Assembly (NCBI RefSeq): GCF_002208135.1
Contig: NZ_CP021646.1
Span: 1,533,501 to 1,597,500, forward strand
Source of the DNA: Pseudoalteromonas piscicida
GTDB taxonomy: Bacteria > Pseudomonadota > Gammaproteobacteria > Enterobacterales > Alteromonadaceae
Length of the DNA stretch: 64,000 nt
Reading direction: 5' to 3'
The position numbers and the translations under genes were made by a program. Under the pieces are notes generated by a model. The model did no database searches, was not told the DNA's origin, and saw only the letters and a program-made list of their open reading frames with translations. Shown piece by piece: positions 1 through 64,000 of the stretch (its first letter is position 1; the number at the start of each line of letters is the position of its first letter).

Positions 1-1
1 G

Positions 2-331
2 CCAATAGAAGCCTCTGTCATTCGCGACCGAAATGCGCTTTATCGCGTTAATTATGAGGGGTTAGTCGAGAATCCATATACCTTAAGTGTAATAAACAAA
101 ACACAGCATGATTTAACTTACACCGTGAGCTTAAAGGGACTACCAGATGCGAAACTAACAGCCCCAATCACTACGCATATCGCCGGCGGCGATATGGCAT
201 TAATCCCAGTAACGGTGACAGCTGATGGCTATGAGCTAAAAGGTAAGCGGACTCCAATCCAATTCACGATAGAATCGCAGCAAGACGCCAAGATTAGCAT
301 CACCAAGGACAGCTACTTCTATAAAAATTAG
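2..331 (+). CDS. ccoG: Cytochrome c oxidase accessory protein CcoG, C-terminal part (5' end outside window)
   Basis: The reading frame is open from base 2 and encodes the last ~109 residues of a protein ending in ISITKDSYFYKN. The stretch VIRDRNALYR, followed by a beta-rich domain (ENPYTLSVINKTQHD), is the recognisable C-terminal Ig-like FixG_C domain of CcoG/FixG. Members of this family are membrane ferredoxin-like proteins involved in copper delivery during cbb3 oxidase assembly. The 4Fe-4S and membrane regions lie upstream of the window, so the call rests on the tail domain only. A strong terminator follows directly. The GTG at 125 is internal to this frame and is not a start. Confidence 0.85.
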   Translation, partial: PIEASVIRDRNALYRVNYEGLVENPYTLSVINKTQHDLTYTVSLKGLPDAKLTAPITTHIAGGDMALIPVTVTADGYELKGKRTPIQFTIESQQDAKISITKDSYFYKN

Positions 332-350
332 TTTACACTCCTCCCGACTC

Positions 351-380
351 AAGGCGCTTGGATTATGAAGCGCCTTTTTT
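351..380 (+). terminator. Rho-independent terminator after ccoG
   Basis: A perfect 9-bp stem, AAGGCGCTT/AAGCGCCTT, with a 7-nt loop (gattatg) runs straight into a T tract. It lies 20 bases after the ccoG stop codon. Confidence 0.9.
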
Positions 381-484
381 GTGTGCATATATGCACAATC
401 TGACGCTAAATTTATGGCTTTCTCTCTGAACTTTTAGCATATAAGCTTACTCTTATTGAGAATGAGTTTTATTAGCTGAATATT

Positions 485-1060
485 ATGTTTAAAAATACAT
501 CACAAAACTATGGTTTGTTAGCCATCATCTTTCACTGGCTCAGTGCGCTCGTGGTATTTGGCATGTTTGGCCTTGGGTTGTACATGGTCGAACTCAGTTA
601 TTACGATCCTTTCTACCGTGACGGCTTACACATTCATAAAAGCATCGGGATACTGCTGGCAGCTTTGATAGTACTTAGGCTGATTTGGAAGTTCACTAAC
701 CCTAAAGTGAGACCCGAAAGCGAAGCAACTCCCATGGATAAATTGCAAAACATAATAGCGCATGTCGTTCACGTCGTTTTGTATCTTGGCTTGTTTGGGC
801 TGTTTGTCACAGGTTACTTAATCTCTACCTCGGATGGCAGAGCAATCGAGGTATTTAACTGGTTTTCTGTTCCAGGTCTCGGGGAGCTGTTTGAAGAACA
901 AAGCGATATTGCAGGCACTGTGCATTTATACATTGCATGGGGACTCATTGGATTAGTAGCGCTACACATTGTGGGAGCGCTAAAACACCACTTTATTAAT
1001 AAAGATCGTACCTTAGTTCGAATGCTCAAGGTACCAAACGCTACAAAAGTTGAGGATTAA
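485..1060 (+). CDS. Cytochrome b561 family membrane protein (YceJ-like)
   Basis: A 191-residue di-haem b-type cytochrome of the inner membrane, expected to pass electrons from the quinone pool. Four hydrophobic helices are visible. Histidines that could be haem ligands are H17 (IFHWLSAL), H49/H51 (LHIHKSIG), H147 and H161 (ALHIVGAL), the spacing expected of prokaryotic b561 proteins. The YceI gene starts 3 bases after its stop, so the two form an operon, matching the known yceJ-yceI pairing. The upstream region (380-484) contains no gene. The physiological electron acceptor cannot be told from sequence. Confidence 0.9.
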   Translation: MFKNTSQNYGLLAIIFHWLSALVVFGMFGLGLYMVELSYYDPFYRDGLHIHKSIGILLAALIVLRLIWKFTNPKVRPESEATPMDKLQNIIAHVVHVVLYLGLFGLFVTGYLISTSDGRAIEVFNWFSVPGLGELFEEQSDIAGTVHLYIAWGLIGLVALHIVGALKHHFINKDRTLVRMLKVPNATKVED

Positions 1061-1063
1061 AAC

Positions 1064-1636
1064 ATGAAAAAAACAATCATTGCATTAAGCATGGCGGCTA
1101 TGACCTTATCAGCCGGAGTAAATGCTGCGGATTATGTAATTGATACTAAGGGTGCACATGCCTTTGTAAACTTTAAAATTAAACATTTAGGATACAGCTG
1201 GTTGCATGGTCGATTTAATAGCTTTGAAGGCGACTTCAGCTATGATGCAAAAAATCCAAATACATCAAAAATCAATGTAGTGATCGATACTGCTTCTATT
1301 GACTCGAATCATGCAGAACGCGATAAACATTTGCGCGGTAACGACTTCTTAAACGTAAAAGCAAACCCTAAGGCGACTTTCAAGAGTGACTCGATTACTT
1401 TTAGCGATGATACAAATGCGAAGGTGAAAGGAAGTTTCACACTCAATGGGGTAACAAAGAATATCGAGTTTGATGTTCAAAAAGTGGGTGAGGGTAAAGA
1501 TCCATGGGGTGGATACCGAGTTGGCTTTGAAGGTGAAACCCAGTTAAAACTTGCTGATTATAATATCGACTATGATCTAGGCCCGGCATCAACGCATGTT
1601 ACTATTGGTTTGCACTTGGAAGGTATTCGTAAGTAA
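1064..1636 (+). CDS. YceI family periplasmic lipid-binding protein
   Basis: A 190-residue exported protein: an N-terminal signal peptide (basic KK, hydrophobic core, cleavage predicted after VNA near residue 21) followed by a YceI lipocalin-like beta barrel. Family hallmarks seen are the early YVIDTKGAHAFVNFKIKHLG strand, the DxNHxxRDKHLR motif (here SIDSNHAERDKHLRGNDF) and the VTKNIEFDV strand. Family members bind polyprenyl-type lipids in the periplasm, and this one is probably partnered with the b561 protein encoded just upstream. ATG follows that stop by 3 bases. Confidence 0.93.
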   Translation: MKKTIIALSMAAMTLSAGVNAADYVIDTKGAHAFVNFKIKHLGYSWLHGRFNSFEGDFSYDAKNPNTSKINVVIDTASIDSNHAERDKHLRGNDFLNVKANPKATFKSDSITFSDDTNAKVKGSFTLNGVTKNIEFDVQKVGEGKDPWGGYRVGFEGETQLKLADYNIDYDLGPASTHVTIGLHLEGIRK

Positions 1637-1644
1637 TTTCTACT

Positions 1645-1674
1645 AGCACCACGTGTTACTACACACGTGGTGCT
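1645..1674 (+). terminator. Stem-loop after the yceI-type gene
   Basis: An 11-bp perfect stem, AGCACCACGTG/CACGTGGTGCT, with an 8-nt loop lies 9 bases after the stop. It lacks a proper T run (gtgctttat follows), so it may be a weak terminator or a 3'-end-protecting hairpin. Confidence 0.6.
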
Positions 1675-1731
1675 GTGCTTTATATTCTAGATGGAGTCCA
1701 CTTTTTCAATCAAAAGATAAGTTTTAGAAAG

Positions 1732-2562
1732 TCAGTTTTGAAAAATACTGGCTAGCTGTGGTTGAAATTGTTCTGGTAACCAACGAGACATCGCGAGTCT
1801 GAACTGCTCGTTTTTATGTGCTTTTATTAACGCTTTGCTAATTGCAGCTATCTGTTCCTTACCAATCGCATTATTATTGCAGCCCGCATATCCAGGCGTT
1901 ATCTGCGAGGCGATACTCAATCTGACTTGTGTCAATTCATCTTGCTTATCTACATGTAATTTGTGGTAGTGGTGTTCACTCGGGTATCCAAGTATAACAT
2001 CGACTCTTTTTTTGAGTAGCATTATGGTTAAACTCTCTAACGTATCTCTTCCTGGTCTTACAAGCACTTGCTTGGTAGGCAAACTCGCCAATAACGCATC
2101 AATTTCATGACCAAACGACCGATTTGCCGCCACACCTACGGTTAGCCCATGCTCAGTTACGAGCTTTTCCAAATCAATTGCGCTGTTGGTAATGCCAAGC
2201 GACTGTGCGACATCTTTCCTTAGTGCGGCAGAGGTTGACAATCCAATGGTAGAATACTCATCACTAAAAGCGATATGTCTTTGGCGCTCGGGTGTTTTAT
2301 AGAGGGAGATCATACAATATTGGTTGTTGAAATTAGAGAGCTCATGTATCGCCCTAGAAGCGGGGAACACTTTATAATTAAAGGTGTAGTCAGGCATCTG
2401 TTGTTGAATGAGTTTTATCAATAACTCGTCACGTCCTTGTCCTTCCAAATTGTCAGAAAGGATATAATAAGGCGCGAAGTCTATCGCAATCCAAGTTATT
2501 TGCTTTGCAAATATAAAATTGGATTGAAAGGCAATGAAGAGGAGTAAGGTGATTTTGATCAA
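1732..2562 (-). CDS. Periplasmic amino-acid-type substrate-binding protein (SBP_bac_3-like)
   Basis: 276 residues with a signal peptide (cleavage likely after FIFA, residue ~19) and the fold pattern of family-3 extracellular solute-binding proteins: ITWIAIDFAPYYI at the start, a RAI..L.N...CMISLYKTPER segment, and a late TPGYAGCNNNAIG region. No permease or ATPase gene is adjacent, so this is an orphan binding protein. It resembles the stand-alone family of ~270-residue periplasmic proteins in marine gammaproteobacteria whose ligand is unknown. A sensory role is as likely as transport. It is convergent with the b561/YceI operon. Confidence 0.75.
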   Translation of the reverse strand: MIKITLLLFIAFQSNFIFAKQITWIAIDFAPYYILSDNLEGQGRDELLIKLIQQQMPDYTFNYKVFPASRAIHELSNFNNQYCMISLYKTPERQRHIAFSDEYSTIGLSTSAALRKDVAQSLGITNSAIDLEKLVTEHGLTVGVAANRSFGHEIDALLASLPTKQVLVRPGRDTLESLTIMLLKKRVDVILGYPSEHHYHKLHVDKQDELTQVRLSIASQITPGYAGCNNNAIGKEQIAAISKALIKAHKNEQFRLAMSRWLPEQFQPQLASIFQN

Positions 2563-2849
2563 ATTGGGTCACTCTTGCTGAACTTACAATAAGCTTAGCA
2601 TTGATTGCGATATTGGTGATTAAATTAATGTTTATTTAATTTGTCTTTAATGTTTACAGAGGTTGGCGTTATGCTAGCTTTAAAAGAGGTTTTAGTTTTG
2701 GGTAAAAGAGCGCTAATTAACGCCCGATGGAGCGATTGAACATTGAGTTTGAATGCAGTGTTTGATTCATCCAGACATAAGTATATAAGGCCGCATGGCA
2801 GGGAAAGTCATACAAGCCAATAACTATAAATTATTAATAAGGAAAACCA

Positions 2850-3437
2850 ATGGCTATATTAATCGTTACTGATATTTTCGGTCATACGGATCACATTGAC
2901 CGTTTTGCGAAATCGCTTGGAAGCAACGTGCAGGTGCTTTCACCATTTATAGAAGAACCAAACAGTGTCTCTGAGTCGGAGTGCTATGAGCTGTTTTTGG
3001 CACAATGTGGCCATCCCGTATATGCTAACAAAGTATCAGCAGCGGTTGCTGAACTCCAGCCAAAACTCATTATTGGGTTTAGTGCAGGCGGGGCAGCTGC
3101 ATGGGTTGCATTGTCCGAACAAGGTGCATCTAACTCCGTTGAGCAACTTATCGCATTTTATCCTAGTCAAATACGTAACCACCTAAATATTAAGCCCAGC
3201 TGCGATGTGTCTATCTTCTTTGCTCAAGTTGAATCTCATTTTGATGTTGAACCTGTCATTGAACATATAAAAGATAAAAAAGGGCTAGATTGTATCCGTA
3301 CGCGATATTTACACGGTTTTATGAACAAGCTTTCGGGTAACTTTGATGAGTACGCATACTCGCATTATCAGTATTTTTGCCAGCGAGAGGCACGTAACTA
3401 TATCGAGGTTGTGCAACGAGAGGCGGAGTTTTCATAA
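2850..3437 (+). CDS. Alpha/beta hydrolase, dienelactone-hydrolase-like
   Basis: 195 residues, probably cytoplasmic (no signal peptide). The nucleophile elbow G-F-S-A-G-G places the catalytic serine at S78, and the likely catalytic histidine is H155 (YLHGFMN). An acid in the FAQVESHFDVEP segment (E128 or D132) could complete the triad. The protein is shorter than typical dienelactone hydrolases (~230-250). RBS AAGGA lies upstream of the ATG. It is followed 69 bases later by an acetoacetate-decarboxylase-like gene and then a large FAD protein, all in one direction, suggesting a shared pathway. The substrate is unknown. The 287 bases upstream show no gene. Confidence 0.7.
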   Translation: MAILIVTDIFGHTDHIDRFAKSLGSNVQVLSPFIEEPNSVSESECYELFLAQCGHPVYANKVSAAVAELQPKLIIGFSAGGAAAWVALSEQGASNSVEQLIAFYPSQIRNHLNIKPSCDVSIFFAQVESHFDVEPVIEHIKDKKGLDCIRTRYLHGFMNKLSGNFDEYAYSHYQYFCQREARNYIEVVQREAEFS

Positions 3438-3506
3438 CAACATACGCAAAAGCGGCTTGAGCGAACTACACTAAACACTAGCTTATCATACTTTAAGGAG
3501 TGAAAG

Positions 3507-4484
3507 ATGTATCCCGAGTTGCCTGATTATCAACATTTTTATAGTAATCCGATCGCCAAACCTCCATGCAGAATGTTAAATGCACAAATGTATGGCTTTT
3601 TTGTCAAAGGAAAGAAATCAACAATCCAAACCTATGTTGATAAAACGCTTAATTCGGTTTCTAGTAGTGAATTTGTATTCAGGGCCTTAACGGATTGGTG
3701 CTTACTGACCTTTACAGATATTGAAAATATCGCATCAAAAGTGCCGCCATTTAGTAATTATGGATATATGCAAGAAACCGATGTCATTATCTGGTTGCCA
3801 ATTCTGCAAGTCAATCTCGAAACGTTAAAAGCTGAGCATCTGTATTGGTATCCTGCCTTTATCTCGGTCAACAACGTTAACGCGCTGATAAATGGTCGAG
3901 AAATATGGGGCTACAACAAATATTTATGTCGCTACGAAATGCCTGATAGCTTTGGCGAACGACTGAATTTTTCCCTCTCTCTGGAAACCTTTAAGGAGTT
4001 TGAGCCCAATGTCAAAATGGCATGGCATGAATTGTTATCCATTGAACCTGAGGATGACGGGGAGTCATGGTTAAAAGAAGTGTTGGAAGTGGGTGAAGAA
4101 ATTGCTGAGCTTTTCAAAGATTCAATGTCTGATTTAAACGTCGATAGCCAATTTCTTAAGCAGTTCTTATCGGGGTTTACCCACCCGCAAATGGATCAAA
4201 TACTATTTAAGCAGTTTCCAGATGGCCATGCCGAGAAGTCTGTATATTCGGCGGTGGTACATTCCCCTTCAGAGGTCAAGAAAATCCACAAAATTGGTTT
4301 TATCAAAGATGACTTAAGCCTGATTCTACAACGAATGGATGCGTTTCCACTCGATAAAATGTTTGGCATTCCATTAGGCAAAAGCGAGGTCAAACTCCCT
4401 TACTTTGTGAAAATGGACTTCGATCAGGCAGGAGTGGAAGAAATTGTTTCCAGTGCTCAGAGTATGGCTAATCTCCATCGTTAG
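3507..4484 (+). CDS. Acetoacetate decarboxylase family protein
   Basis: 325 residues, cytoplasmic. The central motif ING-REIWGYNKYL (residues 128-140) matches the acetoacetate decarboxylase active-site region, where a lysine forms a Schiff base with a beta-keto acid. Here K138 aligns with that lysine, while the second lysine of the classical K-K pair is Y139. R131 and E132 of the REIWG motif are kept. The protein is longer than the ~245-residue enzymes, with an added acidic helical segment around residues 180-225. RBS AAGGAG precedes the ATG. It sits between a hydrolase and an FAD-dependent desaturase-like gene. It may act on a larger beta-keto acid or be a cyclase/dehydratase-type family member. 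The chemistry is inferred. Confidence 0.75.
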   Translation: MYPELPDYQHFYSNPIAKPPCRMLNAQMYGFFVKGKKSTIQTYVDKTLNSVSSSEFVFRALTDWCLLTFTDIENIASKVPPFSNYGYMQETDVIIWLPILQVNLETLKAEHLYWYPAFISVNNVNALINGREIWGYNKYLCRYEMPDSFGERLNFSLSLETFKEFEPNVKMAWHELLSIEPEDDGESWLKEVLEVGEEIAELFKDSMSDLNVDSQFLKQFLSGFTHPQMDQILFKQFPDGHAEKSVYSAVVHSPSEVKKIHKIGFIKDDLSLILQRMDAFPLDKMFGIPLGKSEVKLPYFVKMDFDQAGVEEIVSSAQSMANLHR

Positions 4485-4596
4485 TGTATTTTTGGCATAA
4501 AAATCACGATTTTTACTAAAGCGATATTTGCATGTTTAGTTGTCTTCCTATGTGGCTTTAGATGTTGCTCGTCAACATGTTAGAAAAGGAAGATTT

Positions 4597-6837
4597 ATGA
4601 GTAAACAAAAAGTAGCAATACTTGGCGGCGGCGTTTCGGCGATGACAGCTGCGGTATACATGACTGAACAAGAAGATTGGCAAAAGCGCTATGATATTAC
4701 CGTTTATCAGCAAGGTTGGCGTTTGGGAGGCAAGGGGGCGAGTGGTCGTAATGCGCAATACGGTGAACGTATCGAGGAGCACGGCCTTCACGTATGGTTT
4801 GGTGCCTATGTCAATTCTTTTAGGGCGATAGAGACCGTTTATAATAAGCTTGAACGCTCAAGTGATATCCCCATTCACACTTGGCAACAGGCACTAAAGC
4901 CGCATAGTTTGGTCGTATTGCAAGAGTATATCGACCAGCAATGGCAAACTTGGTCGGTAGATTTCCCAGAGATCCCAGGCAATCCAGCAAATGGCACACT
5001 CGATTTGCATTTTTGGCAGATTTTAAAATTGCTTGCAGCTTGGCTACGCAAGTGGGTTGAGGATTTAGAGTGCGAGGTAGAGAAAACGCACAAATCCACA
5101 CAACTCAAAACTAAAAAAGAAAGAGATAAAACGCTGCTTGCTCACTTGGGGCAGGAAGTTAAAAGCTTTTTTGATAGTATCGAAGATAAAGCCAAGACCT
5201 TATTTGATGACGCTGAAAACCATGTCCAAGAGGTCGTATCCACACCAAAACTGTTAATAACGCAACTCAGTAATTTTTTAACGGTACGTGAAGCTGATCA
5301 TCGTTTAGAAAATAAGAAAGATCACTTAGTCGTTTGGTATATGGTTCGAAAAATTAGGCGCTGGTTGCAGTCCGAAGTAAACGACTTAATTGATGACAAC
5401 CCAGTCATTAGACGTCTGTATATATGCATAGATTTAGGCGTTGCGATGACCATAGGCATGCTGCGTGACAAGGTCTATTCACGTGGGTTTGGTTATCTTG
5501 ATCGATACGATTTTAAACAGTGGCTCAAGCGCAATGGCGCAAATGAATCGCTGTCTGTGGAGTCTGCGCCTGTTCGCGGCTTTTATGACCTCGTTTTTGG
5601 CTATGAGGATGGTGATTTTAAAAAGCCGAATGTTGAAGCAGGAGTTGCGGCTTTGGCTATGCTTCGGATTATGTTGTGTTATCGCGGTGGTGTGATGTGG
5701 AAAATGCAAGCGGGTATGGGAGATATTATTTTCTCTCCTATCTATGAGCTACTCAAGCACCGAGGCGTTAAGTTTGCGTTTTTTCATCAGGTTGAGTCGC
5801 TACACTGTGCACAAGATGACGACGGTCATCATGTTGATAGTATTCAACTAATTCAACAGGTCACGCTAAAAGAGGCGCAATGTTACGAGCCTCTGGAATT
5901 AGTAAAAGGTTTGCCATGTTGGCCAAGCTCGCCACTGTGGCAGCAAATTGACCCGCAGCAAGTGGAACTGCTTAAAAAGCATGACATTAATCTAGAGTCT
6001 TACTGGTCTAATTGGGAGGCGGTTTACCAACAAGCATTCGGACAGATGTTACCGAGAAAAACACTCAATAAAGGCGCTGATTTCGATTTAGTGATTTTTG
6101 GGATCTCAGTAGCGGGTCTTGAGCTACTATGCCAACAATTGCTGGCTGTGGATGGCAAGTTAAAACTGCAAGCTGAAAAGGTCAAAACCGTTGCGACTCA
6201 AGCCTTACAGTTGTGGCTCACGAAAACCAACAGTGAGCTGGGTTTTCACGACCCTTCAGGCAGTACTGAACGACCAATATTAAGCGCATTTTCTCAACCT
6301 TTTGACACTTGGGCTGCGATGTCTAATTTACTTGAGGTTGAAGATTGGCCAAATACACAGCCCAAGAACATCGCATATTTTTGCAGTGCTTTTACTTGCG
6401 CAGATTACCCACCTCCGAGCGATCATGAGTTTCCTGAACGAATGAAAGCTCAGGTAAAAGAAAACGCATTGCAAAAACTTAAATTGCAGATGCAGCCTCT
6501 GTGGCCAGAGGCTTATCATGACGATGACTTCGACTGGAACGTATTGTTTGATATCGCTGATAATGAAGGCGAAGTTAGGTTCAATACTCAGTATTGGAGG
6601 GTGAATGTCGACCCCAGTGAGCGGTATGTGTTAAGCGTTGTTGATAGCAGTCAATTTCGACTGCCGACTGACGGCAGCGCGTTCAATAACCTCTACATTA
6701 CCGGAGATTGGATTAAAACTGGTGTCAATGCAGGTTGTGTTGAAGCTGCTGTGATGGCTGGCATGCAAACAAGTAGAGCCATCACTGGATATCCTCAAAG
6801 CATTAGTGGAGAGTTGGGGTTTGAGCCGTTTAACTAG
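4597..6837 (+). CDS. Large FAD-dependent amine-oxidase/desaturase-like protein
   Basis: 746 residues when started at the ATG at 4597, which has a good upstream AGGAAG. An in-frame TTG at 4540 lacks support. The N-terminus carries the Rossmann dinucleotide motif VAILGGGVSAM (glycines at 10-12), then the GGKGASGRN and EEHGLHVWFGAY blocks typical of squalene/carotenoid-associated FAD desaturases. The C-terminus has the second FAD motif (LYITGDWIKTGVNAGCVEAAV). Between them is a long charged helical insertion (roughly residues 150-280) that is not usual. Expected role: oxidation or desaturation of a hydrophobic or polyunsaturated substrate. It ends the three-gene run with the hydrolase and decarboxylase-like genes. 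The exact substrate is unknown. Confidence 0.75.
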   Translation: MSKQKVAILGGGVSAMTAAVYMTEQEDWQKRYDITVYQQGWRLGGKGASGRNAQYGERIEEHGLHVWFGAYVNSFRAIETVYNKLERSSDIPIHTWQQALKPHSLVVLQEYIDQQWQTWSVDFPEIPGNPANGTLDLHFWQILKLLAAWLRKWVEDLECEVEKTHKSTQLKTKKERDKTLLAHLGQEVKSFFDSIEDKAKTLFDDAENHVQEVVSTPKLLITQLSNFLTVREADHRLENKKDHLVVWYMVRKIRRWLQSEVNDLIDDNPVIRRLYICIDLGVAMTIGMLRDKVYSRGFGYLDRYDFKQWLKRNGANESLSVESAPVRGFYDLVFGYEDGDFKKPNVEAGVAALAMLRIMLCYRGGVMWKMQAGMGDIIFSPIYELLKHRGVKFAFFHQVESLHCAQDDDGHHVDSIQLIQQVTLKEAQCYEPLELVKGLPCWPSSPLWQQIDPQQVELLKKHDINLESYWSNWEAVYQQAFGQMLPRKTLNKGADFDLVIFGISVAGLELLCQQLLAVDGKLKLQAEKVKTVATQALQLWLTKTNSELGFHDPSGSTERPILSAFSQPFDTWAAMSNLLEVEDWPNTQPKNIAYFCSAFTCADYPPPSDHEFPERMKAQVKENALQKLKLQMQPLWPEAYHDDDFDWNVLFDIADNEGEVRFNTQYWRVNVDPSERYVLSVVDSSQFRLPTDGSAFNNLYITGDWIKTGVNAGCVEAAVMAGMQTSRAITGYPQSISGELGFEPFN

Positions 6838-6931
6838 CCTGATTATCACTTCTTAGGCTTTAAATAAGCGCTTTATCTTTGAGCGTCAGCCTTACTGATT
6901 GAATAGCTTAACCACGTTTCAAGCCATACAA

Positions 6932-6955
6932 AATGTAGGGCTTGAATCCTACATT
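6932..6955. promoter_or_regulatory. Inverted repeat upstream of the TonB-dependent receptor gene
   Basis: AATGTAGG and CCTACATT are perfect 8-bp arms separated by 8 bases, followed three bases later by TATAAT (6958-6963). No convincing -35 box is spaced correctly, so it may be an operator, an mRNA hairpin, or the 3' hairpin of the upstream gene. The rest of 6838-7085 shows nothing coding. Confidence 0.3.
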
Positions 6956-7085
6956 AGTATAATTTGCATGTGTTGTGATCAATAACTTGAACCTTAAAAC
7001 GGTAATCAGGCTCATTTGTTTGGAGGTCTTTTTAATTCAGCTATACTGATAGTGTAATTGCATGATATAGCTCGGGATTCAAACT

Positions 7086-9326
7086 ATGCCACATCCAAAT
7101 GTGCTGTTAAATACGATAACACTGACATTACTCTCTGTAGTCTCGACGGAAACATCAGCACAAGTCGAAGAAGAAATCGAAGTCATTGAGGTATACGCTC
7201 AAAAAAGAAAGCAATCTATCAATGATGTTGCTATCGCTGTTAAACCTATATCCGGACAAGTCATCACTGACGCCGCACTGAAGGATACAACTGAACTGGG
7301 TAGTTTAGTTGCGAATGTAAAAATCAGTCAAAATGCAGCCGAGGGGACCCCTCCAGCAGTCAGCATCCGAGGTGTTGGGCTAGTTGATTACAATACGGCG
7401 AACACTTCTCCAGTTGGGGTGTATTTAGATGGTATATCAGTTGGATCGGCGAATAACCAAATTATCAATTTGTTTGATATTGAACAGGTTGAAGTATTGA
7501 AAGGTCCACAAGGTACACTTTTTGGTAGAAATACCACTGGGGGAGCAATTTTAGTGCGCACGGCGCGCCCAACAGATGGTGACTTTGCTTCCATCAGTGT
7601 GGGGGTTGGTTCTGATTCTTTAACAAGAGCACGGACAACGCTCAATTATAGTCTAGATCAAAATAGCGCGGTGCGACTTGCAGCTGGCCACAATCACTAT
7701 GAGTACACGACTTATAACCTCCAGCCAGACGCGCCTGAAGCATATATGGAACAAAATGATGTTCGATTAAGTTATTTTGGCGAGTTTGATAACTTCAGTG
7801 TTTTTGTGAAATTAGACTATGGTCATTGGAATGGACAGGTTCAGCCGGTAGGGAATATTGGATTATTCTCTAACCCTTTGGATGGTTCATTGTGTTCTCC
7901 AGCGCAAGCGGGTACAAGCAACTGCGTTGATGCACTTGGTTTTAATATTGGCAGTGACGATTTTTGGGCGGTGCGGGTCAATAATTATCAAAAACATCAT
8001 AGCATAGGCAAAGGCGTTACCACAGAAATTACCTATGCGTTGGATGAACAGTCTCAACTTATTTATCTTTCGGCTTTCAATCGCTTAGATAGGTCACATG
8101 GATTTAATTGTGACGGAAGTCCATTTTCATTATGTGAAGGTGAGCTAGGGCTTAAAAATGAAAAGCTAGTGAATGAGCTTAGGTTTGAACAAAGTCTAGA
8201 GGCTGGCTTTCTAACGATAGGCTTATTTCAGCTAGAAGAGCGTATTTATCAAGATAATTTCAATGATTTACTACGCGATTTTAGGGGAACTCCTAATGGT
8301 GCCAGTGCGGCGACCTTTTTCTACGACAATGATATCAAAGTAAAGTCGCAAGCCTTTTTTGGTCAATATGAATATGAAGTTAGCGAGCATACAGATGTAC
8401 TTGTGGGAGTAAGATACAGCGATGAAGAGGTGAATTATGACTCTTTCTCCTATCTAAATGTGCCGTTTGGCGATAATCTCGCTGGCATTTTAGTTCCTGC
8501 CTACGACATTGAGGGAAAAGAGTCCGATAGTAATTTGTCTGGAAAATTATCGGTTATCCATAAAATTGAACCGGATAAAAGTGTTTATTATAGCTTATCT
8601 AATGGTGTAAAAAGCGGCGGCTATAATGGTGGGTTCCTTATTTCAAAGGATGCGGCGATACAGGCGAGTTATGGCCCCGAAGAACTAATCGCTCATGAAG
8701 TAGGAGGCAAACTGTTATTTAATGATCTTAAACTTCGTACAAATTTTGCAGCTTTTTACTATGATTATAAAGATCAACAGGTATTTATGAATCAGGCCTC
8801 TGAGGTACCTGGCGCACCACCTTTTCAATTACTTGAGAACGTAGGTAAGTCAAAAATCTATGGCGCTGAGATAGAAAACACTTGGTATCTATCGGAACAA
8901 ACTCAGATAGGGTTGGACATAGGTTATATACCAGAAGCTAATTTTGAGGAGTTTATCGATCCAGTTGGCGTTGTATTGACCGACAACCGCTTACCATTTA
9001 CATCTGAATGGAATATATCTGGGCATATAAATTATGCATTTAATTGGGATGAAGTTAGTATAAAAAGTAAAATAGCATTTGATTATCAAAGCGAATATTA
9101 CTTTGACCAAAACGAATCGCCCTATGCGAAGCAACCCAGTTATATGCTTTGGAGTGCCAATCTACAGGTGGAGTATAGAGATTGGAAGCTAGGAATTTGG
9201 GGTAAAAACCTTTTAGACAAAGAGTATAGCCATCTTAAATTTGACCTAAGTAGCTTTTTGGGAATGTTGGAAGACTTTAAAGGTGAGGGAAGAAGGATAG
9301 GCATGGATGTAACATATCGTTTTTGA
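7086..9326 (+). CDS. TonB-dependent outer-membrane receptor
   Basis: 746 residues: signal peptide, a TonB-box-like acidic segment (EEEIEVIEVYAQKRK), then the plug domain with hallmark motifs (SIRGVGL near residue 97, VGVYLDGISVG, IEQVEVLKGPQGTLFGRNTTGGAI) and a long beta-barrel ending in an aromatic residue (MDVTYRF), as outer-membrane barrels do. It belongs to the broad iron/siderophore/cobalamin/carbohydrate receptor superfamily. The substrate is not evident and no ABC transporter or enzyme genes are adjacent. A hybrid sensor kinase follows 104 bases downstream on the same strand. Confidence 0.93.
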   Translation: MPHPNVLLNTITLTLLSVVSTETSAQVEEEIEVIEVYAQKRKQSINDVAIAVKPISGQVITDAALKDTTELGSLVANVKISQNAAEGTPPAVSIRGVGLVDYNTANTSPVGVYLDGISVGSANNQIINLFDIEQVEVLKGPQGTLFGRNTTGGAILVRTARPTDGDFASISVGVGSDSLTRARTTLNYSLDQNSAVRLAAGHNHYEYTTYNLQPDAPEAYMEQNDVRLSYFGEFDNFSVFVKLDYGHWNGQVQPVGNIGLFSNPLDGSLCSPAQAGTSNCVDALGFNIGSDDFWAVRVNNYQKHHSIGKGVTTEITYALDEQSQLIYLSAFNRLDRSHGFNCDGSPFSLCEGELGLKNEKLVNELRFEQSLEAGFLTIGLFQLEERIYQDNFNDLLRDFRGTPNGASAATFFYDNDIKVKSQAFFGQYEYEVSEHTDVLVGVRYSDEEVNYDSFSYLNVPFGDNLAGILVPAYDIEGKESDSNLSGKLSVIHKIEPDKSVYYSLSNGVKSGGYNGGFLISKDAAIQASYGPEELIAHEVGGKLLFNDLKLRTNFAAFYYDYKDQQVFMNQASEVPGAPPFQLLENVGKSKIYGAEIENTWYLSEQTQIGLDIGYIPEANFEEFIDPVGVVLTDNRLPFTSEWNISGHINYAFNWDEVSIKSKIAFDYQSEYYFDQNESPYAKQPSYMLWSANLQVEYRDWKLGIWGKNLLDKEYSHLKFDLSSFLGMLEDFKGEGRRIGMDVTYRF

Positions 9327-9430
9327 TTTTGTTTAGGCACAATACAGAGATAAGTCACCTGATTTGGGAGTAGAAAACTTGCAGATAAAATACCGAACCA
9401 CAGGTAACTTTGCTAAGGTAACTGGCTAGA

Positions 9431-12112
9431 ATGCGTTTACTACTGATCATTTTCAGCATCATTCTGTTTTCTAGTTCTGCCTATTCAGATCCAACTGTGT
9501 TGAAATTGACGCAGCCTTGGCAATATCAAAATTTACACCATGTCGGAAAGGCGTATAAAGCAAGTTCCAGCACAAGGTTTCCTCAAAGCTGGGATGAGTT
9601 GAGTACGTGGGAATCTATTCATGAACCACTAAAGAAGAGAGCGCTGTTTTCTGGTCGTTATTTCTTGGTGACGAAAGTCAGAAATGAAACGCCATTGAAT
9701 GAATTTGTGCTTTATCCATACAATACGGTATTAAGCAAAATTGAGTCGAGGATATATACACCGGAAGCGGTTCATCGAGTCTTTTCTGGAGGTAAGGTAG
9801 AAAATGAATTTGCATTTCACTATGGTAATCAAGTCACGTTAGAACCTAACCAAGACTATTATATCGTTACGCTTTTCGAGAGTGATTTCTTTTACACTCC
9901 AGTAAAATTGACTATCGAGCCTCTGAGAGATTTTCGGCAGAAAGTGGTTTATGAAAACCTTATCATGACGCTGTGTTTTGGTGTTGGCGTTGTTTTAGGG
10001 CTATACAATTTATTAATCTACATCGGCTCTAAAGATGTCACTCACTTTTATTACGCATTATTCACTTGCGTGTGGGTATTTGCATGGAGCCATTTCTTTC
10101 ATATTCCTGACGAGCTATTCGGATTTTACTCTGCAAACTTACATTGGTTAGGTTTTGCTCTTGCACCATTAACTAACGCGTTATTTTATATCCATCTTTT
10201 AAAACTCAAGGATGTTCACCCTAGCTATGTGTCGATTTCAATCTGGCTCGGAGTGATTGCTGCGCTTGGGCTACCGTTTTGTATTCTCTTCCCTGGTTTT
10301 GGCTTCATTTGGGCGACTTTAGTAACGGGGTTAGCACTTTGTTTCGGACTATTCGTAGGTATTAAGCGTTGGAGTGAGGGCTTTAAACCCGCTCGTTATT
10401 TTGTAATGGCATATGTTGCGATGGCGATCCCAAATATGGTGGGCAATTTAACTAACTTAAGTTTGCTGCCTGAATCGTCGAGTAACTTATATCTTTACGG
10501 TCTAATAGGGACTGCGCTTGATGCATTACTGCTGGCTTTCGCGGTTGCGGACAAGTTTAGAATTACCAGTGAAGAAAATATAGAGCTCAATAAAAACCTT
10601 GAAGCAAAAGTGTTAAAACGTACCTATGAGTTAGAGCAGGTGGCCTCTGAGCTTAGAGATGCTAGCGAAGCAAAAAGTCGGTTTTTGGCGAACATGAGTC
10701 ATGAAATAAGAACACCAATGACGTCAATTATTGGCTATGCCGATGGCATTATGCTCGGAGATATTAAGCCACATGAGCGTAATCACGCCATCTCAGTTAT
10801 CTTACAAAACTCGCGTCATGTACTTGGACTAATTAATGACATTCTGGATATGTCCAAAATTGAGGCCAATAAACTAGAAGTCGAGTTGGTGGAGTCAAAC
10901 CTATTTCAAGCGATTGCGCATGTCGATTCTTTATTGGGTAAACAAATTAGAGATAAAGGGCTTGAGTTTTCGTTGAATTATCACTTTCCGTTGCCTGATT
11001 TTGTGGTTATTGATCCCACTCGATTGCGACAGATATTACTAAATCTCACATCTAACGCGATGAAGTTTACGACGGTTGGTAAAATCTCAATTGATGTGGC
11101 GTGTCAGAACGAGCGTCTGATGATCACGGTACGAGATACTGGGATAGGGATGACAGCTAACGAGCAAAAAGAATTATTTAGTGCGTTTTATCAAGCTGAC
11201 TCTTCTACTTCAAGAAAATATGGCGGGACTGGACTTGGACTAAATATCTCTAAAAGCTTAGCGAGAAAGCTGGATGGCGATATTTCGGTAGAAAGTGAAG
11301 TCGGCTCAGGTACTGCTTTTACTCTTACCGTGGGCCTATATACCACCGAGAAAACGAAGTGGGTGCAAAGTCTCGCTCAAATTGGCGATGTTCGTGAACA
11401 AGGTCCAGTATCCGACGAAATAAATCAAGAGCTTAAAGGAGAGGTGCTATTAGCTGAAGATAACACAGACAATAGTAAGCTTATTAAGCGTATTTTAGAG
11501 CGTATGGGGTTATCTGTGACGGCGGTTGAAAATGGTCAACTAGCGGTACAGGCAATACTAGATGGTGATTTTGATTTGATATTAATGGATATCCAAATGC
11601 CGGTAATGGATGGTGAGCAGGCGTTTAGTTTTATTCAAGCAACAGGGTGTAGCACGCCTGTGATCGCGTTAACAGCTAACACCATGCAGCATGAAATTGA
11701 ACGTTATTTAAAACTTGGATTTAGTGATCATCTTGCAAAGCCTATTGATAGAGTCGTGTTCAGCCAAAAAATAGCCTATTATTTGGATATCCAGGTTGAT
11801 GAGGACGTTGATCTGCCTGAAGCCGAGTTTTATCAGTTAAAACACCAGTATATTTCCGGGCTGCATGAGCAAATCATTCAGATAAAGAATCAAGCTAAGT
11901 ATCAGGATTACGAAGCTTTGGCAAAGACCATTCATGCAATTAAAGGTACAGCCGCAATGTTTGATTGCATCGATATCCATAAGATAGCAAACGAGTTGGA
12001 TGTTAAATTAAAGAACAAGCAACTTGAGTGTATCGACGAACGAATAACAGAATTACTCAACGCGATGACTGCTGCGATTGAGTCAGAAAAGCAGGAAACA
12101 AAACAAGCTTAG
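9431..12112 (+). CDS. Hybrid sensor histidine kinase with 7TM-DISM sensor, receiver and HPt domains
   Basis: 893 residues. Order: signal peptide; periplasmic 7TMR-DISM extracellular domain (to ~170); seven membrane helices (~175-375); coiled linker; HisKA with phospho-acceptor H424 (NMSHEIRTP); HATPase with N, G1 (DTGIGM) and G2 (GGTGLGLN) boxes; receiver with phospho-acceptor D720 (LILMDIQMPVMDG); and C-terminal HPt with H835 (IHAIKGTAAMF). The complete phosphorelay within one protein implies a final separate response regulator, which is not encoded nearby. DISM extracellular domains often bind carbohydrates or other small ligands. Adjacency to the TonB receptor suggests a related signal, but this is inference. 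Confidence 0.92.
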   Translation: MRLLLIIFSIILFSSSAYSDPTVLKLTQPWQYQNLHHVGKAYKASSSTRFPQSWDELSTWESIHEPLKKRALFSGRYFLVTKVRNETPLNEFVLYPYNTVLSKIESRIYTPEAVHRVFSGGKVENEFAFHYGNQVTLEPNQDYYIVTLFESDFFYTPVKLTIEPLRDFRQKVVYENLIMTLCFGVGVVLGLYNLLIYIGSKDVTHFYYALFTCVWVFAWSHFFHIPDELFGFYSANLHWLGFALAPLTNALFYIHLLKLKDVHPSYVSISIWLGVIAALGLPFCILFPGFGFIWATLVTGLALCFGLFVGIKRWSEGFKPARYFVMAYVAMAIPNMVGNLTNLSLLPESSSNLYLYGLIGTALDALLLAFAVADKFRITSEENIELNKNLEAKVLKRTYELEQVASELRDASEAKSRFLANMSHEIRTPMTSIIGYADGIMLGDIKPHERNHAISVILQNSRHVLGLINDILDMSKIEANKLEVELVESNLFQAIAHVDSLLGKQIRDKGLEFSLNYHFPLPDFVVIDPTRLRQILLNLTSNAMKFTTVGKISIDVACQNERLMITVRDTGIGMTANEQKELFSAFYQADSSTSRKYGGTGLGLNISKSLARKLDGDISVESEVGSGTAFTLTVGLYTTEKTKWVQSLAQIGDVREQGPVSDEINQELKGEVLLAEDNTDNSKLIKRILERMGLSVTAVENGQLAVQAILDGDFDLILMDIQMPVMDGEQAFSFIQATGCSTPVIALTANTMQHEIERYLKLGFSDHLAKPIDRVVFSQKIAYYLDIQVDEDVDLPEAEFYQLKHQYISGLHEQIIQIKNQAKYQDYEALAKTIHAIKGTAAMFDCIDIHKIANELDVKLKNKQLECIDERITELLNAMTAAIESEKQETKQA

Positions 12113-12176
12113 TTTTCTACGCCTAATCGATATTAATAACAGATAGGGTGGTCGTTCAAGGATTCTATAAAACACT

Positions 12177-13013
12177 TTATCTTAATGGCTGCAGGCCATA
12201 GATTTGATCCTTAGTCCAGTTGGGGAAATCCTTCCGCTGCTTATAATTAGCATATAGATTTGAAAATATGGTCGTTTTGGATAGTTTATCTAGGCTCGTA
12301 ATAAATAAGCGTCCACTGCGACTGGTTCCCGATATTACACTGTTTTTACAGCATTGTTGAAATGAAGAAATGAGCGTTCTGATTGTGTTCTTATTGCCCC
12401 TATCCTTTAGTGCAATTTCTGCTTCTATAAAGAATGCAACTCCACTCCAATAGACTCTTTGATGTGCGTTTAATGTCCACATTTGTTCGCTCACTGCTTT
12501 AAGCGGTCCCTTATTAATTAGTGTGTTTTTTGCGCCTCGGCTGAGCCCTGAGATTAATCTTGTGTGAAACTCTCCAACATTAAAAATATCGTTCTCTAGC
12601 ATAATGATATTTTGTAAATAGGTAGCAAGTCCCTCTGCAAGCCAGAAATCTGAGTAATCAAGTAAAGGGTGATAAAGGTGAGCAATTTCATGGTATAAGG
12701 TCCAATCTTTAATCAGCACTCGGCTTGAGGTAAATCGTTTAATTTGCAGTAAAATGGCATCGGGTTTGCCACGTTGAACTGTGCCCCACGGCACTGGCTC
12801 AGATGCGAATAAACTCGGTTCAATGGTAAACATGAGCTTTTGCTGTTGTAGTATTCCCAAGGAATGCTCAGTTGCTTCAACACCGCGTTTTAGCCAAGTT
12901 TCCACATGTTGTCTATCACTGTCACTTATCCAGCTCTTATATTCGATTTCAATTTCGGTTGCCTGTGTGGATGCAATTAAACTGAATAACAGTACTAGCA
13001 TTAATAATTTCAT
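12177..13013 (-). CDS. Exported HEXXH metalloprotease-like protein (gluzincin type)
   Basis: 278 residues with an N-terminal signal peptide (cleavage near QAT, residue 19). The zinc motif HEIAH (H108-E109-x-x-H112) is followed by WLAEGLATY with E127, 15 residues after the second histidine, the arrangement of gluzincin peptidases (M1/M61-like and related MA clan). The rest shows no recognised domain. It is convergent with the sensor kinase gene and divergent from the lipocalin-like gene. Probable role: periplasmic or secreted peptidase. The substrate is unknown. All zinc-binding and catalytic residues appear intact. Confidence 0.7.
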   Translation of the reverse strand: MKLLMLVLLFSLIASTQATEIEIEYKSWISDSDRQHVETWLKRGVEATEHSLGILQQQKLMFTIEPSLFASEPVPWGTVQRGKPDAILLQIKRFTSSRVLIKDWTLYHEIAHLYHPLLDYSDFWLAEGLATYLQNIIMLENDIFNVGEFHTRLISGLSRGAKNTLINKGPLKAVSEQMWTLNAHQRVYWSGVAFFIEAEIALKDRGNKNTIRTLISSFQQCCKNSVISGTSRSGRLFITSLDKLSKTTIFSNLYANYKQRKDFPNWTKDQIYGLQPLR

Positions 13014-13147
13014 TATTTTCTCTACAAGGGTTACTTCGTAAATAGACCCGAGAAGGCATCATTTCATTCTTGATGTTGAGATTATCTCAACTGACCTCAC
13101 TGGGTGATTGTGTAAAACTGAATAAAACAACGTTAAAGGGAAATAAG

Positions 13148-13537
13148 ATGAAAGTCACCGCGCTTAGTTTATTGTTATTGAGTCCAGTCACATTGGCAAA
13201 TCCACTTTTAGGTACTTGGGAGTTTGTTGAAGGAAAATATGCAACCGTTGATGGCATCGTATCAGCTCAAGCGCCCAGCTTGACGTCGATAAAGCTAATC
13301 ACTCCAACTCATCATAGCTACATTACGCAAAGTGAAGGCCAGTTTAAGTATGCTGGTGGAGGTAGTTATAAAATAGAGGGGGATAGATTTATCGAAACTT
13401 ATGAATATGGAAATGTTGCTACGTTACTCGGTCGAACGATGACATTTAGCTACAAAATTGATGGTAATTTATGGCATCATGAATTATATGAAGATGGTAA
13501 GTTCGTCGAGAAGGAAGTATGGAGAAAAGTTCAGTGA
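13148..13537 (+). CDS. Small exported lipocalin-like protein
   Basis: 129 residues when started at the ATG at 13148, preceded by AAAGGGAAATAAG. An upstream GTG/ATG at 13070 adds an unsupported leader. The signal peptide (VTALSLLLLSPVTLA, cut before NPLLG) is followed by a short beta-rich domain beginning LLGTWEFVEGKYA and ending EKEVWRKVQ, the pattern of small lipocalin-like proteins that open with a GTW strand. Ligand unknown. Its TGA stop overlaps the start of the quinone oxidoreductase gene by the GTGA arrangement, implying translational coupling. Confidence 0.65.
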   Translation: MKVTALSLLLLSPVTLANPLLGTWEFVEGKYATVDGIVSAQAPSLTSIKLITPTHHSYITQSEGQFKYAGGGSYKIEGDRFIETYEYGNVATLLGRTMTFSYKIDGNLWHHELYEDGKFVEKEVWRKVQ

Positions 13538-14511
13538 TCCCAAAGAAGATGCGTTATATTAGTCACGCATCTTCTCATCTTCAAATCCAATATACCGAAA
13601 CACCAACCCTGAGTGCACAGCAAGTGCTAATCAAAGTTCATGCATTTGGGGTAAATAGAGCAGATATCTTGCAAAAACAAGGGAAGTATCCGGCGCCTGA
13701 AGGCGATAGTGAGATATTGGGCTTGGAAGTGTCTGGAACGATAGTTCAAGTGGCGTCTTCTGAGCTTGAACATCTACTTGGTGATCAAGTGTTTTGTTTA
13801 ACCTCTGGTGGTGGTTATGCTGAATATGTGGTAGCGGAAAGTGAGTTACTCATGCCACTCACTGAAGGCTTGTCACTGAGCTATGCCGCAGGCTTAGCAG
13901 AAGTATATCTTACGGCCTATGATGCAATTGTAAGAACCGGGCAGCTAGACGCTAATGGAGTTTTACTATGTCATGGAGGTGCTTCAGGTGTTGGTAGTGC
14001 CGCAATTAGAATTGCAAAGAGACTAGGTGCAACGGTCATTACCACTCAAAGTAGCCAGGAAAAGGCTGTGTATGCAAAATCTCTGGGGGCTGACCACACG
14101 ATTAATTATTTAGACTGTGACTTTGCTGAAGAAATGAAAAAGCTAGGATTGAAGGCAAATGTTATTCTTGACCCAGTAGGCGGGGAATACCTCAGAGCAA
14201 ATCTGAGAGTCGCAGCAATGGATTGCCACTGTGTGATGCTCGCAATGCTAGGCGGGAGATATACCGAACTAGATTTTGCCAAGTTACTCGCGAAAAGATT
14301 TAACTTGCATGGTAGCACGTTAAGAAATCGCTCCGTGGAATATAAAAGGGAATTAGTGAAAGAGTTCCTGAACGAATTTGGTGCAGACCTTTCGGATCCA
14401 ACGATGAAAATTCCGATATATAAGACGCTATGTTGGGATGACATTGAGCAAGGCCACGATATTCTCGAGCACAATCAGAATCTCGGCAAGGTTATCGTTA
14501 CAGTTAGTTGA
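13534..14511 (+). CDS. NADPH:quinone oxidoreductase family protein (zinc-independent MDR)
   Basis: A medium-chain dehydrogenase/reductase of the quinone-oxidoreductase/PIG3 group. N-terminal GroES-like domain (FGVNRADILQKQGKYP, lacking zinc-ligand cysteines) and a Rossmann NADPH-binding domain (HGGASGVGSAAIRIAKRLGA). The start is debatable: ATG 13519, GTG 13534 and ATG 13549 are all in frame. I prefer GTG 13534 because GGAG lies 9 bases upstream and GTGA overlaps the previous stop, giving 325 residues. Likely reduces quinones or enones with NADPH in the cytoplasm. No regulatory gene is adjacent. Confidence 0.85.
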   Translation: MIPKKMRYISHASSHLQIQYTETPTLSAQQVLIKVHAFGVNRADILQKQGKYPAPEGDSEILGLEVSGTIVQVASSELEHLLGDQVFCLTSGGGYAEYVVAESELLMPLTEGLSLSYAAGLAEVYLTAYDAIVRTGQLDANGVLLCHGGASGVGSAAIRIAKRLGATVITTQSSQEKAVYAKSLGADHTINYLDCDFAEEMKKLGLKANVILDPVGGEYLRANLRVAAMDCHCVMLAMLGGRYTELDFAKLLAKRFNLHGSTLRNRSVEYKRELVKEFLNEFGADLSDPTMKIPIYKTLCWDDIEQGHDILEHNQNLGKVIVTVS

Positions 14512-14568
14512 GTGTTTATTTATACAGTTGTTACTTTATGCTTCTTAAGCAGTAAAGGAGTAAACATC

Positions 14569-14997
14569 TTGGAATTCAAGATTGAAGAAAAGGTACCTTG
14601 GCCAGAGGAATATTGTGGTTTGTGAATAGCTGCAGGATTATCTGCAAAACCTCTAGAAGCAGCGACCCAAGGCCTGTCTAATTCACTGTATGGGGTTGTC
14701 ATTAGACATAACGAACAGCTTGTGGCGATGGGCCGTGTGGTTGGAGATGGAGCGTGCAATTTCAAAATCGTTGACGTTGCTGTGAATCCACATTATCAAG
14801 GGCAGGGATTGAGGCGCATGGTAATGGAATATATTGATGGTTACTTAGCATCAACTGTTTTGCCGGGCTCTTATGTTTCAATGATTGCAGACGAGCCAGC
14901 TTTTTATGAAAAACTGGGTTACCGCTTAGTATCACTAGCGAATCAAGGAATGACAAAGAAGTTCACAGTAGATCACGTCAAAAGCTCTAAAATTTGA
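14569..14997 (+). pseudogene. GNAT acetyltransferase, interrupted by an in-frame TGA
   Basis: The frame opens at a TTG at 14569 with AAAGGAG 10 bases upstream and reads LEFKIEEKVPWPEEYCGL, then hits TGA at 14623-14625, then continues IAAGLSAKPLEAATQG through the GNAT core (DVAVNPHYQGQGLRRMVMEYID) to 14997. Homologues read CGLRIAAGLS here, so the TGA is best read as CGA (Arg) changed by one transition. The acetyl-CoA motif is also altered (QGQGLRR, where Gly is usual at the first R). An internal ATG at 14722 could give a 91-residue fragment, but it lacks the N-terminal strands. Probably a decaying gene. Confidence 0.75.
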
Positions 14998-15066
14998 ATT
15001 ATCAACTCTTTGCTTGGAACATAAAGGAGTAGTACTTTTTCTTAGCAGATTAAATTGGATTAGGAG

Positions 15067-15130
15067 TGGTACAACCGAGTGGATTCGAACCACCGACCCT
15101 TGGCGCGGGTTATAGAGAGTAGGTAGTGCT
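15067..15130 (-). repeat. tRNA-Val 3'-half remnant (copy 1)
   Basis: Reading the minus strand, the T arm, acceptor 3' strand and CCA of tRNA-Val are intact, but the anticodon arm is replaced by about 20 unrelated bases (ggcgcgggttatagagagt on the plus strand), followed by AGCACTACCT and an A-rich run instead of the D arm and 5' acceptor. It cannot fold as a tRNA. A further degenerate scrap of the same spacer (gtagtactttttctt) lies at about 15031-15045. Confidence 0.75.
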
Positions 15131-15154
15131 TTTTCTTTATTTGAATTAGATCTA

Positions 15155-15316
15155 ATACCAATTAGTCTTAATACTTGCTCAATTTGAAGGAACAAATCTG
15201 ACGCTAACTGCGTTAAAAATTTCTCATTTAGAACAACTAAATAGCAAAATTTTCGCCTAGTTATCAACAAGATTTTCTCGCCTCAAAATAGATCACTTAA
15301 TTAAGCTAATTGGTAT
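15155..15316. mobile_element. MITE-like 162-bp element with 11-bp terminal inverted repeats
   Basis: Perfect ends ATACCAATTAG (15155-15165) and CTAATTGGTAT (15306-15316) bound a non-coding AT-rich interior. The interior resembles a dispersed non-autonomous repeat I recall from Alteromonadales genomes; this is from memory, not a search. It lies between two tRNA-Val remnants, so it inserted into already degenerate DNA. No transposase is encoded. Confidence 0.6.
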
Positions 15317-15321
15317 AAGGT

Positions 15322-15341
15322 TGGTACAATCGAATGGATTC
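15322..15341 (-). repeat. Short tRNA-Val acceptor/T-arm scrap
   Basis: Twenty bases just outside the right end of the MITE-like element match the CCA/acceptor/T-arm start of the neighbouring tRNA-Val genes with two changes (caatcgaatgg for caaccgagtgg). It then diverges. This is the most decayed recognisable copy. Confidence 0.55.
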
Positions 15342-15369
15342 TTATTAGATAAGACTGAACATTTAGGAG

Positions 15370-15446
15370 TGGTACAACCGAGTGGATTCGAACCACCGAC
15401 CCCTACCATGTCAAGGTAGTGCTCTAACCAACTGAGCTACGGTTGT
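15370..15446 (-). tRNA. tRNA-Val (GAC anticodon)
   Basis: The minus strand gives a full 77-nt cloverleaf: acceptor ACAACCG/CGGTTGT, D arm GCTC-GAGC, anticodon stem CTACC/GGTAG with loop TTGACAT (GAC), T arm GGTGG-TTCGAAT-CCACT, and encoded CCA. It is 12 nt from the next remnant. Confidence 0.95.
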
Positions 15447-15458
15447 ATAATATAATTT

Positions 15459-15522
15459 TGGTACGACCGAGTGGATTCGAACCACCGGCCCTTGGTGCGG
15501 GTTATAGAAAGTAGGTAGTGCT
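15459..15522 (-). repeat. tRNA-Val 3'-half remnant (copy 2)
   Basis: Same structure as the remnant at 15067: intact CCA, acceptor 3' strand and T arm, then the foreign segment and an A-rich run. Its acceptor half is of the CGGTCGT type, like the intact tRNA at 15760-15836, 301 bp away, so it is the degenerated partner of that gene. Confidence 0.75.
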
Positions 15523-15564
15523 TTTTCTTTTTTCGAATTTAGTTGGGTTGTAAAGATCTAAGAG

Positions 15565-15628
15565 TGGTACAACCGAGTGGATTCGAACCACCGACCCTTG
15601 GTGCGGGTTATAGAGAGTAGGTAGTGCT
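15565..15628 (-). repeat. tRNA-Val 3'-half remnant (copy 3)
   Basis: CCA, acceptor 3' strand (CGGTTGT type) and T arm are intact. The anticodon arm is replaced by the same foreign segment as in copies 1 and 2, and the 5' half is missing. Confidence 0.75.
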
Positions 15629-15670
15629 TTTTCTTTTTTCGAATTTAGTTGGGTTGTAAAGATCTAAGAG

Positions 15671-15747
15671 TGGTACAACCGAGTGGATTCGAACCACCGA
15701 CCCCTACCATGTCAAGGTAGTGCTCTAACCAACTGAGCTACGGTTGT
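15671..15747 (-). tRNA. tRNA-Val (GAC anticodon)
   Basis: 77-nt cloverleaf apparently identical to the gene at 15370-15446, including the ACAACCG/CGGTTGT acceptor, GAC anticodon and encoded CCA. Confidence 0.95.
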
Positions 15748-15759
15748 ATTATATGGTTT

Positions 15760-15836
15760 TGGTACGACCGAGTGGATTCGAACCACCGACCCCTACCATG
15801 TCAAGGTAGTGCTCTAACCAACTGAGCTACGGTCGT
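15760..15836 (-). tRNA. tRNA-Val (GAC anticodon), acceptor variant
   Basis: Intact cloverleaf with GAC anticodon and encoded CCA. It differs from the other two by a compensated acceptor pair (ACGACCG/CGGTCGT). It would be first in the minus-strand transcript. TTGACA, a possible -35 element, lies upstream on the minus strand near 15880-15885, but no good -10 is seen at the right distance. Confidence 0.95.
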
Positions 15837-15960
15837 ACAATAACATTTGCTTATTGATTGTTTTCAGGTCTGTTCCTGTCAACGCGTTGTAATATATAGT
15901 GACTCAGTCAATGGATCAAGCGGCTTTCCATAATTTTTTGATTGTTTGCCTTTTTTTTGT

Positions 15961-16956
15961 TCATACTGGAGGGATTTCACACAACTCGTAAAATTTTTGC
16001 CACCATTTTACGTGTGTTTTAGCTGAATCTTTAAGGTTATCTAGGTGTTGCTGGAGGGTAAGCGGATCGACAATTTTATTTTTTTGATACAACTGGTGAA
16101 TAGGTTGCCAGGCACTGATTAATTCTTCCATGGAAAGAGAGAGCATCGCTTGATAAGGTTGAAGAATGGATAAATAATATTTGTTGAAGATATTGTTTAT
16201 GATCTCTGCCTGCTTTTTATTTCCGCCATTTTTGCAAATATCGTCTCTTAGACTAAGTTGTTGTAATTGGCGTGTAGTCGCATTATTCAGCTGAGTCTGT
16301 TTACGAACGCTTGTAACCAAAGATGAGACAAATCGCTGAGAAAGCACTTTTAAAGCGGGTGTGAGCGTGTCTGGGCTGAGATTTTCTGGCGTATCCATGT
16401 TTATTGCCAGCTCTGCCAGCTCATTAACAGCTTCTAACATACGACTGTGCGCTGCAGGTAGCTCAAGCGGCACCTCTTCAGCGATTAACAAGCTCAAACC
16501 GGTCAGCTCTCTTTCAAATGTCATCATATGAAGGAAGTAACGTGAAAGCTGTTGTTTCTTTTCCTGTACTGCTTGGATTAACGTTTGTTTCAGCTCATCG
16601 CTCGTTTTTGGGTGTTGGATGCAGAGAGGCGCTTGCTGAATAAATGAGATGTTGTATTTCAAGCGCTCGCTTGGGTAACTTACTTTACCTAATTGATTAT
16701 TTTGCGCAGCGATAAGATTTGTGACTTTACAGTGTCCGGCGGTTGCGATGTCCAACATAGAGATAGTTAGCTCACTTGTAGGTAATGGCACTTTTTGAAT
16801 TTCCGAATTGTGAAGTTGCGCGGGGTGTACTCTCTCCACGTCAGTTGCGCTCGCCAGTCGTTGTTGATATTCAATAGCTATATCGCTCGGCTGCTGGCTG
16901 CAGCCGGCCATAGTAAAAAGTAATAGAGCACTAGCTACTCGCTTGACTAATCTCAA
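15961..16956 (-). CDS. DUF3080 family lipoprotein
   Basis: 331 residues. The signal ends in a lipobox (TMAGC, lipidated C19), so this is a lipoprotein. The rest is largely helical with many glutamines and matches the DUF3080 family of gammaproteobacteria (segments such as LTISMLDIATAGHCKV). No enzymatic motif is seen. Its start lies 26 bases inside the end of the MATE gene, so the two are translationally linked; whether the lipoprotein helps the pump is unknown. Confidence 0.8.
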   Translation of the reverse strand: MRLVKRVASALLLFTMAGCSQQPSDIAIEYQQRLASATDVERVHPAQLHNSEIQKVPLPTSELTISMLDIATAGHCKVTNLIAAQNNQLGKVSYPSERLKYNISFIQQAPLCIQHPKTSDELKQTLIQAVQEKKQQLSRYFLHMMTFERELTGLSLLIAEEVPLELPAAHSRMLEAVNELAELAINMDTPENLSPDTLTPALKVLSQRFVSSLVTSVRKQTQLNNATTRQLQQLSLRDDICKNGGNKKQAEIINNIFNKYYLSILQPYQAMLSLSMEELISAWQPIHQLYQKNKIVDPLTLQQHLDNLKDSAKTHVKWWQKFYELCEIPPV

Positions 16957-18289
16957 ATTTCACCCGTTTGTTTACGCATGTCACCAATAATACTGCCGCT
17001 GTACTTAAACCAATAATAATACCAATCCAAAAGCCCTGAGGACCCATCGCTGGCGTTATCAAATCGGTTTTCGCTAATACATAGCCTAATGAAAACCCAA
17101 TTAGCCAGTATGACACAAACGTAACCCAAGATATTGGTTTAGTATATTTGAGCCCCCTTAACACACCATTCGCTGAGACTTGTAACGCATCGGGTAATTG
17201 ATACAAACAAGCCGACACCATAATACTGGTTGCAAGTGCGGCGACTTCGGTATTGTTTGTATATAGCCAAACAATTTGGTCTCTTCCTATATACGTAACG
17301 AGAGCCACAAATAGTGCAATTAAGGTGGCCAAAATAAACGCAGTACTCACTGAAAGTTTAAGCTGGTCCAAGGCGCCTTGCCCAGTTAGGTTACCGATCC
17401 GTATGGCGATAGCCATCGACAAACTTAATGGCATCATAAACAACATTGTGGTGACGCTGGCCGCAATCTGGTGACCGGATACAGAAATAGGCCCCAAATC
17501 AGCAATAAATAATGGAATACAAGCAAACAGTGTAACTTCAAAGAAGGTTGCAAGTGCAATTGGAAAACCAAGTGCTGCAACATATTTCATTATCGATAGA
17601 CTTGGTTTGGTAAAACTGCTAATGAGCGTCTTTCCGTCTATGTGCTTACTCTTTAAGCTGTACACCCACTGTGCAACCGCCATTGACCAGAGCACGATGG
17701 ATGTAGCTAAGCCGCAGCCCGCACTCCCAAGCGCTGGCGCCCCAAATTTACCATAGATGAAAATATAGTTAGCAACGACATTGATACAAAGACCAACAAT
17801 ACTGATATAAAAAGCAGGTTTTGTTTGTCCTACCCCTTCTGTTACATTACGGTACACCGTAAAGATCAAAAAGCCCAATAGACCCCATTTCACAAAATCA
17901 ATATAGCCTTGGGCAAGGGTCTGAACATTTTCACTAGCCCCAATATTTGAAAAAACCACAGAAGTAAAGTTTGCTAAAATCAAACCGACAGAAAAAAGCG
18001 CCAAAGCAAGATACAAGCTTTGTTGGAAAAATCGTTTGATCCCTGCGGTATCATTAGCACCATGGCAATGGGCAACAATACTTGTAAGTGCTAGTAATAT
18101 CCCTTGTAAACTAAAAATCAAAGGGTTCCAAACACCTGTAGCAATCGAAAGTGCAGCCAAGTCTTCAGCACTGACTTGGCCCGCCATCATCGTATCAACG
18201 ACGGTCATTAAGACTAAAGTAACTTGAGCGAGAAAAACGGGGATCGCAAGTTGAAGCAAGCGTCTGGCTTCCCAAGTTGAAAAATTCAT
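16931..18289 (-). CDS. MATE family multidrug efflux transporter (NorM-like)
   Basis: 452 residues with twelve predicted membrane helices in two similar halves. The first helix region QLAIPVFLAQVTLVLMTVVD and the MMAGQVSAEDLAALSIA motif are typical of NorM/DinF-type MATE proteins, which export cationic drugs and dyes in exchange for Na+ or H+. The D in TVVDTMMAG is the conserved helix-1 acid. It overlaps the DUF3080 lipoprotein gene and is divergent from the riboflavin synthase gene across a 175-base gap that must hold both promoters. Confidence 0.93.
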   Translation of the reverse strand: MNFSTWEARRLLQLAIPVFLAQVTLVLMTVVDTMMAGQVSAEDLAALSIATGVWNPLIFSLQGILLALTSIVAHCHGANDTAGIKRFFQQSLYLALALFSVGLILANFTSVVFSNIGASENVQTLAQGYIDFVKWGLLGFLIFTVYRNVTEGVGQTKPAFYISIVGLCINVVANYIFIYGKFGAPALGSAGCGLATSIVLWSMAVAQWVYSLKSKHIDGKTLISSFTKPSLSIMKYVAALGFPIALATFFEVTLFACIPLFIADLGPISVSGHQIAASVTTMLFMMPLSLSMAIAIRIGNLTGQGALDQLKLSVSTAFILATLIALFVALVTYIGRDQIVWLYTNNTEVAALATSIMVSACLYQLPDALQVSANGVLRGLKYTKPISWVTFVSYWLIGFSLGYVLAKTDLITPAMGPQGFWIGIIIGLSTAAVLLVTCVNKRVKFEISQASS

Positions 18290-18464
18290 GGTGAGATACT
18301 ACTTAAGGCGTAAAAGCGATAGTTTATTTTAGTGCTTTGTTTTTAGCAAAATTTTGCGGCCAGCAGCCTCAACCATTTTGACTTAATCGGATATACGATA
18401 CAAATTAAGTACATCTCCTAGTGCAATTTCGCTACAATCTCAAGGATAAATTAAGAGGGTAGAT

Positions 18465-19106
18465 ATGTTTACAGGAATTGTTCAAACAAAAGCGACGGTG
18501 GTGTCCGCAAAACAGGTCGACAATATTTTAAAATTAGTTATTTCTGTTGGTGCTGAATATCTCGATAAACTTACCTTGGGCGCGAGCATAGCAATTAACG
18601 GATGTTGTCTAACGGTAGTTCACTTCGAACAACCAGAAAATGATGTGGTAGGGCAAGTTTGTTTTGATGTGATTGATGAAACGTTGAGGCTTACTAATCT
18701 GGGTGAGGTACATAGAGGGTCACAGGTAAACTTTGAGCGCTCGATGACGTTCGGTACAGAACTCGGCGGACATATTATTTCAGGCCATATTCAAACAAGC
18801 GCAAAGATTAGTGAAATACATCGGAACGAAGGCAACTGTAGGATGCATCTAGCGTTGCCAGAAGCGTGGCATAAGTATGTTATGTACAAAGGTTTTATCG
18901 CGGTCAATGGCGCAAGTCTGACAGTAGGGGAGCTTGATCACAGCGGCTTTTGGTTACACCTAATACCTGAAACACTAGCGCTTACAAACTTGGGTTCGAT
19001 GCGTGTGGGGGATAGTGTGAATATTGAGATTGATCAACAGACTTACACAATTATTAATACTGTTGAAAACTATATGAAGAAGCAAACGTTATTAAAGCAT
19101 AGCTAA
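18465..19106 (+). CDS. ribE: Riboflavin synthase, alpha chain
   Basis: 213 residues. Starts with the diagnostic MFTGIVQ and contains the two homologous lumazine-binding barrels: first AINGCCLTV, ETLRLTNLG; second AVNGASLTV, ETLALTNLG. It converts two 6,7-dimethyl-8-ribityllumazine molecules into riboflavin and 5-amino-6-ribitylaminouracil. It stands alone here, away from other rib genes. No FMN riboswitch is seen in the 175-base leader. RBS GAGGG lies upstream of the ATG. Such stand-alone copies occur beside MATE genes in several gammaproteobacteria (norM-ribE neighbourhood). Confidence 0.95.
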   Translation: MFTGIVQTKATVVSAKQVDNILKLVISVGAEYLDKLTLGASIAINGCCLTVVHFEQPENDVVGQVCFDVIDETLRLTNLGEVHRGSQVNFERSMTFGTELGGHIISGHIQTSAKISEIHRNEGNCRMHLALPEAWHKYVMYKGFIAVNGASLTVGELDHSGFWLHLIPETLALTNLGSMRVGDSVNIEIDQQTYTIINTVENYMKKQTLLKHS

Positions 19107-19183
19107 GGGACAGTTGGCCCTAGTAGAACCTTCTTTGCCTATCTCGAGAAACAAAAAGTGTAAGCTGAGCTTTTGTCAACTTG

Positions 19184-19211
19184 ATAGGCAGCTCGCAAAT
19201 GAGCTGCCTAT
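19184..19211. terminator. Stem-loop between convergent genes
   Basis: An 11-bp perfect stem, ATAGGCAGCTC/GAGCTGCCTAT, with a 6-nt loop sits between ribE (+) and the cysteine-rich gene (-). No T tract on either strand, so terminator function is only likely from position. Confidence 0.6.
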
Positions 19212-19229
19212 ATGGTACTTCTGCTTTGA

Positions 19230-19433
19230 CTAAAACACTTGTTCGTCGTCGCTATCAACCCTAAGCTCAAGCTTATTGTGCAGTTGGTCTAAGTGCATAT
19301 TTAGGTGTATTGGATTGCAACAAGCTGCACAGTCCTCGTAGTAGTCCTGATCGCCTTCACTGGTATCGAGATTGACAAAAATATGGTGTCCACAATGAGG
19401 ACATTCAATACGTTGTTGATATAGGTTTTTCAT
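19230..19433 (-). CDS. CPXCG motif-containing cysteine-rich protein
   Basis: 67 residues from the ATG whose codon is at 19431-19433, with GGTGGAG just upstream. An ATG 8 codons earlier would start inside that RBS. Two pairs of cysteines (ECPHCGHH and DCAACCNPI) form a likely zinc ribbon, and the C-terminus is acidic (RVDSDDEQVF). Matches the small conserved CPXCG family of gammaproteobacteria; function unknown, cytoplasmic. Confidence 0.85.
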   Translation of the reverse strand: MKNLYQQRIECPHCGHHIFVNLDTSEGDQDYYEDCAACCNPIHLNMHLDQLHNKLELRVDSDDEQVF

Positions 19434-19503
19434 TGGCCCTCCACCTGAATTGGCCAAACTAAATACCCTTTAACTATAGCGCATCGTGACAAAAATATTG
19501 CAG

Positions 19504-20358
19504 TTATTTGAGCAGTGCTTGCACTTGTTCAGCAGCATCTCGTATGTACTTGCCAGCAAACAAATTTGCTTGAACCAGAAGTGGGTACAAACGGTAAATA
19601 TCTAATCGCTTAGAAGCGTTTTCTACGAGTGGGTATATTGACTCGTAACCACGATAAAAGTCATTTGGTAACGGAGCGAATAACGAAGCCATAGCAATAT
19701 CAACTTCTCTATCACCATAATAGCAAGCAGGAGAAAACAGTACGGGCTTTTGATGGCTAAAGCCAATGTTGCCATGCCAAAAATTACCATGAACCAGAGA
19801 GGGTTGAACTTGGTGTGGCAGAAGAGGCTTAAGTTGCTCCACAAATGTGTCAATATCAGTGAGGCTAATGCCTTTTTCGGCAAGCAGTTGAAGTTGCCAA
19901 CCAATTCTTTCCTCGGCGAAGAAGACCTCCCACTTTTTGTGCCATTGATTTGGTTGCGGAAGTTCGTGAATGTAATTATCTTCTTCTAGCCCATACATTT
20001 CTTGCTCATGGCGCTGGTGCATTTTAGCGAGGCTTTGACCGCACTCAAGCCAGTTTTCATTGCGATGATCAAGCTCTAACCATTCCAGCACGATAAAACA
20101 AAATTCGACACTCGTACCCAGTGTTATTGTATCGGCAACGAGAAAATCAGAGTCGCGAATAAGCTTTTCACGATTAGATGCTTCACACTCAAATCGCTCT
20201 AAAGCTTGAATAGGCGCTACTTTGACCAAAAATTGATGGGTATCATCTGCAATCTTATAAAGTTTTTTAGACCCATAACTTTTTAAGGTTTGCTTTGAAG
20301 AAAACTCAAAAGCGTCATGGAGAGATTCAGAGATTTGTTGGTTGACTTTGTTCCACAT
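19504..20358 (-). CDS. Fructosamine-kinase family protein lacking catalytic aspartates (predicted pseudokinase)
   Basis: 284 residues with the fructosamine kinase/APH fold: ATP-lysine region FLVKVAP (K46), GQSLAKMH, and the PACYYGDREVDIAM block. Active family members have HGDLWxGN, with Asp as catalytic base, and a metal-binding Asp in FDPACY. Here these read HGNFWHGN (N192) and FSPACY (S209). I checked both codons on the minus strand (AAT at 19783-19785, TCT at 19732-19734). The glycine-rich loop (GGD) is also not kept (SYGSKK). The frame is otherwise intact and full length, so this looks like a conserved non-catalytic protein rather than a decayed gene. Active members phosphorylate ketoamine-glycated amines. 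Confidence 0.85.
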   Translation of the reverse strand: MWNKVNQQISESLHDAFEFSSKQTLKSYGSKKLYKIADDTHQFLVKVAPIQALERFECEASNREKLIRDSDFLVADTITLGTSVEFCFIVLEWLELDHRNENWLECGQSLAKMHQRHEQEMYGLEEDNYIHELPQPNQWHKKWEVFFAEERIGWQLQLLAEKGISLTDIDTFVEQLKPLLPHQVQPSLVHGNFWHGNIGFSHQKPVLFSPACYYGDREVDIAMASLFAPLPNDFYRGYESIYPLVENASKRLDIYRLYPLLVQANLFAGKYIRDAAEQVQALLK

Positions 20359-20483
20359 AAGTTAGATCCAACATATTCACTTACTCTAAAATATGGTTGA
20401 AATTCTCAAGATCACAAATACTTGAGGCCTTTTTATAAAAAAAATAAAATATCGCGTCTGTCATTTTATCCAAGGGAAGTACA

Positions 20484-21176
20484 TTGCATAAAAATATCAT
20501 CACCAATTTACTCGCGATACTGCTCACAGGTACTGGATTCGTACTAGAAAACGACGTGTTGTTTTCGGTTGGATTGTTTGCTCTATCTGGCGCTATGACG
20601 AATTGGTTAGCGGTACATATGTTATTTGAGAAAGTGCCTTTCCTCTATGGCTCGGGGATTATTACGCTCAAATTCGAATCGTTTAAAGCGTCGATTAGAG
20701 CGCTCATTTTGAGCGAGTTTTTTAGTAAAGAAAAACTAGAAAAGTTCCTTGGCAAGGAACATCCAAAGTTTGACTTGGCGCCGATTGCCAACAAAGTCGA
20801 TTTAAATCCTGCATTCGATCGTTTGTTAAGTGTGATTGAAGCGTCGCAATTTGGTGCGATGCTGCAGATGTTTGGTGGAGCTGAAGCTGTGCAACCGCTG
20901 CGAGAGCCATTTATTGAGAAAATGCGATTGGCAATAGTGGAGCTCGGCGAGCAGCCTGAATTTGACGCTGCAGTTGGTGAGGCGCTCAGTAATGGCTTAC
21001 TTGGTGATGATTTACATCAAACCATTGAAAAAGCGGTAGATGAGCGACTTAATGAATTAACGCCGAAAATGGTAAAGGAAATTGTACAAAACATGATTAA
21101 GACCCATTTAGGCTGGTTAGTTGTGTGGGGGGGGGTCTTTGGGGGCCTATTCGGGTTATTGGCCGCAGTTATATAG
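20484..21176 (+). CDS. DUF445 family membrane protein
   Basis: 230 residues from a TTG at 20484 with AAGGGAAG upstream; no better start exists. Two N-terminal membrane helices (NLLAILLTGTGFVLEND, LFALSGAMTNWLAVHMLF), a soluble helical middle, and a C-terminal glycine-rich helix (WGGVFGGLFGLLAAVI) are the layout of short DUF445 proteins (YheB-related). The segment GAMTNWLAVHMLFEKVP is the family signature. Function unknown. A hairpin follows 13 bases downstream. Confidence 0.85.
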   Translation: MHKNIITNLLAILLTGTGFVLENDVLFSVGLFALSGAMTNWLAVHMLFEKVPFLYGSGIITLKFESFKASIRALILSEFFSKEKLEKFLGKEHPKFDLAPIANKVDLNPAFDRLLSVIEASQFGAMLQMFGGAEAVQPLREPFIEKMRLAIVELGEQPEFDAAVGEALSNGLLGDDLHQTIEKAVDERLNELTPKMVKEIVQNMIKTHLGWLVVWGGVFGGLFGLLAAVI

Positions 21177-21189
21177 TTGAGCTGAGAAA

Positions 21190-21217
21190 AAGGCGCAGTC
21201 AGGGATTGCTGCGCCTT
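21190..21217. terminator. Stem-loop between convergent DUF445 and DUF3718 genes
   Basis: AAGGCGCAG/CTGCGCCTT, 9-bp stem and 10-nt loop, with A's before it and a short T-containing stretch after it. Could stop transcription from both sides. Confidence 0.7.
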
Positions 21218-21246
21218 GCTTTGTGTTTACAAACAGGTCGACACGA

Positions 21247-21591
21247 CTACTTAGAACCTGAGACAAAAATGGTCTTTTTATCTAGTTTAGCGATGTCTTT
21301 AATACTGGTTTCTACATTACTCTCAATACCAAGGAAGTCCGCAGCTTTATTAAACCCGTAGGTTGCTGCAAATTTTCCGACTGGCATATCATTGCAGTGT
21401 AGTTTTTCTTCTACAACACGTCTTTTTAGGTGATTGTCTTTAATGGTGTGGAACAAGTGAATTTTATTGTCTTTGACTACCGACATACAAACTTTAGTCG
21501 CTTTACTATTATCGGCAGCAACAAAGTCTGCCGCAGATGCCGTACCTGCGATTAGAAGCGAGGTTGCACATACTAAATTGAACAGTTTCAT
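21247..21591 (-). CDS. DUF3718 family exported protein
   Basis: 114 residues with a clear signal peptide (LVCATSLLIAGTASA, cut before ADF). The mature ~94 residues contain the conserved ATKVCMSVVKDNK and LHCNDMPVGKFAATYG segments, with two cysteines that probably form a disulphide. This is the DUF3718 family, common in Alteromonadales and often present in several copies. Function unknown, probably periplasmic. RBS AGGAG lies upstream of the ATG on the minus strand. Confidence 0.82.
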   Translation of the reverse strand: MKLFNLVCATSLLIAGTASAADFVAADNSKATKVCMSVVKDNKIHLFHTIKDNHLKRRVVEEKLHCNDMPVGKFAATYGFNKAADFLGIESNVETSIKDIAKLDKKTIFVSGSK

Positions 21592-22041
21592 GGTTAGCTC
21601 CTTGGCTATCTCTAGGACACGTTCTTAGTATTGCTAAAGTCGTCGCGTAATGCTGTAAATCAAGTAATTCCGAATGTAATAGAGTATGTCAAATGTGTAC
21701 AGGTTTTCTATCTATCTGTAAAACATTAAGTTATTTTGTTTCTATAGATACAAATAGCAAAAACTTTTTTCACTACAAAATACTATTATCGATAATTTAA
21801 CACTTCATTCTTACATTTACTTCTTATCTGCTACTTGTGCATCACTATGTGTCAAAACGTGTCAATATTGATTCCAATTTACACTTTGCAGTGGCAGCCA
21901 AGCCTTTTCAAATTACTCACTGATGACCACATGCGTTATAATATCCAGACGTTCGTCGTAATTACTTGTGGCTGAAGCTCATAATTGCGTAAATTGTTAG
22001 CGCATAAGTTAAAGTCACAAAAAACAAAAGAGATGACAAAA
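21592..22041. other. 450-base intergenic region between divergent genes
   Basis: AT-rich and non-coding on both strands. It must hold promoters for the DUF3718 gene (leftward) and the amidohydrolase pair (rightward). TATAAT at 21937-21942 is a candidate rightward -10 with no good -35 box. A direct repeat of gtgtcaa occurs near 21848-21865. No RNA gene or riboswitch is recognised. Confidence 0.5.
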
Positions 22042-23424
22042 ATGTATAAATTTGCTCCCTCCATAGTCGTAGCTGGCATTGCCGCAGCTTTGATGGGTTG
22101 TCAGGATAACGGCCCACAAAAAGAAAAAGTTACCATAGAGAAAAACCCATACCCAAGCACTTACAAGCCTGTACCTTCTCAATCAACCTTAATCACCAAT
22201 GCTACCGTCTTGACCGGAACGGGTGAAAAGATAGAACAAGGTGATGTATTTATTGTTGACGGTAAAATCAAGCAAGTTGGAAAGGATCTATCTGTAACGG
22301 CCGATGTTACCATTGATGCTGAAGGTAAGTGGGTAACACCTGGTATTATCGATGTACACTCTCATTTAGGGGCATACCCCAGCCCAAGTGTAGAATCTCA
22401 CAGTGATGGCAATGAAATGATTAACCCTAATACTTCTCAAGTATGGGTTGAACATTCTGTCTGGCCGCAAGACCCAGGTTTTAACCGAGCTAGAGAGGGT
22501 GGTATCACCACGCTACAAATCTTACCTGGTTCTGCAAACCTATTTGGTGGTCGTGGTGTTACCTTAAAGAACGTGCCTGCACCAACGATGCAAGCAATGA
22601 AATTCCCAGATGCTCCATATGGATTAAAGATGGCATGTGGTGAGAATCCAAAACGTGTATATGGCTCAAAAGGTGTAGCCCCTTATACTCGTATGGGTAA
22701 CATGGCTGGCTATCGTGAAGCTTGGATCGAAGCTGGAGAATATAAGCGCGCCTGGGAACAGTACGAAGCCGAATACGCTGCTGGATTGAATCCGGATGCA
22801 CCAAAACGCGATATCAAATTTGACACACTTCGTGGTGTGCTAGATGGCGAAATCTTGATCCATAACCATTGTTACAAAGCGGAAGAAATGGCAATGATGA
22901 TCGACTTATCTAAAGAGTTTGGTTATCACGCAGGGACTTTCCACCACGGTATTGAAGCATACAAGATTGCAGATCTATTGGGTGAAAATGGGAACTGTGC
23001 TGCGCTTTGGCCAGATTGGTGGGGCTTTAAGATGGAAGCCTATGATATGGTTCAGGAAAATGTTGCAATTGTCGATGCAGTGAAAAACTCATGTGCAATT
23101 GTTCACTCTGATTCAGATACCACAATCCAACGATTGAATCATGAAGCCGCAAAAGTGATGAACACGGCTAACCAGTCCGGCTTTAACATCAACGAGCAGC
23201 ATGCAATTAAGTGGATCACCTCAAACGCCGCGAAGTCGTTAGGCATTCAGGATAAAACAGGATCGCTCGAGCAAGGTAAACAAGCCGATGTCGTAATTTG
23301 GAACACCAACCCGTTTAGCGTTTACTCTCGTGCAGAGCAGGTTTTTGTGGATGGTGGTAAAGTCTATGATCGTCATGATGAAAAATATCAAGCGGTTAGT
23401 GATTTTATGTTAGGTCAAAAGTAA
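22042..23424 (+). CDS. Exported amidohydrolase family lipoprotein
   Basis: 460 residues from the ATG at 22042 (AAGAG 9 bases upstream; ATG 22033 is an alternative). The signal ends in a lipobox (ALMGC, C20). Amidohydrolase fold: N-terminal composite beta sandwich (ITNATVLTGTGEKI), metal motif H106-S-H108 in GIIDVHSHLG, further ligands around ILIHNHC and FHHGIE, a catalytic Asp candidate in IVHSDSDTT, and the closing GSLEQGKQADVVIWNTNPF. Related to imidazolonepropionase-like/prolidase-type hydrolases. Substrate unknown. A second, HxH-less family member follows 12 bases later. Confidence 0.88.
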   Translation: MYKFAPSIVVAGIAAALMGCQDNGPQKEKVTIEKNPYPSTYKPVPSQSTLITNATVLTGTGEKIEQGDVFIVDGKIKQVGKDLSVTADVTIDAEGKWVTPGIIDVHSHLGAYPSPSVESHSDGNEMINPNTSQVWVEHSVWPQDPGFNRAREGGITTLQILPGSANLFGGRGVTLKNVPAPTMQAMKFPDAPYGLKMACGENPKRVYGSKGVAPYTRMGNMAGYREAWIEAGEYKRAWEQYEAEYAAGLNPDAPKRDIKFDTLRGVLDGEILIHNHCYKAEEMAMMIDLSKEFGYHAGTFHHGIEAYKIADLLGENGNCAALWPDWWGFKMEAYDMVQENVAIVDAVKNSCAIVHSDSDTTIQRLNHEAAKVMNTANQSGFNINEQHAIKWITSNAAKSLGIQDKTGSLEQGKQADVVIWNTNPFSVYSRAEQVFVDGGKVYDRHDEKYQAVSDFMLGQK

Positions 23425-23436
23425 GGAGTTGATGAG

Positions 23437-24665
23437 ATGAAAACCATGAAACTAACCATGATCACTAGCGCATTGCTAGCTCACTCTGTTGCTTTTGCCA
23501 ATGTTACAGCAATTACCAATGCGACTATCCATACCGCGACGGATGCTGGCGTATTGGAAGGTGCGACCCTAGTTATCGAAAACGGTAAAATAAAAGCGAT
23601 TAACCCAGATAATGTATCTGCTGATGTAACGATTGACGCCAGCGGTAAGGTTGTCACTCCAGGTTTTATCGGCTCAATGAACCAACTAGGCTTAGTTGAA
23701 GTTGGTGCTGTTGCGGCGTCTCGTGATGCTGGTGATGACGATGCTGGCGTAGATTTTGACGCAAGTACCGCGTTTAATCCACGCAGTAGCCTAATTGCCT
23801 ATGCAAGAAAAGGCGGAATAACGCAAAACTTTGTCGCACCTTGGGGTGGTAAAAGTGAGTTTGCAGGGCTTGGCTTTGTTGTTGATTTATCTGGTGAGTT
23901 TAACAGCGTGACCGACAAGCAAACGGCGTTAATTATCCATCTAGGTGCCAAAAGCAAAGGGTCTCGTGCGAAAGCGCTGGATAATGTCGTTAAAAAACTT
24001 GAAGCACAGCAAGAAAAGCTCGCTAAGAAAGACAAAAAAGAAGAGGGAAAGCCGAGTTCAGAAGAACAAGTGTTAACTCAAGTGTTAGCGGGGATATGCC
24101 AGTGATTGCAACGCTTTCAAGAGCGTCAGATATTCTGGAAGCAATCAAGCTAAAAGAAAAGTTTGGTTTAGATCTGATCATCAAGGGTGCTGACGATGCG
24201 GTCGTGGTAGCTGAGCAGCTAGCTGAGGCGAAAGTACCCGTCATTTTGAGTGCGGTGTCAAACCTGCCTGCTAGCTTTGACTCAATGCATGCAAGTCTAG
24301 ATAACGCAGGTAAGCTTGAGAAAGCGGGTGTCGATGTCATTTTATCAATTGGTGGAGACAGTAGTCATAATGTTTATCAGCTACGCTTTGATGCAGGTGT
24401 TGCTGTCGCAAATGGCATGAGCCATGAAGGTGCACTTAAGGCAGTTACCGCTAACCCTGCGAAAGCATTGGGTATTGATGGTGGTGTGATTGAAGCAGGT
24501 AAACGTGCAGACATTGTAATGTGGAGTGCAGATCCTTTCGAATTCAGCACCACTATCGATAAAATCTGGATTAACGGTGAGGAAGTGTCTACTGAATCAC
24601 GCCACGATAAACTAAGAGATAGATACACGACAGATTCTGATATGCCAAGAGCGTATACGAAGTAA
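23437..24665 (+). pseudogene. Second exported amidohydrolase-like gene, frameshifted by one base
   Basis: Signal peptide (AHSVAFA) then an amidohydrolase beta sandwich and barrel. Frame 1 runs to VLTQVLAG and then misreads ICQ-stop at 24105; the correct continuation, MPVIATLSRASDILEA, is in another frame to 24665. One extra G in the run at 24090-24093 restores GCG GGG GAT ATG and gives 409 residues (1229+1 bases, divisible by 3). Where the partner has HxH, this one reads GFIGSMNQLG, so it lacks the metal motif even when repaired. The C-terminal GGVIEAGKRADIVMWSADPF is intact. It may be a real mutation or a sequencing error in a G run. Confidence 0.85.
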
Positions 24666-24683
24666 CGTCGTCAAGAGTAGCTT

Positions 24684-24720
24684 AAAAAGCCTAAAATCAT
24701 CTAAGGTTTTAGGCTTTTTT
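24684..24720 (+). terminator. Rho-independent terminator after the amidohydrolase pair
   Basis: Stem AAAAAGCCTAAAA/TTTTAGGCTTTTT, 10-nt loop, ending in T6, 19 bases after the stop. Confidence 0.92.
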
Positions 24721-24809
24721 AAATTATGAATAACTCTGCATGGTGTTGCTATTTCTCAAACAGATTTTTGTACTCGCGAATTCAAGTCCGAAGTGCACTA
24801 CTCGCTAAA

Positions 24810-24986
24810 TTAGGCTGCTTTGCGTAATTCATAGAATATTACCGCTGGTTGCCTAAACTCTAGATATTTTTTCGGCCTTGCATTGAGCGCCTGTTTTATG
24901 TGCGCAATTTGCTTAGACTTTCCTCCCAGTTTGCGCACTTTTCCATTAGCCTGAAAAGCAACTATATAGGTGCCTGTTTCTTTTTG
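24810..24986 (-). pseudogene. Transposase-like C-terminal remnant
   Basis: The minus strand is open for 58 codons without a usable start. It ends IKQALNARPKKYLEFRQPAV-IFYELRKAA before the stop. The LNxRPxKxLxFxxP pattern resembles the tail of IS30-type transposases, but the upstream part (GTYIVAFQANGKVRKLGGKS) does not match a transposase I recognise, so the assignment is tentative. It probably marks an old insertion at the edge of the AT-rich island. The rest of 24721-25197 shows no other gene. Confidence 0.4.
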
Positions 24987-25077
24987 TTATTAGTATATAG
25001 CGAATTTTAGATTGAGATTATTAGGCGTCGCGACAAAGAGTTTAAATATCCATCCTAATCATATTATTGTGTAAACT

Positions 25078-25100
25078 AAAATAAAAATAAAAATAAAAAT
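25078..25100. repeat. Hexanucleotide (AAAAAT)n simple repeat
   Basis: Three full AAAAAT units plus a partial one, about 97 bases upstream of the first CHxC-family start codon. Such tracts can change length by slippage and alter promoter spacing; whether this one does is unknown. Confidence 0.7.
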
Positions 25101-25197
25101 AACAAACCTTTAATTTTCTCTTTTTATTAATGTTGGCGCTGTTTGGTTTTTGAGTTATTTTTAATCTGATTTTAAAATAAATATTTAAGGATAAAAT

Positions 25198-26113
25198 ATG
25201 AAAAAAACATTTGAAATCAATAATTTTTTAATCTACTTTGCTTTTGCATTAGTTTGCTTTTGCATTAGTCTTCAGCTGTAATACTCAGGCCAACTCTGAA
25301 CTAAACACTGATCTTAAACATCTTATGACAGCCTGCCATGGATGTAATGAAAGGTCTAGTCAATCGGCCGCTAAAAGTGCATGGGAGCCGGGGGACAGTG
25401 GCACTGTTTTCGTATTTAATTACCCTGCAAGAACACTTAAAAAGTATTATGTATATTATGAGTGGCTCCAAGTTGACCCTTACCAGCGAGTCCCAATAAA
25501 AAGAGTGAGAGCTGAAGTATTATCGTCTGGAGAAAGAGAGTATGGACAAAATATTGTTCAAGTCTTTAATAATTTTAAAGAGCGCTCATTAACCTATGAA
25601 GTTTACCAAGGTGCCCTCCATACAGATATAGTTGTTAGTTCGAGTCCTTATGGTAATAACGCTTATGACTTTGTTCGGAGTTCACAAATGCGAGATGAGT
25701 TATTTGATACGCAATTTCGGCTTGGATACAATAGAGTGTCAACCTTAGTTAATAGGATTACTTCTGCTCTAAACATAAAAAGGTTTGCTATACTTTCAGA
25801 GAAGTTTGATTTTAATATCATTTTTCCAGATGGCTCATATGTAAAAGTTGAACCTATCCTACATAGACAAACCTATAACATAGTTGAAGTTAAAGATGGA
25901 GACGGCAACACCATCCCTGTCACGCCCCCTAATACACCACAGTATTATCATCATAGGCAATGGGCTCGTTATGAAAATTTTAAAGAGTATATGTCAGAGC
26001 TAGGCCTAAGAATGCGACAAGCTGAATTGTCTCGTTCTTGCCCGAGAATAAAGACGACTTGCTCTATTTCCTCTGACAATAGTCGGATGACCTGTTTAGC
26101 GGTTTGTAGTTAG
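25198..26113 (+). pseudogene. CHxC-family exported protein, first paralogue, frame broken in the signal peptide
   Basis: ATG at 25198 with AAGGA upstream reads MKKTFEINNFLIYFAFALVC and stops at 25281. The mature part is in another frame to 26113. Removing one copy of the 16-bp duplication at 25237-25268 joins them into a 299-residue protein: membrane-seeking leader, C22 (possible lipid site), then the motif C41-H-G-C44, a GTVFVFNYPARTLKKYYVYY strand pair, a NAYDFVRSSQMRDELF helix, an IIFPDGSYVKVEP strand, and four cysteines at the C-terminus (SCPRIKTTC...MTCLAVC). I do not recognise the family. It is followed by two paralogues. As it stands it would make no full-length product unless translation restarts near ATG 25325, without a signal peptide. 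Confidence 0.75.
25237..25268 (+). repeat. 16-bp perfect tandem duplication inside a signal-peptide coding region
   Basis: Two adjacent copies of TTTGCTTTTGCATTAG (25237-25252 and 25253-25268). Sixteen is not a multiple of three, so the second copy shifts the frame of the CHxC-family gene. Loss of one copy would restore it. Confidence 0.95.
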
Positions 26114-26160
26114 TCAGGGACTTTGTGACTCATTAATATTATATATAAAAAGGAATAATT

Positions 26161-26862
26161 ATGAATATTAGCTTTAAGATCTCATTTGTATTTATCTTAC
26201 TTTTCAGTTTTATTTGCCATTCAAGCACAGAGAAACTGAATAGTAATCAATTTAGATTATTAGGTGGTTGCCATGGATGCCAAGATACTGAGGCTAGAAG
26301 TGTTGCAATAGAAATATTAGGTATAGGCAATAATGGCATTGTTTTTATTTATGATTTTGTAAATAGAAACTTGAGCAAGGTCGAAATTTATCATGATAAA
26401 GCGAGTGTTGAGGGTGAGCAAGTGTACATACCACAATACAGAGTGCTTTCATTAACTGAAAAAGAGTCAATGGCGCTTCAACCACTAGAATCATTATTTC
26501 TGGAAAGCTTGAATTATGGTAGCTATTTGAGCGAGTCTCCCTACTTGATAGCAGCTCATCAGGTTGAAGGGGAGTGGAGCAAGGATAATGCAAATGATTT
26601 TATCTTAACATCGGCGATGAGAAGTAGCTTAAATAAGGAAATTATTGTTAATCTAAAAAATCGTATCAAGCCTTTGCTAATTTCAATTAGAGATATTTTG
26701 GATATGGATAGCAATGAACTTGTAGATTTAAAGCTCCTTCATAAATTAGTGTTTACCGATGGAAGTTATGTGCTTGCGGTTGAAAGTGAGCAAAGTGACG
26801 GCGAGGATTTTAAAGTACTTAAAGCTTACGATAGCCAGCATAACGTGTTGGAAACGTACTAA
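26161..26862 (+). CDS. CHxC-family exported protein, second paralogue
   Basis: 233 residues: signal peptide (FVFILLFSFICHSS), then C37-H-G-C40 in LLGGCHGCQD, and GIVFIYDFVNRNLSKVEIYHD, NANDFILTSAMRSSL and LVFTDGSYVLAVES, matching the order of segments in the upstream paralogue. It lacks the C-terminal four-cysteine tail. RBS AAGGAA precedes the ATG. No known domain is recognised. The CxxC-like pair after a signal peptide suggests a disulphide or metal/haem-type site in the periplasm or outside, but a CxxCH haem motif is absent (order is CHxC). AT-rich codon use differs from the neighbouring tus genes, hinting at acquired DNA. Confidence 0.7.
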   Translation: MNISFKISFVFILLFSFICHSSTEKLNSNQFRLLGGCHGCQDTEARSVAIEILGIGNNGIVFIYDFVNRNLSKVEIYHDKASVEGEQVYIPQYRVLSLTEKESMALQPLESLFLESLNYGSYLSESPYLIAAHQVEGEWSKDNANDFILTSAMRSSLNKEIIVNLKNRIKPLLISIRDILDMDSNELVDLKLLHKLVFTDGSYVLAVESEQSDGEDFKVLKAYDSQHNVLETY

Positions 26863-26897
26863 GAAAACTGATTCCAAATGCTTAATTAGGAGCTAGT

Positions 26898-27251
26898 ATG
26901 AAAAAATACCTTTTAGGGCTACTATTAATATTTCTCTCATTAGTGAGCTTTATAGCATACTGTGGTTTTCAAGCTAAATATAATGTCTTAACCAGCTGTC
27001 ATATGTGCTCCGAGCTAAAAAAACAAAGTGAGGCAATCAAAGCACATAAGGGACAATTAGGAGAAAAGGTGTATGTCTATGACTATAGCTCACGAAGCTT
27101 TTCAAAATATCAAATAGCATCTAAGTTGGTATTGACGGACAATGGCGTTGTGGATATTGACTATGCAGTGCCTGAACCATTGTCTATAGATGAACGGTTG
27201 GCTCAAGTAATGATTGATAAAGTTTTTGATGGGCTAATTGCTTCAAACTAA
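26898..27251 (+). CDS. CHxC-family exported protein, third (short) paralogue
   Basis: 117 residues: signal peptide or N-terminal anchor (YLLGLLLIFLSLVSFIAYCG), then C34-H-M-C37 in LTSCHMCSELKKQSEA and KVYVYDYSSRSFSKYQIASK, corresponding to the N-terminal half of the two upstream proteins. It ends before the NxxDF...SxMR and FxDGSYV segments, so it is a natural short version or a 3'-truncated copy. RBS TAGGAG precedes the ATG, 35 bases after the previous stop, and a strong terminator follows. Function unknown. Confidence 0.65.
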   Translation: MKKYLLGLLLIFLSLVSFIAYCGFQAKYNVLTSCHMCSELKKQSEAIKAHKGQLGEKVYVYDYSSRSFSKYQIASKLVLTDNGVVDIDYAVPEPLSIDERLAQVMIDKVFDGLIASN

Positions 27252-27271
27252 TTTTAACTTATTATGATTAA

Positions 27272-27308
27272 ATATGAAGCTTATGGAGTAATAAGCTTCA
27301 TATTTTTT
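27272..27308 (+). terminator. Strong rho-independent terminator closing the CHxC cluster
   Basis: 13-bp perfect stem ATATGAAGCTTAT/ATAAGCTTCATAT, 6-nt loop, followed by T6. It lies just before the end of tusE on the other strand and may also serve that operon weakly. Confidence 0.93.
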
Positions 27309-27319
27309 ATCAAGTATTA

Positions 27320-27649
27320 TCAAATACATTTGGCGGGTTTTGGTAATCCTGCTATTTTTGTTGCTTGTTTGGCTGGACCTTTTGGAAATAACTTATATAA
27401 ATAGATGCTATTACCTTTATCCTCGCCTAGTGCTTTAGCCATTGCCTTTACCAGCATGCGGATCGCTGGGCTGGTGTTGTATTCGAGATAAAAACCTCTC
27501 ACAAACTCAATGACTTCCCAATGTGCATCTGAAAGCTCAATATTTTCTTCTGCGGCAAGAAGTGGTGCTAAATCTTTAGTCCATTGAGTATGATCTAGCA
27601 AATAGCCTTGTTTATCTGTCTCGATAGTTTGGTTGTTAAATTCTAGCAT
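27320..27649 (-). CDS. tusE: Sulfur relay protein TusE (DsrC family)
   Basis: 109 residues from the ATG at 27647-27649; a TTG four codons upstream is less likely. Accepts sulfur from TusBCD and passes it to MnmA for 2-thiolation of tRNA wobble uridine. The DsrC fold signature is present ([22 protein letters not shown]) and the reactive cysteine is second from the end (PAKCI). It starts 5 bases after the tusB stop, making it the last gene of a tusDCBE operon. Confidence 0.95.
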
Positions 27650-27654
27650 GATGA

Positions 27655-27909
27655 TTACCAAGTAATTGAATTTTTCATGTTGATGGTCAGCTCAACCCAA
27701 TCTTTGTCAGAAATAAGCTTTACTCCGGCTTCTGGGACAATGCCTCTGGCACTTGCACAGGTTTGCAGCATCACCACATTTGCATCCCCAGCTGAGATAC
27801 GTGTTTGGCCAAAGCAGCCATCATTACATAACAAAATAGTGTCTTGATGGGATACAAACTGCAGCTGATCGCATGCTTTGATACTAGAAATAATATGTAG
27901 CGTACTCAT
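27655..27909 (-). CDS. tusB: Sulfurtransferase complex subunit TusB
   Basis: 84 residues, DsrH-like: begins STLHIISSI with the central CNDGCFG segment. Structural subunit of the TusBCD heterohexamer that relays persulfide sulfur from TusA to TusE. Overlaps tusC by 4 bases and precedes tusE by 5. Confidence 0.92.
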
Positions 27910-28265
27910 AGTGTCACCACAAAGTCATGTTGTTTGATTAATGCAAGGATTTCCTGTTGATTTTTGACTTCAGTATCAACAGCAAGGGAGTGTGGCGATA
28001 TGTTAAACTCATCCATCGCTGACTGACAGGCATAAACCCGCTCGACATCATAAATTTCCAGAGTTTTTAATTGTTTAAACATGTCTTTTAAACCCAGTAG
28101 TGGAGCATTGAGGGTTTTCTGGAGTGATAGCACAGCAGGACCAGTAAAAAGCCAGCTTACTTGTTGATCAATCGCCGCATAGATTAATGCGACATCGAGC
28201 GCTTCTTTCAGACTATTTTGGTCAAAAGGACTGGTTTGAGAAATAATTAACACGTTTTTACTCAT
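27906..28265 (-). CDS. tusC: Sulfurtransferase complex subunit TusC
   Basis: 119 residues, DsrF-like: NVLIISQTSPFDQNSLKEALD at the start and the VYACQSAMDEFNI segment near residue 75. Part of the TusBCD complex. Overlaps tusD and tusB by 4 bases on either side, indicating tight translational coupling. Confidence 0.93.
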   Translation of the reverse strand: MSKNVLIISQTSPFDQNSLKEALDVALIYAAIDQQVSWLFTGPAVLSLQKTLNAPLLGLKDMFKQLKTLEIYDVERVYACQSAMDEFNISPHSLAVDTEVKNQQEILALIKQHDFVVTL

Positions 28266-28615
28266 TTAAACTGCATCCATTTATCAGACTTACTCGAGAT
28301 CATGGCAAATTCCGCAAGGCCGGCAATGGTGAAAGGGCTAACGTCTTCGATATTAACGCCGCGCTTTTCCGCAGCGGTGACACACAGCAACAGGGGGATC
28401 CCTTTATCTCTAATGCGTTGCCAAAGCGCGTTGACCTGCAATTCGTCAGAAGCGTGTACGATGTTTTGGCTGGCGTGATACACACCATCTTGATATAGAA
28501 AGATGCACGCGATGTGATGGTCACTTGCAATAACGGCATCGACATACCGTTCTAGTAACGTTAACTTTGACTGTGCAGCAACGCCAAAGTGCACTGATAT
28601 GGCTATTTGACTCAA
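28262..28615 (-). CDS. tusD: Sulfurtransferase complex subunit TusD
   Basis: 117 residues, DsrE-like. Carries the sulfur-accepting cysteine of the complex in LLLCVTAAEKRGV, the position of the reactive Cys78 in E. coli TusD. The IFLYQDGVYHA segment is typical. First gene of the minus-strand tusDCBE operon. It begins just downstream of the terminator of the Bax-inhibitor gene, so it needs its own promoter in a short gap or depends on read-through. Confidence 0.93.
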   Translation of the reverse strand: MSQIAISVHFGVAAQSKLTLLERYVDAVIASDHHIACIFLYQDGVYHASQNIVHASDELQVNALWQRIRDKGIPLLLCVTAAEKRGVNIEDVSPFTIAGLAEFAMISSKSDKWMQFK

Positions 28616-28624
28616 ATTTTACTC

Positions 28625-28650
28625 ATAAAAAAAGCCCCGTAATGGGGCTT
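28625..28650 (-). terminator. Terminator after the Bax-inhibitor-1 gene
   Basis: On the minus strand AAGCCCC-attac-GGGGCTT is followed by seven T's. It sits between the Bax-inhibitor stop and tusD. Confidence 0.9.
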
Positions 28651-28670
28651 ATTTTATCAGAAATTCTGAG

Positions 28671-29336
28671 TTAGTCATCCGAGGCGCCTAAAAGGGCAAG
28701 GATACTGGTAAATAAGTTATAAATACTTAAATATAAGCTCACAGTTGCAAGCACATAGTTTGTCTCGCCGCCGTTGATGATGCGGCTTGTATCATAAAGG
28801 ATAAAGCCAGACATTAATAAAACGACTGCCGCGTTAATTGCCATAAACGCGATGCTAGATCCAATGAATAAGTTTACTAGGCTTGAGATAATAACCACGA
28901 TTAAACCAACCGTTAAAAAGCCGCCCATAAACGAGAAGTCTTTTTTCGTGGTTAGTGCATAAGCTGATAAACCGAAGAAAATTAACGCTGTTGTGCCAAG
29001 TGCTTGCGCTATCAACATGCCACCATTTGGTAGTGCAGCATAGTGATTAAGCATAGGCCCAAGGCCGAAACCTAAAATACCAGTAAATAAGAATACAAGA
29101 CCGATAGCAGAAGATGAGTTTGCTTTTTTACCGATAACAAATAGCAAACCAAATGCAACTAATGAACAAACAATACCGGTAAACGCTGGTAATGCCATTG
29201 TCATTGAAATTGCGGCTGTTACTGCACTGAACGCTAATGTCATTGCCAATAGGAAGTAAGTGTTTTTCAACACTTTGTTTGTTTCCATTGTCGACATGAC
29301 AGGTTTTGCAGTGTTGTATGAATGATTGAATGCCAT
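28671..29336 (-). CDS. Bax inhibitor-1/YccA family membrane protein
   Basis: 221 residues with seven hydrophobic helices and a short soluble N-terminus (NHSYNTAKPVMSTMETNKVLKNTYFL). The TNKVLKNTYFLLAMTLAFSA start and the ILYDTSRIINGGETNYV segment with conserved acidic residue near the last helix are the TMBIM/YccA signature. E. coli YccA interacts with the FtsH protease; family members elsewhere are calcium-leak channels. In E. coli yccA neighbours tusE (yccK), and the same association is seen here. RBS AGGAG lies upstream on the minus strand. Confidence 0.94.
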   Translation of the reverse strand: MAFNHSYNTAKPVMSTMETNKVLKNTYFLLAMTLAFSAVTAAISMTMALPAFTGIVCSLVAFGLLFVIGKKANSSSAIGLVFLFTGILGFGLGPMLNHYAALPNGGMLIAQALGTTALIFFGLSAYALTTKKDFSFMGGFLTVGLIVVIISSLVNLFIGSSIAFMAINAAVVLLMSGFILYDTSRIINGGETNYVLATVSLYLSIYNLFTSILALLGASDD

Positions 29337-29591
29337 GATTCAAGCTCCTTAATAAAACATGCTGATCCCAAAAATAACTGAGATAAGAGTATCAATTGTT
29401 ATATGTTGGGGCAATGATTTCTGGATCAATATCGTCGATATTTAGCTTGCCTCTATAAATAGCAGCTGTTTTCTAAGACTTTGAATATTTTCAAAAGTTC
29501 GCTGAAATATCAAAAATACGCATGATTTTGACTGGTTCTTAGACGATTGAGCTAATTTTTACGCAAACGATCAAATAATTGAAAAAAAAGC

Positions 29592-29620
29592 TTCACAAGC
29601 GCATGGGGATTCTCTATTAT
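29592..29620 (+). promoter_or_regulatory. Promoter for the tRNA-Ser pair
   Basis: TTCACA, 17-base spacer, TATTAT, then a GC-rich discriminator (tcgccccgctgc) directly before the first tRNA. GC-rich discriminators are characteristic of growth-rate- and ppGpp-controlled stable RNA promoters. Confidence 0.65.
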
Positions 29621-29632
29621 TCGCCCCGCTGC

Positions 29633-29723
29633 GGAGAGATGGCTGAGCGGTTGAAAGCACCGGTCTTGAAAACCGGCATACGTTAATAGCGTATCTAGGG
29701 TTCAAATCCCTATCTCTCCGCCA
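29633..29723 (+). tRNA. tRNA-Ser (TGA anticodon)
   Basis: 91-nt class II tRNA: acceptor GGAGAGA/TCTCTCC, anticodon stem CCGGT/ACCGG with loop CTTGAAA (TGA), long variable arm (ATACGTTAATAGCGTAT), T arm GGGTTCAAATCCC, encoded GCCA end. Confidence 0.96.
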
Positions 29724-29765
29724 CTTATTTTAGATTCACGCTGTTAAGCGTGGAACAAAGGTTTT

Positions 29766-29856
29766 GGAGAGATGGCTGAGTGGTTGAAAGCACCGGTCTT
29801 GAAAACCGGCATACGTTAATAGCGTATCTAGGGTTCAAATCCCTATCTCTCCGCCA
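29766..29856 (+). tRNA. tRNA-Ser (TGA anticodon), second copy
   Basis: 91 nt, identical to the first copy except one C-to-T change in the D loop region (GAGTGG for GAGCGG). 42 bases downstream, so both are probably in one transcript. Confidence 0.96.
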
Positions 29857-29861
29857 CATTT

Positions 29862-29888
29862 AAAGCCCTCAAGTTTGAGGGCTTTTTT
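29862..29888 (+). terminator. Terminator after the tRNA-Ser pair
   Basis: AAAGCCCTCAA/TTGAGGGCTTTTTT stem with a short loop and T6, 6 bases after the second tRNA. Confidence 0.92.
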
Positions 29889-30038
29889 GTTTCTGATATC
29901 AAAAATCTCCCGTCTTGCGATTTCACCGATATACTCACGGTAAAAATACCTATTAGACCAAAGTCGGCTAGTGCCGAGGCACTGCTTGCACAATACTCAA
30001 TATTGTAGAATTAATATTAAGTGTAGAGAGTGTTGAAT

Positions 30039-30416
30039 ATGAAGCAAGTTGGCAAAGGGGTAGGGTTCTCTTTACTGTCACCATTAATCGTGGGTGGTGT
30101 GCTTGGGGTTTACTACAGCTTTACACTCGGTCGTAGTGAGATGTTTTTTAACTTACTACTTAGCGCAATTTCGAACGCTTACATCGTTGGTCTTGCTATG
30201 TGTCTATTCGTTGTTCCCGGATATATCCTTATGTTCAGGTACAACAGGGTACAATATGGCGGATTGTTAACATTGGGCTTACTTGGTGGTGCCGTATTCA
30301 GCTATCTTTTTGCTGCACAATCTGGTGTTGGTTTTATTGTTAACACCTTAATGTCAATGCTCGCTGCTGGGCTTTTCCTGTTTGGTTTAAGGGTAGGTAA
30401 TCATAAAACTGGGTGA
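30039..30416 (+). CDS. Small polytopic membrane protein of unknown function
   Basis: 125 residues from the ATG at 30039, with GAGAG about 8 bases upstream; a GTG at 30030 is a less likely start. Four hydrophobic segments (roughly 8-26, 38-62, 70-90, 96-116) with a short positively charged loop (FRYNRVQYGG). No domain recognised. Located between the tRNA-Ser pair and the methionine sulfoxide reductase gene and probably transcribed alone. Membrane location is the only confident statement. Confidence 0.6.
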   Translation: MKQVGKGVGFSLLSPLIVGGVLGVYYSFTLGRSEMFFNLLLSAISNAYIVGLAMCLFVVPGYILMFRYNRVQYGGLLTLGLLGGAVFSYLFAAQSGVGFIVNTLMSMLAAGLFLFGLRVGNHKTG

Positions 30417-30537
30417 TAATTAAGCGAGCAGTGTCAGTTTTACAGATAATTAATACTTTTTCAGCCGAAAAGGTTTTAATTATTTCTCCGAAAGAGTACC
30501 TTTAGCTTTTGTCGTTCAATTCGTGAATTTGATGGTA

Positions 30538-30996
30538 ATGCAAAAGCAAGACTTTTATCAGACTTTAGTTAAACAAGCTCAAGGGTTAATCAGTGGCGAA
30601 CACAATGTGATTGCCAATATGGCAAACTTGAGTGCGCTTTTATTTACAACGCTTGAAGATATCAACTGGGCAGGCTTTTATCTTATGGATAGCGCTGAAG
30701 AGTTGGTTCTTGGGCCATTCCAAGGCAATCCAGCCTGCATCCGAATTCCTGTAGGTAAAGGTGTGTGTGGCACGGCAGCTGCAACTTGTGAGACGCAATT
30801 GGTTGAGGATGTTCATGCATTCGCTGGCCATATTGCTTGTGACGCAGCATCAAATTCAGAAATCGTGATCCCAGTTTTTAAAGACAATAAAGTGATTGCC
30901 GTGCTAGACATCGACAGTCCTAGTCTGGCAAGATTTGACGAGCAGGATAAGATCGGGTTAGAAGCGTTAGTTAAAGTGTTTGAGGAAACGCTTTAA
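30538..30996 (+). CDS. msrC: Free methionine-(R)-sulfoxide reductase (GAF-domain fRMsr)
   Basis: 152 residues from the ATG at 30538, chosen because homologues begin with M-x-K-x-x-FY at this point; GTG 30523 and ATG 30532 are also in frame. A single GAF domain reduces free methionine-R-sulfoxide using cysteine thiols. The three diagnostic cysteines C67 (NPACIRIP), C77 (GKGVCGTA) and C101 (GHIACDAAS) keep the 10- and 24-residue spacing of E. coli YebR/MsrC. The stop overlaps the next start (TAATG), and the group continues to proQ and prc, as yebR-proQ-prc do in enterobacteria. Confidence 0.93.
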   Translation: MQKQDFYQTLVKQAQGLISGEHNVIANMANLSALLFTTLEDINWAGFYLMDSAEELVLGPFQGNPACIRIPVGKGVCGTAAATCETQLVEDVHAFAGHIACDAASNSEIVIPVFKDNKVIAVLDIDSPSLARFDEQDKIGLEALVKVFEETL

Positions 30997-31274
30997 TGAA
31001 AGATATGCTTCAAGTACAAGATTATTTGTTTTCCTACGCTGATGTTGGTGATTGGGAAGGCGAAGAAGAAGTTGTTGCAGAACGCTTAAATGAACTTATT
31101 CATCACGCATGGGATTTACTTCCCGAAGATTTAGACTGTGACACAATAGATAGGCTCATAGAAGGTATTTGGGAACATCTTCGCGGTGATTTAGCGCTTC
31201 TTGAAGCAGATATAGAAGAGCTAATTGACTGGGTTACACACTATATAAACTCGTCGCTCGATGAGCAGATGTAA
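30996..31274 (+). CDS. Small acidic protein of unknown function between msrC and proQ
   Basis: 92 residues, strongly acidic (YADVGDWEGEEEVVAERLNE, LLPEDLDCDTIDRL), all-helical in appearance, no signal peptide. Its ATG overlaps the msrC stop by one base (TAATG), and the proQ start follows its stop by 15 bases, so it is translated within this operon and is unlikely to be spurious. I do not recognise a family. Its charge could suit an interaction with the basic ProQ protein, but this is speculation. Confidence 0.7.
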   Translation: MKDMLQVQDYLFSYADVGDWEGEEEVVAERLNELIHHAWDLLPEDLDCDTIDRLIEGIWEHLRGDLALLEADIEELIDWVTHYINSSLDEQM

Positions 31275-31289
31275 TTAATAGGTTTAAAA

Positions 31290-31940
31290 ATGGAAACCAC
31301 AAACAAGCTAAAAGACACAAATGAAGTATTAGACTTCTTATTTTCAGAATTTCCTAACTGCTTCAAGCAAAAGGATGGGATTAGGCCACTTAAAGTCGGT
31401 ATTTTCAAAGATATCGCTGAGCGTATTGAGGGCTCTGACAAAGTCAGTAAAACTCAAGTGCGTCAGGCGCTTCGTAAGTACACTTCGAACTGGCGTTATC
31501 TAGAAGCAGTAACCAAGAACGAGTTTCGTGTAGACCTAGACGGCAATCAAGCAGAAAAGGTTGAGCAAGAGCACGTTGAGCACGCAGAAAAAGCACTGGC
31601 CGAGAGCCGTGCAAAAATGGCTAAACGTAAAAAGCCCCAGCGTCCAAACAATCGCGATGGCGAAACAAAATCTTACAAAAAGAAACCTCACTCTAGGGAT
31701 CGCCAAGACCAAAAACGCCCTAAAATGAGTAATAAACCTGCTGAAGTTAAGCCAAAGCGTAGTGGTAAAGTTGAACCTTTACCGGCTGAACAGGTCAAGG
31801 TTAATAACAAAGTTAAAGTTAAACTTGGTCAAGCGCTTGTTAACGCTACTATCACAGAAGTCAAAAATGACGAAGTGCACGTAGAGCTTGTAACAGGAAT
31901 GCAAGTTAAAACTAAAGCAGATAGCCTATATATCCAGTAA
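31290..31940 (+). CDS. proQ: RNA chaperone ProQ
   Basis: 216 residues. N-terminal FinO/ProQ RNA-binding domain (~residues 8-115: EVLDFLFSEFPNCF, LKVGIFKDIAER, VRQALRKYTSNWRYLEAV), a long basic, lysine/arginine-rich linker, and a C-terminal Tudor-like ProQ domain (KVKLGQALVNATITEV). Binds structured sRNAs and mRNA 3' ends. Directly upstream of prc, as in enterobacteria, with only 10 bases between the stop and the prc ATG. Confidence 0.96.
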   Translation: METTNKLKDTNEVLDFLFSEFPNCFKQKDGIRPLKVGIFKDIAERIEGSDKVSKTQVRQALRKYTSNWRYLEAVTKNEFRVDLDGNQAEKVEQEHVEHAEKALAESRAKMAKRKKPQRPNNRDGETKSYKKKPHSRDRQDQKRPKMSNKPAEVKPKRSGKVEPLPAEQVKVNNKVKVKLGQALVNATITEVKNDEVHVELVTGMQVKTKADSLYIQ

Positions 31941-31950
31941 GGAGTTGTAT

Positions 31951-33987
31951 ATGAGTAAAAAGTTACCACTCATTTCCCTAGTCGCCGCGTTCGTATCGAG
32001 TGTTACTTTAGCTTCAACAAGCACAGTCACTATTAAGGACTTGCCGGTTCTCAAACCAGAAGCGCAACACACAACGGCTAGTAAACGAGTGACTAACCTA
32101 TTTACTCGACAACACTATAAACGCTTCAGCTTTGATGACAGCTTATCAGATAAAATTTTCGATCGTTACGTAGAAGCCATCGACTATAACAAGTCTTTGC
32201 TTCTACAGTCGGATATCGATAGTTTTCAACAATATCGTAAACAATTTGATGATGCATTGATCTCAGGAAAACTGGGTTTTGCTTATGATATGTTTAATCT
32301 AAGCATGAAGCGTCGCTTTGAGCGCTATGATTTTGCGATTGGCTTACTCGACAAAGAAATGGATTTTGACAAAAAGGATGAATTCATTTTTGACAGAGAA
32401 GAGCAAAGTTATGCAACCGCGACAAGTGAACTTGATGAATATTGGCGCCAGCGCGTGAAATCTGATGCGCTGCGCTTAAAGTTGACTGGCAAAAATTGGG
32501 AAGAGATTAAGGAAATTCTTACCAAGCGTTATAAAAATGCGCAGAAACGTCTAGTTCAAACGAATAGTGAAGATGCATTCCAAGTCATCATGAATGCGTT
32601 TGCACGCAGTATTGAAGCACACACTTCCTATCTCTCGCCACGCCGTGCTGAACAGTTCAAAATGGATATGGACTTAGAGCTTGAAGGTATTGGTGCGGTA
32701 TTAAGTTACGACGAAGATTACACCGTGATCCGGAGTTTAGTTCCTGGCGGCCCTGCGGACAAAACCGAAAAGCTTAAGCCAGACGACAAAATCATCGGCG
32801 TAGCACAAGATGATAAAGAATTTGTAGACGTTATCGGCTGGCGTTTAGATGATGTAGTCGATCTCATCAAAGGCCCTAAGGGGACCAAAGTTCGACTTCA
32901 ATACCTTAAAGGCACTGATAGTCACGGTACGCCTAAAGTCGTTGAAATTGTCCGTGACAAAGTAAAATTAGAAGATCGCGCAGTTAAGTCTTCTGTCTTT
33001 GAAGCCAAGTATTCTGAGCTACAAAGCAAAATAGGCGTGATAGAAATCCCCAGTTTCTACAATAATCTTTCTCAAGATGTAAAAACTGAAATTGCTAAAC
33101 TTAAAGAAGCCAAAGTAGACGGGGTTATTATAGATCTACGCCAAAATGGTGGTGGCTCGCTTTACGAAGCGACCCAACTATCCGGTTTATTCTTTGACCA
33201 AGGTCCAGTTGTTCAGATCCATACCGCCTATAACCGTGTTGAAAGTCAGCAAGATAGAGATGGTATTACCTTTTATGATGGACCTTTGACTGTGTTAGTT
33301 GACCGCTACAGTGCGTCGGCATCCGAGATTTTTGCTGCTGCGATGCAAGATTATGGCCGAGCAGTGGTGATTGGTGAGCAAACCTTTGGTAAAGGCACTG
33401 TGCAACAACATCGTGGCCTCGGTAAAAACTACGATTTATTCGAAAATCCCTTGGGAAGTGTAACTTATACTATTGCGAAGTTTTATCGTATCGACGGAGG
33501 CAGTACACAACATAAAGGCGTGATCCCTGATATCTTGCTACCATCGGCAATCAACCCTGAAGAGTGGGGAGAGAGCCAAGAGGATAATGCGTTACCTTGG
33601 GATAGTATTGTTCGTGCAAAATACGCGAGTCTAGATAACTTATCGCCAACTATCCAATACTTGAGCAAGCGCCATGATGAGCGAGTAAAAGCAGAGCCAG
33701 AATTCGAATATATTTATAAAGATATTGAAGAATACAAAGCGCGCAAAGACGATAAGGCGATCTCGTTAGTTGAAGCCGAGCGTATTAAAGAGCGTGAAGA
33801 GCGCGATGACCTCGTATTGAAACGAACAAACGAAAGGTTGAAGCGCCTTGGTTTAGAGCCAGTTAAAGATTTGGACGATGCACCAGAGGTTATTTCGGAG
33901 TTAGACCCTTACCTTGAAGAGGCCGCGCTCATCACGCAGGATCTAATTTCATACGGGCGGATAGCCAAAAACGAAGTTAATAAATAA
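31951..33987 (+). CDS. prc: Carboxy-terminal processing protease Prc (Tsp)
   Basis: 678 residues from the ATG at 31951, which has GGAG 6 bases upstream; the TTG at 31945 is rejected. Signal peptide (FVSSVTLA), N-terminal helical DUF3340 region, PDZ domain (GIGAVLSYDEDYTVIRSLVPGG), then the S41 protease core with catalytic serine in YSASASEIFAA and lysine in QTFGKGTVQQ, and the C-terminal DUF3340-type extension. Periplasmic protease that degrades ssrA-tagged proteins and trims penicillin-binding protein 3 and regulates murein hydrolases in E. coli. Length fits the 682-residue E. coli enzyme. Confidence 0.96.
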   Translation: MSKKLPLISLVAAFVSSVTLASTSTVTIKDLPVLKPEAQHTTASKRVTNLFTRQHYKRFSFDDSLSDKIFDRYVEAIDYNKSLLLQSDIDSFQQYRKQFDDALISGKLGFAYDMFNLSMKRRFERYDFAIGLLDKEMDFDKKDEFIFDREEQSYATATSELDEYWRQRVKSDALRLKLTGKNWEEIKEILTKRYKNAQKRLVQTNSEDAFQVIMNAFARSIEAHTSYLSPRRAEQFKMDMDLELEGIGAVLSYDEDYTVIRSLVPGGPADKTEKLKPDDKIIGVAQDDKEFVDVIGWRLDDVVDLIKGPKGTKVRLQYLKGTDSHGTPKVVEIVRDKVKLEDRAVKSSVFEAKYSELQSKIGVIEIPSFYNNLSQDVKTEIAKLKEAKVDGVIIDLRQNGGGSLYEATQLSGLFFDQGPVVQIHTAYNRVESQQDRDGITFYDGPLTVLVDRYSASASEIFAAAMQDYGRAVVIGEQTFGKGTVQQHRGLGKNYDLFENPLGSVTYTIAKFYRIDGGSTQHKGVIPDILLPSAINPEEWGESQEDNALPWDSIVRAKYASLDNLSPTIQYLSKRHDERVKAEPEFEYIYKDIEEYKARKDDKAISLVEAERIKEREERDDLVLKRTNERLKRLGLEPVKDLDDAPEVISELDPYLEEAALITQDLISYGRIAKNEVNK

Positions 33988-34013
33988 TAAAAGGCGCTTC
34001 AAGCGCCTTTTAT
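33988..34013 (+). terminator. Terminator after prc
   Basis: AAAGGCGCTT-c-AAGCGCCTTTTA, a near-perfect 10-bp stem with minimal loop, immediately after the stop codon. Confidence 0.85.
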
Positions 34014-34211
34014 TATGCCTTTTACACTTACTTTTACTTTACAAATTTTGTTATCATCAGCCAGATTTTCTAAGCTAATACTCTTTTGAGGCTTTTTGAG
34101 AATGGTGCGTGGCTCGACCACTGGCAACCTAACTACTCAAAACGGCTCAAAACGGTATACTGCAAATAAAATAATTATAAGCATGGGTCGTCGTGCGTAG
34201 GAGTATTCCTT

Positions 34212-35675
34212 TTGAAACAACAAAAACAGCCGTCATTTATTGACGCTCTTATTCCGATCACATTATTGGTCGCTTTGCTCGGTGCCGCGGTGTATCTCTA
34301 TGGTGACAGTTCGTCATCTGGCCCAAACCAAATTGCCTTGCTCTTTGCGACATTCACAGCTGCACTCGTCGGTTTAAAAAATGGTTTTACATGGAAGACG
34401 CTTGAAGAAGCGATGATAAAGGGGATAACTATCTCTCTTGGCGCCATTATCATTTTATTGATGGTAGGTGCCCTAATAGGTACTTGGCTGTTGTCTGGCA
34501 CAGTTCCCACACTGATTTATTACGGACTACAAATTATCAATCCAAGTTGGTTTTATGCCGCGAGTTGTTTGATTTGTGGGATTGTGGCGATGAGTATAGG
34601 TAGCTCATGGACGACGGCCGCAACCATAGGTGTGGCGCTATTAGGTGTGGCGACGGGGCTTGGCTTAGATCAGGTCGTAACCGCGGGTGCAGTCATTTCA
34701 GGTGCTTATTTTGGTGATAAGTTAAGCCCATTATCTGAAACCACAAACTTAGCGCCTGCAGTCGCTGGTAGTGATTTATTTGATCATATTCAGCATATGC
34801 TTTGGACCACTGTACCTAGCTTTGTAATCGCACTTATTATATTTATTGTCATGGGCTTTAATGCTGAAGCGTCAAGCGAGGCGGGGCGAATAGATGAAAT
34901 TGTTTCGATACTTCAAACTAATTTCAACATTAATCTGTTAATGCTAGTTCCTTTGCTGGTGCTGCTTGGGCTAGCTATCAAGAAAATGCCTGCTTTTCCT
35001 GCAATTTCAATCGGCGCGGTGATGGGAGCGATATGGGCTGTGTTGTTCCAAGGTGATCTAATTGCAAGTCAAATCGATGCTAGCCAAGGTGAGTTAGTGG
35101 GCTACGTTAAATTGGTGTGGGCGACTTTCTTTGACGGTTTTGCGTTGCAAACAGGCGATGCAAAAATGGACGACCTGTTAAGTGGTGGTGGCATGTCATC
35201 AATGCTAACGACAACTTGGCTGGTGATGACAGCATTGATGTTCGGTGCCATTATGGAAAAAACCGGCTTACTTGATGTCTTCGTACGCAGCATTCTTAAA
35301 ATTGCAAAGAGCACGGGCTCATTAATTGCTTCGACTATCGCAACTTGTATTGGTACAAACCTAGTTGCAGCGGATCAGTACATCGCGATTGTTGTCCCTG
35401 GTCGTATGTTCAAAGAAGAATACAAAAAGCGCGGTTTGAAGAGTGTAAACCTCTCACGTACGCTGGAAGATGGTGGCACAATCACTAGTCCATTGATCCC
35501 TTGGAATACCTGCGGCGCATATATGCAAAGTGTACTACTGATCAATCCGTTTGATTATGCCATGTACGCATTCTTTAACTTGATCAATCCTGTGCTGGCT
35601 GTCATCTACGCGTATCTTGGTATCAAGATCCTTAAGATAACGCCACCGACGATAAACGCGGAAGAATCAAAATGA
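34212..35675 (+). CDS. nhaC: NhaC family Na+/H+ antiporter
   Basis: 487 residues from a TTG at 34212 with TAGGAG 8 bases upstream; no ATG fits better. Eleven to twelve membrane helices. Segments SIGSSWTTAATIGVALLGVA, GAYFGDKLSPLSETTNLAPA and LSRTLEDGGTITSPLIPWNTCGAY are typical of NhaC-type antiporters. Expected role: Na+ export and pH balance, sensible for a marine bacterium. Some NhaC relatives exchange malate/lactate, so the substrate is not certain. A terminator follows before pepN. Confidence 0.93.
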   Translation: MKQQKQPSFIDALIPITLLVALLGAAVYLYGDSSSSGPNQIALLFATFTAALVGLKNGFTWKTLEEAMIKGITISLGAIIILLMVGALIGTWLLSGTVPTLIYYGLQIINPSWFYAASCLICGIVAMSIGSSWTTAATIGVALLGVATGLGLDQVVTAGAVISGAYFGDKLSPLSETTNLAPAVAGSDLFDHIQHMLWTTVPSFVIALIIFIVMGFNAEASSEAGRIDEIVSILQTNFNINLLMLVPLLVLLGLAIKKMPAFPAISIGAVMGAIWAVLFQGDLIASQIDASQGELVGYVKLVWATFFDGFALQTGDAKMDDLLSGGGMSSMLTTTWLVMTALMFGAIMEKTGLLDVFVRSILKIAKSTGSLIASTIATCIGTNLVAADQYIAIVVPGRMFKEEYKKRGLKSVNLSRTLEDGGTITSPLIPWNTCGAYMQSVLLINPFDYAMYAFFNLINPVLAVIYAYLGIKILKITPPTINAEESK

Positions 35676-35794
35676 GAAAGTGGACCGAGCGTAAAATATC
35701 GCATTTGCTATCTCGCTCAGGCGCTTTCGCTCAGGTCAAATAGAAATAATACGCCTATCATTAGCATTGGCGGTATCAAATTTGTTTTATCACT

Positions 35795-35816
35795 CGCCCC
35801 TTATTGGGGCGTTTTT
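35795..35816 (+). terminator. Terminator between nhaC and pepN
   Basis: CGCCCC-ttatt-GGGGCG followed by T5. Its end is only 14 bases before the pepN start codon, so pepN either has its promoter inside or upstream of this hairpin, or the hairpin acts as an attenuator. Confidence 0.85.
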
Positions 35817-35829
35817 GTAAGGACTATAT

Positions 35830-38415
35830 ATGACTCAAAAACCACAAGCTAAATTTCTTAAAGATTACCTTGCACCAAGCCATACTGTTGATGCGCTTTG
35901 TTTGACCTTTGAGTTAAGCCCAAGAAATACAATCGTGACTGCTGTAAGCCAGTTTGTCGCGGTGAGCGGGGCGACACAACTGGTATTAGATGGCGTTGAT
36001 CTAGAGCTAGAGTCTTGTCAGATAAATGGTGAAGAGTGGCAAAGTCTTGAAAAATCAGATTCTAAACTGATACTTTCCAACTTACCAGAGACCTTTGAGC
36101 TCAAAATTGTCACTAAAATTTCGCCGCAAACAAACACGTCGCTAGAAGGCTTATACCTCTCTGATGGGGCTTACTGCACGCAATGTGAAGCGGAAGGTTT
36201 TAGAAAAATCACCTACTTCATGGATAGACCTGATGTACTGACGACCTATACGGTCACTGTCATCGGTGAGTCTAAGTATCGCTACTTACTCTCAAATGGT
36301 AATAAAATTGAAGAAGGGAGCCTAAGTGATGGCAGGCATTTTGCAAAATGGCACGATCCGCATAAAAAACCAAGCTACTTGTTTGCACTAGTTGCCGGCG
36401 ACTTTGACGTATTAGAGGATAACTACATCACTAAATCGGGTAGAGAGGTGAAGTTGGCGCTGTTTGTTGATAAAGGCAACTTACATAAAGCGCCCCATGC
36501 TATGACGTCACTAAAAAAGTCCATGGAATGGGATGAGTCAAGGTTTGATTTGGAGTACGATCTCGATATATACATGATTGTCGCGGTTGATTTTTTCAAT
36601 ATGGGGGCAATGGAAAACAAGGGGCTGAATGTCTTTAATAGTGCCTGTGTGTTGGCAAGCCAAGAGACTGCGACAGACCGAGACTTTCACACCATTGAGT
36701 CGATAGTTGGACATGAATATTTCCATAACTGGACTGGAAACCGGGTTACCTGTCGTGATTGGTTTCAGCTTAGTTTAAAAGAAGGCCTAACTGTATTTAG
36801 AGATCAGGAATTTAGCAGCGATTTAGGTTCTCGTGGACTAAACCGTATCGACGCAGTAATGGCGATGCGTACGCATCAGTTTGCGGAAGATGCGGGGCCA
36901 ATGGCACACCCAATAAGGCCGCAGCAAGTTATTGAAATGAATAACTTCTATACCGTGACTGTTTATAACAAAGGCGCTGAAGTGATCCGTATGATGCATA
37001 CCTTATTGGGGGAAGCAAACTTCCAAAAAGGGATGAAGCTTTACTTTGATCGTCATGACGGACAAGCTGTGACATGCGATGATTTCGTTAATGCAATGAT
37101 GGATGCTTCTGGTGTTGATTTAACGCAATTTAAACTATGGTATGAGCAATTCGGCACGCCAAGAGTAAAAGTGGCTACCGAGTATGACGAACTGGCACAA
37201 ACATACGCAATTACGGTGAGCCAAAGCCATGCCGATTGCGACCCCGTAAAAGCGCCACTGCATATTCCTTTTAAGCTAGAGCTTTTGGATGAGCAAGGTG
37301 AAAGCATCCCGTTGCTAACAAAGCTGGGGGAAATACAACGAGCGTTAGATATTACTGAATTTGAACAGCGGTTTGAATTTGAGCAAGTTGTAAGTAAACC
37401 GGTTCCTGTATTGCTAGAAGATTTCTCGGCACCTGTACTTATGGAGTACAGCTATTCCATTGATGACTTACTACACATATTGCGTTTTGCGCGCAGTGAT
37501 TACGCTCGCTGGGAAGCAATGCAGCAAATCTTTATGATTGAAGTTAAACGAGCGGTTACGTCAGACGATTTCGTACTAGATTCAAAAGTCCTCAGTGCGC
37601 TGTCCTCATTGGTGGAAACGTTAGATGGAGACCTTGCGCTACTGGCTGAGTTATTGACTTTACCTACGTTTGATACGTTAGCCAGTCAATTTGAAATTAT
37701 CCCAGTAGACAAACTCGTTTCAATTTCTGATGCGTTTGAAATGCAAATAGCCCAATCACTGCAATCTGTCTTTGAACTCGCTTATTTGTCACTGCGAGAC
37801 TCAGGTTCATTAGACGTAAAGGATGTCGCGATCAGAGCTTTTAAAAATAAAGCGCTTTACTACTTAGCGAAAACAGACTCTGATATTGTTGATAACGCAC
37901 TTGATAGTCAGTTTTCGTCAAACAATATGACCATCAAGCTTGCGTCATTAAAAGCTGCTGTCGCAGCGCAGCATGCAAAGATGGAAAGTTTGTTCAGTCA
38001 ATTTGATAGCCAATGGCGTCACGATAGCCTAGTCATGGATAAATGGTTTGCGCTAAGTGCAAGCTTATCTAATGATGACGTGATATCGAATATCAATACG
38101 CTTTACGCACATCCTTGTTTTGACAAAGGCAATCCCAACCGTGTTCGCGCATTGATAGGAAGCTTCGCAAGAAGTAACCCCGCGCAATTCCATCGTACAG
38201 ATGGTAAGGGCTATGCGTTATTGGGAGATTTATTGGTGGAGCTAAACAATATCAACCCACAAAATGCGTCTCGTATGATCACGCCGTTCATGTCGTGGAA
38301 ACGCTATGATGAAACGCGGCAACAGCTGATGCGCGCGCAGTTGAGTCGTTTGGCTAACTTAGAAGGCTTAAGCGACGACTTATATGAGAAGGTAGAGAAG
38401 GCGCTAGCGCAGTAG
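35830..38415 (+). CDS. pepN: Aminopeptidase N
   Basis: 861 residues, cytoplasmic M1 metallopeptidase that removes N-terminal residues from peptides. Substrate-binding motif GAMENKG near residue 258, zinc motif HEYFHNW followed by the downstream glutamate in SLKEGLTVFRDQEF, and the catalytic tyrosine region FYTVTVYNKGAEVIRM. C-terminal DUF3458-type Ig and helical domains are complete. RBS AAGGA upstream. The DUF2835 gene starts immediately after its stop, with no base between. Confidence 0.97.
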   Translation: MTQKPQAKFLKDYLAPSHTVDALCLTFELSPRNTIVTAVSQFVAVSGATQLVLDGVDLELESCQINGEEWQSLEKSDSKLILSNLPETFELKIVTKISPQTNTSLEGLYLSDGAYCTQCEAEGFRKITYFMDRPDVLTTYTVTVIGESKYRYLLSNGNKIEEGSLSDGRHFAKWHDPHKKPSYLFALVAGDFDVLEDNYITKSGREVKLALFVDKGNLHKAPHAMTSLKKSMEWDESRFDLEYDLDIYMIVAVDFFNMGAMENKGLNVFNSACVLASQETATDRDFHTIESIVGHEYFHNWTGNRVTCRDWFQLSLKEGLTVFRDQEFSSDLGSRGLNRIDAVMAMRTHQFAEDAGPMAHPIRPQQVIEMNNFYTVTVYNKGAEVIRMMHTLLGEANFQKGMKLYFDRHDGQAVTCDDFVNAMMDASGVDLTQFKLWYEQFGTPRVKVATEYDELAQTYAITVSQSHADCDPVKAPLHIPFKLELLDEQGESIPLLTKLGEIQRALDITEFEQRFEFEQVVSKPVPVLLEDFSAPVLMEYSYSIDDLLHILRFARSDYARWEAMQQIFMIEVKRAVTSDDFVLDSKVLSALSSLVETLDGDLALLAELLTLPTFDTLASQFEIIPVDKLVSISDAFEMQIAQSLQSVFELAYLSLRDSGSLDVKDVAIRAFKNKALYYLAKTDSDIVDNALDSQFSSNNMTIKLASLKAAVAAQHAKMESLFSQFDSQWRHDSLVMDKWFALSASLSNDDVISNINTLYAHPCFDKGNPNRVRALIGSFARSNPAQFHRTDGKGYALLGDLLVELNNINPQNASRMITPFMSWKRYDETRQQLMRAQLSRLANLEGLSDDLYEKVEKALAQ

Positions 38416-38637
38416 ATGAAAGAGTACTTCTTTTACATGGATTTGAGCTACGACAAGTGTCTCGGTTACTACTACGGGCACTACACTTCAGTGCAAGTGA
38501 TTGAAGATGGGGGGAAGAGCATTCGCTTCCCCGCAGAGCGTATTCGCCCCTTTATTTCATCAATTGGGATTAGGGGCAGATTCCGTCTCATCTTAGATGA
38601 TAGCAATAAGTTTCTATCGTTAGAAAAAGTCACTTAA
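38416..38637 (+). CDS. DUF2835 family small protein
   Basis: 73 residues. The YDKCLGYYYGHYTSVQV and SIRFPAERIRPFISSIGIRGRF segments are the DUF2835 signature. Beta-rich, cytoplasmic, function unknown; typically encoded right after pepN in Alteromonadales and Vibrionales. The ATG abuts the pepN stop (TAGATG), so it is translationally coupled. Confidence 0.87.
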   Translation: MKEYFFYMDLSYDKCLGYYYGHYTSVQVIEDGGKSIRFPAERIRPFISSIGIRGRFRLILDDSNKFLSLEKVT

Positions 38638-38681
38638 TCGAAGTAGTACTGCAAAACATATTTTATTTTTGTTAAATGAGT

Positions 38682-38734
38682 TTGTTATAAGCTTGAAATA
38701 CGTGTTATAAATTATCTGGTAGGACGTCTTACCA
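38682..38734 (+). promoter_or_regulatory. Promoter with near-palindromic operator upstream of the DUF1302 operon
   Basis: TTGTTA (38682-38687), 18-base spacer, TATAAA (38706-38711). The predicted start point falls in tggtaggacgtcttacca (38717-38734), an 18-bp palindrome with one imperfect pair. With its left flank the site reads ATCTGGTAGGAC, one base from the ATCTGGTACGAC of the E. coli fadBA FadR operator as I recall it, but the right half is spaced differently. Position over +1 suggests a repressor site. FadR is a guess; another GntR-family regulator is equally possible. The remainder of 38638-38886 is a leader with no gene. Confidence 0.5.
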
Positions 38735-38886
38735 AGAGTAAAATACGCCCCTAGAGGCGAAAAAGCGTTGATTTAGTGGAGCAGTATTTGTATTTTCGCG
38801 GTTTCGCTTCTATCGTTTAGACAACAAAAAACAATAACTCTAAGAGCTTAAGCTCTAGACATGACCCGCCAAAAGGGGGAGAAATA

Positions 38887-40985
38887 ATGATAAAAAGATC
38901 GCTTTTTGTGAAAAACAAAATCATGCTCGGTCTTAGCGCGGCAGTAATGGGCATTGCCGCCACGTCAGTACACGCAGCCAGTTTTGATGTTGGTGATTTC
39001 GAGATTACTTTTGACTCGACTTTTTCTTATGGTCAAAGCATTCGTGTTGAAGATCGTAACTTCGATTTCATCGGTAAAAGTAACCACCCGCAATTTGACT
39101 GGACAGGCTATAAAGCAACCACTGGCAACACGATCTATTCTTCGTCACAAATCTGGTCACAGCAAGGGGCCTATTCAAATAATGGTGATGCTGGTAACCT
39201 AAATTTTGACTCTGGAGATACTTTCTCTCAGCTGTTAAAAGGTACGCATGATTTAGCGATTACCAAAGATAACTATGGTTTATTCACGCGTTTCATGTAT
39301 TTCTACGACTTTGCGATGGAAGATGGGGATTTTGCGTATAGCAACCCTGTTTCAGGCAAAAAAGTTGACCCGTGTGAAGACGACGATACCAGAAAACAAG
39401 TCTGTTCGGATTTACGCTTGCTAGATGCATTTGTTTGGGCGGATTTTGACCTCAATGATGGCAAAAACCCGCTCTCCGTGCGTTTAGGTCAGCAAGTCGT
39501 TAACTGGGGGAAAGTACGCTTATTTCCCACGGCATTAACGTCAACCCAGTGGATATTGACCGTTTGAAAGCGCCTGGTTCTGAAGTAAAAGAAGCCTTTA
39601 TCCCTGTAGGTATGCTTTGGGCGTCGATTGGTTTGTCTGAAAACGTTAACCTTGAAGGCTTTTATCAGTATCAATGGCATGAAACCAGATTGCCAGCAAC
39701 AGGTAGTTACTTCTCAACCAATGATTTTGCATCTGAAAACGGTTATATGCAAAACGTTCAGCTTGGTTTTACCTCAAACCCTGATATTGATCTGTATCAC
39801 CTAACAGATGCATTAAACAGCTTATATGCTGATGCTACGGCAGCATTGGTCGCTCAAGGTGTAGTACCAACAGCAGAAGCGGTTGGCAGTGCAGCAGCTT
39901 CCATGTATATGGCTTATCCGACTAAAGTGGCACTTAAAGGAAAAGGGAATAACGGTAAGAGCGAACCTGATGATGGTGGTCAGTACGGTTTACGCTTAGG
40001 TATTTTCTCTCCAGAGCTAAACGACACTGAATTTGGTTTGTATTACATTAATTACCACAGCCGTAGACCTTTGATTTCTGGTAAAGCATCTAATTTTACA
40101 CAGCAAGCGATAATGGCGGATTTAGCTTACATCGCACAAAATCAAATTACTGCAGACAATGTCACTAACCTAAATGCCTTTACTCAAGCGCAAATTACCT
40201 ACCCAGAAGACATCAAACTGTATGGCTTAAGTTTTAATACTGCGATTGGTGAAACCGCATTTGCTGGTGAAGTGGCATATAGACAAGATGAACCACTGCA
40301 GATAGATGACGTTGAACTACTTTACGCAGGTATGGTTGAGCAGTTGGCTGCTGCTGGTCTGCGTGATGATTTGGCTGGTTTATCTCAGCTTAGTCAAGGG
40401 GACGATATCGCTTATGTCGGTCCTGGTGAAGTTGCACAAGGTTATATCTTACGAGACACTATTCAAGCGCAGTTTACTGCAACACATTTGTTTGGCCCTT
40501 CGTTAGGTGCAGATAGCTGGGCAGTGGTTGGAGAAGTAGGTGCTGTTACTATCAAAGATATGCCAGAGTACGATGAGCTTCGTCTGAACGTAGCTGGCAC
40601 TGGTCGAAGTGGCACGATTGAGGGACTTTCTGGCCGAGATTACAATCTTATCCACCAAGCAGTCTCAAACGGTCCAGAAACCAACCCATTCCCTACGGCT
40701 TCAGCATGGGGCTATCGCCTAATTGCTAAGGGTGAGTATAACAACCTATTTAGTGGCGTGAATTTCTCACCACGCGTAGTATTCTCGCACGATGTAAATG
40801 GTATCACCCCTGATCCTATGTTCTTGTTCGTTGAGGATCGCAAGTCGCTTGGTATCAATCTAAACTTTAACTACCTAAATTCGTGGTCATTTGATTTTGG
40901 CTATAACACATTCTGGGGTGGTGGTAAGACGAATACCTTTGCGGACCGTGACTTCATCTCATTCAACATTAAGTATTCAATTTAA
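38887..40985 (+). pseudogene. DUF1302 outer-membrane protein, frameshifted by one base
   Basis: ATG with GGGGGAG upstream; signal peptide (AATSVHA), then SFDVGDFEITFDSTFSYGQSI, an outer-membrane beta-barrel start. The frame reads LGQQVVNWGKVRLF and is lost, ending at 39567. The expected NWGESTLISHGINVNPVDID continues in another frame to 40985, finishing SFNIKYSI with the aromatic/hydrophobic end expected of a barrel. Adding one G to the run at 39506-39510 restores a 699-residue protein. The break is a single-G loss, like the one at 24090, so it may be a sequencing error. Opens the DUF1302-DUF1329-YCF48-RND operon. Confidence 0.85.
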
Positions 40986-40996
40986 GGGCTTTCGAT

Positions 40997-42364
40997 ATGT
41001 TTAGAAAACCTACATTTATTGCAGCAACAATAATTACAATGCTGTCTGCCAGCAGCGCTATGGCTAAGATGAGCGCTGATGAAGTTGCACGTTTGGGTAA
41101 AGACTTGACGCCTATCGGTGCGGAGAAAGCGGGTAATGCTGATGGCAGTATTCCGGCTTGGAATGGTGGGATCACAGCGCCTCCAGCTGGTTATGAAGTG
41201 GGCATGCACCATCCAGATCCATTTGCTGATGACAAAGTATTGTTCACAATTGATAAATCAAATTTAGATAAATACAAATCATTGCTTAGCCCTGGTCAAA
41301 TTGCGCTATTTGAAACGTATCCCGAAACGTTCAAAATGAACATTTACCCAACTAGACGCAGCGCGTCTTATCCGCAGTTTGTGTATGATGCAACAAAGAA
41401 ATACGCATCTACAGCAGAGCTGATCGAAGGTGGTAACGGCATTAAAAATACCGCTATCGGTATTCCGTTTCCGGTGCCAAAAGATGGCTTAGAAGCTATC
41501 TGGAACCACTTGTTGCGTTTCCGTGGCTTGTCGATTGCACGTTTCGGCGGTCAAGCAATGCCGACAGAGTCAGGTGCGTATAACATTATCGGTTTCGATG
41601 AGCAGCTATTGGTTAAGTACTCTGCAACAGACGCAACACCTGAAGCATTGCAAGAGTCAAATATCCTGTTTAAGTTTAAGCAGCGAGTTACAGAGCCTGC
41701 ACGTCTTGCTGGGACAGCACTGCTTGTACATGAAACCATGGACCAAATTCTGACACCTCGCCAGGCTTGGACCTATAACGCAGGTCAGCGTCGTGTAAGA
41801 CGTGCACCAAACGTTGCATATGATGCACCAGGAACTGCCTCAGATAGCTTACGTACAACAGATGACTTTGATATGTTTAACGGCTCGCCAAACCGCTATG
41901 ATTGGAAACTTGTTGGCAAAAAAGAGATGTATATCCCTTACAACAGTTACAAGCTACATAGCGACAAGCTGAAGTATGATGATATCTTGATGGCCGGTCA
42001 TATTAACCCAGAGCATGTACGATATGAAAAGCACCGCGTATGGGTAGTTGAAGCTAACCTGAAAGAAGGTACTCGCCATATTTACAAAAAGCGTGTGTTC
42101 TATATTGATGAAGATAGCTGGCAAATCCACGTAACGGATATCTATGATAACCGTGACCAGATGTATCGCGTTGCGATGGCGCATGGTCTTAACTACTACG
42201 AAGTGCCGACGCATTGGAGTACGTTGGATGTCTATCATGATCTAAACTCTCGTCGCTACCTTGCGATCGGGTTAGATAATGAAGAAGACATGTACGACTT
42301 TAGTCAGTCTTTCAACGATAACGAGTTTACTCAGGGTGCTCTGCGCCGTGAGGGGCGTCGTTAA
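40997..42364 (+). CDS. DUF1329 family exported protein
   Basis: 455 residues with a signal peptide (MLSASSAMA). Opens with the family signature MSADEVARLGKDLTPIGAEKAGNADGSIPAW and contains many YxVxHRVWVVEAxLKEGxRH-type strands of a LolB-like half-barrel. DUF1329 genes occur beside DUF1302 genes in many proteobacteria, and the pair is thought to act at the outer membrane on hydrophobic compounds. It lies 11 bases after the DUF1302 stop. Direct functional evidence is absent here. Confidence 0.88.
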   Translation: MFRKPTFIAATIITMLSASSAMAKMSADEVARLGKDLTPIGAEKAGNADGSIPAWNGGITAPPAGYEVGMHHPDPFADDKVLFTIDKSNLDKYKSLLSPGQIALFETYPETFKMNIYPTRRSASYPQFVYDATKKYASTAELIEGGNGIKNTAIGIPFPVPKDGLEAIWNHLLRFRGLSIARFGGQAMPTESGAYNIIGFDEQLLVKYSATDATPEALQESNILFKFKQRVTEPARLAGTALLVHETMDQILTPRQAWTYNAGQRRVRRAPNVAYDAPGTASDSLRTTDDFDMFNGSPNRYDWKLVGKKEMYIPYNSYKLHSDKLKYDDILMAGHINPEHVRYEKHRVWVVEANLKEGTRHIYKKRVFYIDEDSWQIHVTDIYDNRDQMYRVAMAHGLNYYEVPTHWSTLDVYHDLNSRRYLAIGLDNEEDMYDFSQSFNDNEFTQGALRREGRR

Positions 42365-42377
42365 TCCAATATTATCA

Positions 42378-42406
42378 GGCTGAAGCAACCTCGCTTCAGC
42401 CTTCTT
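42378..42406 (+). terminator. Intra-operon stem-loop after DUF1329 gene
   Basis: GGCTGAAGC-aacctc-GCTTCAGCC followed by an interrupted T run (ttcttcct). It may reduce transcription of the downstream YCF48/RND genes relative to the two outer-membrane genes. Confidence 0.65.
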
Positions 42407-42439
42407 CCTCCTTTCCTCTCACAACTCGAGTGTTTTCTC

Positions 42440-43444
42440 ATGATGAAGAAGTTAGTAGCAGCCTCGATTTTAACTATGGCGCACGCAGCAGTAGCCGAAA
42501 GTAGTGACCAGATTTCAGCAAAATCAGCCCTGATGGTCGCTCACCCAGAGCAAACGCTTTTCACAGACATTACAGATAACGGTGATGCGTTAATTGCAGT
42601 AGGTAAACACGGCACAATAATTATTAAGCAAGAAGGGCAAAACTGGACGCAGGCAGAGGTGCCAATTCAATCACTGTTAACCTCTGTGACATTTAAAGGC
42701 AAAGATATTGGTTGGGCCTGTGGCCATGATGCCAGCATAATCAAAACCACAGACGGTGGTAAAACATGGGCGCTAAAACAATATCTACCAACATTGGAAA
42801 AGCCTTGTCTTGATATTGAGTTTATTGACCAACAACACGGCTTTGCTGTGGGCGCTTATGGCATGTTTTTTGAGACCACTGATGGTGGTGAGTCTTGGAC
42901 AAAACGTTTTATCAGTGAATTTGTTCACCCCGATGATGTCGACTACTTAGCCGATTTAAAAGCGCAGGACCCAGCGGCATACGAACAAGAAACGGCATTT
43001 ATTCTTCCCCATTTTAATCGCCTGTTAATCGCCGAAGGCATGATGTATCTTGCCGGTGAAATGGGACTTGTGGCACAAAGTGATGACTTAGGAAAAACAT
43101 GGCAAAAATTTGAGCCTTTTTATCGTGGTTCATTTTTTGCTGTTGATCAAACATCAGATAACCAACTTATTGTTGCAGGCCTTAGGGGCAACGCATTTAT
43201 TGGCAATGCACAGCAAGTAGTGCAGCTTGATACTCAAAAAACGGCGACAATAAATAGTATTGCCCACAAAGATAATGTGACCTATATGTTTGCTAACAGC
43301 GGCGTAATATTCACGTTGAAAGCAGGTAAGCTAACCTCAAAACAACTAAAAAACGGCCACTCTATTTTAGCAGGCGTGGTTAAAAAGAATCAGCTAATTC
43401 TAGCGACGGAGCAGGGGATTGCTGAGGTAGAGGTGAAAAACTAA
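42440..43444 (+). CDS. YCF48/BNR-repeat periplasmic beta-propeller protein
   Basis: 334 residues, signal peptide (ASILTMAHAAVA). Repeated sialidase-type turns, TTDGGKTW, TTDGGESW and SDDLGKTW, each preceded by a GWACGHD or GFAVGAYG strand, form a YCF48-like propeller. Plant and cyanobacterial YCF48 assists photosystem II assembly; bacterial ones in this context sit with RND/MMPL pumps and probably help their assembly or substrate handling. The stop overlaps the pump start by one base (TAATG). ATG 42443 is an alternative start. Confidence 0.85.
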   Translation: MMKKLVAASILTMAHAAVAESSDQISAKSALMVAHPEQTLFTDITDNGDALIAVGKHGTIIIKQEGQNWTQAEVPIQSLLTSVTFKGKDIGWACGHDASIIKTTDGGKTWALKQYLPTLEKPCLDIEFIDQQHGFAVGAYGMFFETTDGGESWTKRFISEFVHPDDVDYLADLKAQDPAAYEQETAFILPHFNRLLIAEGMMYLAGEMGLVAQSDDLGKTWQKFEPFYRGSFFAVDQTSDNQLIVAGLRGNAFIGNAQQVVQLDTQKTATINSIAHKDNVTYMFANSGVIFTLKAGKLTSKQLKNGHSILAGVVKKNQLILATEQGIAEVEVKN

Positions 43445-45765
43445 TGCAAGCGTTTTTAAATCAATTGGTATACGCCATCTTTAGGCATCGTATTACCGTC
43501 GTGTCTTTTTTCGTATTGACGACGATATTTTTGGGCTTCAAAGCCACACAAATTCAACTCGATGCGTCATTTAACAAAAATATTCCATTAAATCATGAAT
43601 ACATGAAAGTGTACTTGAAGCACGAAAAACAGTTTGGTGGTGCAAATAGTATTCTTATTTCTGTTTGTGATAAAGATGGTGACATCTTTAATGAGCCATT
43701 TTTCACTCAGCTAAAGGCGGTGCATGATCAGCTCTATTTTATCCCTGGCGTTAATCGTCCACTGGTGAATTCAATCTTTGCACCCAGTGCGAGATTCGTT
43801 GAGGTGGTAGAGGACGGCTTTGCCGGTGGACCTATCATTCCTGCTAACTTTCAACCCACTGAACAAGGTCTAGCGGTTGTAAAGCAGAACATCGAGAAAG
43901 CAAAAGTTGTGGGTCGTATGGTTGCGAGTGACTATTCTTGTGCCATGGTAACCGCACAGTTAATGGAAACCGATCCGCAAACCCAAGAAAAGCTCGATAC
44001 CTTAGCATTTGCGCAAAAACTAGAATCAGAGATCCGAGCTCCGCTTAGCACTGACAAAGTGAGTATACATATAATCGGCTTTGCTAAAATGGCCGGTGAT
44101 ATTGCTGATGGAGCAAAGGGAGTAGTGCTCTTCTTTGCATTAGCAATTGCTTTTACCTTTATTATGGTATGGATGTTCTGCAAGAGCTTTAAGCTTACGC
44201 TGCTCCCCATTGTTTGCTCATTTATTGCTGTGATTTGGCAGATGGGTTTACTCAGTACTTTGGGGTTTGGTGTCGACCCTATGTCTATTTTGGTGCCTTT
44301 CTTAGTCTTCGCCATTGGCGTGAGTCACGGTGTGCAAATGATCAACGCGATAGGCAAAAAAGTAGCAGAAGGGGTAAGTTGCAAAGTAGCGGCTGAAGCG
44401 AGCTTCAAAGCATTACTTATCCCAGGTGGAATTGCATTACTTTCTGATACAGTAGGCTTCTTAACCTTACTGGCAATCGACATCGGCATTATTCGTGAAC
44501 TTGCTATTACTGCCAGTTTAGGGGTTGCGGTTATTATCTTTACCAACTTGGTACTACTTCCTGTGATGGCGTCCTTTTTTGAGTCTGCAAATATTAAGCG
44601 ACTTGGTGATGGTAAAAACGCCAGCCATGGTATGTTTGAAGCAATGCGAGAGGCCTTGGTGAAAACCACAGACAAAAAAGTGGCCAGAGTGATTTTACTT
44701 ATCAGTGCAGTACTATTCGCATTTGGCTACTGGCAATCTGAAAAAATGCGTATTGGTGATTTACATGCTGGTGCACCGGCGCTACATGAAGATGCCAGAT
44801 ACAACCAAGACACTTTCCTTATCTCAGACCGTTATGCCATTTCTTCTGATATCTTAAAGGTCATTGTAGAAGCGACACCTGCGGCTTGTACTGAGCACGA
44901 TACAATGGAGCGTATTAGTCGCTTCCAATGGCGAGTAGAAAACTTACCGAGTGTACAATCGGCTGTTTCTTTAAGCTCCGTTGCACAAGCGGTTAATGCT
45001 GGGTACAACGAAGGTAACTTAAAGTGGCAGACGTTACCAAGAAATACCGCTTCTCTAGTTCAAGCTACCTCTCGAGTGGAGACAAGCTCTGGGCTACTCA
45101 ATGGTGATTGCTCGGTGATGCCCATTATCATCTTTATGGAAGATCATAAGGCCGAGTCTATCGACCACGTGATTGCAAAGATCAAACAGTTCTCAGAAGA
45201 AGAAGGAACGGATGACGTTGCCTTTAAATTAGCATCAGGTCCAATCGGTGTGATGGCGGCAACAAATGAATCCGTTTCCGAGGCACAGGTTCCTATGATG
45301 CTCTATGTGTACGGAGCGGTGATTCTGTTGTGCCTAGCGAGCTTTAGGAGCGTTCGAGCGACTATCGCAGTGGTACTGCCTTTATACGTGGTATCAACGC
45401 TTGCTCAGGCGCTTATGGTGCAGCTTGAAATCGGTTTAACGGTGTCGACGCTACCAGTAATCGCTTTGGGTGTAGGAATAGGTGTCGATTACGGCATTTA
45501 TATTCTATCCTCAATGATGGGACAGCTTAAGCAAGGTATGCCGTTGTCGGTTGCCTATCGAAATGCGCTTGCTGAACGAGGCAGTGCGGTACTGTTTACT
45601 GGTATCACATTGGCTATTGGAGTAAGCACTTGGATTTTCTCTGCGCTTAAGTTCCAGGTTGATATGGGTATCCTTTTAACCTTCATGTTCTTGGTAAATA
45701 TGCTGGGTGCTGTGCTGCTTTTACCTGCAATTGGAACGCTAATCTGGTCTGACCAGAAAAAATAA
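43444..45765 (+). CDS. RND/MMPL family transporter
   Basis: 773 residues, twelve predicted membrane helices in two halves, each with a large periplasmic loop after the first helix (residues ~35-220 and ~430-620). GVDPMSILVPFLVFAIGVSHGVQM and GVGIGVDYGIYILSSMM are the helix-4-type motifs of the MMPL/HpnN-like RND group that moves lipids or other hydrophobic molecules, driven by the proton gradient. No membrane-fusion protein or TolC is encoded; the DUF1302, DUF1329 and propeller proteins probably take that place. Confidence 0.92.
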   Translation: MQAFLNQLVYAIFRHRITVVSFFVLTTIFLGFKATQIQLDASFNKNIPLNHEYMKVYLKHEKQFGGANSILISVCDKDGDIFNEPFFTQLKAVHDQLYFIPGVNRPLVNSIFAPSARFVEVVEDGFAGGPIIPANFQPTEQGLAVVKQNIEKAKVVGRMVASDYSCAMVTAQLMETDPQTQEKLDTLAFAQKLESEIRAPLSTDKVSIHIIGFAKMAGDIADGAKGVVLFFALAIAFTFIMVWMFCKSFKLTLLPIVCSFIAVIWQMGLLSTLGFGVDPMSILVPFLVFAIGVSHGVQMINAIGKKVAEGVSCKVAAEASFKALLIPGGIALLSDTVGFLTLLAIDIGIIRELAITASLGVAVIIFTNLVLLPVMASFFESANIKRLGDGKNASHGMFEAMREALVKTTDKKVARVILLISAVLFAFGYWQSEKMRIGDLHAGAPALHEDARYNQDTFLISDRYAISSDILKVIVEATPAACTEHDTMERISRFQWRVENLPSVQSAVSLSSVAQAVNAGYNEGNLKWQTLPRNTASLVQATSRVETSSGLLNGDCSVMPIIIFMEDHKAESIDHVIAKIKQFSEEEGTDDVAFKLASGPIGVMAATNESVSEAQVPMMLYVYGAVILLCLASFRSVRATIAVVLPLYVVSTLAQALMVQLEIGLTVSTLPVIALGVGIGVDYGIYILSSMMGQLKQGMPLSVAYRNALAERGSAVLFTGITLAIGVSTWIFSALKFQVDMGILLTFMFLVNMLGAVLLLPAIGTLIWSDQKK

Positions 45766-45874
45766 TGTGAATAATTGTGCTCCTTTTTATTTGGTATTGG
45801 CGATTTATATCTATTTTTTGTGAATAGATGAGCAAACAGCTGAAAAGCTTGAAATGTTTTCGTCAAAAAGGCTG

Positions 45875-45923
45875 TTTATTAGCGTCAGAAAGGTTAGAAT
45901 TTACCTGACTCCACGCTAATAAA
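45875..45923 (+). promoter_or_regulatory. Inverted repeat in the leader of the glutamate dehydrogenase gene
   Basis: TTTATTAGCGT and ACGCTAATAAA, perfect 11-bp arms separated by 27 bases, about 50 bases before the start codon. Could be an operator pair, an mRNA structure or a terminator for the upstream operon; no T tract follows. The rest of 45766-45976 holds no gene. Confidence 0.4.
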
Positions 45924-45976
45924 TGGCTGTACAAATAATCTACCGTTCAAAGGTGGTATAGATTAAGGAACACATA

Positions 45977-48900
45977 ATGACACAAAATGAAGGCACAGCT
46001 TCTGTTATCCTAGATAACGTCTGCAAGCTTATCCATAAAAAAGTCCATGCTGACAAAGTGTCACTTGTCGAAACGTTTGCCAAAACCTTGTACAGCAACA
46101 TGTCTAAAGAGGATTTGGCACATCGTAACGACAGTGACTTATACGGCGCAGCATTGAGCCTTTGGAATGCCCTTGATAAAAACAAGTCTGACGATGCCGT
46201 CATTCGCGTTTTTAATCCTGAGGTTGCAAAGGATGGATGGCAATCATCGCATACGATTGTCGAGATAATCGCTAAAGATATGCCGTTTTTGGTTGATTCA
46301 GTGCGCATGGCGATGAATCGAAAAAACATAGTCTCTCACCTATTACTTCATTCTCCACTTAAGTTACAAAGAAACGATGCAGGTGCAATCACCGCAGTTT
46401 CTAACTTAAAAGCAGAACAAGAATCTACGTCTACTAAGACCGTATTCTTTATCGAAATCGACAGGCAAACAGATGATTCGGTGATCGCTGATTTTACGGC
46501 TGAGCTTGAATCTGTCTTAAATGATGTTTCTGTTGCGGTTGCTGATTGGCTACCAATTCGCGATAAATTGGTGAGCGTAAGTAAAGAGCTGCCGACCCGT
46601 CATTATAGTTGTTCAAAAGAAGAAGTTGCTGAAGCCGTCGAGTTTTTAGACTGGCTGGTTAGCGACAACTTTACCTTTATGGGCTATCGCCAATATGATT
46701 TGACTCCAGTTCAAGGTGACTATGAGCTGAAGCCAGTTGAAGGCACAAGTCTCGGCCTGATGAAGAACTCAGGTGACGATCATAGCCGTTTATTGTCTGA
46801 ACTGCCTGAAGTTGCGCGCAAAGAGGCACGTAGTAACAACTTGTTGATCTTAACCAAGACAAACTCATTGTCACGCGTTCATAGACCAGCGTATATCGAC
46901 TATGTTGGTATCAAGCGTTTTGATGATGAAGGTAACGTGATTGGTGAAGACCGTTTCATTGGTTTGTTTTCATCTAGCTTCTACAACAACAGTGCGGTAG
47001 ATGTTCCGGTACTTAAGAGTAAAATTAACCGCATCATGGAGCAATGTGACTTTGCTAAAGGCACACATGCATACAAGGCGGTACTCAATATTCTTGAAAC
47101 CTATCCTCGTGATGAGTTAGTACAGGCACGCGAAAGCGAGCTACTTGAAGTGGCAATGGGCGTTCTACAAACTCAAGAGCGTGACATGTGTCGCTTATTT
47201 GTGCGTAAGGATGTGTATGGTCGTTTCTTCTCTTGTATGGTTTATGTGCCAAGAGAGCGATACAACACTGCGTTGCGCCGTGAAACTCAGCAACTGCTAG
47301 GCCGTGCATTTAAGTCTAGCGACAAAGTAGAGTTCACCACCTTTTTCTCTGAATCAACACTAGCGCGTACGCATTACATCGTCCGTGTTGATGACAACAA
47401 CATAGATTACAACGTGAAAGAAATCGAAAATAACTTGGTAGAAGCCGCTCGTACTTGGGAAGACAAGCTACAATCAGCGCTTCTTGAAAGAACGGGTGAG
47501 TCTCGTGGTAACGAGTTAAACCGTAAATACACGAATGCGTTCCAGTCTGCTTATAAAGACCAAGTGTTGCCAAGCGCAGCAGTCGTAGACATCGAGAAGC
47601 TAGAGCAACTAAACGATGACAATAAACTTGAGATGCTGTTCTACAGACCTCAAGAAGAAGCAACGTCACAACTTGTTCGTTTGAGTCTGTTCCATAAAGC
47701 AGAGCCTATTCACTTATCAGACGTGATGCCAATGCTTGAGAACTTTGGTCTACGTGTTATTGGTGAAACACCATACGCCGTGAAGACGACTGATGGTCAA
47801 GTAAACTGGATCATGGATTTCTCTATGCTTATCGACAGCAAAGGGATCACGGATTTTGAAAAAGTATCAGCGCGTTTTCGTGCAGCATTGACCAATGTGT
47901 GGAATAACCGCCTTGAAAATGATGGCTTTAACCGTTTAGTGTTACTAGGTGGACTAACAGGTCGTGAAGCATCTATTCTACGCGCGTATGCTAAATATAT
48001 GCGCCAGATTGGTGTGACGTTCTCGCAGTCTTACATCGAGAATACGTTTGACCGTTATCCGCATATTGCAGCGATGATTGTTGATCTATTTGTGAAGAAG
48101 TTTGCACCGAAGAAAGTGGCCACTGAAAAAGCACTTCAGAAAGTCGTCGATGCAATCTACCTTGAGCTTGAAAATGTAGCGAATTTAGATGATGACCGTA
48201 TCATTCGTTTATACGTTGATATGATCAATGCAACGCTGCGTACTAACTTCTATCAAAAAGAAGCAGACGGCACGAATAAGTCGTACACGTCATTCAAGAT
48301 CCAGCCAAGCGCAGTGCCAGATATGCCGTTGCCATTACCAGCGTTTGAAATCTTCGTATACTCTCCACGCGTAGAAGGTGTTCACTTACGTGGCGGTAAA
48401 GTGGCGCGTGGTGGTCTACGTTGGTCAGACCGTCGTGAAGATTTCCGCACAGAAGTACTTGGCTTAGTTAAAGCCCAGCAAGTTAAGAATACGGTTATCG
48501 TGCCTGTAGGTTCTAAAGGTGGTTTTGTTTGTAAACAACTTCCAACTGAACGTGAAGCTTTCTTCAAAGAAGGCCAAGAGTGTTACAAGATCTTCATCCG
48601 TGGTCTACTAGACATCACTGATAACATCGTACATGGTGACATCGTACCGCCAGTGGATGTTGTTCGTCACGACGAAGACGACCCATACCTAGTTGTTGCA
48701 GCGGATAAAGGCACTGCGACTTTCTCTGATATCGCAAATGGTATTGCTGAGTCTTATAACTTTTGGCTTGGTGACGCTTTCGCATCAGGTGGTTCAATCG
48801 GTTACGACCACAAGAAGATGGGTATTACTGCTAAAGGCGGTTGGGAATCGGTCAAGCGTCACTTCCGTGAAATGGACATTGACTGTCAAACAACTGACTT

Positions 48901-50815
48901 CACAGCGGTTGGTATCGGTGACATGGGTGGTGATGTATTTGGTAACGGTATGCTGCTATCTAAGCATATTCGTTTACAAGCGGCATTCAACCACATGCAC
49001 ATCTTTATCGATCCAAACCCAGATGCAGCAAGCTCGTATGTAGAGCGTGAGCGCCTATTTAATCTGCCACGTTCAAGCTGGGAAGATTATAATAAGGAGC
49101 TGATCTCTGAGGGCGGTGGTATTTTCTCTCGTGCAGCAAAAGCAATTACGCTAAGCGCTGAAATGAAGAAAATGATAGGCACCAAGAAATCGAGCATGAC
49201 ACCAAACGAGTTGATCAAAGCATTGTTGAAGATGCCAGTTGATTTACTTTGGAACGGTGGTATCGGTACTTACATTAAGTCTAAATCTGAAACGGATGCT
49301 GAAGTAGGCGACCGTGCAAACGACGCGCTACGTATCAACGGTGGTGAGCTTGGGGCGAAGATCTTCGGTGAAGGTGGTAACTTAGGTGCTACTCAGTTGG
49401 GTCGTATTGAATTTGCTTCAAACGGTGGTCGTATCAATACTGACTTTATCGACAACGTAGGTGGTGTTGCCTGTTCGGATAACGAAGTTAATATCAAGAT
49501 CCTACTTAACGGCCTAGTGGCTGAAGGTGAATTGACGAATAAGCAGCGTAACGAATTACTGTATTCAATGACTGATGAAGTATCAGAATTGGTACTGAAA
49601 GATTGTTATCGCCAAACGCATACGCTTTCGATTACCAAGTCTAAAGGTCCTGCAACGCTTAAAGAGAAAGTACGCTTTATCCATGCACTTGAAAAAGAAG
49701 GCAAGCTAAATCGTGCAATCGAATTCTTACCGACGGATGAAGAGCTAGCAGAGCGCGCGGCGGCAGGTAAAGACCTAACGCGTCCTGAGCTATCTGTATT
49801 GGTTTCTTACTCTAAGATGGTATTAAAAGAGACATTAGTTGTTGATGAGATCTCAGAAAATCCATACTACCGTCAGTTGTTAGTGAACTCGTTCCCAGCA
49901 CCGCTGCGCGAGCGCTTCAATGCTGCGATGGATAATCACCCGCTACGTAAAGAGATCATTGCAACGAAACTTGCAAACAATATCGTCAACGATATGGGTC
50001 TAAACTTCATGGTTCGTATGCACGAAGAAACAGGTGCAACGGATGCAGAAATTGCAGTTTGCTACTCAATTTCAAGTGCAATCTTTGAAATGAAGGAAAC
50101 GTGGTCAGCGATTTCTGCGCTTGATAATAAGATCCCAGCGGCGGTTCAAACGGAAATGCTATATCAATTACGTCGTACGGTTCGCCGCGCAACGCGTTGG
50201 TTCTTACGTCACCGTGATAAGTCTCAAACTATCGAGCAAGCCATCGCATTCTTTGCACCAACATTTAAAGATCTAAGTGCAAATTTACACAACTATATGG
50301 TTGCTAATGAAAGTGAGCAGATCGTTGATAAAGCACGTGACCTTGAATCTCAAGGTGTGCCAGCTGAGATTGCACTGCGTATCGTATCGCTTTCAAGCTT
50401 GTTCTCGGTCATGGACTTAGCGGAAGTCGCACATAGCTCTGGTCGTAAGATTGGTGTTGTGTCTAATACTTACTTTACGCTTGGTGCAAATATGGGTCTA
50501 CATTGGTTCCTTGACCAAATTACGGCTCAGCCTGTTGCAAACCATTGGCAGGCGCTTGCTCGTGCTTCATATCGTGAAGAGCTTGATTGGCAGCAGCGTT
50601 CATTGTCAGAGGTTGTGTTAAACAGCTTTGCTGGTGATGACAATGACATCAATGAACAGATTGAACAGTGGATGGATAAGCAAGCCGGCTTACTACACCG
50701 TTGGCAGCAAATGCTAACTGAGTTTAAGACGTCGCAAAGCCACGACTTTGCTAAGTTCTCAGTTGCACTTCGTGAGCTAATGTTACTAAGCCACAACTGC
50801 GATACTTCCAAATAA
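45977..50815 (+). CDS. NAD-specific glutamate dehydrogenase, large (GDH-180) type
   Basis: 1612 residues, the length of the 180-kDa class. Catalyses oxidative deamination of glutamate to 2-oxoglutarate with NAD+. Long N-terminal regulatory region with ACT-like segments (~1-700), the catalytic dehydrogenase core (LRGGKVARGGLRWSDRREDF, VIVPVGSKGGFV with the active-site lysine, FTAVGIGDMGGDVFGNGM for cofactor binding), and a C-terminal helical domain. RBS GGAA near the ATG. Single-gene transcript bounded by a terminator. Codon use is strongly biased (highly expressed type), unlike the AT-rich island. Confidence 0.97.
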   Translation: MTQNEGTASVILDNVCKLIHKKVHADKVSLVETFAKTLYSNMSKEDLAHRNDSDLYGAALSLWNALDKNKSDDAVIRVFNPEVAKDGWQSSHTIVEIIAKDMPFLVDSVRMAMNRKNIVSHLLLHSPLKLQRNDAGAITAVSNLKAEQESTSTKTVFFIEIDRQTDDSVIADFTAELESVLNDVSVAVADWLPIRDKLVSVSKELPTRHYSCSKEEVAEAVEFLDWLVSDNFTFMGYRQYDLTPVQGDYELKPVEGTSLGLMKNSGDDHSRLLSELPEVARKEARSNNLLILTKTNSLSRVHRPAYIDYVGIKRFDDEGNVIGEDRFIGLFSSSFYNNSAVDVPVLKSKINRIMEQCDFAKGTHAYKAVLNILETYPRDELVQARESELLEVAMGVLQTQERDMCRLFVRKDVYGRFFSCMVYVPRERYNTALRRETQQLLGRAFKSSDKVEFTTFFSESTLARTHYIVRVDDNNIDYNVKEIENNLVEAARTWEDKLQSALLERTGESRGNELNRKYTNAFQSAYKDQVLPSAAVVDIEKLEQLNDDNKLEMLFYRPQEEATSQLVRLSLFHKAEPIHLSDVMPMLENFGLRVIGETPYAVKTTDGQVNWIMDFSMLIDSKGITDFEKVSARFRAALTNVWNNRLENDGFNRLVLLGGLTGREASILRAYAKYMRQIGVTFSQSYIENTFDRYPHIAAMIVDLFVKKFAPKKVATEKALQKVVDAIYLELENVANLDDDRIIRLYVDMINATLRTNFYQKEADGTNKSYTSFKIQPSAVPDMPLPLPAFEIFVYSPRVEGVHLRGGKVARGGLRWSDRREDFRTEVLGLVKAQQVKNTVIVPVGSKGGFVCKQLPTEREAFFKEGQECYKIFIRGLLDITDNIVHGDIVPPVDVVRHDEDDPYLVVAADKGTATFSDIANGIAESYNFWLGDAFASGGSIGYDHKKMGITAKGGWESVKRHFREMDIDCQTTDFTAVGIGDMGGDVFGNGMLLSKHIRLQAAFNHMHIFIDPNPDAASSYVERERLFNLPRSSWEDYNKELISEGGGIFSRAAKAITLSAEMKKMIGTKKSSMTPNELIKALLKMPVDLLWNGGIGTYIKSKSETDAEVGDRANDALRINGGELGAKIFGEGGNLGATQLGRIEFASNGGRINTDFIDNVGGVACSDNEVNIKILLNGLVAEGELTNKQRNELLYSMTDEVSELVLKDCYRQTHTLSITKSKGPATLKEKVRFIHALEKEGKLNRAIEFLPTDEELAERAAAGKDLTRPELSVLVSYSKMVLKETLVVDEISENPYYRQLLVNSFPAPLRERFNAAMDNHPLRKEIIATKLANNIVNDMGLNFMVRMHEETGATDAEIAVCYSISSAIFEMKETWSAISALDNKIPAAVQTEMLYQLRRTVRRATRWFLRHRDKSQTIEQAIAFFAPTFKDLSANLHNYMVANESEQIVDKARDLESQGVPAEIALRIVSLSSLFSVMDLAEVAHSSGRKIGVVSNTYFTLGANMGLHWFLDQITAQPVANHWQALARASYREELDWQQRSLSEVVLNSFAGDDNDINEQIEQWMDKQAGLLHRWQQMLTEFKTSQSHDFAKFSVALRELMLLSHNCDTSK

Positions 50816-50830
50816 TCTAGAAATCGCTAC

Positions 50831-50861
50831 AATACCCCAGCTTTGACTGGGGTATTTTTTT
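50831..50861 (+). terminator. Terminator after the glutamate dehydrogenase gene
   Basis: AATACCCCA-gctttgac-TGGGGTATT followed by a T run. Confidence 0.93.
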
Positions 50862-50952
50862 GCCTAATGCCATTGGCATAATCTATTTAGCTAAAGTTAC
50901 GCTAGGGTAACTTTAGCTAAGTCGATTACGTTACCAATACTGAGGAGCTACC

Positions 50953-51963
50953 ATGTTTTACGATCTTGCGCGTCGTTTTATGTTTAATAAAGATGCGGAG
51001 TGGGCACACGATTTTGCCCTAAGCAATCTGCGCCGCTTTGCGAATACGCCAATGAGCCTCGCATGGTCTCAATCAGTTCAAGACAAACCTGTTAATTTTT
51101 TAGGGTTAGAGTTTAAAAATCCAGTAGGATTGGCTGCGGGTCTTGATAAAAATGCTGAGTGTATTGAAGCATTTGCACAAATGGGCTTTGGTTTTATTGA
51201 AGTAGGGACGGTCACGCCAAGACCACAAGCGGGCAACGACAAACCTCGGATCTTCCGTTTACCTGAAGCAAATGCGATTATTAATCGTATGGGATTCAAT
51301 AACAAGGGCGTCGATTACCTAGTCAACAATGTAAAAGCGGCAAAATACGATGGGATCCTTGGGATCAACATTGGCAAAAATAAAGATACACCGAATGAAC
51401 AAGGTAAAGATGACTACATTCACTGTATGAGAAAAGTTTTTGAGCATGCCTCATACATCACTGTGAATATTTCTTCACCAAATACACCGGGTCTGAGAGA
51501 TCTACAATATGGCGAAGCGCTAGATGATCTATTGCAAAGCCTAAAAAATGAACAGATGGATCTGATCGCTAAGCATAACAAGTCGGTGCCTATGTTGGTA
51601 AAGATCGCTCCAGATGTTGATGGCGTTCAGTTAACTCAGATCGCAGAATCGTTAGTTAATAATCGTATTGATGGTGTTATTGCAACTAATACAACATTAG
51701 CCCGTGATGCGGTAGAAAATCTAGAATACGGTAATGAAACGGGCGGTTTATCTGGTAGACCTGTTCGTGAAAAATCGACGCATGTTGTCAGCGAATTAAA
51801 GCGTATTACCGACGGTAAGCTACCAATCATCGGTGTAGGCGGTATTGACTGTGCGGAATCTGCAAAAGAGAAGTTTTCAGCTGGTGCAGATTTGGTACAA
51901 GTGTATACAGGCTTTATTTATGAAGGGCCAGCGCTTGTTAAAAAGATCGTTTCGTCCTTATAA
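50953..51963 (+). CDS. pyrD: Dihydroorotate dehydrogenase (quinone), class 2
   Basis: 336 residues. N-terminal amphipathic helices for membrane association ([20 protein letters not shown]) then an FMN TIM barrel: [38 protein letters not shown] with the class-2 catalytic serine, and [20 protein letters not shown]. Oxidises dihydroorotate to orotate in pyrimidine synthesis, reducing ubiquinone. RBS GAGGAG upstream. Followed by zapC, as in E. coli. Confidence 0.97.
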
Positions 51964-52084
51964 GGATCGTTCATATAACTAAATGATCCCAAACAAAACG
52001 TTATTATAAAAAATTTCATCATTGCGTTTTTCGCGTTATACTCCCACTTACTAGTTGAGCTAATTGGTTGGTGGGAGAGAAGTT

Positions 52085-52612
52085 TTGCAAGCTTCAAAAG
52101 AGTGGCAATGGATCCGCTGCACAGAAAGGAACAGGTTGTTAATTGATTTGGGTGACGAGCTTCAGCTTTGCACGCCTTTTCGTTTGCGCCACCTGACTGA
52201 AGACTCGACCACTAATCCCAATTTTAGTCTCAGCGAAGCTGAATTTTATCAGAGTGTATTTTCCTACCTTTGCGGTTTTGGTGTTTGGAATGAACCCAGG
52301 TGCTGTCAAATCGCTTTAAATGCAACAGCAGCGAAGTTTCATCTACAACCGATGCAAGCAAAAAGCTGGTTTTTCAAGCCATATTTTGGTGGAGAGCCTG
52401 TGAGTGAGGCGGTTGTGTGTTTACATTCCAAGTTAAGCAGCGGCGAGTTTCTAATTATCGAACATGATGGTCAGTCAAGCCTTTGTTTAAGCCTGAATGA
52501 GCAGTTTATTCTTGATGAGGGAATAGAGCTTGAACAATTTCAAGCGATAAAAGTACTGAACGATCGTTTAGCGCCTCTTGTGTTAACACACCGAGTTCAT
52601 CAAAGCGCATAG
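52085..52612 (+). CDS. zapC: Cell division protein ZapC
   Basis: 175 residues from the TTG at 52085, which has GGGAGAG about 7 bases upstream and aligns with the start of E. coli ZapC; an upstream TTG at 52064 lies before that RBS. Segments ASKEWQWIRC, AKSWFFKPYF and IKVLNDRLAPLV match ZapC, which binds FtsZ and promotes bundling of filaments at the Z ring. Position after pyrD and upstream of rlmKL is the standard gammaproteobacterial order. Confidence 0.85.
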   Translation: MQASKEWQWIRCTERNRLLIDLGDELQLCTPFRLRHLTEDSTTNPNFSLSEAEFYQSVFSYLCGFGVWNEPRCCQIALNATAAKFHLQPMQAKSWFFKPYFGGEPVSEAVVCLHSKLSSGEFLIIEHDGQSSLCLSLNEQFILDEGIELEQFQAIKVLNDRLAPLVLTHRVHQSA

Positions 52613-52702
52613 CCAAATTCATCGCATTGTTTTATTGACTGACAATTATTCCCCGTATTAATCTGTACCTAATTTGTATTGTTCGCAGTTCAAGGGAGCA
52701 GA

Positions 52703-53086
52703 ATGCATTGCCTTTGCGATAAAACGTTAAAACTAACTTATGCCGACGGTGAAGGACATTGCGGTTATCAATGTCAGTCATGTGGTGCGATTTGGCTGCC
52801 GCGCAAATTTGTCCAGTCTATTAAACATACTTATCACTTTAGTTATACCGATTTTATTGCAAACCGGACGCCAGTTGAGCGTGAAGTTTCGCAATTATGC
52901 CCTGATGACGGCCATACACTTACAGACTATACGCTCTTTGAGGTTAATTTCAGCGAGTGCGCTTGTTGTGGTGGTATGTGGTTTGAAAAAGGGGAGCTCC
53001 ATAATTTACTACAAAATTACCAAAGAAGGAGTTCGAACATAAGCGCGCTAGATAAGTTAGATTTTCTGAACTTGCTAAATTTTTAA
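52703..53086 (+). CDS. Zinc-ribbon protein (zf-TFIIB type)
   Basis: 127 residues from the ATG at 52703 with AAGGGAG upstream. Cysteine pairs MHCLC, GYQCQSCGAIW, LCPDDGH and CACCGGMWFEKGELHNLL suggest two zinc ribbons; the last is the zf-TFIIB signature (CxxCxGxWxxxxEL). Usually of unknown, possibly nucleic-acid- or protein-binding function. Inserted between zapC and rlmKL and probably in the same transcription direction group. Confidence 0.8.
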   Translation: MHCLCDKTLKLTYADGEGHCGYQCQSCGAIWLPRKFVQSIKHTYHFSYTDFIANRTPVEREVSQLCPDDGHTLTDYTLFEVNFSECACCGGMWFEKGELHNLLQNYQRRSSNISALDKLDFLNLLNF

Positions 53087-53178
53087 CGTAATTTATCCCC
53101 ATACAACCAAGCTCAACTAATAACTAACGATAACTTGTGTGTTATACTGCGCCCAGTTGAAATTTAAGGGTATTCAAA

Positions 53179-55290
53179 TTGCAATTTATCGCATTGACAT
53201 CTATTGGTGTAGAGCAGTTACTGGTTGAAGAATTAACCGAGTTTGGTTTTGAAATAAACAAGCAAACCGTTGGTTCAGTTAAGTTCACAGGCGCTAATCT
53301 AGACGTACAAAAGTTCTGTATGATGACACGATTTGCAACGCGCGTGATGTTGCTTATCGATGACAAACCAGAAGTTAATGATAAAGATTCTCTCTACAAG
53401 TTTGTTCGTTTTCAGGCATGGCAAGATTGGTTTAGCCCAAAGCAGACCTTTGCAGTAGAGTTTAATGGTACGAACAATGCGCTAAAGAATACGCAATTCT
53501 CTGGTCTGGTTGTTAAGGATGGGATCGTTGACTACTTCAATGACTTGTTTGAACAACGTCCAGATGTTGATAAACAGACACCTGATATTCGCATCATTGC
53601 GAAATTATCTAAGCAAGGCTGTGCGCTATATATCGATTTCTCGGGACCTCGCTTATCTGATAGAGGCTATCGTGACAAGCAAGGTAAAGCGCCAATTCGT
53701 GAACATTTAGCCGCTGCGCTAGTTAAACGTAGTGGCTGGCTTGAAGATACCAATAAGCCGCTTTTTGACCCCTGCTGTGGTTCCGGTACTTTATTGATTG
53801 AAGCGGCATCTATGGCGCTTGGTTTACCTACTAACCTTAATAAAGACTTTGCCTTTAAACGCCTGCCAAGTTTTCGTGAAAGTAAGTTCACCGAGCTTAA
53901 AGCACAATTAAATGTACAACCAGAGCAAAAGAGCTTATGGCTAATCGGCAGTGATATCGATGAACTTGTGCTGTCAATTGCTGAGCGTAATGCCAAGCGC
54001 GCAGGCGTTGAGTCACATATTAAGTTTAAGTTTGAAGATGCCAATCAGCTTAGCCTTGCTGCTAAACGTCCTGGAACTGTGCTGAGTAACTTGCCTTATG
54101 GTGAACGTCTAGGTGGTATGGCTGAAATTATTACGCTCTATCGCAATATGGGGATCGCCTTTAAAAAGCACTATAAAGATTGGAATTTGGCGTTACTTGC
54201 AAGCGAAGAAAGCCTGTTAAAAGTGTTAAAGCTGGCGCGTAAAAAGTCTTATAAATTCAAAAATGGCCCGCTAGACGTGCTGCTTAATCTGTATGAAATG
54301 AATGAAATGCAGGTACAGCAAAATAAACAGAGCAGTGGTCTTAATTTTGAAGGCTCGACTGCGTTTGGCAACCGTTTGAAGAAAAACCTGCAAGGCTTAA
54401 AATCTTGGCTGAAAAAAGAAGACGTCAACGCGTACCGTGTTTATGACGCGGATATCCCGGAGTACAATGTTGCGGTTGATGTATATAACGACAACGCAGT
54501 CATCTTTGAATACAAAGCGCCAAAAGAAATTGACGATAGCGTTGCGCAAAAACGTCTGCAAGATGTGATTACACTTACCGCTGAGCAGCTGAATATCGAC
54601 CCGCTAAACATCGCGGTAAAAGTAAGAAAGCGCCAAAAAGGTCAAGAGCAATACAAGGCCCTAGACAAGCAAAACCGCACTGAGGTAGTAGAAGAGTATG
54701 GTGCTAAGTTTAAGGTTAACCTATTTGATTATCTTGATACTGGTCTCTTCCTTGACCACCGGTTAGCCCGCAAGTTTATTCAGCAACATTCGAAAGATAA
54801 GCGCGTGCTAAATCTGTTTGCATACACAGGTAGTGCTTCTGTGCATGCCGCAGTTGGTGGTGCAAAGTCTGTTACCACAGTAGATATGTCAAAAACCTAT
54901 CTAAAATGGGCAGAGGAAAACTTTGAGTTAAATGGTTTGAAGAATCCACGTTTCAGATTTGAGCAAGCGGATTGCTTAAAATGGCTTGAAAGAGCCGTAG
55001 GTCAATATGATCTGATATTTTTAGACCCACCAACATTCTCTAACTCTAAGCGTATGTCTGACGCATTTGACGTACAAAGAGATCATTTAAAATTATTTGG
55101 GTGGGTAAAGAAAATATTAGCACCGAATGGTGTACTGCTGTTTTCTAACAACAAACGCGGATTTAAAATTGATGAAATGGGACTTGCGGCACTTGGCCTA
55201 ACTGCTGAGGAATACTCATCGCAAACCTTGTCTCCGGACTTTAAACGTAACAAGCAAATTCACAACAGCTGGTTGATCCGTCATGATTAA
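53179..55290 (+). CDS. rlmL: Bifunctional 23S rRNA methyltransferase RlmKL (G2069-N7, G2445-N2)
   Basis: 703 residues from a TTG at 53179 with AAGGG upstream. Order: THUMP RNA-binding domain (~1-160); RlmL N2-methyltransferase domain with FDPCCGSGTLLIEAA and the NLPYGERLG catalytic motif; RlmK N7-methyltransferase domain with LNLFAYTGSASVHAA and FLDPPTFSNSKRM. Fusion of both activities is normal for gammaproteobacteria. Its end overlaps the next gene by 8 bases. Confidence 0.96.
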   Translation: MQFIALTSIGVEQLLVEELTEFGFEINKQTVGSVKFTGANLDVQKFCMMTRFATRVMLLIDDKPEVNDKDSLYKFVRFQAWQDWFSPKQTFAVEFNGTNNALKNTQFSGLVVKDGIVDYFNDLFEQRPDVDKQTPDIRIIAKLSKQGCALYIDFSGPRLSDRGYRDKQGKAPIREHLAAALVKRSGWLEDTNKPLFDPCCGSGTLLIEAASMALGLPTNLNKDFAFKRLPSFRESKFTELKAQLNVQPEQKSLWLIGSDIDELVLSIAERNAKRAGVESHIKFKFEDANQLSLAAKRPGTVLSNLPYGERLGGMAEIITLYRNMGIAFKKHYKDWNLALLASEESLLKVLKLARKKSYKFKNGPLDVLLNLYEMNEMQVQQNKQSSGLNFEGSTAFGNRLKKNLQGLKSWLKKEDVNAYRVYDADIPEYNVAVDVYNDNAVIFEYKAPKEIDDSVAQKRLQDVITLTAEQLNIDPLNIAVKVRKRQKGQEQYKALDKQNRTEVVEEYGAKFKVNLFDYLDTGLFLDHRLARKFIQQHSKDKRVLNLFAYTGSASVHAAVGGAKSVTTVDMSKTYLKWAEENFELNGLKNPRFRFEQADCLKWLERAVGQYDLIFLDPPTFSNSKRMSDAFDVQRDHLKLFGWVKKILAPNGVLLFSNNKRGFKIDEMGLAALGLTAEEYSSQTLSPDFKRNKQIHNSWLIRHD

Positions 55291-55513
55291 ATGTACCTTA
55301 TTCCACACCGATGGTTGTCATCTTTGTGAAGAAGCATTGGCGATGTTAATTCAATTTTTGCTTGAAGCCGAAATTGAACTCGTTGATATCGTCGATAGTG
55401 AAGAGACGATGACGGAATATCAATATAGAATTCCAGTGATAAAAAAAGGCAAGACAGGTCAGGAACTTGGCTGGCCTTTTACTCAACAACAACTACAAGA
55501 ATTTATAGAATAA
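55283..55513 (+). CDS. Glutaredoxin family protein
   Basis: 76 residues, thioredoxin-like fold with the redox motif C-H-L-C in TDGCHLCEEAL and the cis-proline region YRIPVIKKG. DUF836/YbjN-type small glutaredoxin. Overlaps rlmL by 8 bases and is followed by uup after one base, so it is co-translated with both. Confidence 0.9.
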   Translation: MIKCTLFHTDGCHLCEEALAMLIQFLLEAEIELVDIVDSEETMTEYQYRIPVIKKGKTGQELGWPFTQQQLQEFIE

Positions 55514-55514
55514 T

Positions 55515-57431
55515 ATGGATCTCATTCGAATTGCTAAAGCCCAACTGGCTTTTGGTTCACACCCTATACTTGACCAAGCTGATGCCGTTATTGAATCAGG
55601 TGAGCGCGTGTGTATTGTGGGCCGAAACGGTGCCGGTAAATCAACGTTACTGAAAGTACTTGATGATCAAGTTCAACTTGATGATGGTGAAATCAACCGT
55701 GTTGGTGGATTAAAAGTTTCAAGGCTAGAACAAGACCCACCAAAGGGCGCAAATGGGTCGGTTTTTGATTATGTTGCGAACGGTCTACCTGATGTTGCTG
55801 AGCTGCTCATTGAATTTCATGAAGTGAGTGAAAAACTACAAACCAGCCAGTCAGATAAACTGATGACCTCGCTTGAGCGCTTGACTCAGCGATTGGAAAG
55901 CGAAGATGCGTGGCGTTTTGAGTCAAGGATCAAGCAAGTGCTTAGCCAGTTGCAATTAGATGCGAATATGCGTCTAGAAGAGCTCTCCGGTGGCTGGCTA
56001 CGTAAAGTCGCACTGGCCAAAGCGTTGGTGAGCGATCCAGACTTACTGTTACTCGACGAGCCGACTAACCACCTTGATATGCAAAGTGTCATCTGGCTTG
56101 AGCAATTCCTAAAAGAGTTTAAAGGGGGGATCGTGTTTATCTCTCACGACCGTGCCTTTATACGCGCAATGGCGACCCGAATTTTAGATTTAGACCGTGG
56201 CAAGTTGGTTTCATACCCTGGAGATTATGCGCAATATCTAGAACAAAAAGCCCATGATTTAAAAGTGGAAGAGCAACAGAATGCCTTGTTTGATAAAAAG
56301 CTTGCCGAAGAAGAAACTTGGATAAGGCAAGGGATCAAGGCTCGTCGAACCCGTAACGAAGGGCGTGTGCGAGCACTAAAAGCGCTCCGTGTTGAGCGCA
56401 AGCAACGCATCGAGCAGCAAGGTAAAACAGACTTTAACATCGAGACGGCGGATCGTTCCGGTAAGCTGGTATTTGAAGCGAAACATTTAGACAAAGCATT
56501 CCAAGAAAAATGCATTGTGAAGGACTTTTCAACGCTAGTGATGCGTGGCGACCGTATTGGCTTGGTCGGTCCTAATGGAGCGGGTAAAACCACGCTGTTA
56601 AAAATGCTCTTTGGTGATATTAAGCCTGATGCAGGCAGCGTAAAACAGGGCGTGAATCTGGAAGTTGCGTACTTTGACCAATACCGTGAAAAGTTGGATG
56701 AAGAAGCAACCGTGCAGGATAATGTCGCAGAAGGTAAGCAAGAAGTGATGATGGGCGGCCGCTCGCGTCATGTGCTTGGCTATCTGCAAGACTTTTTATT
56801 TCCGCCAGCGAGAGCCCGAACCCCCGTAAAGGCATTATCAGGCGGTGAAAAGAATCGCTTATTACTTGCAAAGCTTTTCCTTAAGCCCTCAAATATTATT
56901 GTGTTGGACGAACCGACCAATGACTTGGATATTGAGACGCTTGAGCTACTTGAAGAAATCTTAAACCAATACCAAGGTACGGTGCTGGTCGTCAGCCACG
57001 ACCGAGAGTTTATCGATAATACCTGTGGCAGTGTTTGGGCGTTCGAAGGCGAAGGCCTGGTGACAGAAATTGTTGGCGGCTATAGTGACTTTGAGCTGTA
57101 TCAGCAAAGACGAGAGCAGCAAAAGAAAGAAGCACAAAAGGTTCATCAAGAAAAGCAGCAACAAACTGAGACTAAAAAGGCTGCTGCGCCTGCTCGTTCA
57201 AATAAACTGAGTTACAAATTAAAACTTGAATTAGAGTCGTTGCCCAGTAAAGTAGAGGAACTTGAAGAGGCAGTGAACAAACAACAAGCACTGGTCAGCG
57301 ATCCAGACTTCTTTAAACAAGATCAAGAAACGACCCACAAGGCATTGAACCATTTGACTGAGCTAGAGTCGAAGCTGGAAGCCGCGTTTGAACGCTGGGA
57401 AGAACTAGAAGCATTACAGAATCAGCAGTAA
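55515..57431 (+). CDS. uup: ABC-F family ATPase Uup
   Basis: 638 residues with two ABC domains: Walker A GRNGAGKST and GPNGAGKTT, signatures LSGGWLRKVALAKA and LSGGEKNRLLLAK, Walker B LLLLDEPTNHLD and IIVLDEPTNDLD, plus the linker between them and a C-terminal coiled-coil domain (KLELESLPSKVEELEEAVNK). No membrane helices. E. coli Uup affects transposon excision precision and ribosome function. Normal position in the pyrD-rlmKL-uup neighbourhood. Confidence 0.96.
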   Translation: MDLIRIAKAQLAFGSHPILDQADAVIESGERVCIVGRNGAGKSTLLKVLDDQVQLDDGEINRVGGLKVSRLEQDPPKGANGSVFDYVANGLPDVAELLIEFHEVSEKLQTSQSDKLMTSLERLTQRLESEDAWRFESRIKQVLSQLQLDANMRLEELSGGWLRKVALAKALVSDPDLLLLDEPTNHLDMQSVIWLEQFLKEFKGGIVFISHDRAFIRAMATRILDLDRGKLVSYPGDYAQYLEQKAHDLKVEEQQNALFDKKLAEEETWIRQGIKARRTRNEGRVRALKALRVERKQRIEQQGKTDFNIETADRSGKLVFEAKHLDKAFQEKCIVKDFSTLVMRGDRIGLVGPNGAGKTTLLKMLFGDIKPDAGSVKQGVNLEVAYFDQYREKLDEEATVQDNVAEGKQEVMMGGRSRHVLGYLQDFLFPPARARTPVKALSGGEKNRLLLAKLFLKPSNIIVLDEPTNDLDIETLELLEEILNQYQGTVLVVSHDREFIDNTCGSVWAFEGEGLVTEIVGGYSDFELYQQRREQQKKEAQKVHQEKQQQTETKKAAAPARSNKLSYKLKLELESLPSKVEELEEAVNKQQALVSDPDFFKQDQETTHKALNHLTELESKLEAAFERWEELEALQNQQ

Positions 57432-57439
57432 GGATTAAA

Positions 57440-59164
57440 ATGAAATTTAAACTTTTAGCCGCGAGTGTCGCCGTAGCCCTTTCACAACAGGCGGCCGCTG
57501 CCACCTATCAGTTAACTGAATTACCAAGACATGATAATAGTAAATATAGCTATGTGTCGGATGCTAATGAAGCTGGAGACGTGATTGGTCATGCTTCCAA
57601 CTTATTTGGTGTCAAGATTGATGTATCGTATATCGACTTCGATGATTCAGCACTCAAAAATTATTATGACAGTACTAAAAAGCAGTACGAGCTGATCGAG
57701 GAAGAAATCACTTTCACACTTGAAGATATTCAAAATAATGATGCAGCTAACACCAATGCTCAAGCTCACGCTTTTATGCTGTCTTATGTTATGAATTCAA
57801 GTAGAGTAGTTAGCCAAGAGTATCAAAGAATTGAAAGAGCAATTTCTTTGACATATAACAACAATACCGCAGAAGAGTTTGTGGTATTTGACGAACAATC
57901 TCCTGATTACGAAGGACTAACGCGCTCTGTCACTAACTATCTTACAAGCATCGCAGAAGACGGTACAATAGTGGGCTGGGGCTCTGCACCTTTTAAAAAG
58001 ATAACTTTTACTCCTGAGGGTGAAACAGAAGAAGAAACTTATTTTGTACGTGATTGGCGAAATAAAGGTATTTTAGTTACACCAGCTGGAGAGAAAATTA
58101 GGTTAGAGCCTGCCTTTACAGAATACGGCGGCCTTTCTCTTGCCACTGATATCAAACAAACTGCTGATGGCGGCTATGTTGTTGTGGGACAAAGTTCGAC
58201 TTCGTTATCGCAAAGAGCCACAGAAAATATAGAAGACAGTTGTGATGGTGTAGATGAGCCAGTCGATGTGTGTATTCAAAGGTTGACCTCGCCATATCAT
58301 ACTAGAGCCTACAAGTGGACATTTGATAATGATTTTAACTTAGTTAGTGCAACCGATCTTGGACTTGGTTTTACACCAGATGAAGATGATGATCGAGCCT
58401 ATTCGAGTTTGGCTTTGGCAACTAATGCGGACGGGTTAACTGTTGGTGAGTCCCGAGTGCGTCGTCAAAGTAATGATGATTTATTGCCATATGGGCAAGC
58501 TGTTTATTATAAAGATGGTGAAATCAAGCGCATCAAAGAAGTTGAAAGCTTTATCGAATACAGCCAAGCAGTTGATGTAAATGACAACGGTACCATAGTT
58601 GGTGTGTTTGGTCGGTCATCGAATGGCTCAAGAGAATATGACTCAACAGGTTTCTATTTTAATGCGAATACCGCCGAGTTCAAAGAAATGCCTGCATACT
58701 TCGAAGGCTCGGCGACGGCAATCACTGATATCAATAATAATGGCTTTGTTGTTGGCCAAGGTGTTACAGAAAAGAGTGGTTCTAACCGTCGTCGAGAAGC
58801 GTTTTTATACGAAATTGGTGCAGAGAAGCTCGTTAATATTAACTCTCTTCTTCCTTGTAAGAGCGATTCTTTCCCTTACACCATTGCAGAAGCCGTGAAG
58901 ATCACTGACGACAATAAGATATATGCGATTGCAACCAAAACGGTTGAAAGACGTAATACGTTAGGTGAAATTGAGAAAGACAGTAAGGGCGAGACTGAGT
59001 ATGAATCAGTAAGCTTACCTGTATTACTTACACCAATTTCTGGTGAACCAGAAAACTGCACACCACCTGAAGCAGAGACGTATGAGCGTCAATCTGCGAG
59101 CTGGTCTTGGCTTAGTTTACTCGCGATACCACTAGTGGCGCTGAGAAGACGCCGTAAAGCCTAA
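57440..59164 (+). CDS. DUF3466 family exported protein with C-terminal sorting-type tail
   Basis: 574 residues. Signal peptide (VAVALSQQAAA), repeated HAF-like strands with DVNDNGTIVGVFG and DINNNGFVVGQG motifs that suggest a beta-propeller, and a C-terminal tail of hydrophobic helix plus basic cluster (WLSLLAIPLVALRRRRKA). The tail looks like a GlyGly-CTERM/rhombosortase or similar surface-sorting signal, but the GG pair is not present (SASWSW precedes the helix). DUF3466 genes commonly follow uup in Alteromonadales. Function unknown; probably surface-located. Confidence 0.82.
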   Translation: MKFKLLAASVAVALSQQAAAATYQLTELPRHDNSKYSYVSDANEAGDVIGHASNLFGVKIDVSYIDFDDSALKNYYDSTKKQYELIEEEITFTLEDIQNNDAANTNAQAHAFMLSYVMNSSRVVSQEYQRIERAISLTYNNNTAEEFVVFDEQSPDYEGLTRSVTNYLTSIAEDGTIVGWGSAPFKKITFTPEGETEEETYFVRDWRNKGILVTPAGEKIRLEPAFTEYGGLSLATDIKQTADGGYVVVGQSSTSLSQRATENIEDSCDGVDEPVDVCIQRLTSPYHTRAYKWTFDNDFNLVSATDLGLGFTPDEDDDRAYSSLALATNADGLTVGESRVRRQSNDDLLPYGQAVYYKDGEIKRIKEVESFIEYSQAVDVNDNGTIVGVFGRSSNGSREYDSTGFYFNANTAEFKEMPAYFEGSATAITDINNNGFVVGQGVTEKSGSNRRREAFLYEIGAEKLVNINSLLPCKSDSFPYTIAEAVKITDDNKIYAIATKTVERRNTLGEIEKDSKGETEYESVSLPVLLTPISGEPENCTPPEAETYERQSASWSWLSLLAIPLVALRRRRKA

Positions 59165-59182
59165 AGTACAACTTAGACGATA

Positions 59183-59207
59183 AAAAAGCCCGTAAGGGCT
59201 TTTTTTG
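59183..59207 (+). terminator. Terminator after the DUF3466 gene
   Basis: AAAAAGCCC-gtaa-GGGCTTTTTTT; stem directly followed by T's, 18 bases after the stop. Confidence 0.93.
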
Positions 59208-59280
59208 TGTTTGAAAAGAAATATTAGCAAATTCAATTCGATATTTAACTCAAGCGGTACAAATCTTAACTATACTGGTA

Positions 59281-59790
59281 TTAGCCTTGGCCGCGACTTT
59301 GCCACGCTTTATTCACTGAACGTCGCCACAGGTAGTCGATACCGAAAAAGCCGATAATGGCGGCAAGTGTTGCGCAGATCAAAGAACCAACGATAAATGC
59401 AGGGCCAATTGTTGTTAGGCTTTGTGCAAGCCATTCCCAACTCGCTTCAAAATGGAATGGTTGTTGTTCTTGGCCAAGCGCAAATACACCGACTAAGTAT
59501 GAGCAATAAAATATAGGCGGCATTGTGAGGGGATTGGTGATCCACACGAGTGCAATAGACAAAGGCAAGTTGACGCGAAATGGAATTGCTAGTGCTGCTG
59601 CCAGTACCATTTGAAAAGGAACAGGGATGAATGCGAAAAATAGCCCCACCGAGAATGCGCCGCGTGCTGAGCGCCGGTTTAAATGCCAGAGGTTGGCATC
59701 ATGCAGTAACTTACCAAAGATTTTTAATGATTTCTGTTGTTTGATTTTATTATGATCAGGTAAAAAGCGTTGAATCGTTTTTTTCGCCAT
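59281..59790 (-). CDS. DUF2062 family membrane protein
   Basis: 169 residues with two to three membrane helices (LFFAFIPVPFQMVLAAALAIPF, TMPPIFYCSYLVGVFAL) and a positively charged N-terminus. RSARGAFSVGLFFAFIPVPFQM and the WITNPLTMPPIFY segment are the DUF2062 signature. Function unknown; often encoded beside comEC. Its ATG lies on the opposite strand 20 bases inside comEC, so the two genes diverge with overlapping 5' ends. Confidence 0.88.
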   Translation of the reverse strand: MAKKTIQRFLPDHNKIKQQKSLKIFGKLLHDANLWHLNRRSARGAFSVGLFFAFIPVPFQMVLAAALAIPFRVNLPLSIALVWITNPLTMPPIFYCSYLVGVFALGQEQQPFHFEASWEWLAQSLTTIGPAFIVGSLICATLAAIIGFFGIDYLWRRSVNKAWQSRGQG

Positions 59791-62016
59791 TTGCAGCTGC
59801 CATCTACTTGGATTCTGATATGTTTTGGAATAATTCTGGGTTGCTTCAGTGCGGTATTTCTTCTCGACAATTGGCGATTAGCCGCAATAAGCATATTCCT
59901 CTACTTCATGGGCCGCTATTCTAAGCTTTTTTGTCCTATATTGGCAGGATTTATTTTAGGGATTTCCATTGGTCTTAGTCATTACCTTGTTTTTTATCAG
60001 CTAAAAACACCAGAAATGTGGCAATCGCAGCTTGTTACAGCTTCGGGTAAAGTTATTGAGGTTGATAATTCTGTGATAGGTGAAGCGTTAAAGGTAAAGC
60101 TTGAGCAAGTTAACGACTACCAGTTTGCGCGTTGGCGTACGGTTAACGCAAAGCTATATCGTGACGCATCAACGCCTATGTTGGCTGTCGGTGACCACAT
60201 TGAATTTACGGTAAAACTTAAGCGTTATCGTAGCCGAGTTAATATCGGACTTTTTAATGCTGAATTGCATGCGTTTAGAAAGCATATGTATTTTAAGGGC
60301 AGCATCAAAACAATCAATTCGGTAATAAAGGACATTACGTGGCGAGATAACTACCGCTTATTCATAGATAAAAAGCTAAATGGGCTAAGCTATGCTTGGC
60401 TGTATTATATTTTGTTAACCGGCGATACAAGCAAAGTCGACCTCGAAAATAAAACACAATTTAGAAGTCTTGGTTTGAGCCATCTGTTAGCGATTTCAGG
60501 GCTTCATATCGGAATGGTATTTGCCATCGCGTTTTTGCTGATAAAAGTCGTGCTGTATTGTACCCCGGTAATAATTTCCCAAGCAGCTAACTTACATCAG
60601 TGGTGTTTAGTTTTTGCGTTACTTTTGTGTTTTGGTTACGTCGTTCTTTGCGGCTACAGCGTATCGGCGACTCGAGCTGTGATCATGGCAATGGTATGGG
60701 TTGCGTGTTACCTCTTTGCCGTGCGACTTAAAGCGCTTCAGGTGTTAACGGTAGCGTTGACTATCGTCTTGATGGTAGACCCATTTTCACTACTCAACCC
60801 AGGTTTATATTATTCCTTTTTTGCGGTTGCGATTATCGTCACGTTAGTGACAAAAGTTGGCCAAGGTTTAGGGGCGAAACTGCTTGCGTTAATCAAGTTG
60901 CAGCTTGCGTTATTTATCTGCTTGTTACCGCTTAATCTGTATTTCTTTTCCGGTGCGAGTATCATTTCATTGGTTGCGAACATCATAGTGATCCCGTTGA
61001 TTTCTATAGTGGTATTTCCGCTACTACTGCTTCATGTTACTGCGTTACACGCTATTGGTTGGCAACTACCTCTTCATTTAGTTGATAATGGACTCGTGGT
61101 TCTTTTTGAGTTATTGCAAAGCTCTCCACTAAGTTGGGTCGATATACCCAGCGTTTCGTCCGTGTTTTTAATAACCAGCTACTTAAGTGCTTTGCTGCTG
61201 TTTTTATTCAGAAATTATCTTGGTTTATTACCCATATTGTTTTTCCTCGTTCAGTATCAATTTCGAGTTTCTCCACTATGGCAAATCGATGTTTTTGATG
61301 TGGGTCACGGAACCGCTGTGTTAGTTTCTCGTGATAACAAAGGGCTGCTCTATGATGTGGGGGCCAAGTATTTCGGTTATTTTTCGATGTTTGAGTTTGT
61401 GATAAAACCCTACCTTTTGAATAATCGAATTACGCTACAAGATACCATCATTAGTCATAACGATGGTGACCATAATGGTGGCGTTGATGACCTTATTGCC
61501 TATGACGGCGGGAAATCCTTACAGCATTTTCACCCAGCAAGTGCTGCTGATAGCTGCGTGCTAGGAACACATCAATTTCAAGGACTAGACGTATCTGTGA
61601 TCTGGCCTCAAGAAGTGTCGAACAATGACAATAATAATTCTTGTGTGGTTCGTATCTCAGATGGGCGCTTTACGCTTTTATTACCAGGAGATATTGAGAA
61701 AGTCACTGAAACTAAGCTGCTTAATCTAGAAAAAGAAGCACTCAAGGCCGATATATTACTGGTTCCGCATCATGGTAGTGGTAGCTCTTCAAGCGAGCAG
61801 TTTATCCAAGCAGTTGACCCAGATATTGCGATATTTTCTCGTGCCTTTTATTCGCCTTGGAAAATTCCCAATAAGAAAGTGATTGAAAGATACCAAAGAG
61901 TAGGGAGCACACTATTGGATACCGCCTTAGATGGCCATATAAAGATCTCAATTTTTGCTCATGAAATTATAGTTGAACGAGGCCGAGAAGTGGAAAATTA
62001 CTGGTTTCTCAGATAA
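59770..62016 (+). CDS. comEC: DNA internalization competence protein ComEC/Rec2
   Basis: 748 residues from a TTG at 59770 (AGGTAAA upstream); a TTG at 59791 is an alternative that avoids the overlap with the DUF2062 gene. N-terminal helices and DUF4131 OB domain, central ComEC competence core (LGLSHLLAISGLHIGMVFAIAF), and C-terminal metallo-beta-lactamase-like domain with DVGHGTAVLVS and SHNDGDHNGG metal motifs, complete for the family. Forms the inner-membrane channel for single-stranded DNA in natural transformation. Followed by msbA and lpxK, the usual order. Confidence 0.95.
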   Translation: MNRFFRHLQLPSTWILICFGIILGCFSAVFLLDNWRLAAISIFLYFMGRYSKLFCPILAGFILGISIGLSHYLVFYQLKTPEMWQSQLVTASGKVIEVDNSVIGEALKVKLEQVNDYQFARWRTVNAKLYRDASTPMLAVGDHIEFTVKLKRYRSRVNIGLFNAELHAFRKHMYFKGSIKTINSVIKDITWRDNYRLFIDKKLNGLSYAWLYYILLTGDTSKVDLENKTQFRSLGLSHLLAISGLHIGMVFAIAFLLIKVVLYCTPVIISQAANLHQWCLVFALLLCFGYVVLCGYSVSATRAVIMAMVWVACYLFAVRLKALQVLTVALTIVLMVDPFSLLNPGLYYSFFAVAIIVTLVTKVGQGLGAKLLALIKLQLALFICLLPLNLYFFSGASIISLVANIIVIPLISIVVFPLLLLHVTALHAIGWQLPLHLVDNGLVVLFELLQSSPLSWVDIPSVSSVFLITSYLSALLLFLFRNYLGLLPILFFLVQYQFRVSPLWQIDVFDVGHGTAVLVSRDNKGLLYDVGAKYFGYFSMFEFVIKPYLLNNRITLQDTIISHNDGDHNGGVDDLIAYDGGKSLQHFHPASAADSCVLGTHQFQGLDVSVIWPQEVSNNDNNNSCVVRISDGRFTLLLPGDIEKVTETKLLNLEKEALKADILLVPHHGSGSSSSEQFIQAVDPDIAIFSRAFYSPWKIPNKKVIERYQRVGSTLLDTALDGHIKISIFAHEIIVERGREVENYWFLR

Positions 62017-62078
62017 TCCATTCAGTTTTAACGATTTGAAAGTTACAATAATGCCATATAGAAAAGTAGAGGCTGGCA

Positions 62079-63818
62079 ATGCAACCAACCGACAAGCAGA
62101 TTTACGCTAGATTATTTAGCTATGTAAAAGACTTTAAACTCGCCGCCATATTTTCAGTAATTGGCATGATAGGGTACGCAGCGATGGATGCTTCGTTCGT
62201 CGCATTAATGGATCCGTTTATTGACGAGGGTCTAACCGCAGGCAATCGCGATGTACTAAAATTGGCTCCCTTTGTTGTCATCGCGTTAGTTATTGGACGC
62301 GGTATCTTTAACTATATGGCATCGTATTGTTTGTCTTATGTTGGATCTCAGGTTGTGCGAGCTTTGCGACAGCAACTATTTGAACACATGTTGTATTTAC
62401 CTGTATCGTTTCATGACCAACATTCTAATGGCGAATTGATATCAAAAATCACTTTTGATACGGAGCAGGTACAGCAGGCCGTTACTAAGGCACTCCAAGT
62501 GCTGATCCGTGAAGGTGCATTTGTATTTTTCCTGCTCATTACGATGTTTTATGCAAGCTGGCAGCTCTCGCTCATTTTTTTAGTTGTAGTACCAATCGTG
62601 GCAGTGATAGTCACAGTGGTGTCTAAGCGTTTTAAGAAGATCTCCAAGAATATTCAAGATGCGATGGGAGAGGTGACGAAAAGCTCAGAGCAAATGATGG
62701 CAGGTCATAAGGTCATTCATGGCTTTGGTGGACAAGATAAAACCATCTCTCACTTTGCTAAGGTCAATAATCATAACCGTCAACAACGCGTAAAAATGGA
62801 TGCGACTAAAGCGCTGAGCGTATCTATCATCCAAATCATCGCGGCGAGCGCAATGGCGGTGATACTCGCGATTGTCGCGATGCCTTCTATGGTGGATAAA
62901 ATTTCATCGGGCACTTTTGTCACTTTGATCACCTCTATGATGATGATGCTGCGTCCATTAAAACAACTTGCCAATGTGAATAGCGACCTGCAACGCGGGA
63001 TCTCTGCGGCGAAAAGTGTGTTTGCGGTGATTGATCTTGAAAAAGAAAAGGACACTGGCACACAGTCTTTATCTCGTGCGCAAGGTAACCTGCAAGTCAA
63101 CGACTTAACCTTTACTTATCCATCTAAAAACGATCCGGTGATTGAGTCATTAAACCTTGAAATCAAAGCCGGGCAGAGTATTGCGCTGGTTGGGAGAAGT
63201 GGCTCGGGAAAATCAACGATTTCTAATCTATTACCGCGTTACTATGATATTGAAGCGGGTAGTATTGAGTTAGACGGCACGAATATAAATGAGTACCAGC
63301 TTGCGGATCTACGCGCGCAGTTTTCTATCGTGTCGCAGCAAGTCGTATTGTTTAATGACACCATTGCAAACAATATTATGTACTCGTTAAAACAACCGTT
63401 ATCGCAAGAAGCGCTAGAAAAAGTCGTAAAACAAGCTCACGTCTGGGAATTTGTTAAAGATCTTCCAGAGGGTCTAAATACCCTTGTTGGTGAAAATGGC
63501 GTGATGCTTTCTGGCGGACAACGACAACGTATCGCTATCGCGCGTGCTATTGTGAAAGATGCGCCTATCCTTATTTTAGATGAAGCAACATCAGCATTGG
63601 ACACAGAATCTGAGCGTTTGATCCAACAAGCGTTAGAAGAGCTGATGGCTGACAAAACAACCATAGTAATTGCCCATCGATTATCGACAATCGAACGTTG
63701 CGACTGCATCTATGTGCTAGATAAAGGCAAGATCATCGAACAAGGCAAGCATGCTGAACTGGTCGCGCAGGAAGGCGTCTATTACGCACTTTGCAAAATG
63801 CAGTTTGGTGAGCAATAA
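62079..63818 (+). CDS. msbA: Lipid A export ATP-binding/permease protein MsbA
   Basis: 579 residues: six-helix transmembrane domain (~20-300) and an ABC domain with Walker A GRSGSGKST, signature LSGGQRQRIAIARAI, Walker B ILILDEATSALD and H-switch AHRLSTIE. Flips lipid A core from the inner to the outer leaflet of the cytoplasmic membrane. RBS AGAGG before the ATG. The lpxK start follows its stop directly. Confidence 0.97.
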   Translation: MQPTDKQIYARLFSYVKDFKLAAIFSVIGMIGYAAMDASFVALMDPFIDEGLTAGNRDVLKLAPFVVIALVIGRGIFNYMASYCLSYVGSQVVRALRQQLFEHMLYLPVSFHDQHSNGELISKITFDTEQVQQAVTKALQVLIREGAFVFFLLITMFYASWQLSLIFLVVVPIVAVIVTVVSKRFKKISKNIQDAMGEVTKSSEQMMAGHKVIHGFGGQDKTISHFAKVNNHNRQQRVKMDATKALSVSIIQIIAASAMAVILAIVAMPSMVDKISSGTFVTLITSMMMMLRPLKQLANVNSDLQRGISAAKSVFAVIDLEKEKDTGTQSLSRAQGNLQVNDLTFTYPSKNDPVIESLNLEIKAGQSIALVGRSGSGKSTISNLLPRYYDIEAGSIELDGTNINEYQLADLRAQFSIVSQQVVLFNDTIANNIMYSLKQPLSQEALEKVVKQAHVWEFVKDLPEGLNTLVGENGVMLSGGQRQRIAIARAIVKDAPILILDEATSALDTESERLIQQALEELMADKTTIVIAHRLSTIERCDCIYVLDKGKIIEQGKHAELVAQEGVYYALCKMQFGEQ

Positions 63819-64000
63819 ATGGCATCAAAAATAGAGCAAAGTTGGTATAAAAAACCGGGAATACTGACGCTATTATTGCTTCCGTTAAGCCTGTTATTTG
63901 GACTTATTAGCTTGATAAGAAAGGGGCTTTATCAACTCGGTTTTTGCCCTGCCTACCGTTCGCCTGTTCCGGTTATTATTGTCGGTAACATCAGTGTGGG
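63819..64000 (+). CDS. lpxK: Tetraacyldisaccharide 4'-kinase LpxK, N-terminal part (runs off the window)
   Basis: The ATG immediately follows the msbA stop (TAAATG). The first 60 residues contain the N-terminal membrane helix (GILTLLLLPLSLLFGLISLI) and the start of the nucleotide-binding motif (PVPVIIVGNISVG), as in LpxK, which phosphorylates the lipid A precursor at the 4' position. The 3' end is outside the window. Order msbA-lpxK is standard. Confidence 0.93.
   Translation, partial: MASKIEQSWYKKPGILTLLLLPLSLLFGLISLIRKGLYQLGFCPAYRSPVPVIIVGNISV

What the first reader, a model, noticed from the sequence alone, without database searches (positions are those of the whole stretch)
25198..27251. 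Island of three tandem exported proteins of an unrecognised CHxC family
Three neighbouring genes encode exported proteins that share, just after the signal peptide, C-H-x-C (CHGC, CHGC, CHMC), then a V[FY][IV][FY][DN][YF]..R.[LF].K strand, and in the two longer ones NxxDF...SxMR and FxDGSYV segments. I cannot assign them to a known family. The third is a short version, and the first has an extra four-cysteine tail. The island is AT-rich, flanked by a transposase-like remnant and closed by a strong terminator, which suggests an acquired, diversifying gene set. Cx2C after a signal peptide points to redox, metal or crosslinking chemistry outside the cytoplasm.
Basis: partly seen in the sequence, partly recalled or inferred. 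Interest (0 to 1): 0.7.

Follow-up and report, generated by a model that had tools for sequence, protein, structure and literature searches.

The report
Unnamed family of exported cysteine-paired proteins
Three neighbouring genes in a marine bacterium turn out to be local members of a large, so far unnamed family of exported proteins with paired cysteines and a predicted shape that found no match in a search of solved structures, carried as a small insert that some close relatives lack.

Summary
In detail: three tandem, truly related genes with Cx2C near the N-terminus (BLASTP E 1e-16 to 2e-6). In this genome gene 1's start codon and body lie in different frames; a relative has it whole. The trio belongs to a much larger family: profiles reach mostly 260-330-residue exported proteins in 52 of 108 genomes of the genus, 17 of 295 of the order, and 18 of 117 of another gammaproteobacterial family. 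A profile made only from 15 proteins of that other family finds the three window genes and nothing else among 112 window frames. The histidine is not conserved; Cx2C, an F-x-D-G-S strand, GN-x-IP and a paired-Cys tail are. Pfam, NCBIfam, PHROGs and PADLOC give no believable match; a good model (pLDDT 84) has no PDB fold match (best E 0.085). The 2.65-kb island lies between an amidohydrolase gene and tusE in 4 of 10 close relatives; 5 have nothing there. dN/dS is mostly well below 1. Best reading: a stand-alone, disulfide-stapled, two-domain exported accessory protein under birth-and-death turnover, probably a binder outside the cytoplasm (inference). Redox use of Cx2C is the main rival.

The parts
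24669..27321 (.). island present in G000, G018, G072, G040 and absent from G083, G071, G075, G034, G046 at the same junction
   Evidence: blastn of the window against relatives: homology stops at 24665-24668 and resumes at 27322; flanking genes about 60 bases apart in the relatives that lack it
24813..24986 (-). remnant of the C-terminus of an IS30-family transposase
   Evidence: frame; tblastn to three annotated IS30-family transposases, 60-63% identity, E 7e-7 to 4e-6; no Pfam match above cut-off
25198..26113 (+). gene 1 (two-domain form with four-Cys tail); frame broken in the signal-peptide stretch in this genome, intact 299-aa copy in G018
25234..25265 (+). 16-base direct repeat in the signal-peptide stretch of gene 1, not repeated in G018, G072, G040
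26161..26862 (+). gene 2, 233 aa, signal peptide by eye, CHGC, FTDGSYV; no C-terminal Cys pair
26898..27251 (+). gene 3, 117 aa, signal peptide or anchor by eye, CHMC; N-terminal domain only
27270..27305 (+). perfect 15-base inverted repeat with 6-base loop and T-rich end, probable terminator
   Evidence: I6; not listed by the consensus scan
23437..24665 (+). left flank: amidohydrolase gene, in two frames here (23437-24105 and 24096-24665), 409 aa in one frame in L015-L017
27320..27661 (-). right flank: tusE (DsrC-like)
   Evidence: Pfam DsrC E 1.4e-45; found in 107 of 108 genomes of the genus

Best explanation
Shown: the three genes belong to a large, unnamed family of proteins with signal peptides, mostly 260-330 residues long. 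Supported by one good model and by domain-only forms: after the signal peptide comes an N-terminal domain (strand, Cx2C, short helix, three strands, helix), then a C-terminal domain (long helix, antiparallel strands carrying F-x-D-G-S, helix, final hairpin with paired Cys). Gene 1 has both domains, gene 2 has both without the Cys hairpin, gene 3 has the N-terminal domain alone. The genes stand at scattered places, appear in tandem pairs at some of them, and decay into fragments. At this site they come as a 2.65-kb insert that 6 of 10 close relatives lack. Inferred: after export the Cx2C closes as its own disulfide and pins the start of the N-terminal domain, the tail Cys form one or two further disulfides, and the protein works alone in the periplasm or outside the cell by binding a partner there (a competitor's or phage's protein, a surface or a polymer), which would explain why copies come and go. 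Confidence: family and two-domain build about 0.9; disulfide rather than metal about 0.65; binder under conditional selection about 0.35.
For: A profile from 15 proteins of another gammaproteobacterial family finds gene 1 (E 6e-22), gene 2 (2.8e-6) and gene 3 (2.5e-5) as the only hits among 112 window frames, and 35 of 35 other listed members; no reversed control (149 + 2681) reached E 0.01. Spread: 52 of 108 genomes of the genus, 17 of 295 of the order, 15 of these outside the genus, 18 of 117 in the family of G861. Model of the intact gene 1 copy from G018: pLDDT 83.7, pTM 0.67. Cys come in pairs: last 45 residues hold 0, 2 or 4 Cys in 6, 35 and 9 of 50 members and never an odd number; middle Cys are even in 46 of 50. 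Gene 2 and L134 keep Cx2C with no tail Cys, so Cx2C does not need the tail pair. Domain-only forms: gene 3 and two roughly 100-aa proteins of the order for the N-terminal domain; L264, L265 (237-aa frames) and the 246-aa partners in L072 and L075 for the C-terminal domain. No specific recurring partner gene in 23 loci plus the window. Tandem copies at 5 of 41 neighbourhoods, two of these being one site in two genomes. Presence/absence at the site. Purifying selection in most comparisons.
Against: Binding is not shown by anything here; no partner, no domain of known function and no fold match. Export is read from signal peptides by eye. Cx2C lies where a strand runs into a helix in the model, as in thioredoxin-like proteins, so redox use is not excluded. 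Cx2C presence among the 50 listed members is partly by construction, because members were picked with a C..C pattern. The model rests on 46 divergent sequences and its overall packing (pTM 0.67) is only moderately sure. Several close copies inflate the Cys counts. In one search a loose group of signal-transduction proteins (kinases and regulators) recurs in 8 loci; I take it for a big common gene class, untested.
Confidence: 0.5

Rival explanations
1. Exported thiol-disulfide enzyme or redox switch: Cx2C at the start of the first helix exchanges disulfides with a partner outside the cytoplasm.
For: C41-x-x-C44 lies between strand 37-41 and helix 46-55 in the model, the order strand-CxxC-helix-strand; both Cys are invariant in the 46-row alignment.
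Against: No thioredoxin-like chain among the 50 rows shown of 243 PDB fold matches, best E 0.085; no Pfam thioredoxin-like match; residue 2 of the motif varies widely, N in 24, H in 7, D in 6, others in 13 of 50, by first C..C; both tandem copies in L244 have C-x-C and the second copy in L252 has C-x3-C; no majority Pro in the N-terminal domain consensus.
Confidence: 0.22
2. Metal-binding protein: Cx2C together with the C-terminal Cys pair holds a zinc or other metal.
For: Most listed members have Cx2C and a tail pair.
Against: Gene 2, gene 3 and L134 keep Cx2C without the tail pair; tail Cys spacing varies from 2 to 17; exported proteins of this kind usually have oxidised Cys (general knowledge). 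Distances between the Cys in the model could not be read with these tools.
Confidence: 0.13
3. Cargo of mobile elements (prophage or IS-borne) such as a lysogenic-conversion or counter-defence gene.
For: IS30 remnant near the left edge of the island; a member beside a phage-portal-like gene in L071 (the name portal is recalled); two viral contigs of 41-42 kb carry 53%-identical relatives of that member near one end.
Against: No relative of P0002 among plasmids or of the gene 1 copy among phage records, none of L030 among plasmids, none of P0007 in viral contigs; members looked at sit mostly between ordinary chromosomal genes by eye; genes at contig ends of predicted proviruses may be host flank.
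Confidence: 0.2
4. Decaying remnants of an insertion with no present function.
For: Gene 1 is frame-broken in 3 of the 4 genomes that carry the island, at different places; truncated fragments in other genomes (L260-L263; L196).
Against: Genes 2 and 3 are open in all four; dN/dS 0.09-0.30 for them except one pair at 1.11, and 0.08-0.27 even in the 3' part of gene 1.
Confidence: 0.12

Closest known systems
Thioredoxin-like superfamily (CxxC oxidoreductases)
   Same: CxxC after a strand and before a helix in the predicted N-terminal domain; exported in DsbA-like cases (recalled)
   Different: no Pfam match, none among the 50 fold matches shown, variable residues inside the motif, C-x-C and C-x3-C variants, no majority Pro in the N-terminal domain consensus
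Bap-type surface protein (7dm0_A)
   Same: hmmsearch E 9e-4 over profile positions 176-220, the F-x-D-G-S strand region; likeness to Rib-type repeats is recalled
   Different: only 45 positions, no stretch passes on its own (0 stretches), and the rows shown by the fold search hold no such match; likely a shared short motif
IS30-family transposase (edge of the island)
   Same: 24813-24986 minus strand is its C-terminal remnant
   Different: a neighbour, not part of the family; no longer a full gene

Membership tests
the unnamed Cx2C exported family described here | homology to members outside the genus by an independent profile | tested here: met
   profile from 15 proteins of the family of G861 finds genes 1, 2 and 3 at 6e-22, 2.8e-6, 2.5e-5; 0 of 2830 reversed controls at E 0.01
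the unnamed Cx2C exported family described here | C-terminal domain with F-x-D-G-S strand | tested here: met
   met by genes 1 and 2; absent from gene 3, which ends after the N-terminal domain
the unnamed Cx2C exported family described here | C-terminal Cys pair | tested here: inconclusive
   present in gene 1, absent from genes 2 and 3; present in 44 of 50 members
thioredoxin-like superfamily | CxxC at the start of a helix that follows a strand | tested here: met
   secondary structure of the model
thioredoxin-like superfamily | thioredoxin fold | tested here: not met
   no match at E 0.001 in the PDB by Foldseek; none of the 50 rows shown of 243 is thioredoxin-like; a missing match is weak evidence
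thioredoxin-like superfamily | conserved cis-Pro facing the CxxC | tested here: not met
   no majority Pro in the N-terminal domain in the consensus of A5 or A6
thioredoxin-like superfamily | redox activity | not testable with these tools
   needs an assay
four-Cys zinc proteins | two Cys pairs kept together | tested here: not met
   genes 2, 3 and L134 keep Cx2C without the tail pair
any Pfam, NCBIfam, PHROGs or PADLOC family | match above curated cut-off or at a convincing E-value | tested here: not met
   and, for the 21 members of A5: best stray E-value 0.0045, each family in 1 or 2 of 21 members
antibacterial immunity or inhibitor proteins | protection against a named toxin or enzyme | not testable with these tools
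   needs an assay; neighbours were compared with each other but not scanned against families

The most novel reading that the evidence does not exclude
A large superfamily of stand-alone exported proteins with a fold not yet solved, used by gammaproteobacteria as a rapidly exchanged outside-the-cell toolkit, in which at least one member (gene 1) is switched on and off by slippage in short repeats: three of four island-bearing genomes have gene 1 broken at a direct repeat or an A-rich stretch while its downstream coding sequence stays under purifying selection.
Probability: 0.2. Interest if true: 0.7.

Novelty: new variant of a known kind. Interest (0 to 1): 0.5.

Why it matters
About half of the sampled genomes of this genus (52 of 108) and some in other gammaproteobacterial families carry these exported proteins, yet none of the four family libraries searched here gave a believable match and the predicted fold had none in the PDB search. 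Naming the family gives many anonymous genes a common frame (two domains, Cx2C, F-x-D-G-S, paired tail Cys) and makes a function test possible. The presence/absence site between two ordinary genes in close relatives is a natural experiment.

Tried and rejected
Pfam and NCBIfam scans gave only stray hits with unrelated names (among them interleukin 33, JTB, metallo-beta-lactamase models, ribosome-inactivating protein, CGGC, Squash inhibitor), all below cut-off and in single proteins: rejected as chance. PDB sequences: besides the Bap protein a baseplate protein came up at E 0.0051 (7aeb_G); rejected as weak. Of the six genomes found in the class with A5 the hits in G536, G640 and G688 fall in proteins that look like RelA/SpoT, a chemotaxis receptor and a Lys-rich protein by eye and are rejected; the own genome, G861 and G769 are kept. 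In one search the G165 hit was rejected (frame with four stops; a multihaem cytochrome-like gene on the other strand); G012, G289 and G416 were kept. In one search G697 and G607 were not kept; at the G697 place one search printed a thioredoxin-like frame with CNHC, but the hit itself lay in another frame with a stop. Not every weak match was looked at: of the 18 genomes, 16 showed a family frame or 90 and G903 and G918 were not looked at; of the 15 genomes outside the genus, 11 showed one and G228, G165, G123 and G133 were not looked at. One search also counts frames with stops and fragments.

The idea that the trio is a recent in-place triplication was not supported: the tree of the N-terminal domain (50 rows, 89 columns, 24 of 47 inner branches open) groups the trio with the G025 and G027 copies at SH-aLRT 86 only, and the G025 copy falls with genes 1 and 2. 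All-against-all BLASTP of neighbourhoods (23 loci and the window) gave no specific partner: the groups of three or more loci were the family itself, a loose group of kinases and regulators in 8 loci, and groups that hold at least two loci of one site. Of the 20 later loci (L240-L259) 10 were looked at by eye only. Neighbours were not scanned against Pfam.

Papers: three searches (0, 12 and 3 papers) gave nothing on this family in the listings that I saw (10 of the 12, and 3); no paper was opened. A statement that the family is undescribed rests on these searches and the four libraries only.

Second structure (gene 2, alignment A8) and the search of viral structures could not be run: the machine was busy at each try. 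VIA-align was not available.

Full report
What is in the window. Three + strand genes lie at 25198-26113, 26161-26862 and 26898-27251. They are paralogues beyond CHxC: gene 1 with gene 2 E 1e-16, gene 1 with gene 3 E 9e-9, gene 2 with gene 3 E 2e-6. GC is 0.34 and 0.35 in the two kilobases against 0.38-0.47 in the others. In this genome gene 1 is broken: its body frame is open from 25253 to 26110, its start codon at 25198 is in another frame by count, and the signal-peptide stretch holds a 16-base direct repeat that G018, G072 and G040 do not have. G018 has an intact 299-aa copy. In G072 and G040 the gene is broken further on, at an A-rich stretch whose length differs between the genomes. Genes 2 and 3 are open in all four.

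The family. A search with gene 2 finds the trio or parts in 6 of 108 genomes of the genus and one named close relative, Pseudoalteromonas peptidolytica DSM 14001. A profile of the N-terminal domain (A4) reaches 18 of 108, and a 46-row profile of the whole protein (A6) reaches 52 of 108 at E 0.001. The A5 profile finds 17 of 295 genomes of the order, 15 of them outside the genus, 6 of 369 of the class, of which the own genome, G861 and G769 are believable, and 18 of 117 in the family of G861, in 9 of 26 genera. Frames were seen for 11 of those 15 and 16 of those 18. As an independent test, a profile built only from 15 proteins of that family finds the three window genes (6e-22, 2.8e-6, 2.5e-5) as the only hits among 112 window frames and 35 of 35 other listed members, and no reversed sequence among 149 + 2681 reaches E 0.01.

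Build. Members are mostly 260-330 residues with a signal peptide by eye. Only the two Cys of Cx2C are invariant in A5 and A6; nearly invariant in A6 are F204, D206 and D228 of the G018 copy, in the F-x-D-G-S strand and the D-x-x-G-N-x-I-P segment. The last 45 residues hold two Cys in 35, four in 9, none in 6 of 50 and never an odd number; several of the 50 are close copies, and all 50 were chosen with a C..C pattern, so only the tail and middle counts are free of that choice. Tandem copies in L244 have C-x-C and the second copy in L252 has C-x3-C. The model of the G018 gene 1 copy on A6 has pLDDT 83.7 and pTM 0.67: strand 37-41, Cx2C, helix 46-55, strands 63-69, 74-88, 91-101, helix 105-124; then short strands, helices 150-155 and 157-186, strands 198-203, 209-215, 220-227, 243-247, helix 250-262, strand 266-269 and a final hairpin 279-298 that carries tail Cys. 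Gene 3 aligns up to about that second helix and ends there. Two roughly 100-aa proteins of the order have the same short form, and L264, L265 (237-aa frames) and the 246-aa partners in L072 and L075 have the C-terminal domain without Cx2C. The protein therefore looks modular.

Known relatives. None believable in Pfam, NCBIfam, PHROGs or PADLOC. Profile search of PDB sequences gives at best 9e-4 to a Bap surface protein over 45 positions around the D-G-S strand, with no stretch passing on its own, and 0.0051 to a baseplate protein. Foldseek against the PDB gives no match at E 0.001; best 0.085, TM by query 0.15 or less in the 50 rows shown of 243. A missing match does not prove a new fold.

The site. 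Left of the island is an amidohydrolase gene, right of it tusE. Ten genomes, the own one included, have TusE 97% or more identical to the window's. The island (24669-27321) is in four: G000, G018, G072, G040. In five (G083, G071, G075, G034, G046) the amidohydrolase frame ends 59-68 bases from tusE; in G045 a partial second copy of the amidohydrolase gene sits there. Of 40 tusE neighbourhoods fetched for this check (107 genomes have tusE) none but G076, with a C-terminal fragment, held a family member on that side of tusE within the stretch fetched; of four occupied loci added, three are the trio and L078 (G002) has a member of a different subfamily at the same side. The IS30 remnant near the left edge points to mobility, but gain and loss were not told apart. 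dN/dS among the four carriers: gene 2 0.09-0.30 with one pair at 1.11 and very low dS, gene 3 0.11-0.18, the 3' part of gene 1 0.08-0.27, tusE 0.00-0.08, the tus gene at 27909-28265 0.07-0.37.

Setting elsewhere. By eye the members stand between ordinary, differing genes; among 41 neighbourhoods scanned 5 hold a tandem pair (L072 and L075 are one site in two genomes) and L082 gave none, because its member is a 67-aa fragment. One member (L071) lies beside a phage-portal-like gene, and two viral contigs carry 53%-identical relatives of it near one end; no match was found among plasmids for P0002 and L030 or among phages for the G018 gene 1 copy, and none for that copy in viral contigs.

How it most likely works. 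Export is read from the signal peptides and not tested. Paired Cys in an exported protein, an even tail count, and Cx2C kept where the tail pair is lost fit separate disulfides better than one metal site. Scattered single genes, tandem copies, fragments, and presence or absence in close relatives fit a protein that acts alone on something variable outside the cytoplasm. That it binds is inference. Cx2C at the head of a helix keeps a redox role possible. Gene 1's breaks at repeats with selection kept in the downstream part could mean on-off switching, recent decay in each line, or assembly errors; the neighbouring amidohydrolase gene is also frame-broken here and whole in three relatives, which makes assembly error in this genome a real possibility.

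Verdict. It is an unnamed, widespread exported family, here as a small accessory island; the function is open.

Noticed in passing
window 23437-24105 and 24096-24665: the amidohydrolase gene left of the island is split over two frames here but is one 409-aa frame in L015, L016 and L017; real lesion or assembly error
   Followed up: partly
window 38887-39567 and 39549-40985: a second gene that looks split over two overlapping frames (DUF1302-like by recall), again suggesting frame errors in this assembly
   Followed up: no
L173 (G045), beside tusE: a partial second copy of the amidohydrolase gene sits at the site where relatives carry the island or nothing
   Followed up: partly
L259:3401-4555 (G000 contig C2): a fourth, 385-aa, weak family match in the window's own genome (E 8.5e-4), with similar-sized weak matches in G004, G041, G043, G082 and G102; possible further subfamily
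   Followed up: partly
L078 6795-7628: a member of a different subfamily lies on the same side of tusE in G002, and a fragment in G076 (L196), as if this spot takes such genes repeatedly
   Followed up: partly
L067, L096, L099, L105, L106: a longer subgroup (319-347 aa) with two extra Cys in the middle and four in the tail, in the family of G861
   Followed up: no
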